NCBI RefSeq assembly: GCF_030811455.1
Contig: NZ_JAUSQU010000001.1
Coordinates: forward strand, 2,108,001-2,172,000
Reading direction: 5' to 3'
DNA length: 64,000 nt
From: Streptosporangium lutulentum
GTDB taxonomy: Bacteria > Actinomycetota > Actinomycetes > Streptosporangiales > Streptosporangiaceae
Part shown: one piece after another, positions 1 to 64,000 of the stretch
How positions within the stretch are numbered: position 1 is the stretch's first letter
How the letters are laid out: each line of letters begins with the position of its first letter
Program-made: the position numbers and the translations under genes
Notes under the pieces: generated by a model
Seen by the model: the letters and a program-made list of their open reading frames with translations, nothing else
What the model was told of the DNA's origin: nothing
Databases searched by the model: none

Positions 1-768
1 AACGTCTTCTCCTCACCGTCGGCGGAGCAGATGTATGAGGCGACCAAGGCCGTCGACGGGGGCGCCGGCGTTCTCTACCTGTACGGCAACTACGTCGGCG
101 ACTCACTCAACTTCGACCTCGCCGCCGACATGGCCGACCTCGACGGCATCCCGACGCGTACGGTCCGGATCACCGACGACGCGTTGAGCGCACCGCCCGA
201 GCGCGGCACCGAACGACGCGGGGTCGCGGGCATGGTCTTCGCGTTCAAGATCGCGGGCGCCGCGGCCGAACGCGGCGACTCCCTCGAAAAAGTGTCCGAG
301 CTGGCCCAGCGCGCGGTCGACAACACCCGCTCCGCCGGGGTCGGGCTCTCGCCGACGATCCTGCCCGAGGCGGGCAGGCCCACCTTCCAGCTCGCCGACG
401 GCGAGATGGAGATCGGGATCGGCATCCACGGCGAACCGGGATCACGCCGCGGCCCGCTCGAAACCGCGGACGAGGTGGCCGGGACCCTGCTCTCGGTCGT
501 CCTGGACGATCTCCGGCTCGGGGCGGACGAGCGGGTCGCGGTCCTCGTCAACGGCCTGGGCGCCACTCCCCTGGAGGAGCTGTACCTGATCTACCGCCGC
601 GTCCACAACGCTCTCGCGGACAAGGGGATCGGCGTGCATCGCCCCTACATCGGCGAATACGCGACGAGCCTCGAAATGGCCGGCGCGTCGGTCACGGTGC
701 TGCGTCTCGACGACGAGCTGACCGAGCTGCTCGACGCTCCGGCTGATTCCCCGTTCTTCCGGCAGTGA
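1..768 (+). CDS. dhaK: Dihydroxyacetone kinase subunit DhaK, 5' end outside window
   Basis: This is the substrate-binding subunit of dihydroxyacetone kinase, which phosphorylates dihydroxyacetone to DHAP together with DhaL. The frame is open from base 1, so the N-terminal part of the gene lies outside the window. The visible 255 residues contain the DhaK core: a GNYVGDSLNF segment near residue 35 and the motif GIGIHGEPG. The His of that motif (bases 427-429) is the residue that binds dihydroxyacetone covalently as a hemiaminal in this family. dhaL follows 13 bases after the stop, so the two form an operon. No DhaM phosphocarrier follows, so whether ATP or the PTS supplies phosphate cannot be decided here. 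Confidence 0.93.
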   Translation, partial: NVFSSPSAEQMYEATKAVDGGAGVLYLYGNYVGDSLNFDLAADMADLDGIPTRTVRITDDALSAPPERGTERRGVAGMVFAFKIAGAAAERGDSLEKVSELAQRAVDNTRSAGVGLSPTILPEAGRPTFQLADGEMEIGIGIHGEPGSRRGPLETADEVAGTLLSVVLDDLRLGADERVAVLVNGLGATPLEELYLIYRRVHNALADKGIGVHRPYIGEYATSLEMAGASVTVLRLDDELTELLDAPADSPFFRQ

Positions 769-781
769 GGGGAGGGCTGTG

Positions 782-1414
782 ATGAGTACTCTCACCGTTC
801 CCGAGGTCAGCGCCATCCTCGACCGGGCCCTGCGGTCACTGGCCGGGCGGCGTGACCGTCTACGCGATCTCGACGCGGCGGTCGGGGACGGAGACCTCGG
901 CATCACCGTCGACAAAGGCGCGGCCGCGATCCGGGCCGCGCTGGCCGAGACGCCGCCGGACACGCTCGGCGCGTTGCTGCGAACCGCCGGTGCGGCGTTC
1001 GCCGGCGGCAATCCGTCGACGATGGCCGCGCTGGTGGGCACCGGCCTTCTCGCCGCGGCGAAGGAGGTGGACGGTGAGCGCGAGCTGAGCCCTGAGATCG
1101 CGGTACGGATCGGGGACGCCGCTCAACGGCGTATCGCGGAACGAGGAAAGGCCGCGCCGGGCGACAAGACCGTGCTCGACGCACTCGCTCCGAGTGTGGA
1201 CGCGCTGCGGGAGGCGGGGGAGGGCGAACGCCTGGAGGCGATGATCGCGGCGGCCCGCGAGGGGATCGAGGCGACGACGGACCAGCCCGCTCGCCGGGGG
1301 AGGGCGGCGTGGGTCGGTGAACGGGGCACCGGTCACCCGGACCCCGGCGCCACCGCGTACCTGCTGTTCCTTGAGGACCTGCTGGCGGCGGTGACGGAGG
1401 GGGCGCCGCGGTAG
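782..1414 (+). CDS. dhaL: Dihydroxyacetone kinase subunit DhaL
   Basis: This is the nucleotide-binding subunit that works with DhaK. The segment DAAVGDGDLG near residues 29-38 carries the aspartates that hold the two Mg ions and the nucleotide, and a C-terminal HPDPGA segment supplies the second DxG-type site. The usual nucleotide-contacting loop after the first helix is read here as GGNPSTMAALVGTG, which differs from the E. coli type. I chose the ATG at 782 because the Shine-Dalgarno GGAGGG (771-776) is 5 bases away. A GTG at 779 is only 2 bases away. At 210 residues the length is normal for DhaL. Confidence 0.9.
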   Translation: MSTLTVPEVSAILDRALRSLAGRRDRLRDLDAAVGDGDLGITVDKGAAAIRAALAETPPDTLGALLRTAGAAFAGGNPSTMAALVGTGLLAAAKEVDGERELSPEIAVRIGDAAQRRIAERGKAAPGDKTVLDALAPSVDALREAGEGERLEAMIAAAREGIEATTDQPARRGRAAWVGERGTGHPDPGATAYLLFLEDLLAAVTEGAPR

Positions 1415-1430
1415 AGGGCGATCCCCCGGA

Positions 1431-1450
1431 ACCGGCGTCTACGCGCCGGT
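1431..1450. terminator. Hairpin between convergent dhaL and MOSC genes
   Basis: A 7-bp perfect stem (ACCGGCG with CGCCGGT, loop of 6) lies in the 24-base gap between the convergent genes and overlaps the stop codon of the minus-strand gene. There is no T-run. It is a candidate bidirectional terminator. Confidence 0.4.
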
Positions 1451-2092
1451 GCGACGGCGGACCATCTCCTTGCTCTCCTCCGGCAGCGCGTCGGCGACCA
1501 GCAGCCGGGGCAGCAGGTGCGGTTCCAGCGTCATCGCCCGGAAGGAGAGCGCGACGGTCACGTCGTGGCCGGGCCGGTGCACGATCTCGACCGGGTCGGC
1601 GGCGCTGATCTCGCCGGGCTCGATCACGCGCAGATACGCGCCCGGCCGTGCGGCCTGCGTGAACCGCTTGATCCAGCCTCCACGCTCCAGCCAGCCCTGG
1701 AACGTCGCGCAGGGGAGGCGGGCGCACGACACCTCCAGGACAACCTCCGGCCCGATCCGCCAGCGCTCGCCGATCAGGGCGTCGTTGACGTCCAGCCCCA
1801 GGGTCGTGAGGTTCTCCCCGAAGGCTCCGTTCGGGAGCGGGCCGCCCAACTCGGCCTCCCACCCGTCGAGATCCTCGCGGGCATAGGCGTAGACGGCCTG
1901 GTCGGAGCCGCCGTGGTGCTTCACGTCATAGACCCGGTCACCGGCGAGGCCGACCGCGCCGGTGCCCTTGGGGCCGGGGGCGGTGACGGCGACCGGGCCC
2001 TCGACGGGCCGCTTGTCGATGCCCGTCAGGCTCGGCCCCCCCTTCCACGGGTTGGGGCGAGGCCGGCCGATGTTGACGGAGAGCAGCTTCAT
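1439..2092 (-). CDS. MOSC domain-containing protein (YiiM-like)
   Basis: This is a 217-residue protein covering the MOSC beta-barrel that binds a molybdenum cofactor. The family signature is clear: an N-terminal GI-KRPV segment, KHHGGSDQAVYAY near residues 58-70, GAFGENL near 89-95 and the conserved cysteine in ARLPCATF (Cys128), the usual molybdenum ligand. YiiM/YuaD-type proteins reduce N-hydroxylated compounds. The substrate here is unknown. The ATG at 2092 starts a typical MKLLSVNIG N-terminus. A longer MOSC protein fused to a reductase lies at 5588-7357, so the window has two members of this family. Confidence 0.88.
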   Translation of the reverse strand: MKLLSVNIGRPRPNPWKGGPSLTGIDKRPVEGPVAVTAPGPKGTGAVGLAGDRVYDVKHHGGSDQAVYAYAREDLDGWEAELGGPLPNGAFGENLTTLGLDVNDALIGERWRIGPEVVLEVSCARLPCATFQGWLERGGWIKRFTQAARPGAYLRVIEPGEISAADPVEIVHRPGHDVTVALSFRAMTLEPHLLPRLLVADALPEESKEMVRRRTGA

Positions 2093-2171
2093 GGTGACAA
2101 CGGTACGTTCTGCCCCTCACTCGGGGGAAATGGTTCTTGGTCGTCCCCGGCCTCGTCGCGCGGCCGGGCGG

Positions 2172-3134
2172 TCACGAGGCGATCAGTGACGCGAAGCGGT
2201 CGAGGTCGATGTTGCCGCCGCTGATGATCACACCGATCCGTTGCCCGCGCAGCGGGGCGGCGAGGTTGCGGGCGGCGGCGAAACCGAGGCATCCGGTGGG
2301 CTCGACGACCATTTTCATGACGGATCCGAAGATCCGCATGCATTCGACGAGTTCGGTGTCGGCGACGGTGAGGATGTCGTTGACGTCGCGGCGGATGATG
2401 TCGAACGTGTGGGTGCCGAGATACTGGGTCTGAGCTCCGTCGGCGATGGTCTGCGGGGTGTCGATGCGGACGATGGAGCCCTGGCGCAGGGACCGCCGGC
2501 CGTCGTCGCCGGCTTCGGGTTCGACGCCGTACACCTCGCACCCGGGCGACAGCGCCCTGGCCGACAGAGCCGTTCCGGAGAGCAGCCCGCCGCCGCCCAG
2601 GGGCACGAAGAGCGCGTCGAGGTCGCCGACCTCGTCGAACAGCTCCATGGCGGCGGTGCCCTGGCCGGCGATCACGTCGGGGTGGTCGTAGGGCGGGATC
2701 AGGGTGAGGCCGCGCTCGGCGGCCAGCGCGCGGCCGATCTCCTCCCGGTCCTCGGTGTAGCGGTCGTAGACGACGACCTCGCCGCCGTAGCCCTTGGTCG
2801 CGGCCATCTTCGCGGCCGGCGCGTCGTGGGGCATGACGACCGTGGCCGGGATGTCCAGCAGCCGGGCGGCCAGGGCGATCGCCTGGGCGTGGTTGCCCGA
2901 GGAGTAGGCGACCACGCCGGCGCGTCGCTGCTCGGCGGTGAACCGCGACAGGGCGTTGAACGCGCCGCGAAACTTGAAGGCGCCCATGCGCTGGAAGTTC
3001 TCGCACTTGAACACCACGTCGGCGCCGAGGTGCTCGTTGACCCGGCGTGAGCGCAACACCGGGGTGCGGTGGGCGTGCGACGCGATGCGGGCGGCAGCGC
3101 TCTTGACGTCGTCGTAGGTCGGTGACTGGGGCAT
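2172..3134 (-). CDS. PLP-dependent threonine/serine dehydratase
   Basis: This is a fold-type II PLP enzyme of the threonine/serine dehydratase family, 320 residues. The PLP lysine is K54 in GAFKFRGAF, the phosphate-binding loop is GGGGLLSG at about 180-187, and YSSGNHAQA (77-85) carries the asparagine loop. It lacks the C-terminal ACT domain of biosynthetic IlvA. Its length and pattern fit the catabolic dehydratase, threo-3-hydroxyaspartate ammonia-lyase and serine racemase group, which sequence alone cannot separate. The frame is open far upstream, but the family N-terminus MPQSPTYDDV begins at the ATG at 3134, preceded by GAGGAG about 11 bases away. Confidence 0.88.
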   Translation of the reverse strand: MPQSPTYDDVKSAAARIASHAHRTPVLRSRRVNEHLGADVVFKCENFQRMGAFKFRGAFNALSRFTAEQRRAGVVAYSSGNHAQAIALAARLLDIPATVVMPHDAPAAKMAATKGYGGEVVVYDRYTEDREEIGRALAAERGLTLIPPYDHPDVIAGQGTAAMELFDEVGDLDALFVPLGGGGLLSGTALSARALSPGCEVYGVEPEAGDDGRRSLRQGSIVRIDTPQTIADGAQTQYLGTHTFDIIRRDVNDILTVADTELVECMRIFGSVMKMVVEPTGCLGFAAARNLAAPLRGQRIGVIISGGNIDLDRFASLIAS

Positions 3135-3403
3135 TGGCCTTACTCTCCTCGGTTGATCCACCCGGCGCGACAGCCGGGCCGCCACGGGCGGCCGGAGTGT
3201 CGAACCGCCGTCGGCCGAACGCCTCGACCGATCACGAAGACGACGAACGTCCGAGGCCGACGCCCATGCCGCGGGGTGACCCGGACCATCAGGTCTACCG
3301 GCAGGACGAGGGCCACGACAAACCGCCGGGATCCGATGCCTCCGCCCGGTGGCCGCGATCCGCGCTTTGTGGGGCCGCCCCGGCAGGCCCGCCGGACGGG
3401 TCG

Positions 3404-3892
3404 TCATCCCAGGTCGAAATACGTCGCCACGATCCGGGTGTGCAGCGGGAACGCCAGCTCACGCGGCCTGTCGATCAGCAGCCACTCCGTCGTCTCGGAC
3501 GTGGGCGCGACCGGGGGGAGGGCGGCCGGGTCGGTCGGCGGACCCAAGGCGAAGATCAGTACGGTGCCGTCGGGGGCGCTGTGCACGTCGAAGAGCCGCA
3601 CCTCGTCCGCGTCGACGACGACGCCGGTCTCCTCGCGGAGCTCCCGGACGGCCGCCTGCTGCCAGGACTCGCCCAGGTCGATGAACCCGCCGGGCAGGGC
3701 GAGCCCGCCTCGGTGCGGTTCGACGTCACGCCGGACGACCAGCAGGCCGTCGCCCACCGGCAGCACCATCACCGCGACCGGCAGCGGGTTGAGGTAGCCG
3801 GTGTTCCCGCAGGCGGAGCAGGTGCGCGGCCACGGCAGGCCGGGGGCGAAGGCCGTACCGCAGAAGGAGCAGTGCGAGTTCTTGATCGTCAC
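3404..3892 (-). CDS. Nudix hydrolase with N-terminal zinc ribbon
   Basis: This is a 162-residue pyrophosphohydrolase. Residues 8-28 form a C-x2-C ... C-x2-C zinc ribbon, as in NudC-like proteins. A complete Nudix box runs from G69 to V91 (GGFIDLGE followed by RELREETGV). The frame is open further upstream, but that part has no family resemblance. I chose the GTG at 3892 because it places the ribbon at the N-terminus, although no strong ribosome-binding site is visible. The substrate is not predictable. The gene stands alone. Confidence 0.87.
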   Translation of the reverse strand: MTIKNSHCSFCGTAFAPGLPWPRTCSACGNTGYLNPLPVAVMVLPVGDGLLVVRRDVEPHRGGLALPGGFIDLGESWQQAAVRELREETGVVVDADEVRLFDVHSAPDGTVLIFALGPPTDPAALPPVAPTSETTEWLLIDRPRELAFPLHTRIVATYFDLG

Positions 3893-4111
3893 GACAGCGA
3901 GACTAGACCAGGACGGCGAGCGTCCTCGGGGCCCGACCGGCCGTCGCACGGATATTCCCGCGCACTTTACCCGCGGTAACGGTCCTGGTGAAATCTTCCC
4001 CCATACCATGGCCATTCCCGCGATGATCGCCTTACTCTCGTCATGATCGGCCGGAGGCGGCCCGGCTCACTCGCCAGACCGCCCTCCACCCTTCGAGCCT
4101 TCGGAGCAGGC

Positions 4112-5466
4112 ATGTCTCCAGAGATCATTTCGATTCTCGCGCTGGTGGCGATGTTCGTCATAGCCACCCTGTTGCCGGTGAACATGGGGGCGATCGCGTT
4201 CGCGGCGGCGTTCCTGGTCGGCGTCTACGTGGCGGGCCTGTCCGCGGACGACATCTTCGCGGGCTTTCCCGGAGACCTGTTCCTGACCCTGGTCGGCATC
4301 ACCTATCTCTTCGCCATCGCCCAGAACAACGGGACGGTGAACTGGCTCGTCCGGCTGGCCGTACGCGGGGTCCGCGGCCGCATCGCCGCGATTCCCTGGA
4401 TCATGTTCGGCGTCGCCGCCGTCCTGACCGCGATCGGCGCGGTGAGTCCGGCCGCCGTGGCCATCATCGCCCCGATCGCCCTCGGGTTCGCCGCGCAGCA
4501 CCGTATCAACCCGCTGCTCATGGGCCTGATGGTGGTGCACGGGGCCCAGGCGGGGGTTTCTCCCCGATCAGCATCTACGGCGGGATCGTCAACGAGGTGG
4601 TCGAACGGGCCGGGCTGCCGGACAGCGCGATCGCCGTCTTCCTGAGCAGCCTGGCCTTCAACACCGTGGTAGCGCTGATCATCTTCGTCCTGTTCGGCGG
4701 ACGGGAACTGCTGTCGCGTAAAGAGCCCCTGGATCGATCGGAGCAGGATGGCGTTCAGAGCGACGTCCAGGGCGGCGTCCAGGGCGGCGTCCAGGGCGAC
4801 GTCCACGGTGACGTCCAGGGTGGAGAACGGGACGGCGAGCGGGGCGGGACGCGGACGACGACCCTCCGCCCGACACGCGATCAGATCCTCACCGTCGTCG
4901 GCCTGCTGGTGCTGGGCGTCGGCGCCCTCGCGTTTGATCTCGAGGTCGGCTTCGTCTCGATCACCGTGGCGGTGCTGCTCGCGATCCTCTCTCCCCAGGC
5001 TCAGAAGGGAGCGGTGGAAAAGATCAGCTGGTCCACCGTCCTGCTGATCAGCGGTGTGATCACCTACGTCGGGGTGCTCGAGAAGATGGGCACGATCAAG
5101 GCCGTCGGGGAAGGCGTCGCTCATATCGGCGCACCGCTGATCACCGCCCTCCTGCTCTGCTACATCGGGGCCATCGTGTCCGCCTTCGCCTCGTCGGTCG
5201 GGGTGCTCGGTTCGACGATCCCCCTGGCCGTGCCGTTCCTGCTCATGGGCGAGGTCGGCGCCGTAGGAGTGATCGCGGCGCTCGCGGTCTCCTCGACCAT
5301 CGTCGACTGCAGCCCCTTCTCGACCAACGGGGCGCTGGTCCTCGCCAATGCGCAGGGGGTGGACCGGGACGCCTTCTTCCGCAAGCTGATCGCTTACGGC
5401 GCGGTCATCGTGATGGTGGCACCGCTCGCCACCTGGCTGGTGCTCGTGCTGCCCGGCTGGCTGTGA
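4112..5466 (+). pseudogene. MatC-like dicarboxylate carrier, broken by a 1-base deletion
   Basis: Two overlapping frames together give one SLC13/MatC-type carrier of about 451 residues: 4112-4560 in one frame and the rest to 5466 in the next. The break is at 4551-4555, where a run of five G follows GC. With six G the frame would read on as GAQAGGFSPISIYGG, the conserved MatC motif, into the second part. The start ATG at 4112 has GGAGCAGG one base upstream. About ten hydrophobic segments are visible, plus a repeat-rich hydrophilic loop in the middle (4750-4821). MatC carriers import malonate or other dicarboxylates. The lesion may be real or a homopolymer sequencing error. Confidence 0.85.
4750..4821 (+). 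repeat. Six 12-bp tandem repeats in the carrier's central loop
   Basis: Six consecutive 12-base units with the consensus GACGTCCAGGGC lie in frame in the MatC-like gene. The first is the most diverged. They encode a hydrophilic run of VQG-type tetrapeptides in the loop between the two transmembrane halves, a position where length change is tolerated. Confidence 0.85.
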
Positions 5467-5587
5467 GCGGGTGGGGCTCGGCCTGATCCTCGGAGTCTCC
5501 TCCGAACGGAACCCGGCGCCGGCGCTCCCGGGACGGGTGGTGATCCACGCGACGCCGTCGCGCCGCCGGAGTCCGCGCGAAGCGAGG

Positions 5588-7357
5588 TCAGAGGTCCAGG
5601 ACGAGATCCTCCCGGGGCTGGGAGCAGCAGATCAGGACGTCGCCCTCGGCCGGCGGCTCCACCGGTTCGGGGGAGTAGCCCACGGCCCCGGACAGCAGGC
5701 CGCTCTCGCAGGTGTGGCAGACGCCGGTACGGCATGACCAGCGGGTCGGCACGTCGCAGGCCTCCGCCAGTTCGAGCAGGCTCCCGTACGCGGAGTCCCA
5801 TCCGACGGTGAGGCCGCTGCGCGCGAACGAGACCGACGGCCCCGTGCCCGGCGGGCCTTCCGGCGGGTGCACCGGCCGCGCGGAGACATCGGTCAGGCCG
5901 GGCGTCAGGGCCGGTCCCGCGCCGAAGATCTCCGTGTGGACGTGGGCGGGAACGAGTTCCGAGGAGGCGAGTGCGGCGGGAAGCTCGCGCATGAACGCCG
6001 GGGGACCGCACAGGTAGGCGTCGGCGGCCCGGGGAACGCGGAGGCGGCGAAGCAGGTCGGCCGATATCCGGCCCGCGGTCGCGTAGTCGACGCCCTGCCG
6101 GTCGCCGGGTGCCGGACGGCTGTAGAAAACGTGCTCGTGCGCGTTCGGAAGCCGGGCCAGCAGGTCGCGGCTCTCCCGGGCGAAAGGGTGCTCGGTGCCG
6201 TCGCGTGTTCCGTACAGCCACCACACCTCGCGCGCGGCGCGGGTGGCGGCCAGCGCGTGCAGCATGGCCAGGACGGGGGTGGCGCCGATGCCGGCGGACA
6301 CCAGCAGGACCGGTGAGTCGCCGGCCTCCAGGGTGAAGGCGCCCCTGGGGGCCGCGACGTCGAGGACGTCTCCGGCGCGCAGGTGAGCGCGGAGGTAGCC
6401 GCTGGCGGCGCCCTCCGGCTCCTGCTTCACACTGATGCGATAGCACGCGGCCCCCGGAGGACCGGACATCGAGTAACTGCGGATGAGCGGGGGAGCCGCG
6501 GTGTCCGGGCGCAGCCGGAGGGTGAGGAACTGTCCCGGCAGGGCCTCCGGGAGCGGCCTGCCGTCGACGGCGGCCAGCGTCAGGGAGAACACGCTCGTGC
6601 TCTCCGCGTCGACGCGGGCGACCCTCAGCGGCCGGAACCCGTCCCATGCGGGTGGCGGACCGGCGGAGGCCGGGGCCAGCCCGGCGTTGCCCGCCGGTTT
6701 GCCCGGGACGCCGTCGGCCTGGTCGAGCAGCGCCCGCAGGGAGCCCTTCCAGCCGGGACTGAGGGCGGGGATGCGCAAGGCACGGGCGAGCTGGTCGCGG
6801 GGGTGACCGGGCAGGTACAGCAGGGCGTCGATCTCCGCGACGGTCATGCCCTCCGGGCCGGAGCCGACCTTGACGATCTCCTCTCCCGCCTCCACCCGTC
6901 CCTCGGTGAGGACCCGGAGGTAGAACCCCGGCCGCCGGTGGGACACCAGCAAGGAGGGCATTCGCGGTTCGTCCATCCGCAGGCCCACCCGGTAGCAGGT
7001 GACGCGCGGCTGGGTGACCTCGAACACCGCCTCGCCGATCCGGTACCGGTCTCCGACGCACACCTCGTCGTCCGGCAGGCCGTCGACGGTGAAGTTCTCC
7101 CCGAACTGCCCGTAGACGAAGTCGTCGCGTCCGAGCCGCTCCTGCCAGTGGCGATAGGAGTCGATCTGGTAGACCAGCACCGCGCGGTACTCACCGCCGT
7201 GTCCGGCGAGGTCTCCCTGGCCGTCTCCGTCGATGTTGAGCCGGCGCACCATCCGGGGTCCGGTGACGGGCTGCTTCCACACCCCGGTGTGCACGTTCCT
7301 GCCCTGCCAGGAGACGTCCTTCGGCAGGCCGACGTTGACCGCCAGCAGCTTGGCCAT
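5588..7357 (-). CDS. MOSC / ferredoxin-NADP reductase / 2Fe-2S ferredoxin fusion protein
   Basis: This is a 589-residue three-domain protein. Residues 1-170 are a MOSC domain (GHGGEYRAV near 53, FGENF near 86, Cys in RVTCYRVG). Residues 235-470 are a flavin reductase domain with RSYSMSG for FAD and GIGATPVLAML for NAD(P)H. The last 100 residues are a plant-type 2Fe-2S ferredoxin with C542, C547, C550 and C577/578. The fusion wires a molybdenum-cofactor domain to its own electron supply. This fits reductive detoxification of N-hydroxylated or similar compounds, but the substrate is inference. A TetR gene is divergent and probably controls it. The ATG at 7357 fits the MOSC N-terminus. Confidence 0.9.
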   Translation of the reverse strand: MAKLLAVNVGLPKDVSWQGRNVHTGVWKQPVTGPRMVRRLNIDGDGQGDLAGHGGEYRAVLVYQIDSYRHWQERLGRDDFVYGQFGENFTVDGLPDDEVCVGDRYRIGEAVFEVTQPRVTCYRVGLRMDEPRMPSLLVSHRRPGFYLRVLTEGRVEAGEEIVKVGSGPEGMTVAEIDALLYLPGHPRDQLARALRIPALSPGWKGSLRALLDQADGVPGKPAGNAGLAPASAGPPPAWDGFRPLRVARVDAESTSVFSLTLAAVDGRPLPEALPGQFLTLRLRPDTAAPPLIRSYSMSGPPGAACYRISVKQEPEGAASGYLRAHLRAGDVLDVAAPRGAFTLEAGDSPVLLVSAGIGATPVLAMLHALAATRAAREVWWLYGTRDGTEHPFARESRDLLARLPNAHEHVFYSRPAPGDRQGVDYATAGRISADLLRRLRVPRAADAYLCGPPAFMRELPAALASSELVPAHVHTEIFGAGPALTPGLTDVSARPVHPPEGPPGTGPSVSFARSGLTVGWDSAYGSLLELAEACDVPTRWSCRTGVCHTCESGLLSGAVGYSPEPVEPPAEGDVLICCSQPREDLVLDL

Positions 7358-7511
7358 TCGCTCCTCCCCACGTCATGGGGTTCCATTCGAGTGGTCGGGC
7401 CGCGCACCGCGAGGAGCGGCCGGGAGTATGCGCCCGACCATTGTATTTCGCGTGTTTCCGCGGCTCGGAGGCCAGGGGTGGCGGTGGCTCGGCCCGGTCG
7501 GCGGCCGGGAT

Positions 7512-7546
7512 TTGACAGAGTCTAAGACGACTGGCCATATTGAGTC
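7512..7546 (+). promoter_or_regulatory. Candidate promoter/operator between MOSC fusion and tetR
   Basis: TTGACA (7512-7517) and CATATT (7536-7541) are spaced 18 bases apart and face the tetR gene. The overlapping GACT-N10-AGTC (7529-7546) is a short inverted repeat that could be the repressor site. It lies next to the Shine-Dalgarno AGGAGG. Confidence 0.4.
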
Positions 7547-7558
7547 AGGAGGTGCGAC

Positions 7559-8134
7559 ATGGCCAGGCGGAGCATGCGCGAGGAGATCGTCGAGGCGGGG
7601 CTGGAGCAGTTCCACGCCCATGGCTACAGCGCGGCCGGGGTGAAGAACATCACCGATGCGGCCGGAGTGCCGAAGGGGTCGTTCTACAACCACTTCGACA
7701 GCAAGGAGGCCCTGGCCGTCGTGGCGCTGGAGCGCTACGCCGAGGGGCTCCGCCTGCGGGAGCTCGCCGACACCTCCGTCGAACCCCTGACGCGCCTGCG
7801 AGCCCACTTCGAGTTCCTCCGTGACGAGAACGTACGGCGCGGGATCACGCGGGGGTGTCTCGTCGGCAACTTCAGCGCCGAGGTCGCCGATCACAGCGAC
7901 GTGATCCACACCGCCGTTCGGAACAGCTTCAGGCAGTGGGCCGTCCTGATCGCGGCGGCGCTCGGCGAGGCCCGGCGCGCCGGTACGGTGCGCGCCGATC
8001 TCGACCCTGAGACGACGGCCCGCTTCGTCCTCCACGCCTGGGAGGGCACGCTCCTCGGAGCCCGCGCCGACCGCTCGGCGGAGGCCTTCGACTCCTTCTT
8101 CGACCTCGTGTTCGGCACGCTGCTCGTCAAATGA
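7559..8134 (+). CDS. TetR/AcrR family transcriptional regulator
   Basis: This is a 191-residue regulator with an N-terminal helix-turn-helix (residues 1-50, with NITDAAGVPKGSFYNHFDSKEAL as the recognition region) and a C-terminal ligand-binding domain similar to those near NemR/AcuR-type proteins. The ATG at 7559 follows AGGAGG by 6 bases. It is divergent from the MOSC-reductase fusion gene, 201 bases away, which is the most likely target. A strong hairpin follows the gene. Confidence 0.9.
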   Translation: MARRSMREEIVEAGLEQFHAHGYSAAGVKNITDAAGVPKGSFYNHFDSKEALAVVALERYAEGLRLRELADTSVEPLTRLRAHFEFLRDENVRRGITRGCLVGNFSAEVADHSDVIHTAVRNSFRQWAVLIAAALGEARRAGTVRADLDPETTARFVLHAWEGTLLGARADRSAEAFDSFFDLVFGTLLVK

Positions 8135-8150
8135 CGCGCTTCGCCGGCCG

Positions 8151-8201
8151 CGACCGCTTCTTCGGGGCGTAGCCGTACCCCGCGCCCCGAAGAAGCGGTC
8201 G
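8151..8201. terminator. Perfect 19-bp hairpin between convergent genes
   Basis: Bases 8151-8169 and 8183-8201 are exact reverse complements (19 bp), with a 13-base loop. The hairpin lies between convergent tetR and the membrane protein gene. There is no T-run, as is common in actinomycetes. Confidence 0.8.
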
Positions 8202-8217
8202 CCGCCGTTCCCGGCCG

Positions 8218-8919
8218 TCAACCGGCCATGCCGAGGAGCACGGCCGCGGTGCCCACGCCCAGCGCGAGCGGATAGGCCCACCACCTGGGGGCGGGCCCGT
8301 CTTTGAGGACGCGCGTCCCCAGCGGCACCAGCGCCACGCACAGGCCGAGGGTGGCGACGATCGACATCGGACCCGTGCCCTTGAGCACGCCGATCGGCAG
8401 CGCGCTCATCGATGCCAGGGCGAGGGACCTGACGATCCCCAGCACGCCTGCCCGCCATACGCCGACGGCCAGCACGACCCAGCCGAAGAAGATCGCGATC
8501 GACAACGGTTGAAGCACGTGGAACGCACCGTAGTAGCCGTCGACCGCCTTCCGCCCCGCCTCCACCCCCTGGGCGTCGGCGATCTGGAAGATCAGGTGAT
8601 TGATCCCGGTGTGGAAGGCGCGGGCGAACAGCCCGAGCACGACCATCACACCACCCCACAGCGCCCACCGCGGCTGGGTCGCCCACGCGCGCCGGACCAG
8701 CGCGATGACGGCAGGCCACAGCAGGACGTTCCCCGCGGCGAAGGCGCTGTAGGAGACGGTCATCCGGCCGGGGTCGGTGGAGAACGCCGCGAGTTGCTCG
8801 GGGAAGAAATCACCGAAATCCACGCGGAGCAGCACTCCGGTGAGCATCAGAACCGGACCGAGGACAAGCCCGGCACCCTCAACCCAGCGGCCGGGGAATT
8901 CAAAAGAGGTCGTTGTCAT
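8218..8919 (-). CDS. Multi-pass membrane protein of unknown function
   Basis: This is a 233-residue protein with about seven hydrophobic segments (starting near residues 12, 45, 75, 130, 155, 180 and 210). It resembles small actinobacterial membrane proteins without known function. I see no catalytic or transport motif. The ATG at 8919 was preferred to an upstream extension of 24 polar residues. The gene is convergent with tetR and is followed, reading upstream, by a response regulator gene on the same strand. Confidence 0.65.
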   Translation of the reverse strand: MTTTSFEFPGRWVEGAGLVLGPVLMLTGVLLRVDFGDFFPEQLAAFSTDPGRMTVSYSAFAAGNVLLWPAVIALVRRAWATQPRWALWGGVMVVLGLFARAFHTGINHLIFQIADAQGVEAGRKAVDGYYGAFHVLQPLSIAIFFGWVVLAVGVWRAGVLGIVRSLALASMSALPIGVLKGTGPMSIVATLGLCVALVPLGTRVLKDGPAPRWWAYPLALGVGTAAVLLGMAG

Positions 8920-8990
8920 GCCGTCGATCCAACCGGTGCGGCGCCCGCCGCACATTGGCGCGGGGACCAGGTCCCGGGGTAGATCTGGCA

Positions 8991-9641
8991 CTACCTCGGC
9001 TCGGCCTGCAAGTAGGTCAGGACGGCCAGGACGCGGCGGTGGCCGTCGGCGGCGGGCGGGAGATCGAGCTTGGTGAAGATGCTCGCGATGTGCTTGGCGA
9101 CCGCCGCGCCGGTGACGAAAAGAGCCTGGGCTATCGAGGCGTTGGCCCGTCCCTCGGCGATCAGGGCGAGCACTTCCAGCTCCCGCGGAGTAAGGCGCCG
9201 CAGCGGATCGCGCCGCCCGCTGAGCAACTGCCGCACCACCTCGGGGTCGATGACCGTGCCGCCCTCCGCGATCCGGACGAGCGCGTCGACGAACTCGCCG
9301 ACGTCACCGATCCGCTCCTTGAGCAGGTAACCGATGCCCGTGCCACGACCGGAGCCGAGCAACTCGGCGGCGTAGGTCTGCTCGACGTACTGGCTGAGCA
9401 CCAGCACGGCCAGTTCCGGGTGCGTCGTGCGCAGTACGAGCGCGGCGCGCAGCCCTTCGTCGGTGAAGCCGGGCGGCATCCGCACATCGACCACCACGAT
9501 GTCGGGCCGGTGCTCCTCCACCGCGGTGACGAGGGAGACGGCGTCGCCAACCGAGGCGGCGACCGTGTGCCCGAAGCGTTCCAGCAGGCCGACCAGGCCC
9601 TCACGGAGAAGAACGGCGTCCTCGGCGATCACTACCCGCAC
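8991..9641 (-). CDS. NarL/LuxR-type response regulator, orphaned from its kinase
   Basis: This is a 216-residue two-domain regulator. The receiver domain (1-120) has acidic residues near 7-8 and the phospho-acceptor Asp in VVVDVRMPP. The C-terminal LuxR helix-turn-helix begins at [15 protein letters not shown]. The start overlaps the stop of the histidine kinase remnant at 9632, the usual kinase-regulator coupling. Because the kinase has lost its 5' half and its promoter, this intact regulator probably lacks both its sensor and its normal transcription. Confidence 0.9.
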
Positions 9642-10035
9642 GGAATCTCCACTCGCATCGTTGTCGGCCCGCCGGCCGGACTGGACAGGGACAGCCTGCC
9701 GTCGACCACGGCCACCCTGTCGGCCAGTCCGATCAGACCGGTGCCGCCGGCCGGATCGGCACCGCCGACCCCGTCGTCGCGAATCTCCATGATCAGCGTA
9801 TCGTCGACCAGCAGGCCGAGCACCCGGGCCCTGCCTGCCCGGCTGTGCTTGGCGATGTTCGCCAGAGCCTCGGAGACGACGTAGTAGGCGGTCACCTCCA
9901 CCGCCTCGGGCAGCCGCCGCGGCAGGGAGACGTTCACATCCACCGGGACCGGGGAGCGCCCGGCCGCGTCACGGGCGGCGGCGGCCAGGCCGCGGTCGGT
10001 GAGCACCTGCGGATGCACGCCGCGGATGCCGTCCT
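9632..10035 (-). pseudogene. Histidine kinase, C-terminal remnant (N-terminus deleted)
   Basis: Only the last 130 or so residues of a NarX-type sensor kinase remain. The remnant starts inside the linker motif normally read as RGIHP-VL-DRGL (here [14 protein letters not shown]) and runs through the ATPase domain: N-box ALANIAKHS and the G-boxes DDGVGG and [11 protein letters not shown]. The membrane sensor and the phospho-accepting His box are missing. Homology stops near base 10035, exactly where the plus-strand SDR remnant begins. The longer open frame upstream on this strand is antisense to that SDR and is not kinase sequence. Confidence 0.85.
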
Positions 10036-10525
10036 GGGTGACGAGGAGTGGTTCGGGGAGCTCAACATCAACCTGCTGGCCGCCGTGCGCCTGGACCGGG
10101 GGCTGCTGCCCAAAATGATCGAGAACCGCTCCGGCGCGATCGTCCACGTCTCCTCGATCCAGCGCCGCATGCCCCTGTACAACGGGACGCTGGCCTACGC
10201 CGCGGCCAAGGCGGCCCTGGCCACCTACAGCAAGGGACTGGCCAACGAGGTCGCCCCGCACGGCGTCCGGGTCAACAGCGTCGCCCCGGGTTTCGTGCGG
10301 ACCGGCGCTGCCGACGATCTCGTCGACCGCATCGCCGCCGACGCCGGCACCGACCGCCAGGCCGCGCTGCGGAAGCTGATGGACTCTCTCGGCGGCATCC
10401 CCCTCGGCCGCCCCAGCCGGCCGGAGGAGGTCGCCGAACTCGTGGCCTTCCTGGTCTCCGACCGCGCCTCCGCCATCGTCGGTGCCGAGTACGTCATCGA
10501 CGGCGGCACCGTCCCCACCGTCTGA
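10036..10525 (+). pseudogene. SDR oxidoreductase, C-terminal remnant (NAD-binding N-terminus deleted)
   Basis: The sequence from [21 protein letters not shown] to the stop is the second half of a short-chain dehydrogenase. It includes the catalytic Ser region IVHVSS, the YAAAKAA motif (Tyr and Lys) and the C-terminal segment ending YVIDGG. The N-terminal glycine-rich NAD site and the NNAG segment are absent, and no start codon in the family position exists. The gene is divergent from the kinase remnant and both are cut at the same point, so one deletion removed both 5' halves and their shared promoter. Confidence 0.85.
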
Positions 10526-10568
10526 CCCGCGCACGTCATCGACGGCGGCACCGTCCCCACCGTCTGAC
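10491..10568 (+). repeat. Tandem duplication of the SDR 3' end
   Basis: Bases 10491-10526 recur exactly at 10533-10568 (36 identical bases, period 42). The copied segment includes the last codons and stop of the SDR remnant, so the second copy is non-coding. Confidence 0.95.
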
Positions 10569-10607
10569 GCGCACATCCCGTACACCCGCATCTCCTGAGG
10601 AGAAGAC

Positions 10608-10970
10608 GTGAACGACCAGACGCAGGCCCGGCCCATCGACCCCGCCGAGCTTCCCGAGACGATCACCCGCTACCTGGACGCCCACCGCGTACGTGACACG
10701 GCCACGGCGATCGGCGCCTTCACCGGCGACGCCGTCGTGACCGACGACGGAGACACCCACATCGGCACGGCGGCGGTCGAGACGTGGCTGACACGCGCGG
10801 CGAGCGAGTACACCTACACCACCCGGCTCACCGAGGCCCACAGGGCCGACGACACGCACTACACCGTCGTCAACCACCTGAAAGGCGACTTCCCCGGCGG
10901 GTAGGTGGACCTTCGCTACCGGTTCACGCTCCACGACGGGCTGATCGGAAACCTCACCATCGAACCGTGA
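10608..10970 (+). pseudogene. SnoaL-like (NTF2 fold) protein with internal TAG stop
   Basis: A GTG start at 10608 follows GAGGAG. The frame encodes a SnoaL/NTF2-like protein of 120 residues but is interrupted by TAG at 10902-10904. Translation resumes in the same frame with VDLRYRFTLHDGLIGNLTIEP to TGA at 10970, which is the conserved final strand pair of the fold. A single C-to-T change of CAG would explain the stop. SDR plus SnoaL is a common gene pair, and both members are damaged here. Confidence 0.85.
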
Positions 10971-10995
10971 CCCGTCGTGGCCGGGCCGGTCGATC

Positions 10996-11045
10996 GGACG
11001 GTGCCTTTCCGCCGCCGGCCGGCCGGCGGCGGAAAGGCACCGTCC
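10996..11045. terminator. 50-base perfect palindrome
   Basis: Bases 10996-11020 are the exact reverse complement of 11021-11045. As RNA this gives a stem of more than 20 bp with a minimal loop. It lies between the broken SnoaL gene and a convergent SDR gene and is a strong bidirectional terminator candidate. Confidence 0.8.
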
Positions 11046-11127
11046 TCTCTCGGCCCTTCACGGCCCAAAGGCCCTCAGCCCTTTACGGCCCGGAGGCCCG
11101 GAGGCCCGGACCGTGTGGCCGTACCTC

Positions 11128-11889
11128 TCAGTCCAGGACCGCGCCGCAGGTCATGTTGATCACGGACCCCGTCACGGTGCGGGCCCAGTCCGAGGCGGCG
11201 AAGACGGCCACGTTGCCGACGTCCTCCAGCGACGCCGCCCGCCCGGTCAGGGTCCGCCCGACAATGTCGCCCTCGATGGCCGCGCGCAGGCCGGAGCCGG
11301 CGGGAATCGTCTCGGGCAGGCCGCCGGTCTGCAGGGTGACGACGCGGATCCCGTACGGCGAGAGCTCGGAGGCCAGCTGGCGCCGCATGGACTCGACCGC
11401 GTCGAACGCCACCAGCAGACCTCCCAGGTCGTAGCCGCGCATCGAGCCCCGGTCGCCCGGCCCGCCGAAGGTCATGATCACGCCTGACCGCTGTCCGGCC
11501 ATGTGCCGGGCGGCGGCGCGCGAGGTGAGGAATTTCGAGCTCACGGAGGTTGTGACCGGGCGCAGGTAGTCTTCCAGCGGCATATCGATCATCGGTGTTC
11601 CCTGCACGTCACCGTCCGAGATCACGTTGAGGGACACGTCGATGCTTCCCGCCCCGGTCGCGACGGCGGCCGCGTGCTTGTCGACCGACCTCTCGTCCAG
11701 CGCGTCGACCTCGGCGGTCTCGGCCGCGCCTCCCGCGGCGCGGATCTGGTCGGCGACCGTCTCCAGCGTCGCCCGGGTCCGCCCGGCGAGGAAGACCCTC
11801 GCCCCCTCACGGGCGAACGCACGGGCGACGGCACCTCCGACCGAGCCGCCGCCTCCGTAGATGATCGCGTTCTTGCCCTTGAGCAACAT
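11128..11889 (-). CDS. SDR family protein lacking the classical YxxxK motif
   Basis: This is a 253-residue protein of the short-chain dehydrogenase fold. The nucleotide loop is GGGGSVGGA at residues 12-20. Strand and helix pattern, NVIS at about 85-90 and the terminal INMTCG segment are as in the family. The usual Tyr-x3-Lys is replaced by YDLGG, so the catalytic lysine is missing although the Tyr remains. A subgroup of actinobacterial SDRs has this feature, so the protein may bind NAD(P) without classical catalysis. It lies 80 bases downstream of the ECF sigma gene on the same strand. Confidence 0.85.
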   Translation of the reverse strand: MLLKGKNAIIYGGGGSVGGAVARAFAREGARVFLAGRTRATLETVADQIRAAGGAAETAEVDALDERSVDKHAAAVATGAGSIDVSLNVISDGDVQGTPMIDMPLEDYLRPVTTSVSSKFLTSRAAARHMAGQRSGVIMTFGGPGDRGSMRGYDLGGLLVAFDAVESMRRQLASELSPYGIRVVTLQTGGLPETIPAGSGLRAAIEGDIVGRTLTGRAASLEDVGNVAVFAASDWARTVTGSVINMTCGAVLD

Positions 11890-11969
11890 GGTCGCCTCCT
11901 GCGTGGTGGTCGGGTTCCTTCACCGTGTACAACCCGCGGAAGGCCCGGAACTCATCGCCCGAGACCGGA

Positions 11970-12989
11970 TCAATCCACGATCTCGTCGGGAAGACCGAAC
12001 AAGGCGAAGATCTCCGGGGTCAGGAACGAGACGACGTCGGCGATCCTCGGGCCCCGCAGCGCGATCAGGTCGAGCCCCGTCGCGATGTAGGCGGCCCTGT
12101 CCTCGTCCCACATGTAGGTGCCGAACGCGAGCTGCCCGTTCGCCCGCGCCGGCAGGAAACGCCACCGCCGGGTCAGCGGCCGCTCGATCAGGAAGGCCCT
12201 GATGGCGTCGCGTCCCTCGTACCATTCCGTCAACGGTGGCATCGCGTACCTGGCGTCGTGGGTCAGCATCGCCACGATGGCCTCGACGTCTCCCGCCTCC
12301 CACGCGGTCGCGTACCGGTCCGCCAGCCTTCGAAGCTCCTCCTCGCCCAGGGAGCGCGAGGTCGCCTGCCGGCCGGTGCCGGGAAGCCGGTGGCCGAGGA
12401 CCTTGCGAGCTCGCTGCAGCGCGCTGTTGACCGAGGCGACCGTGGTCTCCAGCAGGTCCGCGACCTCGCTCGCCGGAAAGCAGAGGACCTCGCGCAGCAC
12501 CAGGACGGCCCGCTGGCGCGCCGGCAGATGCTGGAGCGCGGCGACGAAGGCCAGCTCCACACCTTCGCGTGCCATGTAACGGGTCTCGGGGTCCGGATCC
12601 GCCCCGCCCGGTCTCTCGTCGGGGTACGGCTCCAGCCACGAGATCTCGGCGAGCGGCGCGGCACCCGGGCTGAGATCGGTGGGGAGTTCCCGGCGGCTCC
12701 GGCCTTCGAGCAGCGTCAGGCACCTGTTGGTCGCGATCTTGTACAGCCAGGGCCGGATCGAGCCGCGGCCGTCGAACCGCTCCAGACTCCGCCAGGCCCG
12801 CACCAGCGCGTCCTGCGTCGCGTCCTCGGCATCGTGGACCGACCCGAGCATCCGGTAACAGTGCGCCTGCAACTCGCCGCGGAACGGATCGACCAGATGC
12901 CCGAAGGCGTCGGAGTCACCCGCCCGCGCGGCGTCGAGGAGCCGCGCTCCGGGGGTGTCATTCACGAGTTCCCGCCTGACCTCGCTCAT
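11970..12989 (-). CDS. ECF-type RNA polymerase sigma factor with SnoaL-like C-terminus
   Basis: This is a 339-residue sigma factor. Region 2 is at about 30-95 ([14 protein letters not shown] and [13 protein letters not shown]). Region 4 is at about 150-200 ([15 protein letters not shown] then [23 protein letters not shown]). A SnoaL/NTF2-like domain follows at 215-335. This architecture is that of SigG/SigJ-like ECF groups, where the C-terminal domain modulates activity in place of a classical anti-sigma factor. The ATG at 12989 is the first in frame. The SDR gene downstream is likely cotranscribed. Confidence 0.9.
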
Positions 12990-13200
12990 CTGGGAACCCT
13001 AGTACGGCGGTCGCGGGTCGGGATCTTGGTTTGAGCCGGAGGCCCGGACACGACTTCTCACCCGGAGGTCATGATCCACTGGGCCTGCCGCAGAGGTCGC
13101 GGGCGGGAGCCCACGACGGTCGAGAGGTCGTCGCCCGCCGTCCCGCTGTTTGCCGTTTTAGCAATGCTGTTTGTCAGTTGAGGAACTGCTGGCGGAGTAT

Positions 13201-13224
13201 CTCCTCCGAACCCGAACGGAGGAG
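13201..13224 (+). promoter_or_regulatory. Hairpin that would mask the ribosome-binding site of 13234
   Basis: CTCCTCCG (13201-13208) pairs perfectly with CGGAGGAG (13217-13224), loop of 8. The right arm is the Shine-Dalgarno for the ATG at 13234. It could lower translation of the truncated reductase or simply be incidental. Confidence 0.35.
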
Positions 13225-13233
13225 ATGCTTCGC

Positions 13234-14076
13234 ATGACCGTACAGAGAGAACAGGACATGACCGCCGTCCCCGCGGAAGGGGAGCGGCGTTACGACGTGG
13301 TGGTCGAGCGCCGCGGGGACGGTGGCTTCCGCGTCGCGCTCGAAGACGGGTCCGCGGTCGTGGCGAGCCGGTTGCTGGTGACCACCGGCCTGGTCGACGA
13401 GCTGCCGCAGGTGCCGGGGGTGGCCGAGCGATGGGGGCGTGAGGTGCTGCACTGCCCGTACTGCCACGGATGGGAGGTCCGCGACCAGTCGATCGGAGTC
13501 CTGGCCACCGGGCCGATGGCGGTGCATCAGGCCCTGCTGTGGCGCCAGTGGAGCAAGGAGGTGACCCTTTTCCTGCACGCCGAGGTCAAGCTCGGCGAGG
13601 AGGAGTACGAGCAGCTGGCCGCCCGTGACGTCACCGTGCTGGACGGGCCGGTGACGGCGCTGGCGGTGACGGGCGACCGGCTCACCGGCGTGACCCTGGC
13701 CGACGGCCGGACGATCCCCTGCCAGGCGCTGGTGGTGGCCCCGTGCTTCACCGCCCGCGCGGACGTCCTCACCGGCCTGGGCCTCGGCGCGACCGAGCAG
13801 GAGATGGCAGGGCACGTGATCGGCAGCTACGTCGCCTCCGACCCGACCGGGGCGACGGAGGTCCCCGGAGTGTGGGTGGCCGGCAACGTGACCAACCTGA
13901 CCGAGCAGGTCATCGGCGCGGCCGGAGCGGGGCTGCGCGCCGGTGCGGCGATCAACGCCGACCTGGTCGCCGAGGAGACCCGCCTGGCCGTCGCCGCCCG
14001 TCGCGCCCCCTTCTCCGCGCAGGAGGAACGGGAGGTCTGCGAACGCGTGCTCGGAGACCGCCGGCACGGCCTCTGA
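13234..14076 (+). pseudogene. Thioredoxin-reductase-like flavoprotein, FAD-binding N-terminus missing
   Basis: About 280 residues match the C-terminal two thirds of small TrxB-like oxidoreductases. The central LLVTTGLVDELPQVPG segment, the redox motif HCPYCHGWEVRDQ with its CPYC pair and the terminal flavin-contact region GVWVAGN are present. The N-terminal GxGxxG FAD-binding segment of about 80 residues is absent, and the few residues before the conserved part look unrelated. An ATG at 13234 with GGAGG upstream could still permit expression, but the product could not bind FAD normally. The last 20 codons are echoed at 15588 (see repeat). Confidence 0.75.
14053..14073 (+). repeat. Direct repeat, copy 1 (3' end of TrxB-like gene)
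   Basis: A 21-base segment starting GGAGACCGCC is identical to 15588-15608, with further partial identity on both sides. This copy encodes the last residues GDRRHGL of the TrxB-like remnant. Confidence 0.85.
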
Positions 14077-14104
14077 TCCCGACGGCGCCCGCCCCTTCCA
14101 CGAG

Positions 14105-14144
14105 GCGGACCCGGGATCCGCCTCGGCGGGGATCCCGGGTCCGC
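14105..14144. terminator. 15-bp hairpin between convergent genes
   Basis: Bases 14105-14119 pair exactly with 14130-14144 around a 10-base loop. The hairpin separates the TrxB-like remnant from the serine hydrolase gene. Confidence 0.75.
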
Positions 14145-14153
14145 ATGGGAGCT

Positions 14154-15461
14154 CTAACGCTTGACGCGGACCTGGTCGGCCTGGAACGGGGCCCAGGGCT
14201 GCGCGCCCCTGGCCGTGGGGGCAGCCGAGCCGCACATGGCCTGGAGCAGGTGGCCTCCGATCGCGTAGTCGATCGGGTGCGGCAGGAGCTGGCCGTTCTG
14301 GTCGATCTCGTTGTACTTCATGAGGTTGAAGCCCATGGAGATCTGGCGGGTGCCGTCCTCGCTGGCCATGGCGTAGGTGCCCATCCCGAACACGCCTCCG
14401 CTGTGTCCCCAGGCCGGGCCGCAGGGCGTGGGCTCGTTGTAGATGCCGAGGCCGTAGTTCATCACGACGTTGCCCAGCCCGTCGGTGACCGGGACCGTGG
14501 TCTTCATCTGGGCGAGCTCCGCGGGACGCAGGATCTTCCCGCCCAGCAGCAGGCGGTAGAACCTGTTGAGGTCGTCCATGGTCGACACGAGCGCCCCGGC
14601 CGTGCCGCCCCAGGACATGTTGTAGACGCTGTAGTCACGCGGCGGGTCGATCAGTCCGTACAACGCCTCGTACGCCTTGGAGTGCGGGCCGGTGATGAAC
14701 GGCGTGCGAGGGAAGTACGTCTCGCGGAGCCCCGCCTTGCGGATCACCTGGTCGGTGATGTACCGCTCGGGGTCGGTGCGGGTGACCTTCCGCAGGAGCA
14801 TCCCGGCGATCACGTAATTGGTGTTGGAGTAGATCGAGACCTGTCCCGGCTCGTTCGTGGGCGGAAAGCCAAGGCCGATGCTCGCCAGTTCTTCCGGACG
14901 GAACGTGCGGAACCGGTTGTCGTCCAGGCTCTGCCCCGACCCCTGGACCAGTGAGGGGAAGGCGCCGGGAATGAAGTCGGCGATGCCGCTGGTGTGGTTC
15001 AGCAGCATCCGCACGGTGACGCGCTGTCCCCGTTCTCCCGGGATGAGGTCGGGAAGGTAGCGGGCGATCGGTGCGTTGAGGTCGATCCGCCCCTTCTCGA
15101 CCTGCTGGAGGATCGCCACGGCGGTGAACGTCTTGGTGATGCTGCCGACCCGGTGCTGCATATCCGGCTTGACCGGGCGTTTCGTGTCCACGTCCGCCAC
15201 TCCGGCGGCGTCGTTCCACCGCGCGGACCCGTCGCGGACGCCGGAGTAGACGCCGTACATACCCGCGGCCCGAATCGCGTCGAGGGTCTGCCGGAGGGCC
15301 TGGCGGTCAAGACCGGCTTCGGACGCCGACGGCGCGGGCTCGGCCGTCGCGGCGGCCGCGGCGGGTGCGGCGGGAGCGATGACGCACGCCAGGAGCAGCC
15401 CGCTCAGCCCGAGTCCGGAGATAGCCCGCCGACGGCGGGAGGTTTCTATGCGTACTGTCAT
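14154..15461 (-). CDS. Secreted serine hydrolase (class C beta-lactamase / D-Ala-D-Ala carboxypeptidase fold)
   Basis: This is a 435-residue protein with an Arg-rich N-terminus, a hydrophobic core and Ala-rich cleavage region (about 1-40), so it is exported. The serine-active motifs are in order: SITK (Ser near 107, Lys near 110), YSN near 211 and HSGG near 353, which replaces KTG. Family members act on peptidoglycan stems, beta-lactams or small esters, and the substrate is not predictable. The ATG at 15461 follows an in-frame TTG. It is divergent from padR and flanked by the 21-base direct repeat at 14053 and 15588. Confidence 0.9.
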   Translation of the reverse strand: MTVRIETSRRRRAISGLGLSGLLLACVIAPAAPAAAAATAEPAPSASEAGLDRQALRQTLDAIRAAGMYGVYSGVRDGSARWNDAAGVADVDTKRPVKPDMQHRVGSITKTFTAVAILQQVEKGRIDLNAPIARYLPDLIPGERGQRVTVRMLLNHTSGIADFIPGAFPSLVQGSGQSLDDNRFRTFRPEELASIGLGFPPTNEPGQVSIYSNTNYVIAGMLLRKVTRTDPERYITDQVIRKAGLRETYFPRTPFITGPHSKAYEALYGLIDPPRDYSVYNMSWGGTAGALVSTMDDLNRFYRLLLGGKILRPAELAQMKTTVPVTDGLGNVVMNYGLGIYNEPTPCGPAWGHSGGVFGMGTYAMASEDGTRQISMGFNLMKYNEIDQNGQLLPHPIDYAIGGHLLQAMCGSAAPTARGAQPWAPFQADQVRVKR

Positions 15462-15587
15462 CAACCATCTCTTTCAGGTCGGGACTACGGCATAACGATC
15501 TTCGCAATCATTCCGTGATCCGCCCTCATCCCCAGGGAGGAGCCGCCGCTCGTCCGTCAGAAGGAAGTACTCCCGGACCACGTGCCC

Positions 15588-15608
15588 GGAGACCGCCGGC
15601 ACGGCCTC
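15588..15608 (+). repeat. Direct repeat, copy 2 (upstream of padR)
   Basis: This is identical to 14053-14073. The flanks also match loosely, so this non-coding stretch is a remnant of the 3' end of a TrxB-like gene. The serine hydrolase gene lies between the two copies. Confidence 0.85.
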
Positions 15609-15646
15609 CGGTCCCGCCCGCCGCGAAACCCGGATCTCCGCGCCAT

Positions 15647-15678
15647 CTATACACGCGATGTATTCATTGAATGTATAG
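15647..15678 (+). promoter_or_regulatory. Candidate PadR operator
   Basis: ATACA-N5-TGTAT (15649-15663) is an inverted repeat, followed by a third TGTATAG (15672-15678) that also pairs with CTATACA (15647-15653). The AT-rich cluster ends a few bases before the padR start and sits in the divergent region shared with the serine hydrolase gene. Confidence 0.55.
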
Positions 15679-15686
15679 TGATGATC

Positions 15687-16211
15687 ATGTCGATCGGACA
15701 CATCGTGCTCGGGCTGCTCGCGGAGCGGCCCAAGCACGGATACGAGCTCAAACGCGAGCACGATCAGCGCCTGCCGGGCGCCAGGCCGCTCGCCTACGGA
15801 CAGGTGTACGCGACGTTGCAGCGCCTGCAACGGGACGGATTCGCCGAAGTCGCGGAGACCGTTCAGGAGGGTGGCCCCGAACGCACGGTGTACGCGATCA
15901 CCGAGGAGGGGCTGGCCGAGCTGGCGCGATGGCTGGAGCAGGTGGAGGCGCCCGCGCCGCACGTGTCCAGCGCGCTCCTCTCGCGCGTGGTGGTGGCGGT
16001 CGTGGCCGGTGGCGCCGCCGACGGTTACCTGCTCAGGCAGCGGGCCGCCCATCTGGCGCGGATGCGCGAACTCACCGCGGAGAGGGCGTCCGGGTCACCC
16101 GCTGAGGCGCTGGCCGCCGACTACGCGCTCCAGCACCTCGACGCCGACCTGCGCTGGATCGAGACGGCCATGGAACGACTCACGGACCTTGAGAAGGAAA
16201 TCGATGCTTGA
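15687..16211 (+). CDS. PadR family transcriptional regulator
   Basis: This is a 174-residue regulator with the winged-helix start typical of PadR (MSIGHIVLGLLAERPKHGYEL) and YGQVYATLQRLQRDGF as the recognition helix and wing. A C-terminal helical domain (90-170) follows. Two ATGs exist (15681 and 15687), and I chose the one giving the common MSIGH start. No Shine-Dalgarno is visible and the operator lies just upstream, so the mRNA may be nearly leaderless. The stop overlaps the start of the ABC ATPase gene by 8 bases, so PadR controls its own transporter operon. Confidence 0.9.
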   Translation: MSIGHIVLGLLAERPKHGYELKREHDQRLPGARPLAYGQVYATLQRLQRDGFAEVAETVQEGGPERTVYAITEEGLAELARWLEQVEAPAPHVSSALLSRVVVAVVAGGAADGYLLRQRAAHLARMRELTAERASGSPAEALAADYALQHLDADLRWIETAMERLTDLEKEIDA

Positions 16212-16866
16212 AGCACGCGCGTTGCGCAAGACCTTCGCCCGGACCGTCGCCCTGGACGGCGTGTCCGCGAAGGTCGGCAAGGGAGAGATCGTCGCGATCA
16301 CCGGGCCGAGCGGCTCGGGCAAGTCCACCCTGCTGCACTGCCTGGCCGGGATCATCCGCCCGGACTCGGGGGAGGTCAGCCTCGACGGGCGGCGCGTCGA
16401 CACCCTCGACGAGGCCGATCGCACGAACCTGCGCAGGCAGAGTTTCGGGGTCGTCTTCCAGTCCGGCCGGCTGGTCCCGGAACTGACCGCGGAGGAGAAC
16501 GTGGCGCTGCCGCTGTTGTTCAACCGGATCGGCCGCCGGGAGTCGCTGCTGACCGCCCGGTCCTGGCTGGAGAGACTGGAGGTGGCCGACTGCGCCGATC
16601 GGCGACCCGGCGAGCTGTCCGGCGGCGAGCTGCAACGGGTCGCCGTGGCCCGCGCGCTGGTCACCGGCCCGCGGGTGGTCTTCGCCGACGAGCCGACGGG
16701 CGCGCTCGACTCGCTGGCCGGAGAGAAGGTGATGGGCGAGCTCGTCGGCGCGGCGCGCGTGGACGGCACCACGCTGGTGATCGTCACCCACGACAACCGG
16801 GTGGCCGCCTACGCCGACCGGGAGATCGCGCTGCGCGACGGCACGCTGGACGGGGTGACCGTGTGA
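16204..16866 (+). CDS. ABC transporter ATP-binding protein (MacB/LolD type)
   Basis: This is a 220-residue ATPase. Walker A is GPSGSGKST near 36-44, the Q-loop is FGVVFQSGRLVPELTAEENV, the signature is LSGGELQRVAVARAL and Walker B is VVFADEPTGALD. The switch His is in VTHD. The size and PELTAEENVALPLL segment match the MacB/FtsE family that pairs with FtsX-like permeases. The ATG at 16204 lies inside the padR stop region, and the permease start overlaps the stop by 4 bases (GTGA at 16863-16866). Confidence 0.93.
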   Translation: MLEARALRKTFARTVALDGVSAKVGKGEIVAITGPSGSGKSTLLHCLAGIIRPDSGEVSLDGRRVDTLDEADRTNLRRQSFGVVFQSGRLVPELTAEENVALPLLFNRIGRRESLLTARSWLERLEVADCADRRPGELSGGELQRVAVARALVTGPRVVFADEPTGALDSLAGEKVMGELVGAARVDGTTLVIVTHDNRVAAYADREIALRDGTLDGVTV

Positions 16867-18230
16867 TCACCGTGACGCGAATGCTCGCCAGGGGCGGGTC
16901 GCGGCAGGAACGGGTACGGGGGCGTCTCATGGCCGCGGGGGCGGCGCTCGCGACATTCCTGCTGTGCGCGGGGGTGAACCTGCTGGCGTTCGGGCGCGGT
17001 ACGAGGCTCGAACCGCAACTGGGCATCCTCGTCGAAGCGCCGTTCGACTACCTGGGCGTCCTTGCCACGCAGGAGGCTCGGCTGCTCACCGCGCTGGCAC
17101 TGGCCCTGCTGGTCGTGCCCGCGATGGCCTTCGTCCACCAGGTGAGCCGGCTGGCCACCGCGACGAGGGAGCGGCGGCTGGCCGCGCTCCGGCTGGCCGG
17201 GGCCACACCGCGCGAGGTGCGCCTGATCGGAGCCTACGAGAGCGGGCGGCAGGCGTTTCTGGGCGGGCTGTCCGGCGCCGCGCTGTACCTGGTGGTCAAT
17301 CTGACGCTGTCGTGGTCGCTGGAGGGCGAGGTGCCCCCGGTCCCGCCGGCGCAGGCACTGGCGATCCTCGCCGCGGTGACGCTCGGCGGGGCGCTGGCCG
17401 GACTGATGGCCGGGCGGCACGTGGTGACCTCCCCGCTGGGTGTGGTCCGGCGGACGCGACCGGCCGGCCCCCGGGCGCTCGACCTGCTGCTGGTCGCGGT
17501 GGGCGCCGGGATGGTCGTCGCCGGATTCACCGCCAAGGGCAGGTTCCCCGGCGGGCCGTACGTCGCGGTGCTGTCGGTCGCGGTCGGCGTGGTGCTCGTG
17601 GTGTTCGGTCTCGTCCTCGGCGCCGCGTGGCTGATCAGGATGGCCGCCCGGCGGGTGGGCCACCGTACCGAGGCGGCGGAGACCCTGCTGGCCGCCCGGA
17701 TGGTCGAGGCCGACCCCCGGGGATGGGCCCGTGCGCTCTCGGTGGTGGGACTGACCGTGTTCTTCGGCTCCGCCGTGGGCGCCCAGCAGGGACCCATCTT
17801 CCTGCGGGGCGGTCCCGGCGCCTCCTACGACGTGACCTACCTGCTGGTGGACCTCGCCCTGCTGGTCGCGCTGGTCACCTCCGCCGCCGCCCTCGTGGTG
17901 CACCAGGCGGAGGAACTGCTCGATCGCCGGCGCTCGTTCGCGGTCCTGGCCGCCTCGGGGACGCCCGGTTCCGCGCTGGGCCGGGTCCTCACCCGCCAGG
18001 CGCTCATCGCGGCGCTGCCGGTGTGCGCCGTGGCCGCCGTCGCCGGGGTGGCGATGGTCGTCCTGTCGCTGCCGGACGTCTACGGTCAGGTGCCGGAGGC
18101 GCTCGGCTTCGCCGCCGGCCGGGCGGTGATCATGGCGGGGGCAGGAGTGCTGGCCGCGCTGCTGGTGGCGCGGGCCGCCCGGCCCATCCTGCGCGGGGCG
18201 CTGCGGCCGGAGGAACTCCGGGACGAGTGA
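16863..18230 (+). CDS. FtsX-like ABC transporter permease
   Basis: This is a 455-residue membrane protein with about eight hydrophobic segments. The first is near residue 20. Two FtsX-type blocks are visible, each with an RLAGATPREVRLIGAYE- or LAASGTPGSALGRVL-like segment after a transmembrane helix. With the ATPase upstream it forms a PadR-controlled exporter, probably for a drug, peptide or lipid. The GTG start at 16863 is coupled to the ATPase stop. A perfect palindrome ends the operon at 18272-18303. Confidence 0.9.
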   Translation: MITVTRMLARGGSRQERVRGRLMAAGAALATFLLCAGVNLLAFGRGTRLEPQLGILVEAPFDYLGVLATQEARLLTALALALLVVPAMAFVHQVSRLATATRERRLAALRLAGATPREVRLIGAYESGRQAFLGGLSGAALYLVVNLTLSWSLEGEVPPVPPAQALAILAAVTLGGALAGLMAGRHVVTSPLGVVRRTRPAGPRALDLLLVAVGAGMVVAGFTAKGRFPGGPYVAVLSVAVGVVLVVFGLVLGAAWLIRMAARRVGHRTEAAETLLAARMVEADPRGWARALSVVGLTVFFGSAVGAQQGPIFLRGGPGASYDVTYLLVDLALLVALVTSAAALVVHQAEELLDRRRSFAVLAASGTPGSALGRVLTRQALIAALPVCAVAAVAGVAMVVLSLPDVYGQVPEALGFAAGRAVIMAGAGVLAALLVARAARPILRGALRPEELRDE

Positions 18231-18271
18231 ACGGCCGCTCCCGTACGGCCGCGCACCGGTCACGGGTGTCC

Positions 18272-18303
18272 GGGCGGCCCTCTCCGTACGGAGAGGGCCG
18301 CCC
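18272..18303. terminator. 32-base perfect palindrome
   Basis: Bases 18272-18287 and 18288-18303 are exact reverse complements. The palindrome lies between the convergent permease and esterase genes. Confidence 0.8.
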
Positions 18304-18313
18304 GACAGGGGAC

Positions 18314-19705
18314 TCAGCGGCAGGCCGGTGCGACGAAGGCCGGGCGGCTCACCTCGGTGAAGCGGCAGCCGAAATCAGGCTTCGACGTGTGGTGGACCTG
18401 GTCGCCCGCCGCACGCTTCCCCTTTTCGACCCAGGTGACCAGATCGTCGAAGGCCCGGGTCAGCTCGCCCTGGGTGAAGTCGCAGTGACCGACGGCCCTG
18501 ATCGCCCGGGAGACGAAGTTGCCGGACTGCCTGTTGCGCGCCGTACGGTCCGCGTAGATCTGCTCCATCGAGTAGGGGACGAAGAGGTCGCCGATGTTGT
18601 GCAGGGAGAGCACGGGAATGCGGGGGTCGCCCTCCACCGCGGGGAAGCCGTCGAGGCCGCGGCTCGGCCGGTCGGTGGCGGCGACCCTCAGCACGTCACG
18701 GTTGAGCTCGCGCTCGGCTCTCGTCAGGCTGGACCGGTCGTCGAGCTGGTAGACCGTTCGCCGGTTGTCCACGACGTTGCCCTTGGAGATGTTCGCGGTG
18801 CCCCCGGTCAGGCCCGGGTAGATGCCGAACAGGAACGGGATCTGGGTGAGCGGCGCGCGGCCGATCGCGTTCCAGTAGGCGAAGGCGGAGTCGAATCCGG
18901 GGCGGTCGCCGCCGCTGCGTTGCTCGACCGCGTCGCTCCAGGTCCTGCCCAGTTTGGTCAGCGCCGGAGGCGTGCCCTGGTTGAAACCGCTGCCGAGCTT
19001 GGGCAGCAGGCCGAGGACTCGATCGGCGTAGGTCTGCTGGTACTCGGGCGCGGGGGAGAGCGGGAAGTCGGTCCGCGTCCCGGTGAGCGCGGCGGCCGTC
19101 ACGTTGGCGTCGTTGAAGTAGTCGAACAGCTCGGTGTCGCCGAGGACGCCGCACGCGGGAAGCGCCCCGGCGAACGTCCTGCGGTAGTGCTCGACGGCGA
19201 CCGCGGCGACGTGCCCGCCCATCGAGAAACCGGTCATGTAGACGCGGCGCGCGGGTTTGCCGGTGACCTGGCGCGCCAGCGCGATCAGCGCGTGCGAGTC
19301 CTTGACGCCCTGCCCGACGTCGTAGCCGTTGGTCTGGTAACTGGAGGCGGCCCAGGCGTATCCCCGGGCGATGAGGTGGGCACGCAGGGGGGAGTTGTCG
19401 ACGTAGACGGTGGTGTCGGTGCCCCGGTAGCCGTGGGCGTACAGGACCAGCTCACCGTTCCAGTTCGCGGGGACCTCGATCCGGTAGGCGGCGCCCTGCT
19501 TGACGCCCGCGTGGGCGGTGGCGCCCGGCAGCGCGGTGAAGGGCCTGCCGGAGGGATACTCGCACCACGGGTCGGCCACGGTGTATCCGGGTTGGGTCTC
19601 GCTGGGTGTGGGTGGGGCGCAGGCTGTCGCCGCGGCGGGCGGTGACCAGACGACCGAGACGGCCGCGACCATCAGAACCGTGACTCCGAGCCGAAGTGAC
19701 CTCAT
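18314..19705 (-). CDS. Secreted alpha/beta hydrolase
   Basis: This is a 463-residue exported protein with a signal peptide of about 27 residues (LGVTVLMVAAVSVVWSPPAAATA). The fold motifs are YAHGYRG near 90, the nucleophile elbow GFSMGG (Ser near 165), and a late LHNIGDLFVPYSME with its Asp and HCDF as the likely His. Six or so cysteines suggest an extracellular protein. It resembles the tannase/feruloyl-esterase and depolymerase class, but the substrate is unknown. An inverted repeat lies just upstream of the start. Confidence 0.87.
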   Translation of the reverse strand: MRSLRLGVTVLMVAAVSVVWSPPAAATACAPPTPSETQPGYTVADPWCEYPSGRPFTALPGATAHAGVKQGAAYRIEVPANWNGELVLYAHGYRGTDTTVYVDNSPLRAHLIARGYAWAASSYQTNGYDVGQGVKDSHALIALARQVTGKPARRVYMTGFSMGGHVAAVAVEHYRRTFAGALPACGVLGDTELFDYFNDANVTAAALTGTRTDFPLSPAPEYQQTYADRVLGLLPKLGSGFNQGTPPALTKLGRTWSDAVEQRSGGDRPGFDSAFAYWNAIGRAPLTQIPFLFGIYPGLTGGTANISKGNVVDNRRTVYQLDDRSSLTRAERELNRDVLRVAATDRPSRGLDGFPAVEGDPRIPVLSLHNIGDLFVPYSMEQIYADRTARNRQSGNFVSRAIRAVGHCDFTQGELTRAFDDLVTWVEKGKRAAGDQVHHTSKPDFGCRFTEVSRPAFVAPACR

Positions 19706-19718
19706 CGGGCGCCTCCAC

Positions 19719-19737
19719 TAGAAGATTAATCTGTCTA
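19719..19737 (-). promoter_or_regulatory. Candidate operator of the secreted hydrolase gene
   Basis: The AT-rich palindrome AGATTAATCT (19723-19732) is flanked by TAGA and TCTA, giving an almost perfect 19-base inverted repeat. It lies 14 bases upstream of the ATG at 19705. Confidence 0.4.
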
Positions 19738-19887
19738 GGTGGATGTACCACGCCCCGACGATCACCGGTAGGCCCACTTTTACCGGTCTCCAGGCGTCGG
19801 GCCGTCCTTGGGGAGCGCAGGCGCGGGACTCCTCTCCCACGTGTCCGGCCTCGGATCGTTCCGTGAGTGTCGTCCGGCCGGCGGGGC

Positions 19888-20877
19888 TCAGGAAGTCGTT
19901 CCGCTCAAGGACGCCCCGAGATCGGTCGTCAGGTACAGAACATTGCGCCCGGATCGCTCGCGCGCGACCAGCCCGCTCTCGCGTAACACGGCAAGGTGCT
20001 GCGACACCGCACTGGGCGTGACGCCGAGCGCGCGAGCCAGGTCCGTCGTCGTCGCGGGCGACCGCAGCTCCTCCAGGAGTTCGGCCCGCGCCCGGCCGAG
20101 CAACCGGACCGCACTGGCCGCGGGAGGCCGCGTCCCCGCGGTCCACAGCGCCCCGACGCCCCGTGCCGGATATCGCACCGTGGTCTGAGTGGAGGTGCTC
20201 TTCTTGATCAGCACGTAGGGCGAGCCGAGAACGACCGGGATGAGAACCAGCCCACCCGGACCGCGATTCACGACGCGCTCGGTCAGCCAGCGCACTTCCC
20301 GCAGCATCAGCCGGCCGTCTCGCCAGCGCAGATCCGGGTGAAGGTCGGTGAACAACCTCTCGGCGCCACCCGCGGTCAACTGCCTGGCACGATAGCTGAC
20401 GTCCGCCTCGAGTACGGCCCGGATCCGTGACCAGTGCGGCGCGACGAGCCGGTCGTGCGCCGCCCGCAGTTCCGCGGCGATCGCCCGCAGGCCCGCCGCC
20501 GGCCGCGCGGCGAGCGCGGCGACGGCGTCAGGGGGTTCGTCGCCGAACACTCGCCGGAGGCTGGCGCGCACCTGATGAGCGGTCGTTCTCCGCAACGCCG
20601 CCAGATCGTCCTCGATGGAGGCCCCCGTGCCGAGCGGGGCGGGGACGAGGAACTCCGGCCAGCTCAGCCGATCGTTCACGAGCAGCGGCAGGGTGCGGGA
20701 GAGGTCGAGCGGACGCCTGGCGAGTTCGTCCGCCGCCCACCGCAGCCACCGCAGGTTGATCGGGTGCCGATCGATGTCACCCAGTTGCTGCAGGCCGGCC
20801 ACCGTCTCCGACAGCGGTGAGATCGCGAATCGCGTCGCCGCCAGTTCGGCCACGCCGAGATCGATCGTCAGAGCCAC
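19888..20877 (-). CDS. ArsR-family winged-helix regulator with long N-terminal domain
   Basis: This is a 329-residue protein. The last 80 residues are an ArsR-type winged helix (RAELLEELRSPATTTDLARALGVTPSAVSQHLAVLRESGLV). The first 240 residues are a helical domain found in DUF5937-like actinobacterial regulators. The GTG at 20877 gives the start MALTIDLGVAELAATRF. It is divergent from an MFS exporter 65 bases away, so it is the likely local repressor. The inducer is unknown. Confidence 0.87.
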   Translation of the reverse strand: MALTIDLGVAELAATRFAISPLSETVAGLQQLGDIDRHPINLRWLRWAADELARRPLDLSRTLPLLVNDRLSWPEFLVPAPLGTGASIEDDLAALRRTTAHQVRASLRRVFGDEPPDAVAALAARPAAGLRAIAAELRAAHDRLVAPHWSRIRAVLEADVSYRARQLTAGGAERLFTDLHPDLRWRDGRLMLREVRWLTERVVNRGPGGLVLIPVVLGSPYVLIKKSTSTQTTVRYPARGVGALWTAGTRPPAASAVRLLGRARAELLEELRSPATTTDLARALGVTPSAVSQHLAVLRESGLVARERSGRNVLYLTTDLGASLSGTTS

Positions 20878-20942
20878 GAATCGATTATGTAGCGGTGGTC
20901 TAAATGCTGTCGTGACGGCGCCCGGCACCGGACGATCCCGGC

Positions 20943-22160
20943 ATGAAACCAGACATGAAACAGGCCGACGCCGAGCCGCGCCTGCCCGCGGCCTACTGGC
21001 GGTTGTGGTGGGCGACGGGCATCAACGCCGTCGGCGACGGGGCGTTCGCCGCGGCCGTCCCGTTGCTGGCCGTCACGGTCACGCGCGACCCCCGGCTCGT
21101 GTCGGTGGTGTCCGCGGCGACGTACCTTCCCTGGTTGCTGCTGTCCCTCCCCGCCGGCGCGCTCGTCGACCGGCACGACCGCGCCGGCCTCATGTGGCGC
21201 TCGCAGGCGATCCAGGCGGTGATCGTCAGTGTCGTCGCGGTCCTTGCCGCGCTCGGTCGGCTCGGCATCCCGATGCTCGCGATCATGGCCTTCGGGCTGG
21301 GGGCGTGCACGGTCGTCTTCGCCAACGCGGCGCAGGCGATCCTGCCGGACCTCGTCGCGAAGCCCCTGCTGTACAGAGTGAACGGCCATCAGCAGACGAT
21401 CACGACGGTCGGCTACCAGTTCCTGGGACCACCGATCGGCAGCCTGCTCTTCGCGGTCGCCGTGGCGCTGCCGTTCGGGATGGACGCCGCCTCGTTCGCC
21501 CTGTCCGCCGCGCTGCTGGCGACCTTGCCCGGGCGCGGTCGCCGGCAGGCCGGGCACCCGCCGATGCGCGCGGCCATAGCGGACGGCCTTCGCCGGCTGG
21601 CCCGTCATCGGCTGCTGCGCACCCTCGCGATCCTGCTCGGGGTCAACACCTTCTGCGGCCAGCTCGGCAACGTCACCCTCGTCCTGCTGGCGACCCAGAC
21701 CCTGCACCTCGACGCGCGCGGTTACGGCCTGCTGCTCGCCGGCGCCGCGATCGGCAGCCTGCTCGGCGGCCTGGCCGGCGCGCGCGTCGTCAGCAGGGCC
21801 GGTGAGCTTCCCACGCTCCTCACCGCGCTCGCCGTGAACGTCGTCGTCTTCGTCGGGATCGGGCTGAGCCCGAACGCGCTCGTGCTCGGCGCCCTGCTGG
21901 CGGTCAACGGCTTCGTCATCACCCTCTGGAACATCGTGACCGTCGGTCTCCGGCAGCGGATCGTGCCCTCCGAGATGCTCGGCCGGGTCAACAGCGTCTA
22001 CAAGATGCTCGGCTGGGGACTGATCCCGCTCGGGGCGCTGGCCGGCGGGCTGGTGGCGCACACGTTCGGGTTGCGAGCGCCGTACCCCGTCGCGGGGGTG
22101 CTGCGAGGGATCGCCCTGCTGGTCGCGATGCCCGTGCTGATCCGTGCCATGCGCGACTGA
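20943..22160 (+). CDS. MFS transporter (efflux type)
   Basis: This is a 405-residue carrier with about 11-12 hydrophobic segments. The start LPAAYWRLWWATGINAVGDGAF and the loop SLPAGALVDRHDRAGLMWRSQ, which matches motif A of the macrolide-efflux-like MFS_3 group, support export of a drug or metabolite. The ATG at 20943 is divergent from the ArsR gene. The Rv2466c-like gene starts 90 bases downstream and may be a separate unit. Confidence 0.9.
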   Translation: MKPDMKQADAEPRLPAAYWRLWWATGINAVGDGAFAAAVPLLAVTVTRDPRLVSVVSAATYLPWLLLSLPAGALVDRHDRAGLMWRSQAIQAVIVSVVAVLAALGRLGIPMLAIMAFGLGACTVVFANAAQAILPDLVAKPLLYRVNGHQQTITTVGYQFLGPPIGSLLFAVAVALPFGMDAASFALSAALLATLPGRGRRQAGHPPMRAAIADGLRRLARHRLLRTLAILLGVNTFCGQLGNVTLVLLATQTLHLDARGYGLLLAGAAIGSLLGGLAGARVVSRAGELPTLLTALAVNVVVFVGIGLSPNALVLGALLAVNGFVITLWNIVTVGLRQRIVPSEMLGRVNSVYKMLGWGLIPLGALAGGLVAHTFGLRAPYPVAGVLRGIALLVAMPVLIRAMRD

Positions 22161-22250
22161 TGGTCGCTTCTGGTGGTTCGTCGGGGGTTGTCGATAAGCT
22201 CCGTAGCCGTCCCGGTTCCAAGGCCCTCACAGCAGATGATCGGAGAGTTC

Positions 22251-22880
22251 ATGCCGGCGGACAAGGCGATCGCGGACCTGTGGTTCGACCCCTCCTGCCC
22301 GTACACCTGGATCACCTCCCGGTGGCTGCTGGAGGTCGAGAAGGTCCGGCCGGTCGAGGTGCGCTGGCACGTGATGAGCCTGTCGGTGCTCAACGAGGGC
22401 CGCGACGAGGATCCGGAGGGCGACACGGAGGGCTATCTGTGGGTGCCCGTGCGGATCTGCGCCGCAGTGCGGCAGGAGTACGGCCAGGAGGCGCTCGTGA
22501 GGCTGTACACCGCGATGTGGACCGTCGGGCGCGAACGCGGACAGGACTGGCCCGGTTCCCTGCACGACGCTCTGACCGCGGCCGGACTGCCGCTCGAACT
22601 CGCCGAGTCCGGCATGTCGACGGCCTACGACGACGTGGTGCGCGCCTCGCACGCCGAGGGCATCGGCCTGATCGGTGACCACGTCGGCACCCCGGTGGTC
22701 GCCGTCACCGGCGCCGACGGTGAGCGCGTCGTGTTCTTCGGCCCGGTCATCTCCCGGATCGCCACCGGCGAGCAGGCCGGTCGTCTGTGGGACGGGACGC
22801 TGCTGGTGGCCGGCACCCCGGGCTTCCACGAGCTCAAGAGCGCCCCGCACGAGGAGCCCCGGCTCGACGGCCCGAACTGA
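22251..22880 (+). CDS. DsbA-fold protein, mycothiol-dependent nitroreductase (Rv2466c) family
   Basis: This is a 209-residue thioredoxin-fold protein. The N-terminus ADLWFDPSCPYTWITSRWLLEVEKVR is the diagnostic start of the Rv2466c family. Members use a CPWC motif and mycothiol to reduce nitro compounds and disulfides. Here the motif is CPYT, so the resolving cysteine is a threonine. Many homologues show that change. The ATG at 22251 follows CGGAGAG by 3 bases, and the longer upstream frame lacks homology. The enzyme should be cytosolic. Confidence 0.88.
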   Translation: MPADKAIADLWFDPSCPYTWITSRWLLEVEKVRPVEVRWHVMSLSVLNEGRDEDPEGDTEGYLWVPVRICAAVRQEYGQEALVRLYTAMWTVGRERGQDWPGSLHDALTAAGLPLELAESGMSTAYDDVVRASHAEGIGLIGDHVGTPVVAVTGADGERVVFFGPVISRIATGEQAGRLWDGTLLVAGTPGFHELKSAPHEEPRLDGPN

Positions 22881-23112
22881 CCTCGGCGAGCCGGGGGCGC
22901 CCAACCGCCGGGCGGCTTGTCGATCTCCGACGGCTTTTCGCGTGCCGTCCCGCCGGCCGGCGGAAACATCGTCAATTTCTCGGTACGGCCGGTGAGTTGC
23001 CGAACCGGGGACGCGCCGCGCCTCTCTATATTGCCGAAGAGCGTGCGTCGTGCCCGAAAGCATGAGTTCAGCGGCTCGCCCCGATGGTTGGTGCCGAGCG
23101 GCTGGAGCGAAC

Positions 23113-23697
23113 ATGGTCGATGGAGCGTCCCGCGATCCCCGCCCGCAAGGGAAGCGCGGCTTCCCCGAAATCGACCCCAGCCTCCGGGCCACCGCGGCGG
23201 CGACGGCGGGTGGCACGCTCGTCATCCTGTGGCCCGCGTTCACGCTGGGCGCGTACGGCGCCGTCTTCTTCGACGCCGTGCTGGGAATCTGGGCCGTGGC
23301 CACGGCGGTGCTGCTCTCGGGTCTGATGCTGCGCACCAGAGGTGCGCTGCCCTGGGGAGGCTGGGTCGCCCTGGCACTGCCCTCGGTCTGGGTCGTCCTG
23401 GCCGTCGTGGCGCCGAGAGCTCACGGGTTTCGCTACCTCCACTACTTCGAGGTGGTGCTCACCCTGGTGGGCGCGCCGACACTGACGTGGCTGCTGTCGA
23501 GGATCCTGCTGCCCGACTACGCCGAGCTCCCCGAACTGCACCGGCTGCGGGCGATCGCCGTCACGATCGCCGTCGGAGTCCTGGCCTTCCTGCTCGGCAA
23601 GTTCAATTACCTGTTCCTCACCTGCGCCGATTTCGACATCAGCGGCAACAACCCCCCTTCCGGCTGCACACACGGCCCGCCTTTCCACCTCCTCTGA
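23113..23697 (+). CDS. Hypothetical membrane protein
   Basis: This is a 194-residue protein with about five hydrophobic segments (starting near residues 25, 48, 75, 105 and 145) and a short polar C-terminus with two cysteines. I do not recognise a family motif. The ATG at 23113 was chosen because GGAG sits 5 bases upstream. An in-frame ATG at 23050 has no such site. The 230 bases before the gene hold no other feature I can support. Confidence 0.6.
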   Translation: MVDGASRDPRPQGKRGFPEIDPSLRATAAATAGGTLVILWPAFTLGAYGAVFFDAVLGIWAVATAVLLSGLMLRTRGALPWGGWVALALPSVWVVLAVVAPRAHGFRYLHYFEVVLTLVGAPTLTWLLSRILLPDYAELPELHRLRAIAVTIAVGVLAFLLGKFNYLFLTCADFDISGNNPPSGCTHGPPFHLL

Positions 23698-23757
23698 GAG
23701 CCCCGCGCGTGGGCGGCTCGTGATCGCCCCGCGGGCGGGTCCGGGGCGGGGAGGACG

Positions 23758-24669
23758 TCAAAGGCGGTAGACCCGGCGGGCGGTCGCGCCGAACACGTCG
23801 CGGGAGACCTCGGAGGGCCGGTGGGAGAGAACCTCCCGCCACGTGGAGACCAGGGTGGGCAGGTCCGTCCAGAGCTTCTCGATGGGGAAGTTGCTTCCCC
23901 ACATGCAGCGGTGGGAGCCGAAGAGCTCCAGGCAGGTGGCCGCGACCGTCTCGATCAGCGACCGGTCCACCCGATGCACGAACGTGCCCTGGCCGGTGAG
24001 TTTCACCACGACGTTGGGGCGCTCGGCCAGGAGTCTCAGCCCGCGGGTCCACTCCGCGACCCTGGAGGGCTCGGAGTCGTCGAGCATTCCCGCGTGGACC
24101 AGCACGAACGTGACGTCGGGGAAGTCGTCGACGAAGCTCGCGGCGTCGGCCATCTGACCGGCGAAGACCTGGAGCTCGAACAGCCAGCCGAGGTCGGCGA
24201 GCGAGGCGATGTTGCGGCGGAAGACGGGGTCCTTCATGCGGTCGGGGGAGGAGGCGAAACGGAACTCCGGCCGCTCGTGCCAGTGCAACTGCAGCCGGGT
24301 GCCCCGCATGAGCGGGGTGAGCTCGGCCTGGCGGCGCATCACGTCCGCCGCGCCCTCGTCGAACAGGTCCGCCGAGCCGATCACGGCCGTGGGCCAGCCG
24401 GTCTCGGCGTGCGTCTCGCGCAGCCGGCGCACCTCGTCCAGGGAGCGGTCGAGCGGCCAGTTGGCCTGCACATAGACCGCCGACGTGATGCCGCAGGCGG
24501 TGGCCTCCTCGACGTACTCCGACACCGGGTAGTCGCGGCGGATCGGCTCGTACGGGCCGAAGATGCGCGGGACCATCTCTCCCTGGAGCCAGGGCAGGTC
24601 GGCGGCGCGCCAGATGTGGTGGTGCGCGTCGACGATCCCGGGAGACGGAAGGGCGCCGGCGTGGGTCAT
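23758..24669 (-). CDS. Amidohydrolase (PF04909 type, fuconolactonase-like)
   Basis: This is a 303-residue metal-dependent hydrolase. DAHHHIW (14-20) gives the first metal site, FVLVHAG the mid-barrel His, and MWGSNFPIEKLW the final Asp/Asn strand in which the usual GSDFP has Asn at the Asp position. Members hydrolyse lactones or decarboxylate aromatic acids. The ATG at 24669 overlaps the VWA gene stop (ATGA), so it is the last gene of the molybdenum hydroxylase operon. It may act on the product of that enzyme, which is inference. Confidence 0.87.
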   Translation of the reverse strand: MTHAGALPSPGIVDAHHHIWRAADLPWLQGEMVPRIFGPYEPIRRDYPVSEYVEEATACGITSAVYVQANWPLDRSLDEVRRLRETHAETGWPTAVIGSADLFDEGAADVMRRQAELTPLMRGTRLQLHWHERPEFRFASSPDRMKDPVFRRNIASLADLGWLFELQVFAGQMADAASFVDDFPDVTFVLVHAGMLDDSEPSRVAEWTRGLRLLAERPNVVVKLTGQGTFVHRVDRSLIETVAATCLELFGSHRCMWGSNFPIEKLWTDLPTLVSTWREVLSHRPSEVSRDVFGATARRVYRL

Positions 24670-25844
24670 GAGGGGACTCCCGTGGGTCGTGGGGTGGGCC
24701 GCCGCCGCGCCGCCGCGCGCCGGGGGCCGGACAGGACGGCCGGGAGGCGGCGGACCTCCGCCAGGCCGGTGGGCAGGTCGCGCACGCCGCCGAGGTGGTC
24801 GAGGCTGGGAAGCTGGGCGGCCATGGCGCGTGTGACCGGGCTGTAGGTGGGGGAACAGGCCAGCGGCGACCACCAGACGAGCCGGTGTCCCAGGCGCGAC
24901 AGGCGGGCGGTCGCGCGGACCATGGGCTCGTGGTCGCCGCGTTCGAGCCCGTCGGAGAGCACGATCACGAGCGCGCCCCTCGCGAGCGCCGTGAACCGCG
25001 GGACGCTCAGGAACTCCTGCAGCGCCGCCCCGATCGCCGTGCCGCCGTCGGCGTCCGTCACCTTCCCCGACACCGCCCGCAGCGCCCGATCGAGGTGCGG
25101 GTGCGACAGCGCGGGGGTGATCCGGGTGAGCCGGGTGCCGAAGGTGAAGACCTCGGTGCGGGCCGGCGCCGCGCGCAGCGCCGTGTGCGCGAGGCGGAGC
25201 AGGTCCGGGGTGTGCTGCCGCAGCGAGCCCGAGACGTCGACCAGGATGAGCAGGCGGCGCGGGCGTGGGGGCCGGGCGCGTCGGCGCAGTTCGACGATCT
25301 CTCCGTCGTGGCGGTGCGCCCGCCGCCAGATGTGCCGCATGTCCAGCCGGTCCCCGGACCGCGCCGGGCGCCGCCGCCGCGACGGCGCCCAGGGCAGTAC
25401 GGCGGGCCAGGCGGCCTCCAGGTCACGCATGACCGAGCGCCGCCGCTCGTCGTCCGGGCCGAAGTCCCGGCTGCCGTACGTGCTGAGCGCGCTGGCCCGG
25501 GTGCCGTCGCCGGGCAGTACGTCCTGTGGCGCGGGGTCGTCCTCGCCGGGTCCCTGGGGGGAGGGCACGTCGCTCTCCGAGGCCGGTGGCGGGACCACGT
25601 CCTGAAGGCCGCCCTGCCGGAACCACGCGTCGAAGACCCGGTCGAACGCGCCCAGCTCGCCGACGTCGTGCAGCAGGGTGATCCGGGCGTACCAGTACAG
25701 GGCGGTCAGGTCGCGCGGTGGCGAGGCGTCGATGACCCGCAGCAGGTCGGCCTGTTTCGGCAGCGCGGTGGTCACGCCCGCGGCGCGCAGCGCGGACAGG
25801 AACCCCCACAGGTGACCGGCGGCGAGGGCGATGGGTTCAGGCAT
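24666..25844 (-). CDS. VWA domain protein, CoxE-like
   Basis: This is a 392-residue protein. Residues 195-370 form a von Willebrand A domain with an intact metal site: D203-x-S205-x-S207, Thr in GGTAIG, and Asp in VLSDG. The N-terminal half has the helical CoxE region. CoxE and the AAA protein CoxD act together in maturing the molybdenum-copper or molybdenum-sulfur centre of CO dehydrogenase-type enzymes, and both genes lie in this operon. The ATG at 25844 has GGAGGTG 8 bases upstream and sits inside the third copy of an 8-base start/stop overlap (see the small ORFs). Confidence 0.9.
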   Translation of the reverse strand: MPEPIALAAGHLWGFLSALRAAGVTTALPKQADLLRVIDASPPRDLTALYWYARITLLHDVGELGAFDRVFDAWFRQGGLQDVVPPPASESDVPSPQGPGEDDPAPQDVLPGDGTRASALSTYGSRDFGPDDERRRSVMRDLEAAWPAVLPWAPSRRRRPARSGDRLDMRHIWRRAHRHDGEIVELRRRARPPRPRRLLILVDVSGSLRQHTPDLLRLAHTALRAAPARTEVFTFGTRLTRITPALSHPHLDRALRAVSGKVTDADGGTAIGAALQEFLSVPRFTALARGALVIVLSDGLERGDHEPMVRATARLSRLGHRLVWWSPLACSPTYSPVTRAMAAQLPSLDHLGGVRDLPTGLAEVRRLPAVLSGPRRAAARRRPTPRPTGVPS

Positions 25845-25890
25845 CGCCGGACACCTCCGTGGGGTCTGCGGGGACGGTGGGATCAGGCAT
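25837..25890 (-). CDS. 17-codon coupled small ORF 2
   Basis: ATG to TGA encodes MPDPTVPADPTEVSGDA. Its start overlaps the stop of small ORF 1 by 8 bases (ATGCCTGA), and its own stop overlaps the VWA gene start by the same 8 bases. Its upstream half carries the GGAGGTG ribosome-binding site of the VWA gene. It may be a translational relay and not a functional peptide. No homologue is known to me. Confidence 0.5.
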   Translation of the reverse strand: MPDPTVPADPTEVSGDA

Positions 25891-25936
25891 CGCCGACCGC
25901 CCCCGCGTGGCCGACGGAGAGGAAGGACTCAGGCAT
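25883..25936 (-). CDS. 17-codon coupled small ORF 1
   Basis: ATG to TGA encodes MPESFLSVGHAGAVGDA. The ATG lies inside the last codons of the AAA ATPase gene (ATGCCTGA, 25929-25936), and the ORF ends GDA-stop exactly like the ATPase and small ORF 2. GGAG lies about 10 bases before the start, inside the ATPase gene. It arose from tandem duplication of the gene junction. Confidence 0.5.
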   Translation of the reverse strand: MPESFLSVGHAGAVGDA

Positions 25937-26924
25937 CGCCGAACAGCTCCTCCGCGTGCCCGAGGAGCAGCCGGGTGTCCTCCTCGTCCTTGATGAGCAG
26001 GCCGAGAGCGCGGCGCAGCGCCACGGGCCATGGGCTGCCGCCCTCGGCCAGGGCCGTCGCGCCCCGGGCCCACTCCACCGATTCTGCGATGCCGGGCCGT
26101 TTGAGCAGCGGCAACCCGCGTACCCGCTGAACCGCGCGCACCAGCCCCTCCGCCGCCCGCTCCTCCAGACCGGGCACGGCCGCGCGCAGGATCGCCCGCT
26201 CGCGGTCGACCTCGGGGAAGGCGATCCAGTGGTAGAGGCACCGTCGTTTGAGGGCGTCGTGCAGCTCGCGGGTCCGGTTGGAGGTCAGCACCACGATCGG
26301 CGGCGTGCGCGCCCGGACGGTGCCCAGCTCCGGGATCGTGATCTGGAAGTCACCCAGGAACTCCAGCAGGAACGCCTCGAACTCGCTGTCGGCGCGGTCG
26401 ATCTCGTCGATCAGCAGGACCGCGCCGTGGTCGGACTCAAGGGCCCGGAGCAGCGGCCGCCGCAGCAGGAACTCCTCACGGTAGAGGTCGCCGACCTCCT
26501 GGCCGCGGCTCTCGGCGACCCGGACCTGGAGGAGCTGCTTGGGATAGTCCCACTCGTACAGCGCCTGGCCGGAGTCCAGGCCCTCGAAGCACTGGAGCCG
26601 GATGAGGTTCCGGCCGACGACGCGCGAGAGCACCGAGGCGACCTCGGTTTTCCCGACGCCCGGTTCTCCCTCCAGCAGCAGCGGCCGGTTCAGCCGCAGT
26701 GCCAGGTGGATGGCCGTGCAGAGCCCTTCGTCGGCGAAGTACCCCTCCCGTTCGAGTGTCGCGGCGAGCTCGCGCTCGTCCAGGAGAGCCGGCGCCACGG
26801 AGGACCCGACAGACGTCACGGATGACCCGTCGGGCCTCGCGACGGATCCGCCGGGTGCCACGGGGGATCCCCCGGGTGCCACGGAGGATCCGTCGGGCGT
26901 CGCGAAGGGCCTGCCGGATGTCAC
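25929..26924 (-). CDS. MoxR/CoxD-type AAA ATPase
   Basis: This is a 331-residue ATPase. Walker A is GEPGVGKTE at about 86-94, Walker B is AVLLIDEIDRAD near 155, and sensor 1 is VVLTSNRTRE. This is the CoxD-like branch that pairs with CoxE VWA proteins in assembling molybdenum hydroxylases. The GTG at 26924 overlaps the stop of the EthD-like gene by 4 bases (GTGA). The first 45 residues are an unusual repeat of APGGS and PDGSSV blocks that is not part of the family core, so a later in-frame GTG is possible. Confidence 0.88.
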   Translation of the reverse strand: MTSGRPFATPDGSSVAPGGSPVAPGGSVARPDGSSVTSVGSSVAPALLDERELAATLEREGYFADEGLCTAIHLALRLNRPLLLEGEPGVGKTEVASVLSRVVGRNLIRLQCFEGLDSGQALYEWDYPKQLLQVRVAESRGQEVGDLYREEFLLRRPLLRALESDHGAVLLIDEIDRADSEFEAFLLEFLGDFQITIPELGTVRARTPPIVVLTSNRTRELHDALKRRCLYHWIAFPEVDRERAILRAAVPGLEERAAEGLVRAVQRVRGLPLLKRPGIAESVEWARGATALAEGGSPWPVALRRALGLLIKDEEDTRLLLGHAEELFGDA

Positions 26925-27223
26925 AACTGCGAGTGCTCGGTCGTGAGCAGGTGGACCCGCTGGGCGGTGTGCGCGGCGGCGTCGGCCGCGGCGGCCTTGC
27001 CGTGCTCGGAGCCGAACGCGGCGGCCCGGGCGTCCTCGTCGTCGAAGTAGAGCTCGTTCACCGAGTCGAACGGCGCGTCCTCGCCGTTGCTGACGCTCAC
27101 CGTGTACTTGCGCAGTCCGGGGAGCTTCCTGGCGAACTCGATGTGCTCCTCCACGACCCACTTCGCGAACTCCTCGTGGGAGATGTTCTCCGCGCGCTTG
27201 AGCAGCGATACGACTTTCAGCAT
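26921..27223 (-). CDS. EthD-domain protein
   Basis: This is a 100-residue ferredoxin-like dimeric alpha+beta barrel protein. The start MLKVVSLLKRAENISHEEFAKW and the HIEFARKLPGLRKYTV segment are typical of EthD. Such proteins accompany oxidations of ethers and aromatic compounds, and some are decarboxylases or isomerases. The ATG at 27223 is preceded by GGAGGA 9 bases away. The gene sits between the molybdopterin subunit and the AAA ATPase genes and overlaps the latter by 4 bases, so it belongs to the operon. Confidence 0.85.
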   Translation of the reverse strand: MLKVVSLLKRAENISHEEFAKWVVEEHIEFARKLPGLRKYTVSVSNGEDAPFDSVNELYFDDEDARAAAFGSEHGKAAAADAAAHTAQRVHLLTTEHSQL

Positions 27224-27254
27224 ATTGATTGATTCCTCCATATTTGGTGGGTTT

Positions 27255-28262
27255 TCAGGCGTCCTGGCGGAGGGCGTCCAGCCCGCGCAGGACACGTTCG
27301 GGGGTGAACGGCATCGCCGTCAGGCGCACGCCGCAGGCGTCGAAGACGGCGTTGGCGATGGCCGGGATCGGCGCGTTGGCGGTCATCTCGCCGATGCCCT
27401 TGGCGCCGTAGGGGCCGTTGCCCGCGGGGCGCTCCAGGAACAGGCTGTGCTGCGCGGGGAGGTCGGCCGGGCCGGGCATGAGATATTCGGCGAAGTCGCG
27501 AGGCCCGTGGTCGCGTCGCGGGTAGTAGGGCTCGGTGGTCTCGAACAGGGCGTGCGACAGGCCCATCCAGGCTCCGCCCTCGACCTGCTGGGTCGCCATG
27601 GCCGGGTTGAGCGCCCGGCCGATCTCGTAGACGTTGTACAGCTCCAGCACCTCGATGACCCCGGTCTCGTCGTCCACCTCGACGACGGCGGCCGTGCACG
27701 CGTGCGCCTGGCACGAGTCGGGGTCCATCTCTCCCGTCTCGGGCACCGGCGTGCTCGGCTCCTTGAGGAAAATGCCGCGCCCGGAGATCGTGCGGCCGTG
27801 CTTGAAGTGCGCGGCCAGCGCCAGGTCGGTGATGTGGATGCTCTTCTCGTCCGAGCCCTTCAGCTTGATGACGCCGGTGCCGTCGGTCTCCAGGTCCGCG
27901 GCGTCGACCTCCAGCTCCTCGGCGGCGACCTCCAGCATCACGCCGCGCGCCTCGGCCGCCGCCATGATGACGGCGTTGCCGACGCGGTGGGTGCCCCGGC
28001 TGGCGAAGGTTCCCATGCAGTGCGGGCCGGTGTCGGTGTCGGCGGTGTCGACCAGGACGTTCTCGATCGGCAGGCCGAGCGTCTCGGCCGCGCACTGCGC
28101 GGCGATCGTCTTGATGCCCTGGCCGAGGTCCACCGAGGACAGCGTGATCACGAACGTGCCCGTGGTCGTGGAGTGGATCAGCGCCTGTGAGGGGTCGCCG
28201 CCGAGGTTCATACCGGTCGGGTAGTTCACCGAGGCGTACCCGCGCCCGCGCAGCTTGGCCAT
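27255..28262 (-). CDS. Molybdenum hydroxylase, molybdopterin subunit, C-terminal half
   Basis: This is a 335-residue protein covering the second molybdopterin domain of the xanthine dehydrogenase/CO dehydrogenase large subunit. It has NYPTGMNLGGDPSQA near the start, SSVDLGQG near 43, EIGRALNP near 215 and the catalytic GAKGIGE with E292, the base that activates the substrate. In most relatives this domain is fused to the N-terminal half. Here the ATG follows an in-frame TAG two codons upstream. GAGAAGG lies about 8-10 bases before the ATG, so separate translation is plausible. Either half alone would be inactive. Confidence 0.9.
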   Translation of the reverse strand: MAKLRGRGYASVNYPTGMNLGGDPSQALIHSTTTGTFVITLSSVDLGQGIKTIAAQCAAETLGLPIENVLVDTADTDTGPHCMGTFASRGTHRVGNAVIMAAAEARGVMLEVAAEELEVDAADLETDGTGVIKLKGSDEKSIHITDLALAAHFKHGRTISGRGIFLKEPSTPVPETGEMDPDSCQAHACTAAVVEVDDETGVIEVLELYNVYEIGRALNPAMATQQVEGGAWMGLSHALFETTEPYYPRRDHGPRDFAEYLMPGPADLPAQHSLFLERPAGNGPYGAKGIGEMTANAPIPAIANAVFDACGVRLTAMPFTPERVLRGLDALRQDA

Positions 28263-28265
28263 GGC

Positions 28266-29651
28266 CTACAGCCCTTCTCGTGTCGTCGAGGACATGCGGC
28301 GGTACGCCTCGGGCAGTTCGTGCCCGACCAGCTCCGCGGTCTTCTGGATCACTTCGACCAGGGCCGTGCCCTCGGCGACCTTGCGGTGGGCCTTGAGGTC
28401 CCCGTCGCGGTAGGCGTTGAGGAGGCGCAGCCGCAGCGGGTCCATGGACAGCGCCCTGGCGACCCGGTCCATCTGCGACTCCAGCGCGAAGTCGCCGATG
28501 GTCACCCCGAACCCGCGCATGGCGCTGGACGGCGTGCGGTTGGTGAACACGCAGTGGCAGTCGGCCCACACGTTGGGGATCGAGTACGGCCCGGGCAGGT
28601 GGGCGGCGGCCTTGGTGGTGCCGTACGGCGTGTGCCGGGCGTAGGCGCCGGAGTCGACGTACAGCGTGACCTTTCGGCCGATGATCCGGCCGTCGTCCAT
28701 CACGGCGTCCTTGATGTAGATGCGCTCGGCCGCGCGCGGCGAGGAGACCTGCATCTCCTCGTCCCTGTCGTAGACGAACTTGACCGGGCGGTCGGTCACC
28801 ATGGCGGCCACGCAGGCGACCGGCTCGACGGTGACGTCGACCTTGCCGCCGAAGCCGCCGCCGACCGTCCCGCCGACGATGCGCAGCCTGTTGAACGGGA
28901 CCTCCAGGATCAGCGCGGTGTTGTCGAGGGTGAAGAAGCACGCCTGGGTGTCGGAGTGGATGCGCAACCGGCCGTCCGCCTGCGGGACCACCACGCAGCC
29001 GGTGGTCTCCGTGGGGGCCTGCTCGATCGGGGCGGACTCGTAGCGCCACTCGAAGACGTGGTCGGCCTGGCCGAACGCCTTCTCCACGTCGCCGAAGCGG
29101 ATCCGCCGGCAGTGGTGTCCCTCGTACTTGAAGAAGTTCTGGCCGTGGTACTCGTTGACCAGCGGCGCCCCCTCCGCCAGGGCCTCCTCGACGTCGAAGA
29201 CCGCGGGCAGGTCCTCGTAGTCGACCCTGACCCGGGCCGCGCCCTCCAGAGCCGCCGCCTCGGACTCGGCGACCACGGCACAGATCGGCTCGCCGAGGTA
29301 GCGGACCTTGTCCACGGCCAGGATGGGCTCGTCGTCCGGCCCGACGCCGATCAGCTTGAGGGGGGTGTAGAGGTTGTTCGGGATGTCGGCGTGGGTGAGG
29401 ATCCGCGTGACGCCCGGCACCGCGAGGGCGGCGGTCAGGTCGACGCCCCGGATCCTGGCGTGGTGGCGGGCCGAACGGTGCATCTTCAGATGCAGCAGCC
29501 CCGGCGGGGCGACGTCCTCGAAGAACTCGGTCCGGCCGGTGACGTGCCCCCGCGCGTCGGAGCGCTGGACGACCGAGCCGATGACGGTGAAGTCGTCCTC
29601 GCGCTCGGCGGCGAAGGGGCGCTTGTCGATGGGAGCGAGCCGGTAGGTCAT
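28266..29651 (-). CDS. Molybdenum hydroxylase, molybdopterin subunit, N-terminal half
   Basis: This is a 461-residue protein with the a/b hammerhead domain (30-150) and the first molybdopterin domain. GGTVGGGFGGK (260-270) is the cofactor-binding loop, and PSSAMRGFG is the Arg-containing active-site loop. The ATG at 29651 overlaps the 2Fe-2S gene stop by 4 bases. The reading frame ends with TAG at 28268-28266, and the same frame continues after GCC with the start of the C-terminal half. The large subunit is therefore split or interrupted. A larger open frame upstream is a shadow of the 2Fe-2S gene. Confidence 0.9.
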   Translation of the reverse strand: MTYRLAPIDKRPFAAEREDDFTVIGSVVQRSDARGHVTGRTEFFEDVAPPGLLHLKMHRSARHHARIRGVDLTAALAVPGVTRILTHADIPNNLYTPLKLIGVGPDDEPILAVDKVRYLGEPICAVVAESEAAALEGAARVRVDYEDLPAVFDVEEALAEGAPLVNEYHGQNFFKYEGHHCRRIRFGDVEKAFGQADHVFEWRYESAPIEQAPTETTGCVVVPQADGRLRIHSDTQACFFTLDNTALILEVPFNRLRIVGGTVGGGFGGKVDVTVEPVACVAAMVTDRPVKFVYDRDEEMQVSSPRAAERIYIKDAVMDDGRIIGRKVTLYVDSGAYARHTPYGTTKAAAHLPGPYSIPNVWADCHCVFTNRTPSSAMRGFGVTIGDFALESQMDRVARALSMDPLRLRLLNAYRDGDLKAHRKVAEGTALVEVIQKTAELVGHELPEAYRRMSSTTREGL

Positions 29652-30166
29652 CGCGACACCGCCTCCTCCGCGGGCCGTCCCGGCTCGACGCCCGCTTCGC
29701 GCCTGCGCCTGGCCGCGTCCAGGATGGCGATCACGATGGGCCGGTAGCCGGTGCACCGGCAGACGTTTCCCGAGATCGCCTCGATCACGTCCTCCTCGCT
29801 CGGATCGGGGTCGCGGTCCAGCAGGGCCTCGGCGACCATGATCATGCCCGCCGTGCAGAACCCGCACTGGGTGGCGAAGTTGTCGACGAAGGAGCTCTGC
29901 ACCTCGTCGAGGTTTCCGTCGGAGGCCACCCCCTCCAGCGTGCGGACCGAGTGGTCCGCGACCGTCTCCACCGCGACCAGGCACGCGGTCGCCGGCCGGT
30001 CGTCGACCAGCACGGTGCAGGTGCCGCAGCTTCCCTGCGCGCAGCCGCGCTTGGCCGCGGTGAGCCCCAGCGACTCGCGCAGGATCGTCAGAAGTGTGGT
30101 TCCCGGTCTGGCGATGAACTCCCGGGGCTCGCCGTTGACGACGAGCGAGACGATCTGTGACGGCAT
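29648..30166 (-). CDS. Molybdenum hydroxylase, 2Fe-2S subunit (CoxS/XdhC-like)
   Basis: This is a 172-residue iron-sulfur subunit. The plant-type cluster is bound by C42, C47, C50 and C62, and the second cluster by C101, C104, C136 and C138 (CGFC and CRC). All eight ligands are present, so electron transfer from molybdenum to FAD should be intact. The C-terminal tail of about 20 residues is Arg/Glu-rich and longer than usual. It lies between the FAD subunit gene (42-base gap) and the molybdopterin gene (ATGA overlap). Confidence 0.94.
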   Translation of the reverse strand: MPSQIVSLVVNGEPREFIARPGTTLLTILRESLGLTAAKRGCAQGSCGTCTVLVDDRPATACLVAVETVADHSVRTLEGVASDGNLDEVQSSFVDNFATQCGFCTAGMIMVAEALLDRDPDPSEEDVIEAISGNVCRCTGYRPIVIAILDAARRRREAGVEPGRPAEEAVSR

Positions 30167-30208
30167 GGTCCTGCCCTTTCTGGGGGATGGGCACGTGCGG
30201 TGAGACGA

Positions 30209-31012
30209 CTAGCCGATGAAGGCCCGGCGCAGATGGACGGGCAGGACCCGCGACCGGTACCACGCGCTGGCGTAGGCGTCGTCGAAGGGCGCGGTGTCGG
30301 CGCGAGCGGCCTGCCCGGCCTCGGTCAGGACCTCGGGGCTCAGCGGGCGGCCCCGCATCAGCCGTTCGGCCGACACCGCGCGCACCGGGCGCGGGGCGAC
30401 GCCGCCGAGCGCGGTCCTGGTCGAGGTCACCACGCCGTCCGCGGTGTGCGTCACGGAGGCGACGGTCACGATGGACGCCGAGTTCAGCCTGCGGCGCATG
30501 GCCTTGTGGTAGTACCAGGTTCCCGGCTCGGGCAGCGCCGCCACCACCGCCGTGACGAACTCGCCCTCGGCGACCCCCGACGCGAGCACGTCGGCCACCG
30601 GGGCCTCGCGCCGCCCGCCCGGCCCGGTGATCTCACACGTCGCGCCGAGGGCGAGCAGGCAGACGGCCAGGTCACCGTACGGCTGCGCGACGAACAGGTT
30701 GCCGCCGACGGTCGCCAGGTTGCGGATCGTCGGGGAGGCGATCGTGCGCAACGCCGGACGCAGGAAGCCGAGCCCGGGATGCTCCTTGACGGAGGACAGG
30801 GGAGCGGCCGCGCCGATCCGGGCCACGCCGTCGCGGACCTCGATCCCGGCCAGTCCCGCCCTCCGCAGGCTGACCAGCTCGTTCCTGATCGCGGCCCCGC
30901 TGTTCACCAGCGGCATCACGACGGTGCCGCCGCCCATGATCCATCCGCCCCTCGCGGAGTGGACGGCCGCGGCCTCGGGAGACTCGGGCAGGTGCACCGC
31001 CTGGATCATCAC
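30209..31012 (-). CDS. Molybdenum hydroxylase, FAD subunit (CoxM-like)
   Basis: This is a 267-residue subunit with the FAD-binding start (GGWIMGGGTVVMPLV), the TIRNLATVGGNLF loop near 95-107 and the CO dehydrogenase flavoprotein C-terminal domain. It is the first gene of the operon, 136 bases from the divergent GntR gene. The frame starts GTG ATG. AGGAG is 8 bases before the GTG and 11 before the ATG, so 31012 is favoured. The enzyme would be a cytosolic heterohexamer-type hydroxylase with unknown substrate. Confidence 0.92.
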   Translation of the reverse strand: MMIQAVHLPESPEAAAVHSARGGWIMGGGTVVMPLVNSGAAIRNELVSLRRAGLAGIEVRDGVARIGAAAPLSSVKEHPGLGFLRPALRTIASPTIRNLATVGGNLFVAQPYGDLAVCLLALGATCEITGPGGRREAPVADVLASGVAEGEFVTAVVAALPEPGTWYYHKAMRRRLNSASIVTVASVTHTADGVVTSTRTALGGVAPRPVRAVSAERLMRGRPLSPEVLTEAGQAARADTAPFDDAYASAWYRSRVLPVHLRRAFIG

Positions 31013-31050
31013 GTCTGGGACTCCTGGCTTGCTCCGTTACAACCGGTTAA

Positions 31051-31071
31051 ATTATCGATAATTGATTATCG
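31051..31071 (+). promoter_or_regulatory. Candidate GntR operator
   Basis: Two overlapping palindromes occur in an AT-rich patch between divergent genes: ATTATCGATAAT (31051-31062) and CGATAAT-TG-ATTATCG (31056-31071). The position suits control of both the hydroxylase operon and the gntR gene. Confidence 0.55.
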
Positions 31072-31148
31072 GCACCGTAAATCGGGCTTCGTCCCCGCGT
31101 CAAGAGGTGATCGTTGAGCGAGAATCGACGCTCGATAGGATGCGCTCC

Positions 31149-31826
31149 ATGACCGAAGAGCCCTCCATGTTGCCGAGGCTGACGCTGTCGCGGCAGATCC
31201 GCGACTCGCTGGTCAGCCGGATCGTCTCCGGCCAGTTCAGGCCCGGCGAGCGGCTGGTGGAGACGCGGCTCGCCGCGACGTACGGCACCAGCCAGGCTCC
31301 CGTCCGCGAGGCGCTGCGCGAGCTGGAGGTCATGCGGCTGGTGGAGACCCAGCCGCGCCGGGGCACCTTCGTGCGCCCCTTCGTCCACGAGACGCTCCGG
31401 GAGAGCTACGTCGTGCGGGCCGCGCTGGAGGAGACGGCCGTCCGCCTGGCCCTGCTCGCCGGGACGGTTCCGGTGGAGGCACTCCGATCGGAGGTGGAGG
31501 CGATGGTCGCCGCGGCCGCCGAGGGTGACGGTGAGGCCTCGGCGCGGGCGAGTGTGTCCTTCCACCGGCACATCGTCGAGGCCGCCCGAAACGAGCTGCT
31601 CAGGCTCTCGTGGGAGGGCCTGCAGATCGAGGCGCGCACGTCGGTCACGATGCTCGCGACCGACGTCGACCTCCACGACATCAGCCGTGACCACGCCGAA
31701 CTGCTGGCGGCGATCGAGCGCGGCGACCTGGAGACGGCCTGCAAGCACGCCCGGGACCACCAGTGGCACTATGCCGACCTCCCGCACGACGCCCACGGCC
31801 GGATCCGCGACACCGCCGCCGGCTGA
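31149..31826 (+). CDS. GntR family regulator (FadR/FCD subfamily)
   Basis: This is a 225-residue regulator. The winged helix is at about 15-75 (SQIRDSLV... and GTSQAPVREALRELEVMRLVETQPRRGTFV region), followed by the all-helical FCD ligand domain with the metal-site pattern D/E, H (FHRHIV) and H (RDHAELL, ARDHQWHY). FCD proteins sense small carboxylic acids, which suggests the hydroxylase operon handles an acid or produces one. The start is uncertain: ATG 31149 is the best fit to the family, and in-frame earlier codons exist from 31062. Confidence 0.88.
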   Translation: MTEEPSMLPRLTLSRQIRDSLVSRIVSGQFRPGERLVETRLAATYGTSQAPVREALRELEVMRLVETQPRRGTFVRPFVHETLRESYVVRAALEETAVRLALLAGTVPVEALRSEVEAMVAAAAEGDGEASARASVSFHRHIVEAARNELLRLSWEGLQIEARTSVTMLATDVDLHDISRDHAELLAAIERGDLETACKHARDHQWHYADLPHDAHGRIRDTAAG

Positions 31827-31965
31827 ACCACCGCCGGCGTGCGGCCCTTTTCGGGCATGACGGACGAAGCCCGCGGCTGCTACCCCGAGCGGCTCGCCTG
31901 AGCCCCGCCGATCGGCCGGGCGGGTCACGTTGCCCCGGCCTCCCCCTCCGGAGGATCATTTGACC

Positions 31966-32706
31966 GTGGACGGGAACGCGCGGTACGGGCCGCCGGTCGC
32001 GGTGGACGGCGGCGGCACGTCACTGGACTACTATCTGGTCTTCGCCGGGGCAGACGACCGGGGCCGGGGAGCACCTCCGTCGGGAAACCTGATCGAGGAG
32101 TTCCTCCTGTGCGACGACTACACCGCGGCCGGTCTCGACAGCGTCGAGTGGACGCCGGCGACCGGCGCCTGGCGTGACTCTCCGGCGTCGAGCCGCGGTA
32201 TCCGCGTCGACCCCCTGCTGCGTGAGCGGGTGGTCGCGGTGAGCCGCCGCGAGGCCGGCGACGCCTACACGATGCTCGGCGGGGGCGAGCTGCCGCGGGA
32301 AGCGAGCATCCGCGGCCTCTTCCACGACGGTCAGCCCCTGCCCGCCGCCGCTCCGCTCGATCTGGGCCCCCCGGGTGGCGGCGGGCCGCGCCTCTACCGC
32401 ATCCTGTTCGCCGGAGAGCTCGGCGAGCGCGGTCTGGCGAACCTGTGGCAGGCCTTGAGGCTGGAGCCGGCCGGCGACCCTGCGGATCCACGGACGCGCG
32501 TGGTCGGCACGGCGACGGCGACCGTCGTCGGCCACGTCCTCACCTGGGAGCTGCGCCGGATCGGGCCGGGCATCGCCTGGTGCCTCGATGTGACCGTGCG
32601 CCTGGGCACCGGCCCGTCCTCCGCCGTCGGGGCGCTGCTCCACCACCACCGGCAGGCGATCCGGGAGCAGGGGCTGATCCCCGTCACGATAGAACGCTTC
32701 GCCTGA
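31966..32706 (+). CDS. Hypothetical protein
   Basis: This is a soluble protein of about 246 residues that I do not recognise. It has no signal peptide or membrane segment. The composition is typical of coding sequence, with strong third-position GC and clear frame bias. GGAGGA at 31950-31955 precedes two possible starts, TTG at 31960 and GTG at 31966. I give the GTG at 31966. The second half (LYRILFAGELGERGLANLWQALRLEPAG) looks like a compact alpha/beta domain. It stands between the gntR gene and the DUF1992 gene. Confidence 0.6.
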   Translation: MDGNARYGPPVAVDGGGTSLDYYLVFAGADDRGRGAPPSGNLIEEFLLCDDYTAAGLDSVEWTPATGAWRDSPASSRGIRVDPLLRERVVAVSRREAGDAYTMLGGGELPREASIRGLFHDGQPLPAAAPLDLGPPGGGGPRLYRILFAGELGERGLANLWQALRLEPAGDPADPRTRVVGTATATVVGHVLTWELRRIGPGIAWCLDVTVRLGTGPSSAVGALLHHHRQAIREQGLIPVTIERFA

Positions 32707-32834
32707 ACAGAGGAGCGAGGCACCGGCGCCCCGCGAGGTCCTGCCGTCTCCCACGGTTCACCCTTTTTCTCGGCCCGTACCGACGCGTGGTTATCCTCGA
32801 AAGAGCCGTCGATCGTGGCATGGGAGGCGAATCG

Positions 32835-33308
32835 GTGACGGAGCGTAAACCGCCGGGAGTCAGTTTCGAGACATGGGTCGATCGGCAGATTCGCGAGGCC
32901 ACCGAGCGCGGGGAGTTCGACAACCTGCCGGGTGCCGGCAAACCCCTCCCCGCCGGGGGCGGGCCGGACGACGAGATGTGGTGGATCAGGCAGAAGATGC
33001 AGGCGGAGAACCTGTCGTTCCCGCTGCCGGGGACGCTCGCGCTGCGCAAGAAGGCCGAGGAGGCCCGGGCGGCGGCGGTGGGGGCGCGGACGGAGGCCGA
33101 GGCTCGCAGGATCATCGAGGACATCAACGATGAGATCCGCGCGAGCTACGGGAAGACCCTGTCCGGGCCGCCGCTCACCCAGCCGCTCTTCGACGTGGAG
33201 GAGGTCGCCGGCGACTGGCGTGCCCGCCACCCCGTCGAGGAGAAGCCCGCCCCCGAACCGCCGACCCGGGGGAAAGGCTCCTTCTTCCAGCGGCTCAGGC
33301 GTGGCTGA
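32835..33308 (+). CDS. DUF1992 / DnaJ-homologue subfamily C member 28-like protein
   Basis: This is a 157-residue protein with the conserved DUF1992 core: VDRQIREATERGEFDNLPGAGKPL near the start, then DDEMWWIRQKMQAENLSFPLPGTLALRKKAEE. The C-terminal third is helical and charged and ends in a basic tail. The domain is widespread in bacteria and in the eukaryotic DNAJC28 protein, but its biochemical role is unknown. GTG 32835 has GGGAGG 7 bases upstream. The ATG at 32820 is an alternative that would add five residues. Confidence 0.87.
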   Translation: MTERKPPGVSFETWVDRQIREATERGEFDNLPGAGKPLPAGGGPDDEMWWIRQKMQAENLSFPLPGTLALRKKAEEARAAAVGARTEAEARRIIEDINDEIRASYGKTLSGPPLTQPLFDVEEVAGDWRARHPVEEKPAPEPPTRGKGSFFQRLRRG

Positions 33309-33321
33309 GCGGTAACGGTTG

Positions 33322-33385
33322 GCCCGAGGGCCTCGCCGTCTTCGCTGTCCGCGCCGTTCGAGGACGAACGGGCAGGGCCTCGGGC
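33322..33385. terminator. Nested hairpins between convergent genes
   Basis: The outer arms GCCCGAGG (33322-33329) and CCTCGGGC (33378-33385) enclose an inner perfect 7-bp hairpin, CCGTTCG (33354-33360) with CGAACGG (33365-33371). Confidence 0.5.
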
Positions 33386-33397
33386 GGTGGGGGAGAT

Positions 33398-33718
33398 TCA
33401 GCCGGTCCGTCCGCACAGGTCGGCGTGACCGGCGTTGTAACCGTCCACCCAGCCCTTCCTGTCCAGGTTCGACCCGCTGTAGGAGAAGCGCTCCGCCTTG
33501 CTGCAGTCGCTGCCGGCGTAGGAGTAGCCCTTGCTGTAGGCGTCCCGGTAGACCTTCGGCTGCTCGTCCGGAGCGGGAGTGGCCTTGCCGTGCGAGATGT
33601 TCTCCACCACCGCCCGCGCGGAGACCGAGGTGATCGTGGACGGGGAGCAGGCGGCCGTTCCGAGTGCGAAGATCGCGAGAAGTGCCGGGCTGAGCAGCAG
33701 ATGGTGCCTACGGTCCAT
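33398..33718 (-). CDS. Small exported protein, possible lipoprotein
   Basis: This is a 106-residue protein. A basic start followed by LLLSPALLAIFALGTAACSPST is a signal sequence. The TAAC ending resembles a weak lipobox, so the cysteine may be lipidated. The mature part has a YSKGYSYAGSDCS segment with several tyrosines and two more cysteines, and a C-terminal GYNAGHADLC, a pattern shared with short actinobacterial secreted proteins. The ATG at 33718 has GAGGAGG 6 bases upstream. The function is unknown. Confidence 0.75.
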   Translation of the reverse strand: MDRRHHLLLSPALLAIFALGTAACSPSTITSVSARAVVENISHGKATPAPDEQPKVYRDAYSKGYSYAGSDCSKAERFSYSGSNLDRKGWVDGYNAGHADLCGRTG

Positions 33719-33824
33719 GAGCGCCTCCTCTGATCGCGCCACCGGCAGGAATCGCCGGAGGTCATGGTCGATGAAGCGGGGATATGAAATGAATTATCCA
33801 GAATGAAGAAGCTATTTGCTTAAT

Positions 33825-33862
33825 GCCCGATTCTGGGATCGGGCATGGGCGGGCGTTTTTTC
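33825..33862 (+). terminator. Hairpin with downstream T-run
   Basis: GCCCGAT and ATCGGGC (33825-33844) form a 7-bp stem, and TTTTTT follows at about 33855-33860. The T-run is on the plus strand, but both neighbouring genes run on the minus strand. Its role is unclear. Confidence 0.3.
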
Positions 33863-33953
33863 TCCTCGCCGACGCCACGGGTCACCCGGGCGTGATCGGC
33901 AGCGGTTCCGGCGACAAGCCCTGCCCGGACGCCCGAATCGGGGCTTCGGCTCG

Positions 33954-34337
33954 TCAGGAAGCCGTCGCGGCGCGGTCGGATTCGCTGCGCAGGACACAGA
34001 ACTCGTTGCCTTCGGGGTCGGCGAGGACGGCCCAGCCCGAGCTGTCGGGCCTCCGGCGGTCGGCGACGAGGGTGGCACCGAGATCCAGCAGTCGCACGAC
34101 CTCCTCCTCGCGCGAGGTCTCCGGACGCAGGCACAGGTGGATCCGGTTCTTGACCACCTTGGGCTCCGGCACCTGGTTGAAGTGCAGCAGCGGCCCCTGC
34201 GGCAGCATCACCTGGGCCTCGGGGTCACCCGGCCTGTCCTCCGGATTCAGCGGGCAGCCGGTCACCCCGCTCCAGAACCTGGCCAGCTCATAGGCGTCCG
34301 CACAGTCGATCGCCACGTTCTGAAACACCGAGACCAT
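33954..34337 (-). CDS. VOC family (glyoxalase/bleomycin-resistance fold) protein
   Basis: This is a 127-residue protein with two beta-alpha-beta-beta-beta units: VFQNVAIDCADAYELARFWSGVTG at the start and NRIHLCLRPETSREEEVVRLLDLGA in the middle. It ends with the metal-site strand LADPEGNEFCVL, in which the Glu is conserved. This is the glyoxalase_6 type with unknown substrate. The ATG at 34337 begins MVSVFQNVAID, and the longer upstream frame is not related to the family. Confidence 0.88.
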   Translation of the reverse strand: MVSVFQNVAIDCADAYELARFWSGVTGCPLNPEDRPGDPEAQVMLPQGPLLHFNQVPEPKVVKNRIHLCLRPETSREEEVVRLLDLGATLVADRRRPDSSGWAVLADPEGNEFCVLRSESDRAATAS

Positions 34338-34600
34338 ACGTGAGATCCTGCCGAACGCCGGCCCCGCCCGCCACCGAATTACGACTTGAAGCGCGGGAAC
34401 GCCTGGAATCCCCGCCCCACGCGCGAGGACCGGCCGGCGTCGTCTTGAGGGCGGCCCCGTCGCCTCGCCCAGACGGCGGGAGGGAACCGGCCTGCCCGCA
34501 CCGCCACCCGTCTCACCGTCCCTTGATGCCGAGGGGCCGAGGGGCGGGCCGTCCCGCGAGGCGTAACGTGGAAGGCAGGGCATGTCGTTGGGGGATTGTG

Positions 34601-35575
34601 ATGCGTGCCATCGTCATCGAGAGATTCGGCGGACCGGACGGCCTCGTCTACAAGGAACTGCCCGAGCCCGAGCCCATGGCGGGTCAGGTCGTCATCAAGG
34701 TCAAGGCGTTCGGGGTCAACCACGCCGAGATGCACATGCGCAGAGGGGAATGGGCCGAGGCCGCGGAGGTGAGCGGCATCGAATGCGTCGGGCTGGTGAA
34801 AGCATGCCCCGGCGGCGAGTTCCCCGTGGGCGCCAAGGTCGCGGCGCTGATGGGCGGCCTCGGGCGCACCGTCAACGGCAGCTACGCCGAATACACCCGG
34901 GCGCCGGCCTCGAACGTGGCCCTCATCGAGTCCGACCTGCCCTGGGAGGAGCTCGCCGCGATTCCGGAAACCTACGCCACCGCCTGGACCTGCCTGTTCC
35001 GCAATCTGGAGATCGTCCAGGGGCAGACACTGGTCGTCCGGGGCGCGACCTCCTCCTTCGGCCGGGCCGCGGTCGGCCTCGCGGTGAACGTCGGCGCGCG
35101 GGTCGTCGCCACCACGCGCGATCCCGAGCGCTTCGCGGCGCTGGAGAAACTCGGTGCGGATCGCGCAGAACTGGAGGGACCGGGACTTTCCCAGCGGATC
35201 GCCGAGGCCAAGCGGCTCGACGCGGTGCTCGACCTCGTGGGCAACAGCACCATTCTCGACTCCCTCGAAATGCTGCGCCGGGGCGGGCGGGCGTGCCTGG
35301 CCGGCTGGCTGGGCGGTCTCGACCCGATCCCCGACTTCAACCCGCTGCTGCAGATGGCGAGCGGCGTCTATCTGACCTTCTTCGGCAGCTTCGTGTTCGG
35401 GACTCCCGGGTTCCCGCTGTCCGACGTGCCGCTCCAGGAAATCGCGGAGCAGGTGGCGGCGGGCCGCCTCACGGCGAAGCCGTCGCGCGTGTTCCGTTTC
35501 GAGGAGATCCGCGAGGCGCATCGCGTGATGGAGGCCAACGAGGCCGGCGGCAAGATGGTGGTCGTCCTCGGCTGA
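34601..35575 (+). CDS. Zinc-independent MDR oxidoreductase (quinone-reductase-like)
   Basis: This is a 324-residue NADPH-binding enzyme of the medium-chain dehydrogenase family. The N-terminal GroES-like domain (MRAIVIERFGGPDGL) is followed by a Rossmann domain with VVRGATSSFGRAAVGLA near 140-156, a variant of the usual GxxGxxG. There are no zinc-binding Cys/His clusters, so it is a quinone or enone reductase type. The ATG at 34601 follows GGGGGA by 6 bases. A GTG immediately before is also possible. The downstream two-component genes are 185 bases away and probably separate. Confidence 0.88.
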   Translation: MRAIVIERFGGPDGLVYKELPEPEPMAGQVVIKVKAFGVNHAEMHMRRGEWAEAAEVSGIECVGLVKACPGGEFPVGAKVAALMGGLGRTVNGSYAEYTRAPASNVALIESDLPWEELAAIPETYATAWTCLFRNLEIVQGQTLVVRGATSSFGRAAVGLAVNVGARVVATTRDPERFAALEKLGADRAELEGPGLSQRIAEAKRLDAVLDLVGNSTILDSLEMLRRGGRACLAGWLGGLDPIPDFNPLLQMASGVYLTFFGSFVFGTPGFPLSDVPLQEIAEQVAAGRLTAKPSRVFRFEEIREAHRVMEANEAGGKMVVVLG

Positions 35576-35760
35576 GCCCGATGAGAGCCGCCCGGCCTGC
35601 CCGAGGCGGATGCGAACCCGGGGGAGCGCCCGCCGAACCCGAAGATCATCCGAGCCGACGGCGTAACCCCGGCCCGCGTGGACATCGCCACCGCGATCGA
35701 GGGCGAATGTCCGACCGTGGGCAGATGCCGGGTGATCCGGTGAGGCGGTACCTTCTCGTC

Positions 35761-36960
35761 ATGAAGTGGGCTCGGCGGCTCGATGGAAGGGGCGTTGCCG
35801 ACGCGGCGACGGCGGTCGTCCTGGCGCTGCTCGTCGGGTATGCCATCGTTGATCCGCCGGGTCGGTCGTCGTGGTGGCCCGCCTGGTCGGCGTGGCCGGT
35901 CGCGGTGGTCGTGAGCTTTCCGATCGTGCTCCGGCGGCGCCGGCCGCGGGCCATGCTCGGTCTCGCGTGCGCCGCGGGCGTGCTGGTGACCGTGACCGGT
36001 GCCGTCGCGGCGGGCGCGATCTGGGTGTCGTTCGTGCCGACCGTGCTCGTGCTGTACGCGGTGGCCTCCACCACCTCGGTCGTGTGGTCGCTGGCGGGCT
36101 TGTCGGCCTGCCTGTTCGCCGCGGTGACCGCGGTCCTGATCTTCTACGCGCGGGTGTTCCCCGGCCTCGCACCCGCGGGCCCGCCCAGTGAGCTGCCGCA
36201 GGCCTGGCCGATCGAGATCGGTGTGGCCGGTGTGCTGCTGGCCGCCGGCTGGGGCGTCGGAACGGCCGTCCGGTGGAAGCGTGACACGACCGCTCGCCTC
36301 GTCCGCCACCTCGCGGAGGCCGCGGTGGCCGACGAGCGCAGGCGCATCGCCCGGGAACTGCATGACGTCATCGGCCACAGCATGAGCCTGATCGCGGTCA
36401 AGGCCACCGTCGCCAACCACGTCGCCGACGCCCACCCGCAGGAGGCGCGCGCCGCGCTGGCCGTCATCGAGCAGACCAGCCGGAGCACGCTCACCGAGAT
36501 CCACCGAGTGCTCGGCCTCCTGCGCTCCGACGGTGATCTGCAGCAGGCCCATCTGCCCGTTCCCGGTACGGCGGACCTGCCCGAACTGGCCGCCCACGCC
36601 CGCTCGGCCGGGGTCGAGGTGGACCTGACCGTCCGCGAGGAGGCCGAGATACCTCCCGCGGTCGCGTTGTCGGTGTATCGAATCGTGCAACAGGCCCTGA
36701 CCAACGTCGTCACCCACGCGGCACCCACCCGCTGCTCGGTCACCGTGGACATCGACGATCGGGAAGCCGTGATCGAGGTCATCGACGACGGCCCCCGCCA
36801 CGGCCGCCCGCCCCGGGCGGGCCACGGCGGACACGGCCTGATCGGCATGCGCGAACGAGTCAAGATGTACGGGGGCACGTTCAGCGCGGGGCACCGGCCC
36901 GAAGGGGGCTTTCGCGTGTCGGCTCACCTGCCCTACGACCCGAACGGCACCGTGACATGA
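35761..36960 (+). CDS. Two-component sensor histidine kinase (NarL-partner type)
   Basis: This is a 399-residue kinase. Four to five membrane segments fill residues 15-180, followed by the HisKA_3 box ERRRIARELHDVIGHS (His near 201) and an ATPase domain with QQALTNVVTHA (N-box), DDGPRHGRP and GHGLIGMRERV. A GTG at 35740 is an alternative start. The stop overlaps the response regulator start (ATGA), so the pair is translationally coupled. The large periplasmic sensor domain typical of nutrient sensors is absent, which suggests a membrane or cell-envelope signal. Confidence 0.92.
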   Translation: MKWARRLDGRGVADAATAVVLALLVGYAIVDPPGRSSWWPAWSAWPVAVVVSFPIVLRRRRPRAMLGLACAAGVLVTVTGAVAAGAIWVSFVPTVLVLYAVASTTSVVWSLAGLSACLFAAVTAVLIFYARVFPGLAPAGPPSELPQAWPIEIGVAGVLLAAGWGVGTAVRWKRDTTARLVRHLAEAAVADERRRIARELHDVIGHSMSLIAVKATVANHVADAHPQEARAALAVIEQTSRSTLTEIHRVLGLLRSDGDLQQAHLPVPGTADLPELAAHARSAGVEVDLTVREEAEIPPAVALSVYRIVQQALTNVVTHAAPTRCSVTVDIDDREAVIEVIDDGPRHGRPPRAGHGGHGLIGMRERVKMYGGTFSAGHRPEGGFRVSAHLPYDPNGTVT

Positions 36961-37655
36961 GCGTCGACGCCGAACCGAACACCCCACCACCCGTCCGGGT
37001 CCTGCTCGCCGAGGACCAGGTGTTGATCCGCGACAGCCTCAAGGTACTGATCGACACCACACCGGGGCTGGTCACCGTGGGCGAGGCCGGCACCGGCGCC
37101 GAAGCGGTGCTCCTGGCCCGCCGGTGCCGGCCCGACGTCGTCCTCATGGACGTGCGCATGCCGGACATGGACGGCATCGAGGCGACCAGGCGTATCTGCG
37201 CCGATCCGGCCGGTGCGGGCATCCGCGTCCTGATCCTCACCACGTTCGATCAGGACGAATACGTGTACGCGTCGCTCAGGGCCGGCGCCAGCGGATTCCT
37301 CATCAAGAGCGCGACGGCGGCCGAGCTCCTGGCCGCCATCCGGGTCGTCGCCTCCGGCGAAGCGCTGCTCGCGCCCACCGTCACCCGCCGGCTCGTCGCC
37401 GAATTCCTGCGACGCCCCCACTCCTTCCCGGCCGCGCGAGACCTCGGCGACATCACCCGGCGTGAGCGCGACGTGCTCACCCTCGTCGGCAGGGGAATGT
37501 CCAACTCCGAGATCGCCGAGCACCTGCACCTCACCGTCGGCACGGTCAAGACCCACATCGGCCGCCTCCTGGCCAAACTGCACGCCCGCGACCGGGCCCA
37601 GCTCGTCATCGCCGCCTACGAAGGCGGGCTGGTCACCGGCCCGTCGTCACAGTGA
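36957..37655 (+). CDS. NarL/LuxR-type response regulator
   Basis: This is a 232-residue regulator. The receiver domain has acidic residues in LLAEDQ, the phospho-acceptor Asp in VLMDVRMPDMDGIEA and the Lys in FLIKSATA. The LuxR helix-turn-helix follows from ITRRERDVLTLVGRGMSNSEIAEHLHLTVGTVKTHIGRLL. It is coupled to the kinase upstream by ATGA. Unlike the 8991-9641 regulator, this pair is intact. No transporter gene lies next to it, so the targets are unknown. Confidence 0.93.
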   Translation: MSVDAEPNTPPPVRVLLAEDQVLIRDSLKVLIDTTPGLVTVGEAGTGAEAVLLARRCRPDVVLMDVRMPDMDGIEATRRICADPAGAGIRVLILTTFDQDEYVYASLRAGASGFLIKSATAAELLAAIRVVASGEALLAPTVTRRLVAEFLRRPHSFPAARDLGDITRRERDVLTLVGRGMSNSEIAEHLHLTVGTVKTHIGRLLAKLHARDRAQLVIAAYEGGLVTGPSSQ

Positions 37656-37693
37656 TCAGCGGGCTCGCCGGTTCCCGGTCGCTGCCGTACGGC

Positions 37694-38563
37694 TCAGCCC
37701 TTACGCAGTCCGAGCGTCTCGGACGCGATCTCCAGCGCGGCCAGGTGCTCGTCGACCGAGCCCAGCCCCGCTTTCATGGTGTTGATGGAAAGGTGGGTGG
37801 CGCCGGACTCCCGCCACCGGCGGGCCAGGTCACTCAGTTCCTCCGCACTGCCCGTCCAGCTGGCACGGCCCTCCATGCCGAGCGCTGAGGGGTCGCGTCC
37901 CGCCTGCACGGCGGCCTCCTCGATCACCGCCTTGGCCTCGTCCAGCTTCGGGCCCGGAGACATCTGCGGGAACCAGCCGTCGGCCAGCCGCCCGGTGCGG
38001 CGGTAGGCCGCGGGTGACTGCGCGCCGAACCAGACGGGGATCGGCCGCTGCACGGGCAGGGGCGCCAGCCCCGCTCCGGTCACCCGGTCGTAGACGCCGT
38101 CGAAGGTGACCGACGGCTCGGTCCACAGCCGGCGCATCAACTCGACCTGCTCCTCGATGCGCCTGCCCCGGGTGGTGAAGTCCTGGCCGAGGGCTTCGTA
38201 CTCGACCTGGTTCCACCCCAGCCCCACGCCCAGCCGAAACCGGCCGTCACTGAGCAGGTCGATCTCCGCCGCCTGCTTGGCCACCAGCGCCGTCTGCCGC
38301 TGGGGCAGGATGATGATGGCGGTGACGAGTTCCAGCGAGGTCAGCGCGGCGAGATATCCGAAGAGGACCATCGGTTCGTGGAAGGTGCTCTCCACGTCGT
38401 ACACCCCTTGCCAGCCCTGGTGCACCGCCGGGTCGGCGCCGACGACGTGGTCGTAGGCCATCAGGTGCCGGAAGCCGAGCTCCTCGACTCCTTGCGCGTA
38501 GGCGCGCACCGCACCCACGTCCGGGCCGATCTCGGTCTGGGGAAAGACAACACCGATCCGCAT
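37694..38563 (-). CDS. LLM class (luciferase-like) oxidoreductase, probably F420-dependent
   Basis: This is a 289-residue TIM-barrel protein. The start MRIGVVFPQTEIGPDVGAVRAYAQGVEELGF, the LVTAIIILPQRQTALVAKQAAEIDLLSDGRFRLGVGLGWN stretch and PIPVWFGAQSPAAYRRTGRLADGW are the signature of actinobacterial TIGR03619-type F420 enzymes. The substrate is unknown. The frame begins ATG ATG. AGGAG is only 2 bases before the first ATG and 5 before the second, so I use 38563. It is convergent with the response regulator. Confidence 0.9.
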   Translation of the reverse strand: MRIGVVFPQTEIGPDVGAVRAYAQGVEELGFRHLMAYDHVVGADPAVHQGWQGVYDVESTFHEPMVLFGYLAALTSLELVTAIIILPQRQTALVAKQAAEIDLLSDGRFRLGVGLGWNQVEYEALGQDFTTRGRRIEEQVELMRRLWTEPSVTFDGVYDRVTGAGLAPLPVQRPIPVWFGAQSPAAYRRTGRLADGWFPQMSPGPKLDEAKAVIEEAAVQAGRDPSALGMEGRASWTGSAEELSDLARRWRESGATHLSINTMKAGLGSVDEHLAALEIASETLGLRKG

Positions 38564-38708
38564 CATGGCTCCTGTCGATCGTCAGGTGAACTCGCGGATC
38601 ATCATTCCGTGCGCAGCGCCTCTCAACCACATGCGACCCCCTGGCCACCGGTTCGAGCGGAAAGATCTACATCTGGGACGGCGGGGGGTGATGCTCGCTT
38701 TTGCCGGT

Positions 38709-39476
38709 TCAGGCGGTGGGGGGACGGCCGAGACTGCGCAGCTGATCGGGGGTCAACGAGGAGACATCCTGGTCGATGGGCGTTTCGGTGTACTGGTGGA
38801 TGGTCCAGGTCTTCCAGTCGGCGGGCGGCGGGACGTCGCCCATGGGCACGCCGTAGTAGGCCACCCAGAGGGGGTACTGGGACAGGCCCGCGCCGTAGGT
38901 GTTGGCGAAGTTCCAGCTGCTGTAGACCATCGGCTTGACGCCGGTCTTGGCCTGGACCCGGGCAAGCCAGGCCTTGGCCCAGGCGTTGACCTCGCTGACG
39001 GACCTGCCGTCGGTGGTCTCCAGATCCAGCACCAGCAGGTCGCCCGGCTTGGCCGGCTGCGAGTTCACCACCGAGAGGAAGAAGTCGGCCTCGGTGATCG
39101 GATTGTCGGCGGGGTGACCGAAGTGGTAGGCGCCGCGCACGATGCCCTTCTTCGCCAGTTCCCTCCAGTGCCGGGTGAAGGCCTTGTCGCGGAAGTGCAG
39201 TCCCTCGGTGGCCTTGACGATGCCGAATTTGGCCGGACTGGCGTTCCAGTCGTGGTCGGGCTCGTAGTTGGAGACGTCCTGGCCGTAGGTGAGCGCGTCG
39301 GCCCGGCCCGGATTGATCGGCGCGGCGAGCGTTTTGGCCGGGGTTTGCACGACACCGCTCAGGGCCTTCACGGAAAGGTCGGAGGCCAGGGCCGGGTGAC
39401 CGGCGAGAATCGCACCGGTGACAACGGTCGCACTCACCACGGCGGCGAGGGGGCGAGAGAAACGGTATTTCAACAT
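38709..39476 (-). CDS. Secreted GH25 lysozyme (N-acetylmuramidase)
   Basis: This is a 255-residue peptidoglycan hydrolase. A signal peptide of about 33 residues (RPLAAVVSATVVTGAILAGHPALAS) is followed by a linker and a GH25 domain from about 63. The domain has YGQDVSNYEPDHDW with D67, GIVKATEGLHF with E91, GAYHFGHP and LLVLDLETTDG with D151 and E153. These match the catalytic DxE and supporting acids of the family. There is no extra cell-wall-binding domain. The ATG at 39476 is 12 bases from AAGGAG, and a TTG at 39488 is too close to that site. Confidence 0.93.
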   Translation of the reverse strand: MLKYRFSRPLAAVVSATVVTGAILAGHPALASDLSVKALSGVVQTPAKTLAAPINPGRADALTYGQDVSNYEPDHDWNASPAKFGIVKATEGLHFRDKAFTRHWRELAKKGIVRGAYHFGHPADNPITEADFFLSVVNSQPAKPGDLLVLDLETTDGRSVSEVNAWAKAWLARVQAKTGVKPMVYSSWNFANTYGAGLSQYPLWVAYYGVPMGDVPPPADWKTWTIHQYTETPIDQDVSSLTPDQLRSLGRPPTA

Positions 39477-40033
39477 AGGGGGGATCAACTCCTTGCTTCC
39501 ATGCCGCCTACCGGGTTAGCTGACGGGTTCGGGCGTGGAAGTGCCCTACGCGGTGCCATGTGGAATGGGCCGCGATTCACCCCAGAAGATTGGGTCCCCG
39601 GCTCCGTGAATTCACGGACTCGGCGGCCGTGCTCGTTCCGCGTCGGAAACTCCCGCGGCACGAAACACGGTCTCGGTAATGATCAGGGCACCACCCGGCC
39701 ACGACGTCGCCGAACGTGTATCCCCAAGGACCCGAAGGTAAGCGGTGAGGATCGAATGATGCAAGGCGTCGCCATATTGACCTAACGAAATCCCCTCGAA
39801 CGCAGGACTTCGATGGTGAATTCTTTACCTCGGTCGAGCGGGTGAGAAGTCCTGCGGGATCCATGCGCAGGTCACGCGGCCAGGTAGATTCCTTATCATT
39901 CCGGCCTTGCGTGCCAAGGAGAGAGCCCGTTCAGTAAAGTCGCGATCGATTGAAGGTCGGTTGGGTTCCGTTTTCATACCATGCGTACTTTGCCATTCTC
40001 GTGCAAGAAAAGTAAAAAGTACGCAATGCCGTG
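39477..40033. other. Gene-poor stretch upstream of the lysozyme gene
   Basis: I see no convincing gene. The base composition is less GC-rich than the surroundings. A 50-codon ORF on the minus strand (39825-39977, starting MKTEPNRPSIDRDF and ending in a basic tail) is the only candidate. It has no known family and no clear ribosome-binding site. The lysozyme promoter should lie in the right-hand part of 39477-39700. Confidence 0.4.
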
Positions 40034-40469
40034 GACGACGTGGGTGGCCGGCCGCCCGGAGACATCCCAGGGCCGGGCCGCGTCGGCCTCGTTGCGCGCC
40101 GCCTCGTGGACGGCCGGTTCGGCCGGGACGCCGGCGAACCGGCCGAGGCCGTCGGGGCCGTGGAAGCGGACGCCCTGCGCCTGCGGGCTGGTGGCGGCGT
40201 ACCGGGCGGGGAGCGCGCCGCGGTCGACGGTCCGCATGGACAGACCCCGGCGGGAGAATCGATTCTTGGGGAGAGAGGCGCCTGCGGTCCATCGAGTGAA
40301 CGCGGGTGACGACGGCACTCCCCTCGACGGGGTCGCGGACCGGCACCATGAGGCCGGCGCCCGCCTCGGCCGGGCGTACGGCCGGATCGAGTCCGATGCC
40401 GTCGCTCGCCCCGGTCACCACGGCGAGCCTTCCGGCCGGATCGGCTACGGATACGTTCTTGATGACGAC
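40034..40469 (-). pseudogene. SDR oxidoreductase relic with internal deletion and frameshift
   Basis: Two separate parts of one short-chain dehydrogenase are visible on the minus strand. At 40469-40295 one frame encodes the N-terminus, with GRLAVVTGASDGIGLDPAVR (NAD loop) and PVRDPVEGSA. At 40243-40034 another frame encodes a C-terminus, AARYAATSP-like in the form PARYAATSPQAQGVRFHGPDG and ending EADAARPWDVS. About 180 central residues, including NNAG and YxxxK, are missing. It resembles the protochlorophyllide-reductase-like SDR group and cannot be functional. Confidence 0.75.
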
Positions 40470-40534
40470 CCCCTGGTCAGCGGATCTCCTCGGTCGGGCC
40501 GAGGGTCGCGGGCGCCCGCGAGGTGGATCCGTGT

Positions 40535-40573
40535 CGCGCTTGTCCACGGACTTTCGATCCGCGGACAAGCGCG
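40535..40573. terminator. 16-bp hairpin, one mismatch
   Basis: Bases 40535-40550 pair with 40558-40573 at 15 of 16 positions, loop of 7. The hairpin lies just upstream of the SDR relic on its strand. The gene it terminated, if any, is gone. Confidence 0.5.
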
Positions 40574-40633
40574 GCCCACCGGGGGTGCTCCGCCGGTCGA
40601 GTACGGGATGCTCTCCCCGGACACCCACACGGG

Positions 40634-40699
40634 ATGAACGTCGACCAGGCCGGCTCCACCGAACGCGGGCCCGTCAAGCTCTTCATGAATCCGGAATGA
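40634..40699 (+). other. Possible 21-codon gene remnant ending before a large hairpin
   Basis: The ORF MNVDQAGSTERGPVKLFMNPE ends five bases before the inverted repeat at 40704. The context (short coding tail plus strong hairpin) looks like the preserved 3' end of a lost plus-strand gene, but I cannot name a family. Confidence 0.25.
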
Positions 40700-40703
40700 T
40701 TTA

Positions 40704-40762
40704 GCCCGTGTTCGCTGTGATCGCAATTATTCCGGAAGGGTGCGATCTCAGTGAACACGGGC
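40704..40762. repeat. 22-bp inverted repeat with 15-base loop
   Basis: Arms 40704-40725 and 40741-40762 match at 20 of 22 positions. The outer flank 40690-40701 (TCCGGAATGATT) is also nearly complementary to the loop region AATTATTCCGGA, so alternative pairings exist. It could be a terminator or the footprint of a small palindromic repeat family. Confidence 0.85.
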
Positions 40763-40910
40763 AACCTCTCTCCGCCGTGGGTCTGGATATTTTCCTGATT
40801 CCAGGTTCTGCCGCATGCGGTCGACGTGCTTTGACTACATGCCGCACCCAGGCTGGAGGCCAATCTTGATGGGGTGGCTAATCAGAGACCTTAGACGTTT
40901 CGCCGTTTTT

Positions 40911-41234
40911 TCAGTCGTCATCGAAATCGCGGTCACGGTCGCGGTCGCGATCGCGGCCACCGCCATTGACAGTGTTGTTGTTGATATTGACATTGACCCT
41001 GCGGACGCTGCGGTGGTGGGAGCGGTGGTGGCAACCGCAGCCGCGGCGCCAACCACAGCCGCCGCCGCATCCTCCGCCCCATCCTCCGACCCAGGTCGTG
41101 AAGCCTGCGCTCGTACCTGCGGTGGTGGTGGGAGCGGTGTTGGCGGCTGCGGTGGCCGCGCTCATGCCTATGCCTCCGCCGGCCAGTGCCGTGCTGATGG
41201 CGAGTCCCGCGACGATGCTTTTGACGTTGGGCAT
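40911..41234 (-). CDS. Small secreted Gly/Cys/His-rich protein with Arg-Asp tail
   Basis: This is a 107-residue protein. A signal peptide (SIVAGLAISTALAGGGIGMSAATAAA) is followed by a Thr-rich stretch. Next come a Gly/Trp/Cys block (GGCGGGCGWRRGCGCHHRSHH, four cysteines near four histidines), a basic segment VRRVNVNINNN, and an alternating Arg-Asp tail ending FDDD. The ATG at 41234 is preceded by an excellent AAGGAGG, so it is translated. The Cys/His cluster could bind metal or form disulfides. I do not recognise a family of known function. Confidence 0.8.
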   Translation of the reverse strand: MPNVKSIVAGLAISTALAGGGIGMSAATAAANTAPTTTAGTSAGFTTWVGGWGGGCGGGCGWRRGCGCHHRSHHRSVRRVNVNINNNTVNGGGRDRDRDRDRDFDDD

Positions 41235-41655
41235 TTTGTTCCTCCTTGAAAGGATTTGTTGCCCTGTTTCGGCGCTTTCGCAGTGCTGTGAAAGGCGCCT
41301 GGGATGACCGCGGATAGGTCGTCCTGGTTGTCATGATTTCCAGGGATATCGTGCGAGAAACGGAGATTAACGGCTTTTGCCACCACCTCACCCTTTTATT
41401 GATAATGCTGGGATAATATCTATTATTTTGCTATGAAATGTCGCTAATGTCGCATTTGTCGTACGAGAGATGGAGGTGCCGGCGGGTCGGAAGGCGAGAA
41501 AAAGACAGGGAATGTGAGAGGCAGGCTCAACCCGTTTGGCCGCTTTCGCTGGATCGATCAATCCGTCGAGGGCGCCGGGGGTGGGCTTTCGCCGTACGCC
41601 CAGGCCGTGAGCCGGGCCCGCAGCCCAGGGCGCCGCCCCTGGCAGAATCGGTCGC
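41235..41655. other. Non-coding region with AT-rich patch
   Basis: No gene is supported. Bases 41395-41460 are strikingly AT-rich for this genome and contain several TAAT and TATTAT blocks. This is where promoters for the small secreted protein gene and for the SARP-type regulator could lie. Confidence 0.5.
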
Positions 41656-44600
41656 GTGCGGGTTGAGATGCTGGGGCCGTTGGAGGTTCGCGCCCAGGGC
41701 GGTGCCGCGGTGGGGGTGGCGGGTGCCCGGCTGCGGGCGCTGCTGATCGTGCTGGCGCTTGATCCGGGCCGGGTGGTCTCCATGACGCGACTGGTCGACG
41801 GGATCTGGGGTGAGCGCTCGCCCTCGGGGGCGGTGAACGCCGTGCAGGCGTTGGTCTCCCGGTTGCGCCGGGCGCTGCCACAGGCGCGCATCGAATCCCA
41901 TCCGGCCGGATACCGCCTGGTGATCGAGCCGGACGCGGTGGACGTGACGCGCTTTGAACGCCTGGTCGCGGCGGGACGGTCCGCGCTGGCCGCTGACCCC
42001 GCCGAGGCCGCGCGGATCCTGCGTGAGGCGCTGGCCCTGTGGCGCGGTCCGGCGTTGCTGGACGTGGCGGACGCGGAGTTCTTCGCCGCGCCGGTCGCCC
42101 GGCTTTCGGAACTGCGGCTGGCGGCGGTGGAGGACCGCGTGGAGGCGGACCTGCGGCTGGGACGCGGCGGTGAGCTGACCACCGAGCTGACGTCGCTGGT
42201 GGCCGAGCATCCGCTGCGTGAACGGCTGGTGGGGGCGTTGATGCGGGCGCTGTGCGCGGCCGGCAGGCCCGCCGAGGCGCTGGTCGTCTACGGGCGAGCG
42301 CGGGAGGCGCTCGCCGAGACGCTGGGCACCGGCCCGTCGCCGGAACTGTCCGCGCTGCACATCGCGGTGCTGCGAGGCGAGGTGGGCACCGCGGCGCGGC
42401 CGGCGTCCTCGGCCGAGGCGAAGGACGGGGCGAAGGCCGAGACGAACGACGGGACGAACGACGGGACGAACGACGGGACGAACGACGGGACGAACGACGG
42501 GACGAAGGCCGAGGCGAAAGAAGGGACGGAGGCGGAGGACGGGGCCGAGGCGAAGGACGGGACGGAGGCGGAGGAACGGCCGCGGACGAACCTACGCGCC
42601 GGGCTGACCAGCTTCGTCGGCAGGGACTCCGAGGTCGCCCAGGTCGGCAGGCTGATGGGCGAGTACCGCCTCACCACGCTCATCGGGCCGGGCGGGTCCG
42701 GAAAGACCCGGCTGGCAGGCGAGACGGCCCGTACGCTGCTCCAACAGGCGATCGACGGGGTGTGGCTGGTGGAGCTCGCCCAGATCGGCGACGGCGCCGA
42801 TGCGCCGCAGGCGGTGCTGGCCGCGCTGGGGATCCGGGAGCGGGCGCTGACCGGCCGGACGCCGGGGGGTGAGCCCGCCGACCGGCTCGTGGCCGCGCTG
42901 CGCACCCGGAGCATGGTGCTGGTGCTGGACAACTGCGAGCATCTGGTCGGCGCGGTCGCGGCGCTGGCCGAACGGTTGCTCGGCGAGTGCCCCCGGCTGC
43001 GGATCCTGGCGACGAGCCGGGAACCGCTCGGCATCGTCGGCGAGGCGCTGTGGCCGGTCGAGCCCCTGGGCCTGCCGCCACGGGACGCGGACGCCGCCCA
43101 GGCGAGGTCCTACGCCGCTGTCCGGCTGCTGAGCGACCGGGCGGGCGCCGCCAGCCCCGGGTTCGTGGTGAGCGAACGTACGGCGCCGGCCGTGGTGCGG
43201 ATCTGCCGGGCGTTGGACGGCATGCCGCTGGCCATCGAGCTGGCCGCGGCGCGGCTGCGCACGATGACCGCCGAGCAGCTGGCCGACCGGCTCGATGACC
43301 GGTTCCGGCTGCTCACCGGCGGCGGCCGGACGGTGCTGCCCCGGCACAGGACGTTGCGGGCGGTGGTGGACTGGAGCTGGGAGTTGCTGTCCGAGGAGGA
43401 GCGGGCGCTGTTGCGGCGGCTCGCGGTGTTCTCCGGCGGCGCGACGGCGGAGGCGGCCGAACGGGTGTGCGCGGACGGCGCCGTCCCGGCCGGCCAGGTG
43501 CGCGACCTGCTCGTCGCGCTGACCGACAAGTCCCTGCTGGTGGCCTCCGACGACGGGACACAGCGCTACCGGATGCTGGAGACGATCCGGGAGTACGGCC
43601 TGGAGCGGCTCGGCGAGGCCGGCGAGCGGGACCGGATCCGCCGGGAGCACGCCGCCTGCTTCGCCGAACTGGCGGAGACCGCCGATCCGCACCTGCGCCG
43701 CGCCGGGCAACCGCTCTGGCTCGGGCGGCTCGCCGCCGACCAGGACAACATCAACGCCGCCGTGCGCGGCGCCGTCGCGGCGGGCGACGCGCGGACCGCG
43801 ATCCGGCTGGTGGCGGCGGCCGGCTGGTACTGGTACCTCGACTGGGCGCTCAGCGGCCGCAAGGCGGAGGGTGCCGAGCTGGCCGCGGAGGCTCTGGCGA
43901 TGCCGGGCGCGGGCGACGACGAGGCGCGGGCGACGGCCCTGGCGACCGCCGTGCTGTTCGAGCTCAACGGGAACGGTGACGAGCGCCGGGCCGGGGAATG
44001 GTTCGCCGAGGCGCGACGGCTCGCCGACCGGGTGGAGCGCCGCCATCCGGTGCTGCGGCTCGTCGAGGCGCTCGGCCGGATGCCGTGGGACGACCGGACC
44101 GCTGAGGCGCCGCCGGTGGACGCGAGGGATCCCCTCACCGACGATGACCCGTGGGTGCGGGCGATGGCCCGGTTGAACCGCGCCCTCACGCTGGTCGGGG
44201 CCGGTCGCGGGCACGCCGAGGCGGAGGCCGGATTCGAGGCGGCCCTGGCGGAGTTCCGCGCTCTCGACGAGCGGTTGGGGATCTCGTTCTCCCTCACGTC
44301 GCTGGCCGATCTGGCCGAATGGCGTGGTGACCTGGCCGCGGCGGTCGACCGCTACGAGCAGGCCGTCGCCGTCGTCACCGAGGTGGTGCCCGGTGAGGAC
44401 GTGTGGCTGATGCGGCTGCGGCTGGCCCAGTTGCGATGGCTGCTCGGCGACACGGAGGGCAGCGCGGCGGCCATGGCCCGGGTCGAGCGGGACACCGAGC
44501 GGATCGGGCTGCCCGACGCGCTCGTCGCGGTGGCCTACGCCAAGGCCGAACTCGCCCGCTGGGCCGGTGAGCCGCGCTCGGCGCGGACACAACTGGCCCG

Positions 44601-45015
44601 CGCCGAGGCGCTGTCGCGGCACCTCACCGTCAACTGGCAGTTCCGCGCGATGGTCCTCGGCTCGCTGGGATATCTGGACGCGGGCGAGGGTGACCTGGAC
44701 GCGGCCCGCGACCACCACGCCGCCGCGCTCGACTGGGCGCTGCGCTCCAGGAGCGCACCGACGATCAGTCAGACGCTGGTGGGCGTCGCGGACCTGGCGC
44801 TGCACCGGGGCAGGCCTCACGAGGCCGCCCGGCTGCTGGCGGCGAGCGTCGCGGTGCGCGGCACACCGGAGCTGTCCCAGCCCGACGCGGCGCGGGTGCG
44901 GTCGGCGACATGGGCCGCACTCGGCGAGCGGGAGTTCGCCGAGGCGGCGCGGCGCGGACATGACGCGACCGTCGAGACGGTGAGCGAGATCGCCGCGGTC
45001 ACCCTCGGCGCCTGA
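41656..45015 (+). CDS. SARP-type regulator with BTAD and AAA (NB-ARC-like) domains
   Basis: This is a 1119-residue regulator of the AfsR/SARP large class. Residues 1-95 are an OmpR-like DNA-binding domain (MLGPLEVRAQGG, AVNAVQALVSRLRRAL), and 95-250 are the BTAD helices. A repeat-rich linker spans 255-310. The ATPase domain has Walker A LIGPGGSGKTRLA near 345 and Walker B MVLVLDNCEHL, and helical TPR-like repeats follow from about 650 to the end. Such proteins activate secondary-metabolite or stress genes in response to nucleotide state. There is no biosynthetic cluster in this window. The start is GTG 41656, and ATG 41668 is also possible. Confidence 0.92.
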   Translation: MRVEMLGPLEVRAQGGAAVGVAGARLRALLIVLALDPGRVVSMTRLVDGIWGERSPSGAVNAVQALVSRLRRALPQARIESHPAGYRLVIEPDAVDVTRFERLVAAGRSALAADPAEAARILREALALWRGPALLDVADAEFFAAPVARLSELRLAAVEDRVEADLRLGRGGELTTELTSLVAEHPLRERLVGALMRALCAAGRPAEALVVYGRAREALAETLGTGPSPELSALHIAVLRGEVGTAARPASSAEAKDGAKAETNDGTNDGTNDGTNDGTNDGTKAEAKEGTEAEDGAEAKDGTEAEERPRTNLRAGLTSFVGRDSEVAQVGRLMGEYRLTTLIGPGGSGKTRLAGETARTLLQQAIDGVWLVELAQIGDGADAPQAVLAALGIRERALTGRTPGGEPADRLVAALRTRSMVLVLDNCEHLVGAVAALAERLLGECPRLRILATSREPLGIVGEALWPVEPLGLPPRDADAAQARSYAAVRLLSDRAGAASPGFVVSERTAPAVVRICRALDGMPLAIELAAARLRTMTAEQLADRLDDRFRLLTGGGRTVLPRHRTLRAVVDWSWELLSEEERALLRRLAVFSGGATAEAAERVCADGAVPAGQVRDLLVALTDKSLLVASDDGTQRYRMLETIREYGLERLGEAGERDRIRREHAACFAELAETADPHLRRAGQPLWLGRLAADQDNINAAVRGAVAAGDARTAIRLVAAAGWYWYLDWALSGRKAEGAELAAEALAMPGAGDDEARATALATAVLFELNGNGDERRAGEWFAEARRLADRVERRHPVLRLVEALGRMPWDDRTAEAPPVDARDPLTDDDPWVRAMARLNRALTLVGAGRGHAEAEAGFEAALAEFRALDERLGISFSLTSLADLAEWRGDLAAAVDRYEQAVAVVTEVVPGEDVWLMRLRLAQLRWLLGDTEGSAAAMARVERDTERIGLPDALVAVAYAKAELARWAGEPRSARTQLARAEALSRHLTVNWQFRAMVLGSLGYLDAGEGDLDAARDHHAAALDWALRSRSAPTISQTLVGVADLALHRGRPHEAARLLAASVAVRGTPELSQPDAARVRSATWAALGEREFAEAARRGHDATVETVSEIAAVTLGA
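42441..42505 (+). repeat. Five 12-bp tandem repeats in the SARP linker
   Basis: The 12-base unit ACGAACGACGGG is repeated five times without change and encodes NDGT tetrapeptides. The flanking codons (AKDG, AEAKEG, EAEDG) are related, so the whole linker of about 55 residues probably grew by slippage. Confidence 0.95.
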
Positions 45016-45043
45016 CGCGCTCCCGCCGCCTTCGCCGGGGCGG

Positions 45044-45087
45044 GGGCCGCCGCCCGGCTGCCTCCGCGACGGGAAAGGCGGCGGCCC
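45044..45087. terminator. 11-bp hairpin between convergent genes
   Basis: GGGCCGCCGCC (45044-45054) pairs with GGCGGCGGCCC (45077-45087). It lies between the SARP gene and the S9 peptidase gene. Confidence 0.45.
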
Positions 45088-45130
45088 GGCTCGGATGGGA
45101 CACCGCCGGCGGTACCGAGGGCGGCGCGCC

Positions 45131-47347
45131 TCACATGAGGTGGCGGGCCAGGAAATCCCACCTGCGCCGGGCGACGTAGCGCTCGTAGCCGAAGAACATG
45201 TGCTCCGCACCGGGGACGATGAGCAGCTCGAAGTCCTTGTCGGCGGCGATCAGGCGATCGGCCAGCCGCAGCGTCAGGTGGGGGGAGACGTTGTCGTCCA
45301 GGCCGCCGTGGACCAGCAGCAGGTTCCCCTCCAGCCTGTCGGCGATGTCCACGTTGGAGGAACGGGCGTAGGTTTCCTCGTCGAACGGGCCGTCGTACGT
45401 CTCACCCCACCCCAGGTTGTAGTACCGGTTGTCGTGCGGGCCGGACTCGGAGACCCCCGTCTTGAAGACGCCGGGGAAGTCCAGCATCGCCCGGACGGCG
45501 GCGAATCCGCCCCCTGAGTGGCCGAAGATCCCCACCCGGTCGAGGTCCATCCACGGCCTCCCCTCCGCCAGTTGTTCCAGCGCCGCGACGTGGTCGGCGA
45601 GGCCGCCCGCGTCCGCCAGCCGCCGGTAGGAGGCGTCGTGGAACGCCTTGCTCCGCCCGGGGGTGCCCCGGCCGTCAACGGCCATCACGACGAACCCGAG
45701 CGCGGCCGCCGCCTCGGCGTCGTGGCCGAAGAACCCGGGATCGAAGGACGGGCTCACCCGGTTGACCTGCGGGCCGGGGTAGGGGTGGTCGAGGACCGGG
45801 TAGCGCCGGTCGGGATCGAATCCGTGCGGGCGGTACAGCACGCCGTAGATGTCGGTCCGGCCGTCGGCCGCCTTGACACGGAACCGTTCGGGGGGAGTCC
45901 AGCCGGTCGCGGTGAGCCGGGTGATGTCGGCGCGCTCCAGCTCGACGATCACGCGCCCGTCCCATCCGCGTACGGTGGCCCACGGCGGAGAGTCGGTGGT
46001 GGAGGCCGAGTCGATGAAGTACTCCCCGTTCTCCGGCACGACGACGACGTGGTCCAGGTCGTCGTCGGTGACCCGCGCGAAGCCGGAACCGTCCAGCCCG
46101 GCCCGGCACACCGACCGGCGGTACGGATCAGAGGCGACCAGCCCCGAGGCGACGAAGTACACCACCCGCCGCGCCTCGTCGACACGCAGGATCTCCTGCA
46201 CCGCCCACTGCCCCGAGGTCACCTGCCCGCGCGGCTCACCGGAGCGCGCGTCGTACAGGTAGAGGTGCCCCCACCCGTCACGCTGGGAGTACCACAGCAG
46301 TTCCCGCCCGCCGGACAGAACCCTGACCATGGGCCGCTGCGCCGGCTGCTGGGACGGCTCCACCCGGGTGTCCCCGGTCTCGGTCAGCACGGTCGTCACC
46401 TCCCCGGTGCCGGGATCGAGCCGGTGCAGCCGGAGGGTGCGCACGTCGCGCGGCCGGCTCAGGTAGTAGACCGCCGAGCCGTCCTCCGCCCACCACGCCC
46501 ACCTCGTGAAGATCGGCGACATCACCGGCATCGCCTGCGGTTCCGCCCGCGCCGGTACGGCCGTGCCCTCGGCGACGTCGAGCACGACGAGCTCGGCGAG
46601 CGGCAGCCGGTCGTCCCCGGGGAACGGCTGCCGCTGTGTCAGCAGCGCGGGCGCGCCGCCGTCGTCCGGCATGGACTCCACCAGATGCGTCCGCCGGACT
46701 CCGCGCTGATCGGTCCGGTGTGTCAGCACGCGCGTCGAATCGGGCGACCACGACACGGCGGGCGGCGCGTGCGGAAGCCCGGCCTTTTTCAGCATGCCGG
46801 AATACATGAAGAAGTCCGGGCCCGCCCCGTAGTCGCGGTCCGCGTCGCCGTCGGAGGTCAGGGCCCACTCCCGGCCGTCCTCCGCCGAGCGTGCCCAGAG
46901 GTCGTGGCCGCGGCGGAACACCACGAACCTCCGGTCCGGTGACGGGACCTCGAGCGGGTGGCGGGGCGGGCCGCCCGCGGCCTTCTCGCACGCGCCGCCG
47001 TCCAGCCCGCACCGCCAGTGCGCGCCGAAGGCGTCGAACTCGACCGCGTCGCCGGTCAGTTCGACGGCGCCGAACGGCAGCGCCGCCGCGTCCACGTCGT
47101 GTCCCGAGGCCGCCGCCAGGGCGGCCGCGACCATCTCCCGGTCGAACGCCGGCTCGCGGGTGCCCGCCGCCGGGTCGACGAGGACGAACCTCCTTCCGGC
47201 GGAGGTGTCCACCGCGTACCAGAAGCGGGCGCCCCCGTCGATCCAGTGAGGATTGATCTTGTCCCCGAGGACGAGTTCGTGGCGGTTGTGCCGCAGCAAC
47301 CGCTCGGCGGTCCGGCAGGCCGCGGCGTCGAGTCGTGTCGTCTTCAT
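45131..47347 (-). CDS. S9 family peptidase (dipeptidyl-peptidase IV type)
   Basis: This is a 738-residue protein. Residues 60-480 form the beta-propeller DPPIV N-terminal domain (repeated WSPDSTRVL, WWAEDGSAVYYLSRPRD, LWYSQRDGWGHLYLYD). The C-terminal 250 residues are the alpha/beta hydrolase with GIFGHSGGGFAA (nucleophile Ser), HGGLDDNVSPH (Asp) and PGAEHMFFGY (His). It has no signal peptide and is probably cytosolic. It should remove dipeptides from peptide N-termini. The ATG at 47347 is followed by MKTTRLDAAACRTAERLLRHN. Confidence 0.92.
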   Translation of the reverse strand: MKTTRLDAAACRTAERLLRHNRHELVLGDKINPHWIDGGARFWYAVDTSAGRRFVLVDPAAGTREPAFDREMVAAALAAASGHDVDAAALPFGAVELTGDAVEFDAFGAHWRCGLDGGACEKAAGGPPRHPLEVPSPDRRFVVFRRGHDLWARSAEDGREWALTSDGDADRDYGAGPDFFMYSGMLKKAGLPHAPPAVSWSPDSTRVLTHRTDQRGVRRTHLVESMPDDGGAPALLTQRQPFPGDDRLPLAELVVLDVAEGTAVPARAEPQAMPVMSPIFTRWAWWAEDGSAVYYLSRPRDVRTLRLHRLDPGTGEVTTVLTETGDTRVEPSQQPAQRPMVRVLSGGRELLWYSQRDGWGHLYLYDARSGEPRGQVTSGQWAVQEILRVDEARRVVYFVASGLVASDPYRRSVCRAGLDGSGFARVTDDDLDHVVVVPENGEYFIDSASTTDSPPWATVRGWDGRVIVELERADITRLTATGWTPPERFRVKAADGRTDIYGVLYRPHGFDPDRRYPVLDHPYPGPQVNRVSPSFDPGFFGHDAEAAAALGFVVMAVDGRGTPGRSKAFHDASYRRLADAGGLADHVAALEQLAEGRPWMDLDRVGIFGHSGGGFAAVRAMLDFPGVFKTGVSESGPHDNRYYNLGWGETYDGPFDEETYARSSNVDIADRLEGNLLLVHGGLDDNVSPHLTLRLADRLIAADKDFELLIVPGAEHMFFGYERYVARRRWDFLARHLM

Positions 47348-47589
47348 GAGGTGTCTTTCCTGTCATCCGCGATGGGCGTCGACGGCCTGTCCTGGCCTGG
47401 CCCGGTGGTCTTCCAGGACTGTCGCGGAGCACGCTGACGGCTGTTTGAGCGCGCGCTGACAGATCGCTGATACGGCCCCGCCCTTTCCGTACACGGACGA
47501 GAGGTGAGAGCCCGCGGATGCGCGGCCGGGGCTTGGCCGACGACCGGCTCACCCGGGTCTACGAGCGCCTTGTCGCCGAGCGCACCCGC

Positions 47590-48231
47590 TCAGGTGCCGC
47601 CGGCCGGCGGGGACCCGGCGAAGGCGCCCGCGGACGCGGCGAGGGCCGCGGTCCTGGCCGCATGGTCGGGAAGGTCCGGGTCGGGGGGCGTACGGAGAAG
47701 CACCAGCTGGTGGTACAGCGGCGCGGTGGCGGCGATGAGCAGTCGCCGCGCGTCGGTGTGCGGCGGGAGCTCGCCGCGCCGAACGGCTCGGCTGACGATG
47801 ACCTCGCAGCGGGCGTACCGGTCCTCCCAGAGCCGTCGCACGCTGCGGGCGGCTTCTTCGGAGCGGAACGAGGCGGCGATCAGGGCTGCGACGATCGGCG
47901 GCCGCGCGGTCAGGGCCGCCTGGCTTTCGTGGTTCAGCGCCGCCAGGTCGCCCCGCAGGGAGCCGGTGTCCTGGGGTTGCCAGTCGTCGTCGCTCGCCGC
48001 TTCGAAGACGTCGGCGAGCAGGCCGCCGACATCCCGCCAGCGCCGGTACACCGTGGCGCGATGCACGCCCGCACGGGCCGCGACGGCGTCCAAGGTGAGC
48101 TCGTCGTAGCCGCGCTCCCCGAGCTCGTCGCGGACCGCGTCGAGAACCCGCGCGCGGATGTGGCCGGTACGGCCACCCGGCCGGCGCCGGGGCGGCGGGC
48201 TGCCCTCCGGCGGTGGAACCGCGGGAGTCAT
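47590..48231 (-). CDS. TetR family transcriptional regulator
   Basis: This is a 213-residue regulator. After a Pro/Arg-rich start, the helix-turn-helix (LDAVRDELGERGYDELTLDAVAARAGVHRATVYRRW) lies at about 30-65, and the C-terminal domain is of the TetR_C_16-like kind. It is divergent from an O-acetyltransferase gene 223 bases away and could repress it. The 241 bases between this gene and the S9 peptidase gene hold no supported feature beyond the peptidase promoter region. Confidence 0.88.
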   Translation of the reverse strand: MTPAVPPPEGSPPPRRRPGGRTGHIRARVLDAVRDELGERGYDELTLDAVAARAGVHRATVYRRWRDVGGLLADVFEAASDDDWQPQDTGSLRGDLAALNHESQAALTARPPIVAALIAASFRSEEAARSVRRLWEDRYARCEVIVSRAVRRGELPPHTDARRLLIAATAPLYHQLVLLRTPPDPDLPDHAARTAALAASAGAFAGSPPAGGT

Positions 48232-48454
48232 CGCTTGGAATCCGGTTGCTCAGCGGACGGCGTCATGACAGCATCTTAATGTATTACTTGTCGCGTTAGT
48301 AGAGACATCGATGGTGTTCCCCAGGTCGTGCGGCCTTTGACGGCCGCCTCGCCCTCGAATGCCTCGGAGCGTCCGCATGCCCGCTGCCAGGTCCCGACGT
48401 CGTGCGAGGACCGTGAGTACCTGCCGTCCGCAGGAGTCTGAGAGGAAACGGTCC

Positions 48455-49111
48455 ATGAGGCCCCACGTTCCCGCCGACCCGACCGTGGTGCATCCCATGC
48501 CCGGACAGCCGCGGGTGGTGCTGCTCCGGCCGCTGGTCACGTCCCCGCTGATCGAGGTCGGGGAATACTCCTACTACGACGACCCGGACGATCCGACCGC
48601 GTTCGAGACGCGCAACGTGCTCTACCACTACGGGCCGGAGAAACTGATCATCGGCAGGTTCTGCGCACTGGGCACGGGAGTGCGGTTCATCATGAACGGC
48701 GCCAATCACCGGATGGACGGCCCCTCGACCTTCCCCTTCCCCACCCTGGGCGGCTCATGGGCCGAACACTTCGACCTGCTCACCGGCCTGCCGAACCGCG
48801 GGGACACCGTCGTCGGCCACGACGTCTGGTTCGGTTACGGCGCGACGGTGATGCCGGGCGTCCGGATCGGACACGGCGCGATCATCGGCTCCGGTGCCGT
48901 CGTCACCTCGGACGTGCCCGACTACGGGATCGTGGGCGGCAACCCGGCCCGGCTCATCCGCACCCGCTACAGCGACGAGGACGTCGCCCGGCTGCTGGCG
49001 GTGGCCTGGTGGGACTGGCCCCCGGAGTACATCACCGAGCACGTGCGGACGATCATGTCGGGCGGCGTCGCCGACCTGGAGGCCGCCGCCCCGGGCGCCC
49101 GCCGCGCGTGA
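48455..49111 (+). CDS. CatB/Vat-type xenobiotic O-acetyltransferase
   Basis: This is a 218-residue left-handed beta-helix acetyltransferase. FIMNGANHRMDG carries the catalytic His, WFGYGATVMPGVRIGHGAIIGSGAVVT is the hexapeptide-repeat block, and YGIVGGNPARLIRTRYSDE the CoA-side loop. This is the pattern of streptogramin A (Vat) and chloramphenicol (CatB) acetyltransferases, although many homologues act on other substrates. The ATG at 48455 follows AGAGGA by 8 bases. A divergent TetR gene suggests induction by a compound. Confidence 0.88.
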   Translation: MRPHVPADPTVVHPMPGQPRVVLLRPLVTSPLIEVGEYSYYDDPDDPTAFETRNVLYHYGPEKLIIGRFCALGTGVRFIMNGANHRMDGPSTFPFPTLGGSWAEHFDLLTGLPNRGDTVVGHDVWFGYGATVMPGVRIGHGAIIGSGAVVTSDVPDYGIVGGNPARLIRTRYSDEDVARLLAVAWWDWPPEYITEHVRTIMSGGVADLEAAAPGARRA

Positions 49112-49181
49112 CGCGGGCACAGGACGTCCGTGCCCGCGGTCCGGTCACGCGGACCGCGACCACCGAACGATCACGCCGTCG

Positions 49182-50030
49182 TCAACCGTGCCATACGCCG
49201 GCCACGCGTTCGGCCGCCTCGGCCGCCTGGGCGCGGCCGGCGCGGGCGACGGCCGCCCGACGGGCCGGATCGAGTATGGTCCGCAGGCTCGACCCCATCA
49301 GCCGCTGGGCGTCCGCGTCCGGGGAGATCATCGCGATCCGCGCGTCCGGCCCCAGTGCGGAGACCTGGTCCGCCACGCCGGGCATCGGCCCGCCTCCGCG
49401 TGTCACCGGCGCCAGCACCACCACCCGCTCGTGGCCCGCCGCCAGATCCATGTTCGCCGCCGAACGCATCCCGCCGTCGATGTGGCGACGGCCGTTGACG
49501 GTCGCGGGAGGCCGGACCCCGGGGGTCGCGGCGCTGGCCGCCACCGCGTCCACCAGCTCGACGCCGCTCGCCGAGTCGAACGTCACGAACTCTCCCGACT
49601 CCGCGTCCACGGCGGTGATGACCAGTCTGCGCTCCGGCCACGGGTGGGCACCCCCGATCCACCGGACGATCTGTGCCCGCCGTTCGGCCTCCGGCGGGGT
49701 CCTGGCGGCGAGTGCCATCCTGCCCATCCGGGCCCGGAACTCCGCCGGATCGCCCGTCCGGATCGTGGCCCACACCAGCCGGGACAGATAAAAAGGGGGA
49801 ATGCGAGGCCGCGTCTCCTCTCCGGGCGGCTTCAGCTGGGCCGCGTACCGCAGCTCCAGGTCGAGGCCCGCCAGGAGTTGCGCGCTCACGACGGCTCCGG
49901 CGGAGGTTCCGACGACGAGGTCAGCCTGCCCCAGGTCGACGCCCGACTCGGCCAGACCGGTGACCATGCCCAGTCCCCAGGCGATTCCGGCGATGCCTCC
50001 GCCACCCAGCACCAGGGCCCTGCTCGCCAT
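49182..50030 (-). CDS. Patatin-like phospholipase
   Basis: This is a 282-residue protein. The glycine-rich oxyanion loop LVLGGGGIAGIAWG (6-19), the nucleophile elbow VGTSAGAV and the catalytic Asp in HIDGGMRS form the Ser-Asp dyad of patatins. There is no signal peptide or membrane segment, so it is probably a cytosolic or peripheral lipid acyl hydrolase. The ATG at 50030 was chosen because GGAGGAGG lies 6 bases upstream. Other in-frame ATGs exist at 50051 and 50075. Confidence 0.9.
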   Translation of the reverse strand: MASRALVLGGGGIAGIAWGLGMVTGLAESGVDLGQADLVVGTSAGAVVSAQLLAGLDLELRYAAQLKPPGEETRPRIPPFYLSRLVWATIRTGDPAEFRARMGRMALAARTPPEAERRAQIVRWIGGAHPWPERRLVITAVDAESGEFVTFDSASGVELVDAVAASAATPGVRPPATVNGRRHIDGGMRSAANMDLAAGHERVVVLAPVTRGGGPMPGVADQVSALGPDARIAMISPDADAQRLMGSSLRTILDPARRAAVARAGRAQAAEAAERVAGVWHG

Positions 50031-50147
50031 CGCCGCCTCCTCCGATGTCATCGAATGCGCGTCTTCATTGTGCATCGACCGGTGAGGGCCGCGGGCGCGG
50101 TCGTCCATGACATTCGGCGACGACCTCTCGCTGTCGCTCGCGGTGGA

Positions 50148-51608
50148 TCAGTCCATCAGCCCGAGCTGCCCGGCGGCCCGGATGGCCAGCCAGACCTCGG
50201 CGAAGGCCGTGGTGGACGACAGATCCCTGCCGGTCAGCTCGGCGAACCGGCGCAGCCGGTAGGCCAGGGTGTTGGGGTGGACGTGCAAGACGGCCGCGGC
50301 GTCCTCGGCCCGGCGGTCGCGCTCCATCCAGACGCGGACCGAGAACAACAGGCGGGAACCCCGCTCGGAGTCGTAGCGCAGCACCTCGCCCAGCACGTTC
50401 TCGACCAGGGCGGTCAGCACCCAGGGGTCGTCGGGCAGCCAGCGGCCGGTCGTGTCGTCGCCGTAGTGGACCAGCGGGCGGCCGAACTCGGCCGCCCGCG
50501 TCGCCGCCCACACCGCCTCGCGCTGGGCCACCCGCGTCGACTCGCCGGGTGGGAACGGGCGGCTGACCCCCGCGGCGATCCCGGGCAGGGCGGCGACGAC
50601 CGCACCGGCCTCGGGCGCGCAGAGCACGTAACGGTCCTCGCCGCGGCGCAGCATCAGATGGGGCTGGTCGTCGAGCGCGCGGCGCAGGGCGTCGTCGGAC
50701 ACCCCCCGCGCCACCAGCAGTACGGTCTCGGCCTCGACGTTCAGCCCCATCCTGATCAGCCGGCGCCGGGCGGTGGACAGGTCGAGGACGTCCTGCAGCA
50801 GTTCGGCGAGTGTTTCCGCGCCCTCGCGGCGCAGCGTCTCGCGCTCGTGCCTGGCCCTGGCGAGCTGGAGGGCCGCAACCGTGGCGATGTGCTGCGCCAC
50901 GGCCAGGCCGGCGGGACGTGCGCCCCCGCGCTCGAAGGCGACCAGGAACCCGGCCGGTCCGCCGGGCGCGGGGACGGGCAGGACAAAGCCCCCGGGGATG
51001 GTCGGCGGGGCGTCGGGCTCCGAGGGCAGCACGGCGAGGTCGGGAGGCACCGGCACGCCCGCGAGCAGCGGGCGGCCCTGCGGGGTGCACAGGAACACCG
51101 CGTACCCGCTCAACCTCTCCAGCCGGTGGAACAGCGTCACGGTGTCGAGATCCTCGGCCGCCAGCCAGCGCAGCGCGCCGAACACCTGCAGTTGCGCGCC
51201 GAGCCGCTGCGCGGCGTCCTCCTGCACGGCCGCCGCCACCTCCTGGGCGACCGCGATGAACGGCACGGCCAGCGGAACCTCCAGAACCGGTATCCCCCGC
51301 TCCCGCGCCGCCACCAGGAACGCGCGGTGCAGCGGCGGCACGTGCAGCTGGGCCGACAGGGCCAGGGCGGCGACCCCGGCGTCGTCGAGCCGCTCCAGAT
51401 AGGCCCGCTGGCGGGCGGCCGTACGGGGGACGGCGAGCCCGGTCGTCATGATCACTTCGGCGCCCAGCAGCCAGGGGGTGGGATCCTCCAGCTCGCTCAC
51501 ATGGGCCCAGGAGACCGACCGGGACAGGCCCGCCTCACCGGCCAGGAGGCGTAGCTGGAGCGCGGGGAAGGACAGGAGATCTTCCACGGTGAGTTTGTGG
51601 CTGTCCAC
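50148..51608 (-). CDS. PucR family transcriptional regulator
   Basis: This is a 486-residue regulator. The N-terminal PucR domain runs over 1-120 (KLTVEDLLSFPALQLRLLAG, VSWAHVSELEDPTPWL). A central degenerate GGDEF-like domain lies at about 260-390. The C-terminal HTH_30 is AAAVLHVHPNTLAYRLRRFAELTGRDL. PucR-type proteins commonly control purine, ureide and amine catabolism. It is divergent from the agmatinase/NCS1/cyclase operon, 150 bases away, and is its likely activator. The start is uncertain: GTG 51608 fits, and a TTG at 51641 would add 11 residues. Confidence 0.9.
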   Translation of the reverse strand: MDSHKLTVEDLLSFPALQLRLLAGEAGLSRSVSWAHVSELEDPTPWLLGAEVIMTTGLAVPRTAARQRAYLERLDDAGVAALALSAQLHVPPLHRAFLVAARERGIPVLEVPLAVPFIAVAQEVAAAVQEDAAQRLGAQLQVFGALRWLAAEDLDTVTLFHRLERLSGYAVFLCTPQGRPLLAGVPVPPDLAVLPSEPDAPPTIPGGFVLPVPAPGGPAGFLVAFERGGARPAGLAVAQHIATVAALQLARARHERETLRREGAETLAELLQDVLDLSTARRRLIRMGLNVEAETVLLVARGVSDDALRRALDDQPHLMLRRGEDRYVLCAPEAGAVVAALPGIAAGVSRPFPPGESTRVAQREAVWAATRAAEFGRPLVHYGDDTTGRWLPDDPWVLTALVENVLGEVLRYDSERGSRLLFSVRVWMERDRRAEDAAAVLHVHPNTLAYRLRRFAELTGRDLSSTTAFAEVWLAIRAAGQLGLMD

Positions 51609-51758
51609 AACAACGACGGTAACACTTCGTGAATGAGCCAATTGTCGGACGGCACCGGCTCCCTGACACTTTCCTGACCAGCTCCTTTTCGGGAGACACG
51701 ACCCGGTTCACGCGGATCGTGCCCGAGGGGAGAACGTCGTGAAAGGATCCCGCAGAGC

Positions 51759-52706
51759 ATGACCGAGCACAGAGGGCCCGTCGACTCCTCCAAGATCCCG
51801 AGGTTCGCGGGGCCCGCCACCTTCGCCCGGCTGCCGCGACTGGACGAGGTCGGGCGGGCCGACGTGGTGGTGGCGGGTGTGCCGTTCGACAGCGGCGTCT
51901 CCTACCGGCCCGGGGCGCGCTTCGGGCCGTCGGCGGTGCGGGAGGCCTCCAGGCTGCTGCGGCCGTACAACCCCGGGCTCGACGTGTCGCCGTTCGAGCG
52001 GCTGCAGGTGGCCGACGCCGGCGACATCGCCTGCAACCCCTTCAACATCGACGAGGCCGTCGAGACGATCGAGCACGCCGCGGCGGGACTGCTCAAGACG
52101 GGGACCAGGCTCGTGACCATCGGCGGCGACCACACGATCGCGCTGCCGCTGCTGCGGGCCGTCTCCGCGGCGCACGGGCCGGTGGCGCTGCTTCACTTCG
52201 ACGCCCACCTGGACACCTGGGACACCTACTTCGGCGCCGCCTACACCCACGGCACCCCGTTCCGGCGCGCGGTCGAGGAGGGCGTCGTCGACACGGAGGC
52301 GCTCTGCCACGTCGGCATCCGCGGCCCGCTGTACGGCAAGCGCGACCTGGAGGAGGACCGCCGCCTCCGGTTCGGCATCCTGACCTCCAGCGACGTCATG
52401 CGGCGCGGGGTGGACGAGGTGGTCGACGCGCTGCGGCAGCGGGTCGCCGACCGGCCGGTCTACATCTCGATCGACATCGACGTGCTCGACCCGGCGCACG
52501 CCCCCGGCACCGGCACCCCCGAGGCGGGCGGCCTGACCAGCCGGGAGCTGCTGGAGATCCTGCGAGGTCTGGCGGGCGTCAACCTGGTCGGCGCCGACGT
52601 GGTGGAGGTGGCCCCCGCCTACGACCACGCCGAGATCACCTCCGTGGCGGCCTCCCACCTCGCCTTCGACCTGATCAGCCTGCTCGCGCTCAAGGAGAAG
52701 CCATGA
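51759..52706 (+). CDS. Agmatinase/ureohydrolase family protein
   Basis: This is a 315-residue arginase-fold hydrolase. All six manganese ligands are present: H125 (GGDHTI), D148, H150 and D152 (FDAHLDTW), and D239 and D241 (SIDIDVLDP). [10 protein letters not shown] loop lies after the second motif. The family cleaves guanidino compounds to urea and an amine (agmatine, guanidinobutyrate, guanidinopropionate, guanidine), and the substrate cannot be fixed from sequence. It is the first gene of a coupled operon, and its stop overlaps the permease start by 4 bases (ATGA). Confidence 0.92.
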
Positions 52707-54232
52707 CGGGGACCATCACCGAGATCGAGACCTACGGCGTGGAGCGGATCCCCGACGCCGACCGCAGCGCCAGACCCCTGGACCTCTTCCGCGTCGCGTT
52801 CGGCGGCGCGAACACCTTCGCGACCTGCGTGCTCGGCGCCTTCCCCATCCTGTTCGGGCTCTCCTTCTGGCAGGGGCTCACCGCGACCGTGCTCGGCCTG
52901 GTCGTCGGGGCGCTCATCCTCGCGCCGCTCGCCGTCTTCGGCCCGCTCAACGGCACCAACAACGCGGTCTCCTCCTCGGCCCACCTGGGTGTGCACGGCC
53001 GCGTCGTCGGCTCCTTCCTGTCGCTGCTCACCGCGATCGCGTTCTTCTCGATCTCCGTGTGGTCCTCCGGCGACGCCCTGGTCGGCGGCGCTCACCGGCT
53101 GATCGGCCTGCCTGAGAACCAGCTCGCCTTCGGCGTGGCCTACGCGATCTTCGCCGTCCTGGTCCTCGTGGTCTGCGTGTACGGCTTCCGCTTCATGCTC
53201 TTCGTCAACAAGATCGCGGTCGTGGCGGCCTCGCTGCTGTTCGTGCTGGGAGCCTTCGCCTTCGCGGGGGACCTCGACCTCGGCTATCCCGGCGCGTTCA
53301 CCTCCACCGCCGACCCCCTGTTCTGGCCCTCCTTCGTCGGCGCCGCGCTGATCGTGCTCTCCAACCCCGTCTCCTTCGGGGCGTTCCTCGGCGACTGGTC
53401 CCGCTACATCCCGGCCGACACCCCGAGGTCCCGCGTCATGGCCGCGGCGTTCCTCTCCCAGATCGCCACGATCCTGCCGTTCTTCTTCGGCCTGGCCACC
53501 GCCTCGATCATCGCGACCAAGGCCGCGCAGTACGTCGACCCGGCCGCCCCCAACTACGTCGGCGGCCTGCTGGCGATCTCTCCCGGCTGGTTCTTCCTGC
53601 CGGTCTGCCTGCTCGCGCTGATCGGCGGCATGTCCACCGGCACCACCTCCCTGTACGGCACCGGCCTGGACTTCTCCAGCGTCTTTCCCCGCTTCTCCCG
53701 CGTCCAGGCGACCGTGTTCATCGGCGTGCTGTCGATCGGCTTCATCTTCCTCGGCCGGTTCGCGGCGAACCTGACCCAGAGCATCTCCACCTTCGCCACG
53801 CTCATCGTCACCTGCACGGCCCCCTGGATGATCATCATGGCGCTCGGCTACGTCACCCGGCGCGGCTGGTACGACCCCGAAGCCCTTCAGGTCTTCAACC
53901 GCCGCCAGCGGGGCGGGCGCTACTGGTTCACCCACGGCTGGAACTGGCGCGGACTGACCGCCTGGATCTCCGCGGCCGTCCTGGCCATCCTGTTCGTCAA
54001 CCTCCCCGGCCAGTTCGTCGGCCCCTTCGGGAACCTGGCCGGGGGCATCGACATCTCCCTGCCCCTGGGCCTGGCGGTGGCCGCCGTCCTCTACCTGCTG
54101 CTGCTCACACTGTTCCCCGAGCCGCGCGCGGTGTTCGGACCGGCCGGTCCGCGTCTGGTGCGCTCCTCCGACACGCCGGTCCCGCCCATCACCTCGGAAG
54201 GCCGGACCGTGGCGGAGCCGAGCACAGTGTGA
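52703..54232 (+). CDS. NCS1 family nucleobase/ureide permease
   Basis: This is a 509-residue, 12-helix carrier of the cytosine/purine/allantoin/hydantoin symporter family. [27 protein letters not shown] forms helix 1, [22 protein letters not shown] the conserved loop, and [22 protein letters not shown] the helix 6 region. It should import the substrate of the neighbouring hydrolases, perhaps a guanidino or ureido compound. The ATG at 52703 overlaps the agmatinase stop. The cyclase-family gene starts 14 bases downstream of its stop. Confidence 0.92.
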
Positions 54233-54246
54233 CGGAGAATGGCCCG

Positions 54247-54891
54247 ATGACACTCATCGACCTGTCGGTGCCGATCGTGACCGGCATGCCCGTCTATCCG
54301 GGTGATCCCGAGGTCACGGTCGGCCCGGCGCTCACCGCCGCCGCCGACGGTGTCAACGTGCTCAGCCTGCACCTGGGATCCCAGTCGGGCACCCACGTGG
54401 ACGCGCCGTACCACATCGACGACGCGCTTCCCACCCTGGACGACCTGCCGCTGGATCGCTTCACGGGCCCGGCCACCGTGATCGACGCCTGCGGGCTGCC
54501 TCCCCGGTCACCTCTCGGCCCCGAGCTCTTCGAGGCCGGGGCGCGTCCGGGGACGATCGTCCTGGTCGCCACCGGCTGGGCCGCCCACTGGGGCACCGAC
54601 GCCTATCTCGCCCACCCCTACCTCACCGAGGAGGCCGCCACCCTCCTGGTCGAGGCCGGGGTGCGCACCGTGGGGATCGACGCGCTGAGCGTGGACCCCA
54701 CTCCGGGCGACGACTTCCCCGCCCACCGCGTGCTCTGCGGCGCGCACGCCGTCATCGCCGAGAACCTCACCAACCTGAGCCTCCTCCTGGACGCCCAGGC
54801 CGACGGGCGCTCGGTGGAGGTCTCGCTCTTCCCCCTCCGCCTGCCCGCCGCCGACGGCGCCCCGGTCAGAGCGGTGGCCCGCGTCACCTGA
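54247..54891 (+). CDS. Cyclase family protein (kynurenine-formamidase-like metallohydrolase)
   Basis: This is a 214-residue protein of PF04199. The metal motif reads QSGTHVDAPYH near residues 44-54, with Gln in place of the first His of HxGTHxDxPxH, a known variation. IDLSVPIVTGMPVYPGDP at the start and GIDALSVDPTPG in the middle match the family. Members hydrolyse formyl or cyclic amides such as N-formylkynurenine and isatin. The ATG at 54247 has GGAG 10 bases upstream. A GTG at 54229 overlapping the permease stop is an alternative. It ends the operon. Confidence 0.88.
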   Translation: MTLIDLSVPIVTGMPVYPGDPEVTVGPALTAAADGVNVLSLHLGSQSGTHVDAPYHIDDALPTLDDLPLDRFTGPATVIDACGLPPRSPLGPELFEAGARPGTIVLVATGWAAHWGTDAYLAHPYLTEEAATLLVEAGVRTVGIDALSVDPTPGDDFPAHRVLCGAHAVIAENLTNLSLLLDAQADGRSVEVSLFPLRLPAADGAPVRAVARVT

Positions 54892-54928
54892 CGGGGGAGG
54901 AGGACACCCTCACCGTCACGATTCTCCT

Positions 54929-54961
54929 GGCTCCGAGGCGGACCTTCCCCGCCTCGGAGCC
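54929..54961. terminator. 13-bp hairpin after the agmatinase operon
   Basis: Bases 54929-54941 pair perfectly with 54949-54961 around a 7-base loop, 38 bases after the cyclase-family stop. Confidence 0.75.
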
Positions 54962-54993
54962 ACCCCGGCGGAGGGGCGCCCGGTCTCGTCGAG

Positions 54994-55039
54994 GGGGCAC
55001 GCGCCGACGTGCCCCGGACCTGATGGCCTGGGGCACGTC
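54994..55039. promoter_or_regulatory. Two mutually exclusive hairpins
   Basis: CGTGCCCC (55008-55015) can pair either with GGGGCACG at 54994-55001 or, over 10 bp, with the arm at 55030-55039. It lies just downstream of the SapA-like gene on the minus strand. The simplest reading is a compound terminator. Confidence 0.4.
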
Positions 55040-55050
55040 CAGGAAGGCGG

Positions 55051-55527
55051 TTATCCGCAGTTACCCCAGGTGTTCCGGCCGCCGGACGCGGTCTGGTCGT
55101 GGCCGATGGCCTTGATGATTCCCCAGTACTTCACGCAGTAGCCCTTGGCGTACAGCTTCACCGGACCGGCGTAGTACTTGTAGTTCTTGGCGTCCTGCTT
55201 CGTCGACGTCCTCGCGGGCTCGTCCTTGATGCGCCGGGTCTGCGTCTCCAGCCGTGCCGAGACGTAGGTGGAGGTCCCCACGAAGCTCGTCTTGATGGTG
55301 GTCACGCAGTTGAACCCGGTCTTGCGGTTGTAGAGCAGGTAAACACGGCCGAACGTCCTGCCGGCGGCGGTCTTGACCGGGCGGCTGCTGTCGGCCACCC
55401 GGGCGAATCCGGCACCGCACACGCTTTCCGGAGTGCCGGCGGCCGCCACGGCGTACGCCGGGTTCGCCATGACCGCTCCGGCGGCCAGCGTTCCGGCGAG
55501 GATGATCCTTCTTGTGGACTTGAGCAC
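55051..55527 (-). CDS. Secreted spore-associated-protein-A-like protein
   Basis: This is a 158-residue exported protein with a signal peptide of about 30 residues (RRIILAGTLAAGAVMANPAYAVAAA). The mature part has VCGAGF, GRVYLLYNRKTGFNCVTTIK, and a C-terminal YKYYAGPVKLYAKGYCVKYWG with paired cysteines. This order matches the SapA family found on Streptomyces spores, whose molecular role is unknown. The start codon is GTG at 55527 with a weak ribosome-binding site. A long inverted pair, CCGGAAAC and GTTTCCGG (55602-55654), lies in the upstream intergenic region. Confidence 0.8.
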   Translation of the reverse strand: MLKSTRRIILAGTLAAGAVMANPAYAVAAAGTPESVCGAGFARVADSSRPVKTAAGRTFGRVYLLYNRKTGFNCVTTIKTSFVGTSTYVSARLETQTRRIKDEPARTSTKQDAKNYKYYAGPVKLYAKGYCVKYWGIIKAIGHDQTASGGRNTWGNCG

Positions 55528-55807
55528 TCACTCGTCCCATCGTCAGGCGCCACTCGTTGATCGAATGGCATCGGGCACGATCATTCTCCATCGACCGCCG
55601 ACCGGAAACTGCTGATATGCCGGAATTTTCGGCGGTTTGTATACCTGTTTCCGGATATGACCATTTACCTTTCCCTCCGGTCCTGGTCGAGGAGGTCGGT
55701 GAGGTGACGGCTCGTATGATCGTCCCGATGACGGCGGCGGCCTGAAAAGGGATCGACACGGTCCGGCTCACCCGTCGTCCCGGCGAAGGCGGACGGAGGA
55801 ACGGGCG

Positions 55808-56563
55808 ATGGGCGCGGACAGGGTGGCGGTGGTGACCGGGGCCGGGTCGGGGCTGGGCAGGGCGATCTCCCAGGCGCTGGGCGGGGACGGCTGGTCGGTC
55901 GTGCTGACCGGGCGCAGGGAGGAGCCGCTCCGCCGGACGGCCGGCTCCCTGCCGGACGGCGGCGCCACGTCGATGGTCGTGCCCGCCGACGTCGGCAGTC
56001 CGGAGTCCGTCCAGGCGTTGTTCTCGGAGGTCGGCCGGCGCTACGGCCGCCTGGATCTGCTGGTGAACAACGCGGGCACCTTCGGCCCGTCCGCGTCTCC
56101 GGCGGACGTCACCTACGAGGAGTGGCGCTCCACCGTGGACGTCAACCTCACCGGGTCGTTCCTGTGCGCGCAGGCGGCGTTCCGGATGATGCGCGACCAG
56201 CGGCCCCAGGGCGGGCGGATCATCAACAACGGGTCGCTCTCGGCGCACACTCCCAGGCCGAACAGCATCGCCTACACGGCCACGAAGCACGCGATCACCG
56301 GGCTGACGAAGTCGCTGTCCCTGGACGGCCGCCGGTACGGCATCGCGTGCGGCCAGATCGACATCGGCAACGCCGCCACCGAGATGACCGCGGCGATGAG
56401 CGCGGGCGTGCCGCAGGCCGACGGGTCGATCGCGGTCGAGCCGACGACGGACGCCGATCATGTCGCGCGGGCCGTCCTGTACATGGCGGGCCTGCCGCTG
56501 GAGGCCAACGTCCTGTCCATGACGGTCATGGCGACGGCGATGCCGTTCGTCGGCCGTGGCTAG
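55808..56563 (+). CDS. SDR family oxidoreductase
   Basis: This is a 251-residue classical short-chain dehydrogenase with all motifs intact: GAGSGLGRA (11-19), NNAG near 88, the Ser in NNGSLSA and the pair YTATK near 156-160. The C-terminal region is typical. The ATG at 55808 follows a GGAGGAACGGGCG purine stretch. The stop codon TAG lies inside the CTAG target of the IS701 element, so the gene survives the insertion with its last codons unchanged. Confidence 0.92.
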
Positions 56564-57978
56564 TAGGGCTTGGTTAGGTGGGGACGGGCTGGGCGTGTCT
56601 GGGTAACGCTCGGCGGCAGGTGGGGCAGATTCCGGCCCAGCACGCCAGGAGTAGTTGCAACTCGGCGATGATCCGGTAGGTGCTCAAACCGCAGCCGGCA
56701 CTTTTGGGTCGAGCCGCTCCAGGGTGCAGAAGGCGTGTGCGACCGAGGCCAGGGTCACGTGATGGTGCCAGCCACTCCAGGTGCGGCCCTCGAAGTGGTC
56801 CAGACCCAGGCCGGTCTTCAACTCCCGGTAGTCGTGTTCGATGCGCCAGCGGATTTTGGCCAGGCGCACCAGGCGCCGTAGCGGGATGTCTGCCGGGAGG
56901 GTGGACAGCCAGTATTTGGTCGGCTCGCTCTCACCAGGTGGCCATTCGGCCAGCAGCCAGCACACCGGCAGATCCTCGCCCATGTGCGCGCGGCGGATCC
57001 GTAGCCCCGCCGGCCGTACCCGCAGCGCGACAAACCGTGAGCGCAACGGCCCCTTGGACCCGGCCCGCCAGGTCACCGCGTGCAGCGCGCGCCGTCCGGC
57101 GGCGGTCACGATCTGCTGGGCTGAGCGCGGCTTGTCTCGATAACGCGGCACCGGCCGCCGCCCAGTCCCCGCATACGGCGCGACCGTCCGGCCGGCATCG
57201 ATGCCCAGCAGCGCGGTATCGGAGCGCACCCCCACCACGTAGCCGATGCCACGCTCGGTCAAGCCCAGACGAAAGGCCCCGTCTTGGCCATAGCCCTCAT
57301 CGGCGACCACCAGCGGCGCCTCCAGCCCCCAGCAACACAGCTCATCGATCATGTCCAAAGCCAGCTGCCACTTGGGCACATGAGTGATGTCCGCGGGGAT
57401 CCGGGCCCGTTGCCTGCGCGCCGCCACCGCGGCCGAATCCTCCGTGCGCGGTGAGGCCGCATCCCACCCCTCGGGCACGAACAGCCGCCAGTTCACCGGA
57501 CAGGACGCGACGTCGGTGACCAGGTGCACACTCGGGGCGACCTGGCAGTTAGCGGTCTTGCCCAGCGCCCCGCAGTACTGCGGGGCCACTCCCGGCGACT
57601 CCTCACCATCCTTGACAAAGGACACATCATCGACCACCCAGGCGGCCGGGTTGATCGCCGTGTCCATCCGCCAGGCCAGCTCGGCCAGCACCAGTTGATG
57701 TGACCAGGGGGCGTCGGTGAGAAACTGCTGCAGCCCCTGGCGGTCCACGCCCAGCCGGGCCGCCATCGGCTCCATCGATTTACGGGCCCCGTCGGTCAGC
57801 AGGCCGCGCACATATCGTTCGCCCCATCGCCGCTGATCAGCACGGGCGAAACAGGAGAACACCTCGGCGGCGAACGTCTCCAGTCGCGCCCGCACGGCCT
57901 CGAGTTCTTGAGGGGTCATCTTCCCTCACCCCCAACGCAGGTGACATACCGTCTCCTACCCGAGGTAACCAAGTCCTA
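56564..57978 (-). mobile_element. IS701-family insertion sequence, complete, with CTAG target duplication
   Basis: The element is 1415 bp. Its ends TAGGGCTTGGTTA (56564) and TAACCAAGTCCTA (57966-57978) are inverted repeats matching at 12 of 13 positions. CTAG is present directly outside both ends (56560-56563 and 57979-57982), the 4-bp YTAR duplication expected for IS701. The insertion is exactly at the stop codon of the SDR gene. Confidence 0.93.
56684..57919 (-). CDS. IS701 family transposase, C-terminus frameshifted
   Basis: This is a 411-residue DDE transposase. VVDDVSFVKDGEESPGVAPQYCG contains the first acidic pair, VVADEGYGQD the second Asp, and IRWRIEHDYRELKTGLGLDHFEG the YREK-like C-terminal motif with the last Glu. 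The ORF ends at 56684 after PAAV. Adding one G to the GG at this point would continue it as GLSTYRIIAELQLLLACWAG, then ICPTCRR, to a TAA at 56574-56576 inside the left inverted repeat. That is the normal C-terminus of this family. The copy may therefore be impaired, or one base was missed in sequencing. Confidence 0.93.
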   Translation of the reverse strand: MTPQELEAVRARLETFAAEVFSCFARADQRRWGERYVRGLLTDGARKSMEPMAARLGVDRQGLQQFLTDAPWSHQLVLAELAWRMDTAINPAAWVVDDVSFVKDGEESPGVAPQYCGALGKTANCQVAPSVHLVTDVASCPVNWRLFVPEGWDAASPRTEDSAAVAARRQRARIPADITHVPKWQLALDMIDELCCWGLEAPLVVADEGYGQDGAFRLGLTERGIGYVVGVRSDTALLGIDAGRTVAPYAGTGRRPVPRYRDKPRSAQQIVTAAGRRALHAVTWRAGSKGPLRSRFVALRVRPAGLRIRRAHMGEDLPVCWLLAEWPPGESEPTKYWLSTLPADIPLRRLVRLAKIRWRIEHDYRELKTGLGLDHFEGRTWSGWHHHVTLASVAHAFCTLERLDPKVPAAV

Positions 57979-58085
57979 CTAGTGGCACCACACACAACGT
58001 CGACCGGGTTTTCCCCGGCCGGGAACAGCACCTGCCCCCGAAATGACCCGGTCAAGGCTCGGAGACACTCCACTGGACGAATGCG

Positions 58086-58841
58086 TCAGTCGTTGACGCA
58101 CCGGTAGTGGGTGGTCAGCCGCCCCTCGTCATCAAGGACGTGGAAGGCGAGCGCGGGTGGCTGGTCGAGGTGGACGTGGTCCCGGGGGTGGGCGTGGCGC
58201 TCCCAGGGGAGCCGGAGCGTGGAGACGACTCCTGGCGCCACCAGCAGCGGCCTCCCGGCGAACGTGGTCGCCGCCGAGGTGTGGGCGTGCCCGCACAGAA
58301 AGGCCGCGAGGTTGGGGTGGCGGCCCACGAGCGCGGCGAGTCGCTCGGCTCCGAACTGGCGTATGCCGTCGACGTAAGGCACCTGCAGCGGGGTCGGCGG
58401 ATGGTGGAAGCCGACCAGTACGGGCACCTCGGCGGGGGCCTGGGCCAGGACGTCCTCCAGCCACGCCAGAGTCTCGTCCTCGAGGAAGCCCTCGTCCTTG
58501 CCCGGAACGGAGGAGTCGCACAGCGCGATGACGAAGCCGGTGGCGCTGTACACCTGGTTGACGGGGGCCGCTGATCCCGGCTGTCCCAGCAGATGCTGCC
58601 GGAACGCGGCGCGCTCGTCGTGGTTGCCGGGACAGATCAGTACCGGGTGCCGCGACTCCAGCAGCCGACGGGCCTGCTCGTACTCGGCCGGCAGGGCGTG
58701 GTCGGCGATGTCTCCGGTGACCAGGACCGCGTCGAGGTCGTAGGGGAGGTCTTCGAGGTGGTCCATGACGGCCTGGGTGCGCCCGATGCTGCGCTGTCCG
58801 CCGTCGATGTGGATGTCGCTGAGGTGAGCGATCACGATCAC
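58086..58841 (-). CDS. Metallophosphoesterase (CpdA-like phosphodiesterase)
   Basis: This is a 251-residue enzyme with the five metallophosphoesterase blocks: HLSDIHID (D and H), VLVTGDIADH, ICPGNHDER, VGFHHPP and CGHAHT. CpdA-type enzymes hydrolyse cyclic nucleotides or other phosphodiesters, and the natural substrate is not certain. The GTG start at 58841 overlaps by 4 bases the stop of the upstream dehydrogenase relic. It was thus translationally coupled to a gene that is now broken, and its expression may be altered. Confidence 0.9.
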   Translation of the reverse strand: MIVIAHLSDIHIDGGQRSIGRTQAVMDHLEDLPYDLDAVLVTGDIADHALPAEYEQARRLLESRHPVLICPGNHDERAAFRQHLLGQPGSAAPVNQVYSATGFVIALCDSSVPGKDEGFLEDETLAWLEDVLAQAPAEVPVLVGFHHPPTPLQVPYVDGIRQFGAERLAALVGRHPNLAAFLCGHAHTSAATTFAGRPLLVAPGVVSTLRLPWERHAHPRDHVHLDQPPALAFHVLDDEGRLTTHYRCVND

Positions 58842-59135
58842 CGCTGTGGTCCCTTCGTCGCGGTGTGCAGGATGTGAGCGACGACAGCCGAGTAGTCCTG
58901 GCCGTCGCGCCCCGCACGCTCGGCGTCGGCGAGCTGGTCGCGAACCTCGGCGGTCAGGCCGAGGCTGAGCCCACGGTCATGGACCGCGTCGGCGACGAGG
59001 TCGGCGTCCTTGCGGGCCAGGGAGAGCGCGAAGCGCGCCGGGTAGTCGTCGGTCTCGATCGCACGGCGTCGACGCGCGGCCTGCTCCGCCGGCGCGCCCC
59101 ATCGCGCCGAGCCCGATGACAGCGACCTGTTTCAT
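58838..59135 (-). pseudogene. 3-hydroxyisobutyrate-dehydrogenase-like gene with internal deletion
   Basis: The first 13 residues MKQVAVIGLGAMG are the NAD(P) start of the HIBADH/6PGDH family. Directly after it the sequence jumps, in another frame, to the C-terminal part: AEQAARRRRAIETDDYPARF, ALSLARKDADLVADAVHDRG and a final helix ending HILHTATKGPQR. About 180-200 residues in the middle, with the catalytic Lys, are gone. The stop overlaps the metallophosphoesterase start (GTGA). It is divergent from the MocR-type regulator. Confidence 0.82.
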
Positions 59136-59184
59136 GCCCGCGCCCCTTCGTTCAGTCTTTCGACCTCGAACCTAAACGGAAAGC

Positions 59185-59226
59185 GGACCAGGGGTAAGGT
59201 CCAGTTTCATGCCGAATTCCTGGTCC
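59185..59226 (+). promoter_or_regulatory. Candidate MocR/PdxR operator repeats
   Basis: GGACC (59185-59189), GGTCC (59198-59202) and CTGGTCC (59220-59226) form alternating inverted and direct repeats around the start codon at 59209. MocR-type regulators bind such repeated sites in the divergent promoter region. Confidence 0.4.
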
Positions 59227-60681
59227 GGTTCCCGCCTCGACCTGCACATCGATCTCGACGCCGCAGGCGGGCGGCGGTCCGCCCTGGAGTCCGCCCTCCG
59301 GGCGGCGATCCACCAGGGGCGCCTGTCCGCCGGGCTGCTCCTGCCGTCCACCCGCGGGCTGGCTCAGGAACTCGGGCTCTCGCGGGGCACCGTCACCGCT
59401 GCCTACGACCAACTGGTCGAGGAGGGCTACCTGACCACACGGCCGGGATCGGGCACCACCGTGGCCGACGTACCGCCAGGCGTCCCGGCCCCCGCGCTCA
59501 CCGCATCCACGCCGGCAACTCCCCGTCACGACCTTCGCCCCGGGCTCCCCGATGTCAGCGCCTTCCCCACCCGAGCCTGGCTTGCCTCCACCCGCCGGGT
59601 CCTCACCCACGCCCGACCCGAGGTCTTCGGTGCCGGAGACCCCCAGGGCCGGATCGAACTGCGCAACGCACTCACCGACTACCTGGGCCGCACCCGCGGC
59701 GTGATCACCACCCCGGACCGAATCGTGATCACTTCCGGCTACTACCAGGGCCTGGGCCTGCTCGCCGACGTGCTGGCCGCAGGCGGAACCAGCACCGCGG
59801 CCGTGGAGGACCCGGGCCACGACCTCTTTCGAGACGTCGTCCGACGCGCCGGTTTCACCGTTCTCGCCATGCCCGTCGACGCACACGGCGCCCGCATCGA
59901 TGCGCTCACACAGAGCACGGGAGCGGTATTCCTCACTCCGTCGCACCAGTATCCGACCGGCGTTCCCCTGCATCCCGGCCGCCGCCAGACACTGTGCGCA
60001 TGGGCGCGCTCCACCGGCGGCCTGATCGTCGAGGACGACTACGACGGTGAATACCGCTACGACCGCCAACCCGTCGGGGCCCTCCAGGGTGTCGCTCCTG
60101 GTCAAGTCGTCTACTGCGGCACCGCATCCAAGACCCTCGGCCCCGCCCTCCGCCTGGCCTGGATGGTGCTACCGCCCCACCTGGTGGGGCCGGTCGTGCG
60201 AGCCAAACAGGAAGCCGACCTGTACACCGAAACCCTCGGCCAACTCATCCTCGCGGACCTGGTCACCACCCACACCTACGACCGCCACGTCCGCGCCGCC
60301 CGCCTGCGTTACCGCCGCCGCCGCGAACTCCTTCTCAACCGCATGGCCGCCATTCCCGAACTCACCGCCCACGGTGTTCCCGCCGGTCTGCACGCCCTCG
60401 TCACTCTCCCCGCCGACTGGCCCACCGAACACCGGCTCCTGACCGCCTGCGGCGACCACGGCCTCGCCCTGCGCGGTCTCACCGACCTCCACCACGACCC
60501 CGTCGGCCGCCCCCAGGGTCTGCTGATCGGCTTCGCCGCCCCGTCCGAACACGCATACCCAGCCGCCCTGGACACCTTGTTCGCAATCCTGGCATCCAAT
60601 CGACGAAGCGGTGCTCTCACCGGCGGAAGCACCGCTGTCAGCTCGACTCGCCCTCAACCGCGTCAGGGCTTGTTCGTCTAG
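59209..60681 (+). CDS. MocR/PdxR-type GntR-aminotransferase regulator
   Basis: This is a 490-residue regulator. A GntR winged helix (residues 18-85, LPSTRGLAQELGLSRGTVTAAYDQLVEEGYL) is joined to a fold-type I aminotransferase domain. The PLP lysine is K308 in GTASKTLGP, with D in VEDDYDGEYRYD and R in ALRLAW nearby. Such proteins sense PLP or aminated substrates and are usually divergent from their target. Here the target would be the dehydrogenase-phosphoesterase pair, whose first gene is broken. The ATG at 59209 lies among the operator repeats. Confidence 0.9.
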   Translation: MPNSWSGSRLDLHIDLDAAGGRRSALESALRAAIHQGRLSAGLLLPSTRGLAQELGLSRGTVTAAYDQLVEEGYLTTRPGSGTTVADVPPGVPAPALTASTPATPRHDLRPGLPDVSAFPTRAWLASTRRVLTHARPEVFGAGDPQGRIELRNALTDYLGRTRGVITTPDRIVITSGYYQGLGLLADVLAAGGTSTAAVEDPGHDLFRDVVRRAGFTVLAMPVDAHGARIDALTQSTGAVFLTPSHQYPTGVPLHPGRRQTLCAWARSTGGLIVEDDYDGEYRYDRQPVGALQGVAPGQVVYCGTASKTLGPALRLAWMVLPPHLVGPVVRAKQEADLYTETLGQLILADLVTTHTYDRHVRAARLRYRRRRELLLNRMAAIPELTAHGVPAGLHALVTLPADWPTEHRLLTACGDHGLALRGLTDLHHDPVGRPQGLLIGFAAPSEHAYPAALDTLFAILASNRRSGALTGGSTAVSSTRPQPRQGLFV

Positions 60682-60730
60682 CCCGGTTCGCGTACCATCT
60701 CCAGCCGGATGTCACCTATCATTTGCAGGT

Positions 60731-61552
60731 ATGTCGCGATATATCGTCAGTGAACTTCGTGAAGGTGCACGCAAGCGAAACGGCACGCGCGCGAAGGGGC
60801 CCGACCTGCCGCATGTCGAAGACCTGACCAGCTCCTCGGGGTTGCCGCTACGCCACTACCGCCCTTCCGCCGAGCCGCGCCCGCTGGTGGTGTTCCTGCA
60901 CGGTGGGGGGTGGGTCTTCTGCGACCTGGAGACTCACGACAGGACCTGTCGCCGGCTCGCCCAGGAGTGCGACGTCGAAGTGCTGGCCGTGGACTACCGG
61001 CTGGCACCGGAGCATCCCTACCCGGCCGCGATCGACGACGCCGTCGAGGTGCTCCGCCGGGCCAGGCCGGTGGCCGTCGTGGGAGACAGCGCGGGCGGAT
61101 ATCTCGCCACCATGGCCTGCCTGCGACTGCGAGACGAGGGCGGGCCGTCGCCCGCCGTGCAGATCTTGATATGCCCCAACACCGACCTCACGCTATCCCA
61201 GCCCAGCATCGCCGAGAAGGGCACGGGTTACGGGCTCGACGCCGAGATGCTCGCCTGGTTCGCCGCTCAGTGGATGCCTGACCCGGCGAGGCGTCGTGCG
61301 GCGAGTCCGCTGCACCACCCCGACCTGTCCGGCTTGCCGGCCGCCCTGGTGGTGACCGCCGAGCACGACGCGCTGCGCGACGAGGGCGACGCCTACGCCC
61401 GCCGCCTGGCCGAGGCCGGGGTCCACGTCACGCACCGCTGTGAACCCGGCCTCGTACACGGATTCATCCAGGGCATGGATCTGACCAGTGCCGAGGCGGC
61501 AGCCGCGCACGAGCGGATTTTCGCCGATATCCGAAGAATGATTCCGCGCTAG
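60731..61552 (+). CDS. Alpha/beta hydrolase, hormone-sensitive-lipase-like esterase
   Basis: This is a 273-residue esterase. The oxyanion motif HGGGW lies near 57-61, the DYRLAPEHPYPAA segment is diagnostic for the HSL group, and the nucleophile is S120 in VGDSAGGYLA. The Asp is in VVTAEHDALRDEG and the His in LVHGF. There is no signal peptide. The ATG at 60731 begins MSRYIVSELREGARKRNG. The weak GCAGGT before it is the only ribosome-binding candidate. The IS remnant follows 28 bases after the stop. Confidence 0.9.
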   Translation: MSRYIVSELREGARKRNGTRAKGPDLPHVEDLTSSSGLPLRHYRPSAEPRPLVVFLHGGGWVFCDLETHDRTCRRLAQECDVEVLAVDYRLAPEHPYPAAIDDAVEVLRRARPVAVVGDSAGGYLATMACLRLRDEGGPSPAVQILICPNTDLTLSQPSIAEKGTGYGLDAEMLAWFAAQWMPDPARRRAASPLHHPDLSGLPAALVVTAEHDALRDEGDAYARRLAEAGVHVTHRCEPGLVHGFIQGMDLTSAEAAAAHERIFADIRRMIPR

Positions 61553-61580
61553 TGTGATGCGCCGCAAATCCAGAGGGTAA

Positions 61581-61802
61581 TTATTCCTTTGATGGCTGGC
61601 TGGGCGGGTTGATCTTGGCGAGGTAGTCGGCGAGGGACTTGAGGATCGCGTCGGCGGTCTTGGTCCAGGTGAACGGTCTGGGGTCCTGGTTCCAGGTGTC
61701 GATCCAGGCCTTGATGTCGTCCTCGAGGGCCTTGACAGAGGTGTGGACTCCGCGGCGGATGAGTTTGTCGGTCAGTAGTCCGAACCAGCGCTCGACCTGG
61801 TT
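61581..61802 (-). pseudogene. IS630-family transposase, C-terminal fragment
   Basis: The last 73 or so residues of an IS630 transposase are open to TAA at 61581. They start at NQVERWFGLLTDKLIRRGVH and include DDIKAWIDTWNQDPRPFTWTKTAD and LADYLAKIN. The upstream part, with the DDE core, is missing. The fragment stops at the end of the IS256 element, which replaced or displaced the rest. Confidence 0.9.
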
Positions 61803-63195
61803 GGGGTCTGTCCAGCAAACGGTGTAACTCGATTTTGATTAGTTCTATCGGGGGGTCGGGGACAAGCGGCCGTCGAAGGTGATGGCGAAGGCGTTGAGGG
61901 CGGCCTTCCACCGGGTGACCCAGCGCTTGCGGCCCTTGCCTGTGGGGTCCAGGCTCATGATGGCCATGTAGACGCACTTCAGTGCGGCCTGCTCGTTGGG
62001 GAAGTGGCCACGGGCCTTGACCGCGCGACGGATTCGGGCGTTGACCGACTCGATCGCGTTGGTGGAGCAGATGACCCGGCGAATCTCGGCATCGAAGTTG
62101 AGGAAGGGCACGAATTCGGCCCAGGCGTCTTCCCACAGCTTCACGATCGCCGGGTATTTGCCGCCCCAGGTCTCGGCGAACTCATAAAACCGCTCCAAAG
62201 CGGCAGCCTCGGTCGGCGCGCTGTAGATCGGCCGCAACGCCTTGGCGATGGCATCCCAGTGCTGACGGGCGGCGTAGCGGAAGGAAGCGCGCAGCAGGTG
62301 CACCACGCAGGTCTGCACCACGGCCTGCGGCCAGACGGTCTCGATCGCCTGAGGTAGCCCCTTCAGCCCATCGCAGACCACCATCAGCGCATCACCGGCG
62401 CCGCGGTTCTTGATCTCGGTCAGCACATGCAGCCAGAACTTGGCGCCCTCGCCGCCGTCGCCGGCCCACAGCCCGAGGATGTCGCGCTCGCCATCGACGG
62501 TGACCGCCAACGCCACGTAGATGGGCCGGTTGGCGACCTGACCATCGCGGATCTTGACGTGGATGGCATCGATGAAGATCACCGGGTAGACCGCATCGAG
62601 TGGCCGGTTCTGCCATTCGGCCATGCCCTCCAGCACCTTGTCGGTGATGGTGGAGATGGTCTGCTTGGACACCTCCGCACCGTAGACCTCGGCCAGGTGC
62701 GCGGAGATCTCCCCGGTGGTCAATCCCTTGGCCGACAGCGAGATGACCATCTCATCAACGCCCGACAGCCGCCGCTGCCGCTTGCGCACGATCTTCGGCT
62801 CGAAGCTGGCGTCCCGATCACGCGGGACGGTGATTTCCACCGGCCCGACCTCGGTCAGCACCGTCTTGGACCGGGTGCCGTTGCGGGAGTTGCCCACTCC
62901 GCGGCCGGCTGGATCGTGCTTGTCGTAGCCGAGATGGTCGGTGATCTCGCCTTCCAGCGCCGACTCCAGCACCAGTTTGGTCAGCCGGCCCAGCAGCCCG
63001 TTTTCTCCGACCAGCTCCACTCCGTCGGCTCGGGCTTGGTCGACCAGCCGGCCGACGAGTTCCCGATCCGACGCCTTGTGATCTTCCTGCGCCACCGCAG
63101 CAGCCTCCAGGTCCATCGCTTCCGATGCCTGGACCACAGTACTCATCAGGTGTGTCTCCTTGATCAGGAGTTACACCGAAAACCGTACAGTCCCC
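61803..63195 (-). mobile_element. IS256-family insertion sequence
   Basis: The ends share imperfect inverted repeats. From the left, GGGG-x-CTGT is followed after eight diverged bases by CGGTGTAACTC (ending 61830). The right end (63168-63195) is the reverse complement with the same blocks. No 8-bp target duplication is visible at these borders. The left flank is inside an IS630 gene and the right flank is unrelated non-coding sequence, so a deletion or recombination followed insertion. Confidence 0.8.
61845..63146 (-). CDS. IS256 family transposase
   Basis: This is a 433-residue transposase of the mutator type, full length. The DDE residues fit VIFIDAIHVKIRDG (first Asp), VVCDGLKGLP (second Asp) and STNAIESVNARIRRAVKARGHFPNEQA (Glu), with the usual C-H motif between them (CVVHLLRASFRY). 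The ATG at 63146 follows AAGGAGACACACCTG. The frame is intact, so this copy could be active. Confidence 0.96.
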   Translation of the reverse strand: MSTVVQASEAMDLEAAAVAQEDHKASDRELVGRLVDQARADGVELVGENGLLGRLTKLVLESALEGEITDHLGYDKHDPAGRGVGNSRNGTRSKTVLTEVGPVEITVPRDRDASFEPKIVRKRQRRLSGVDEMVISLSAKGLTTGEISAHLAEVYGAEVSKQTISTITDKVLEGMAEWQNRPLDAVYPVIFIDAIHVKIRDGQVANRPIYVALAVTVDGERDILGLWAGDGGEGAKFWLHVLTEIKNRGAGDALMVVCDGLKGLPQAIETVWPQAVVQTCVVHLLRASFRYAARQHWDAIAKALRPIYSAPTEAAALERFYEFAETWGGKYPAIVKLWEDAWAEFVPFLNFDAEIRRVICSTNAIESVNARIRRAVKARGHFPNEQAALKCVYMAIMSLDPTGKGRKRWVTRWKAALNAFAITFDGRLSPTPR

Positions 63196-63300
63196 AACAT
63201 TATTCCGTTGGCCATGCAACACCCCGGGAGGGCCTGCGCGTATAGATCAATGACGTTCGCCCGAGCACGAGAGCCCCGGCTATGGCCAAAGGAGAGCGAC

Positions 63301-63564
63301 ATGGAACACGGCAAGCTACGGAAGCGATTCGGTGCAGCTGCCGCTGCGCTCACCGTCACAGTTGGGCTGGTCGGCCCAGCCCAAGCGCGGGCGGAGGCAC
63401 AGGCGGCACCGTCATGCGCCGGCTGGTACCACGAGAACTACTCCGACGACGTCGACTTCACCAAGCAAGGCACCTACCTGAAGCGCGGTCCTTACGGGCA
63501 TTGCGAAACCGTCACGGGTGTGCAGTCATATCGGTGCTCTGTTAAATCCGGACGTAGAGGTTGA
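63301..63564 (+). CDS. Small secreted protein, 3' end probably replaced by an IS
   Basis: An ATG at 63301 preceded by GGAGAG encodes an 87-residue protein. A signal peptide (RFGAAAAALTVTVGLVGPAQARA) is followed by a mature part with PSCAGWYHENYSDDVDFTKQ and two to three cysteines. From about 63520 the sequence appears to be the end of the adjacent IS, so the last 10-15 residues (ending KSGRRG) are probably not original and the gene is truncated. I do not recognise the family. Confidence 0.55.
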   Translation: MEHGKLRKRFGAAAAALTVTVGLVGPAQARAEAQAAPSCAGWYHENYSDDVDFTKQGTYLKRGPYGHCETVTGVQSYRCSVKSGRRG

Positions 63565-64000
63565 GTGCGTGTCCGGCTCCGACGGCGGCAAGAAGGTGCT
63601 GGAGCTCAGGGGGCGGGGGCGCGTTGGACCAGGCACGCCAGTAGCGCTGGAGCCGTATCCAGGGGGTGAGCCAGCTTCGCACGTGGCGCAGCGCTGACGG
63701 CCAAGACGGCCGGAGCCGGCTGTCGGAGCTGATTTTTCCCCCGGCCCTCGGCGGCCTGCCCGCCGTTGGAATAATTCTCACCCGGTGAAGGCGGCGGTTC
63801 ATCGCCCGGATCCGTGGTGCCATCGGGTGGGCTACCGGCCAGCCAGGTGTGCCAGCAAAAGCAGAACGCGGCCATCACCAGGGTTTGGTGGCGGCGGATC
63901 GCCACCGAGGAGCGGACCTGGAAGTCGGCCCAGCCGAGCTCGTCCTTGACCTGTTTGTAGCCCTGCTCGATCCAGCCGCGTAGGCCGTACAGGCGCACGA
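63542..64000 (-). pseudogene. Second IS701-like transposase, edge-truncated and frameshifted
   Basis: The gene enters from the right edge as VRLYGLRGWIEQGYKQVKDELGWADFQVRS, the C-terminal motif with its Glu of a DDE transposase. It continues in one frame to about AEGRGKN near 63735. The family's C-terminal tail (SWPSALRHVRSWLTPWIRLQRYWRAW to ALNLYVRI, stop TAA at 63542) is in the next frame. The shift falls in the GGGGGAAAAA run at about 63736-63745. Either the run slipped or one base is missing. The other end of the element is outside the window. Confidence 0.8.

Follow-up and report, generated by a model that had tools for sequence, protein, structure and literature searches.

A serial stop/start junction between CoxD-like and CoxE-like genes

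In Streptosporangium lutulentum a CoxD-like AAA+ ATPase gene is linked to a CoxE-like gene by a chain of two 17-codon micro-ORFs, in which the same 8-nt stop/start overlap, ATGCCTGA, occurs in three identical copies at an exact spacing of 46 bp. The chain lies in a stretch of 64,000 nucleotides that was analysed as a whole and is referred to as the window. Two 17-codon ORFs joined by identical 8-base overlaps had been described here in an earlier note on this DNA, and all sequence facts given in it proved exact. The structure is best explained as a slippage-prone coupled junction, expansions of which would survive only if ribosomes are still able to step from CoxD to CoxE; this reading is held with moderate confidence. 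The parts of this relay are:

25929..26924, minus strand: CoxD-like AAA+ ATPase (MadB/MoxR-like), 331 aa, with a GTG start and a 4-nt overlap with the upstream EthD-domain gene
25822..25959, minus strand: three-copy 46-bp tandem repeat containing the relay (repeat finder)
25929..25936, minus strand: junction 1, ATGCCTGA, CoxD stop / micro-ORF1 start, 8-nt overlap
25883..25936, minus strand: micro-ORF1, 17 codons, translation MPESFLSVGHAGAVGDA and stop
25883..25890, minus strand: junction 2, ATGCCTGA, micro-ORF1 stop / micro-ORF2 start, in a predicted strong hairpin
25837..25890, minus strand: micro-ORF2, 17 codons, translation MPDPTVPADPTEVSGDA and stop; holds the CoxE Shine-Dalgarno sequence
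25837..25844, minus strand: junction 3, ATGCCTGA, micro-ORF2 stop / CoxE start
24666..25844, minus strand: CoxE-like VWA protein, 392 aa, start at 25844 (Pfam VWA_CoxE 1.2e-47)

The CoxD-like gene ends on the minus strand with GGCGATGCCTGA. Among the three 46-nt copies reported by the repeat finder, identity to the reference copy was 74% and 65%.

Origin of the repeat unit

A 52-bp composite of the CoxE head (ATGCCTGAACCCGTCGCCCTCGCCGCCGG) and the CoxD tail (GCACGCGGAGGAGCTGTTCGGCG) of Streptosporangium subroseum was compared with the repeat units. Unit 1 of S. subroseum aligned to this composite with a few mismatches and two 3-bp deletions; the score was 62, while shuffles reached 33 at their 99th percentile. 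The two window units scored 47 and 42, also above shuffles (33-36). The unit is a recombinant of CoxE head and CoxD tail and thus arose by local duplication of the junction, which supports the tandem duplication of a coupled junction claimed in the earlier note and adds the source of the unit. With its 52 bp the composite has a length of 1 modulo 3. A relay results when an 8-nt junction is duplicated in this phase, since every start then opens an ORF of 17 codons that closes exactly at the stop of the next copy. The two later 3-bp deletions in the unit preserve the frame. The two parts are joined at a short similarity (GGCCA / GGGCA), as would be expected of slippage or unequal exchange.

The junction in related species

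The orthologous junction was read in S. subroseum (G011; L002, L036, L038), in a third Streptosporangium species (G005; L003, L037) and in 21 further species from Sphaerisporangium, Nonomuraea, Actinomadura, Virgisporangium, Phytohabitans and Actinoplanes. S. subroseum harbours five cores, hence four micro-ORFs, with a 46-bp period at the same place as the window relay. G005 has no micro-ORFs; one overlap, ATGTCTGA, is followed by three 39-bp repeats that form an in-frame N-terminal extension of CoxE, and one of these repeats reads GGCGATCCCGAACCC, likely a decayed core. Since CoxE of G005 has taken up the repeats, this species can do without a relay, which counts against the relay reading. 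Frame-breaking indels in relatives, named in the earlier note as refuting its reading, are thus in part present, the G005 indels fusing the units into CoxE.

Elsewhere, Nonomuraea sp. NEAU-A123 carries a single micro-ORF of 18 codons between ATGCGTGA and GTGCGTGA, at a spacing of 49 bp. This unit is of independent origin, because the tree pairs NEAU-A123 with N. guangzhouensis (support 100/98), which has a plain overlap. In-frame extensions of CoxE were found in S. corydalis (30-bp repeats), N. jiangxiensis, N. fuscirosea and N. cypriaca, and an in-frame extension of the CoxD tail in N. glycinis. Among the relatives read no CoxE was clearly uncoupled, although the extended versions may also start further downstream at an ATG or GTG. 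About seven length changes arose independently, and one third of the phases would be expected to uncouple the genes; for finding none broken, our own rough estimate is p ~0.06; the absence of broken-phase length variants thus hints at filtering for coupling and is suggestive only. Taken together, the variants in the relatives suggest that the flow of ribosomes from CoxD to CoxE matters more than the tiny peptides.

The 8-nt overlap at the CoxD stop is kept in 24 of 24 orthologous junctions, in seven of them with ATC or ATT replacing ATG. These seven are Micromonosporaceae orthologues (L050, L051, L053, L054, L055, L058 and L059), with the CoxE start at the overlap shortly upstream of position 8001. 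A GGAGG-like sequence usually lies upstream, and five of the seven have no nearby in-frame ATG or GTG. A conserved AUC/AUU start under translational coupling is possible for CoxE in these orthologues.

Translation signals and the proposed ribosome relay

Pairing with the anti-Shine-Dalgarno sequence at the window starts amounts to -9.5, -9.2 and -13.3 kcal/mol, and to values between -9.2 and -14.9 kcal/mol in S. subroseum. The CoxE Shine-Dalgarno sequence is GGAGGTG in the window; S. subroseum has a more complete one, AAGGAGGTG, which lies at an open site. The predicted hairpin at junction 2 would cost 29 kcal/mol to open in the window and 26 kcal/mol in its S. subroseum counterpart, while the quartiles of random sites are 13-19 kcal/mol. 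According to these folding models free initiation at junction 2 is unlikely, so that a translating ribosome would be needed to open it. The opening cost at the CoxE start is 22 kcal/mol in the window, which exceeds the upper quartile for random sites, and 14 kcal/mol in S. subroseum, where the start is open. The fold of the whole junction is only mildly stable (z -1.57), and no known structured RNA was detected at the junction at Rfam gathering thresholds.

In coupled gene pairs, which are recognized by an overlap of 1-8 nt or a very short gap, termination-reinitiation is nearly abolished at gaps of ~20 nt, 15 nt of the upstream gene are enough for coupling, and an overlap of -8 ranks third in frequency (PMC10666635). 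By its 8-nt overlap in all 24 junctions the CoxD/CoxE pair would belong to this class. In a coxD mutant of Oligotropha the CoxE protein was absent although the neighbouring genes were transcribed, which its authors explained by a helicase role for CoxD (PMC4240915). In our own reading translational coupling would also fit this observation. On these grounds it is proposed that the relay carries ribosomes across the 92-bp insertion.

The proposed course of events is as follows. Slippage, or unequal exchange between short homologous stretches, would have produced tandem copies of a junction with the CoxD stop and the CoxE start in an 8-nt overlap. In each copy a CoxD tail, which includes a Shine-Dalgarno sequence, is followed by the overlapping start/stop and then by a CoxE head. 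A ribosome would terminate CoxD and restart immediately on micro-ORF1, then on micro-ORF2 and finally on CoxE, and the relay would in this way bridge a 92-bp insertion that otherwise breaks termination-reinitiation. We infer that ribosomes really use these steps. The micropeptides would be by-products, and copy number would drift largely freely provided that coupling or in-frame fusion stays.

Selection and alternative explanations

The flanking genes of the window and S. subroseum differ by dS values of 0.153 and 0.158 and dN values of 0.049 and 0.029. Repeat units were paired by best match (W1 with S2, W2 with S3), so that unit orthology is judged by similarity and few sites are available. 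These pairs show 14 differences over 92 bp, which is close to neutral expectation. None of the 14 falls in the 13-nt core CGGCG-ATGCCTGA (p 0.006), and among six units compared none of 18 variable columns does so (p 4e-4); both p-values are generous because CoxD and CoxE coding holds part of the core. The evidence for selection on the core is of moderate strength.

Selection for keeping the frames open is weakly supported. In neutral simulations over the divergence since the S. subroseum split the two-step relay was kept in 40-66% of runs, and retention of open frames since this split was therefore rejected as proof of selection. At 0.25 substitutions per site, which is nearer to the divergence of the two window paralogues (the age of the duplication is uncertain), the relay was kept in 8-25% of runs and the core was also intact in at most ~2%. 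The earlier note had taken the preserved open frames as a sign of selection; the frames are indeed open, yet neutral retention makes them weak evidence. Its broader claim of selection for coupling finds indirect support in the 24 retained overlaps, the lack of clearly uncoupled length variants and the unchanged core, and it is plausible that selection on coupling has filtered the variants.

The strongest alternative is that free ribosomes translate CoxE mainly from its own Shine-Dalgarno sequence, the repeats being unselected and the open frames a by-product of the 46-bp period. We regard this as possible but rather unlikely. Independent initiation may carry CoxE, given the strong Shine-Dalgarno sequence at CoxE in both relay species and the accessible start in S. 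subroseum, and the frequent neutral retention of the relay at the measured divergence points the same way. A similar unit is present in another Streptosporangium genome (L119; G013 C2:6567645-6567687), where an HxlR-like regulator gene ends in a duplication of 34 bp that created a micro-ORF of 13 codons, flanked by two GATGCCTGA cores. This micro-ORF has no credible downstream gene in frame, so such units can arise without coupling. However, the overlap is universal among the orthologous junctions and no length variant clearly uncouples the genes, the bodies of the units diverge while the core stays unchanged, and in the window the CoxE start is costly to open.

A further possibility is that each restart loses some ribosomes and that a selected number of steps sets the CoxD:CoxE ratio; control of this ratio had been suggested in the earlier note. 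Copy numbers of 0, 2 and 4 among close relatives are in line with this, and every restart must have an efficiency of its own. Nevertheless, a change between four, two and none within one genus, without a trend or other correlates, resembles drift, and any such effect would be damped by the strong local Shine-Dalgarno sequence of the final step. Such a dial is considered improbable.

That the two ORFs encode functional micropeptides, as the earlier note had also suggested, was not supported and was rejected on dN/dS and on absence in relatives. In favour of such peptides, the two frames are open and their ends conserved, and two early deletions of 3 bp each are inferred. Against this, 12 of the 14 differences between orthologous units are non-synonymous, dN between the micro-ORFs of the window and S. 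subroseum (0.18) exceeds dS (0.08), the bodies differ between paralogues as well as between orthologues, and the micro-ORFs are missing in G005 and most relatives. A peptide function is thus highly improbable.

Micro-ORF chains as genomic background

Chains of micro-ORFs were scanned in 864 kb of the S. lutulentum genome (~8% of the genome), with coding-like codon-position GC required of both flanking genes. This filter removed the many false chains between spurious ORFs, such as a 17-bp array at L129, that appeared without it. A total of 20 paths was listed, mainly with 4-nt overlaps and including the window chain: 17 with one link, two with two and one with three, a few of these paths being alternative readings of one site. 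One example (L142, 4783-4909) lies between a TIM-barrel-like gene and a TetR-like gene and consists of three unrelated micro-ORFs of 12, 8 and 23 codons, which are linked by 4-nt overlaps. Chains of non-homologous micro-ORFs are a fairly common background in this GC-rich genome and a chain as such is unremarkable; chain length alone was accordingly rejected as proof.

The window chain is the only one in the 864 kb with 8-nt overlaps throughout, units of equal length and homology between units. In 378 kb of relatives' loci chains with only 8-nt overlaps were found in S. subroseum and Nonomuraea sp. NEAU-A123 alone. Common as non-homologous chains are, chance or an assembly artefact has a negligible probability: the repeat copies differ among themselves, and the independent assembly of S. 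subroseum shows the same period with more copies. The relay is not due to chance, because S. subroseum keeps the 46-bp spacing and no other homologous equal-length chain occurs in the 864 kb.

Relation to known systems

The closest known kind of element is the mycobacterial interspersed repetitive unit (MIRU), of which senX3-regX3 provides an example. MIRUs occur at operon junctions as short tandem repeats whose copy number varies, with a small ORF that overlaps its neighbours (PMC12548453, PMC2734929); their presumed role is to maintain coupled translation of the adjacent gene. The relay shares the tandem repeat of ~40-100 bp with variable copy number at an operon junction (46 bp; two versus four micro-ORFs) and the small ORF in each unit overlapping its neighbours, by 8 nt at every step where MIRUs have 4 nt. 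MIRUs are dispersed elements, with 41 sites in the M. tuberculosis H37Rv genome (PMC2734929); they are apparently mobile and insert at start codons with 4-nt overlaps (PMC12548453), whereas the relay unit is local. A search of 16 Streptosporangium genomes for two GATGCCTGA cores 22-50 bases apart retrieved the window locus, its S. subroseum counterpart and the unrelated 34-bp duplication in G013. Paired cores thus occur only at the CoxD/CoxE locus in S. lutulentum and S. subroseum, and a dispersed element was rejected by this search. Rather than being an inserted foreign element, the unit aligns to CoxE head and CoxD tail. It would therefore work like a MIRU yet is not a MIRU, being local and made from its neighbours.

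Termination-reinitiation pairs with -8, -4 or -1 overlaps (Huber et al. 2019, 2023; PMC6728339, PMC10666635) likewise have a stop/start overlap and a Shine-Dalgarno sequence upstream, and the products of CoxD and CoxE probably act together as in such pairs; the relay differs by two to four serial stop/start steps added between the genes. In minigenes and leader ORFs coupled to a downstream gene a very short ORF influences translation of the next gene, as in the axe-txe minigene (PMC8708949). The relay, by comparison, has several such ORFs in a row; they are homologous, have the junction as their source and would be reached by way of a full upstream gene.

The junctions form a natural series (no relay, one, two or four steps, fused) for measuring successive ribosome terminations and restarts, and for asking whether selection at a gene junction sees coupling itself. 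MIRU-like units can form without a mobile element, and intergenic micro-ORFs may have a route of origin without peptide function. That duplicated coupled junctions are a general, self-made route to relays in actinobacteria, with the period modulo 3 selected, leaving only relays or in-frame fusions, and the number of units serving as a heritable dial on the ratio of two interacting proteins, is a speculation that we hold to be doubtful.

Gene partners and operon context

The CoxD-like protein matches Pfam AAA_5 (3.8e-12) and NCBIfam MadB_ATPase (1.5e-82, under the cut-off of that model). Among the operon neighbours Pfam identifies an EthD-domain gene besides subunits for molybdopterin (split), [2Fe-2S] and FAD binding. 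A MoxR AAA+ gene followed by a VWA_CoxE gene beside a molybdenum hydroxylase (Pfam AAA_5, VWA_CoxE, MoCoBD_1/2, Fer2_2 and FAD_binding_5) identifies the pair as CoxD/CoxE. The cluster was not recognized as an aerobic CO dehydrogenase cluster proper: the large subunit scores far under the CODH model cut-offs and nearer to xanthine dehydrogenase and 4-hydroxybenzoyl-CoA reductase models, although splitting lowers any score. This molybdopterin-binding large subunit is encoded by two ORFs (MoCoBD_1 and MoCoBD_2; 27258-30263, minus strand) with a TAG stop at 28266-28268. In relatives where both halves were found they gave separate adjacent matches, with higher conservation in the C half (82-98%) than in the N half (62-89%).

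The first codons of the CoxD-like gene (26844-26924, minus strand) form an in-frame 21-bp tandem repeat, and the overlap with the EthD-domain gene is the 4-nt GTGA. The 5' end of this gene is a second coupled, repeat-grown junction within the operon of the relay. Elsewhere in the window, at 10491-10572 on the plus strand, a gene tail including its stop codon is present as a 42-bp tandem duplication (97%).
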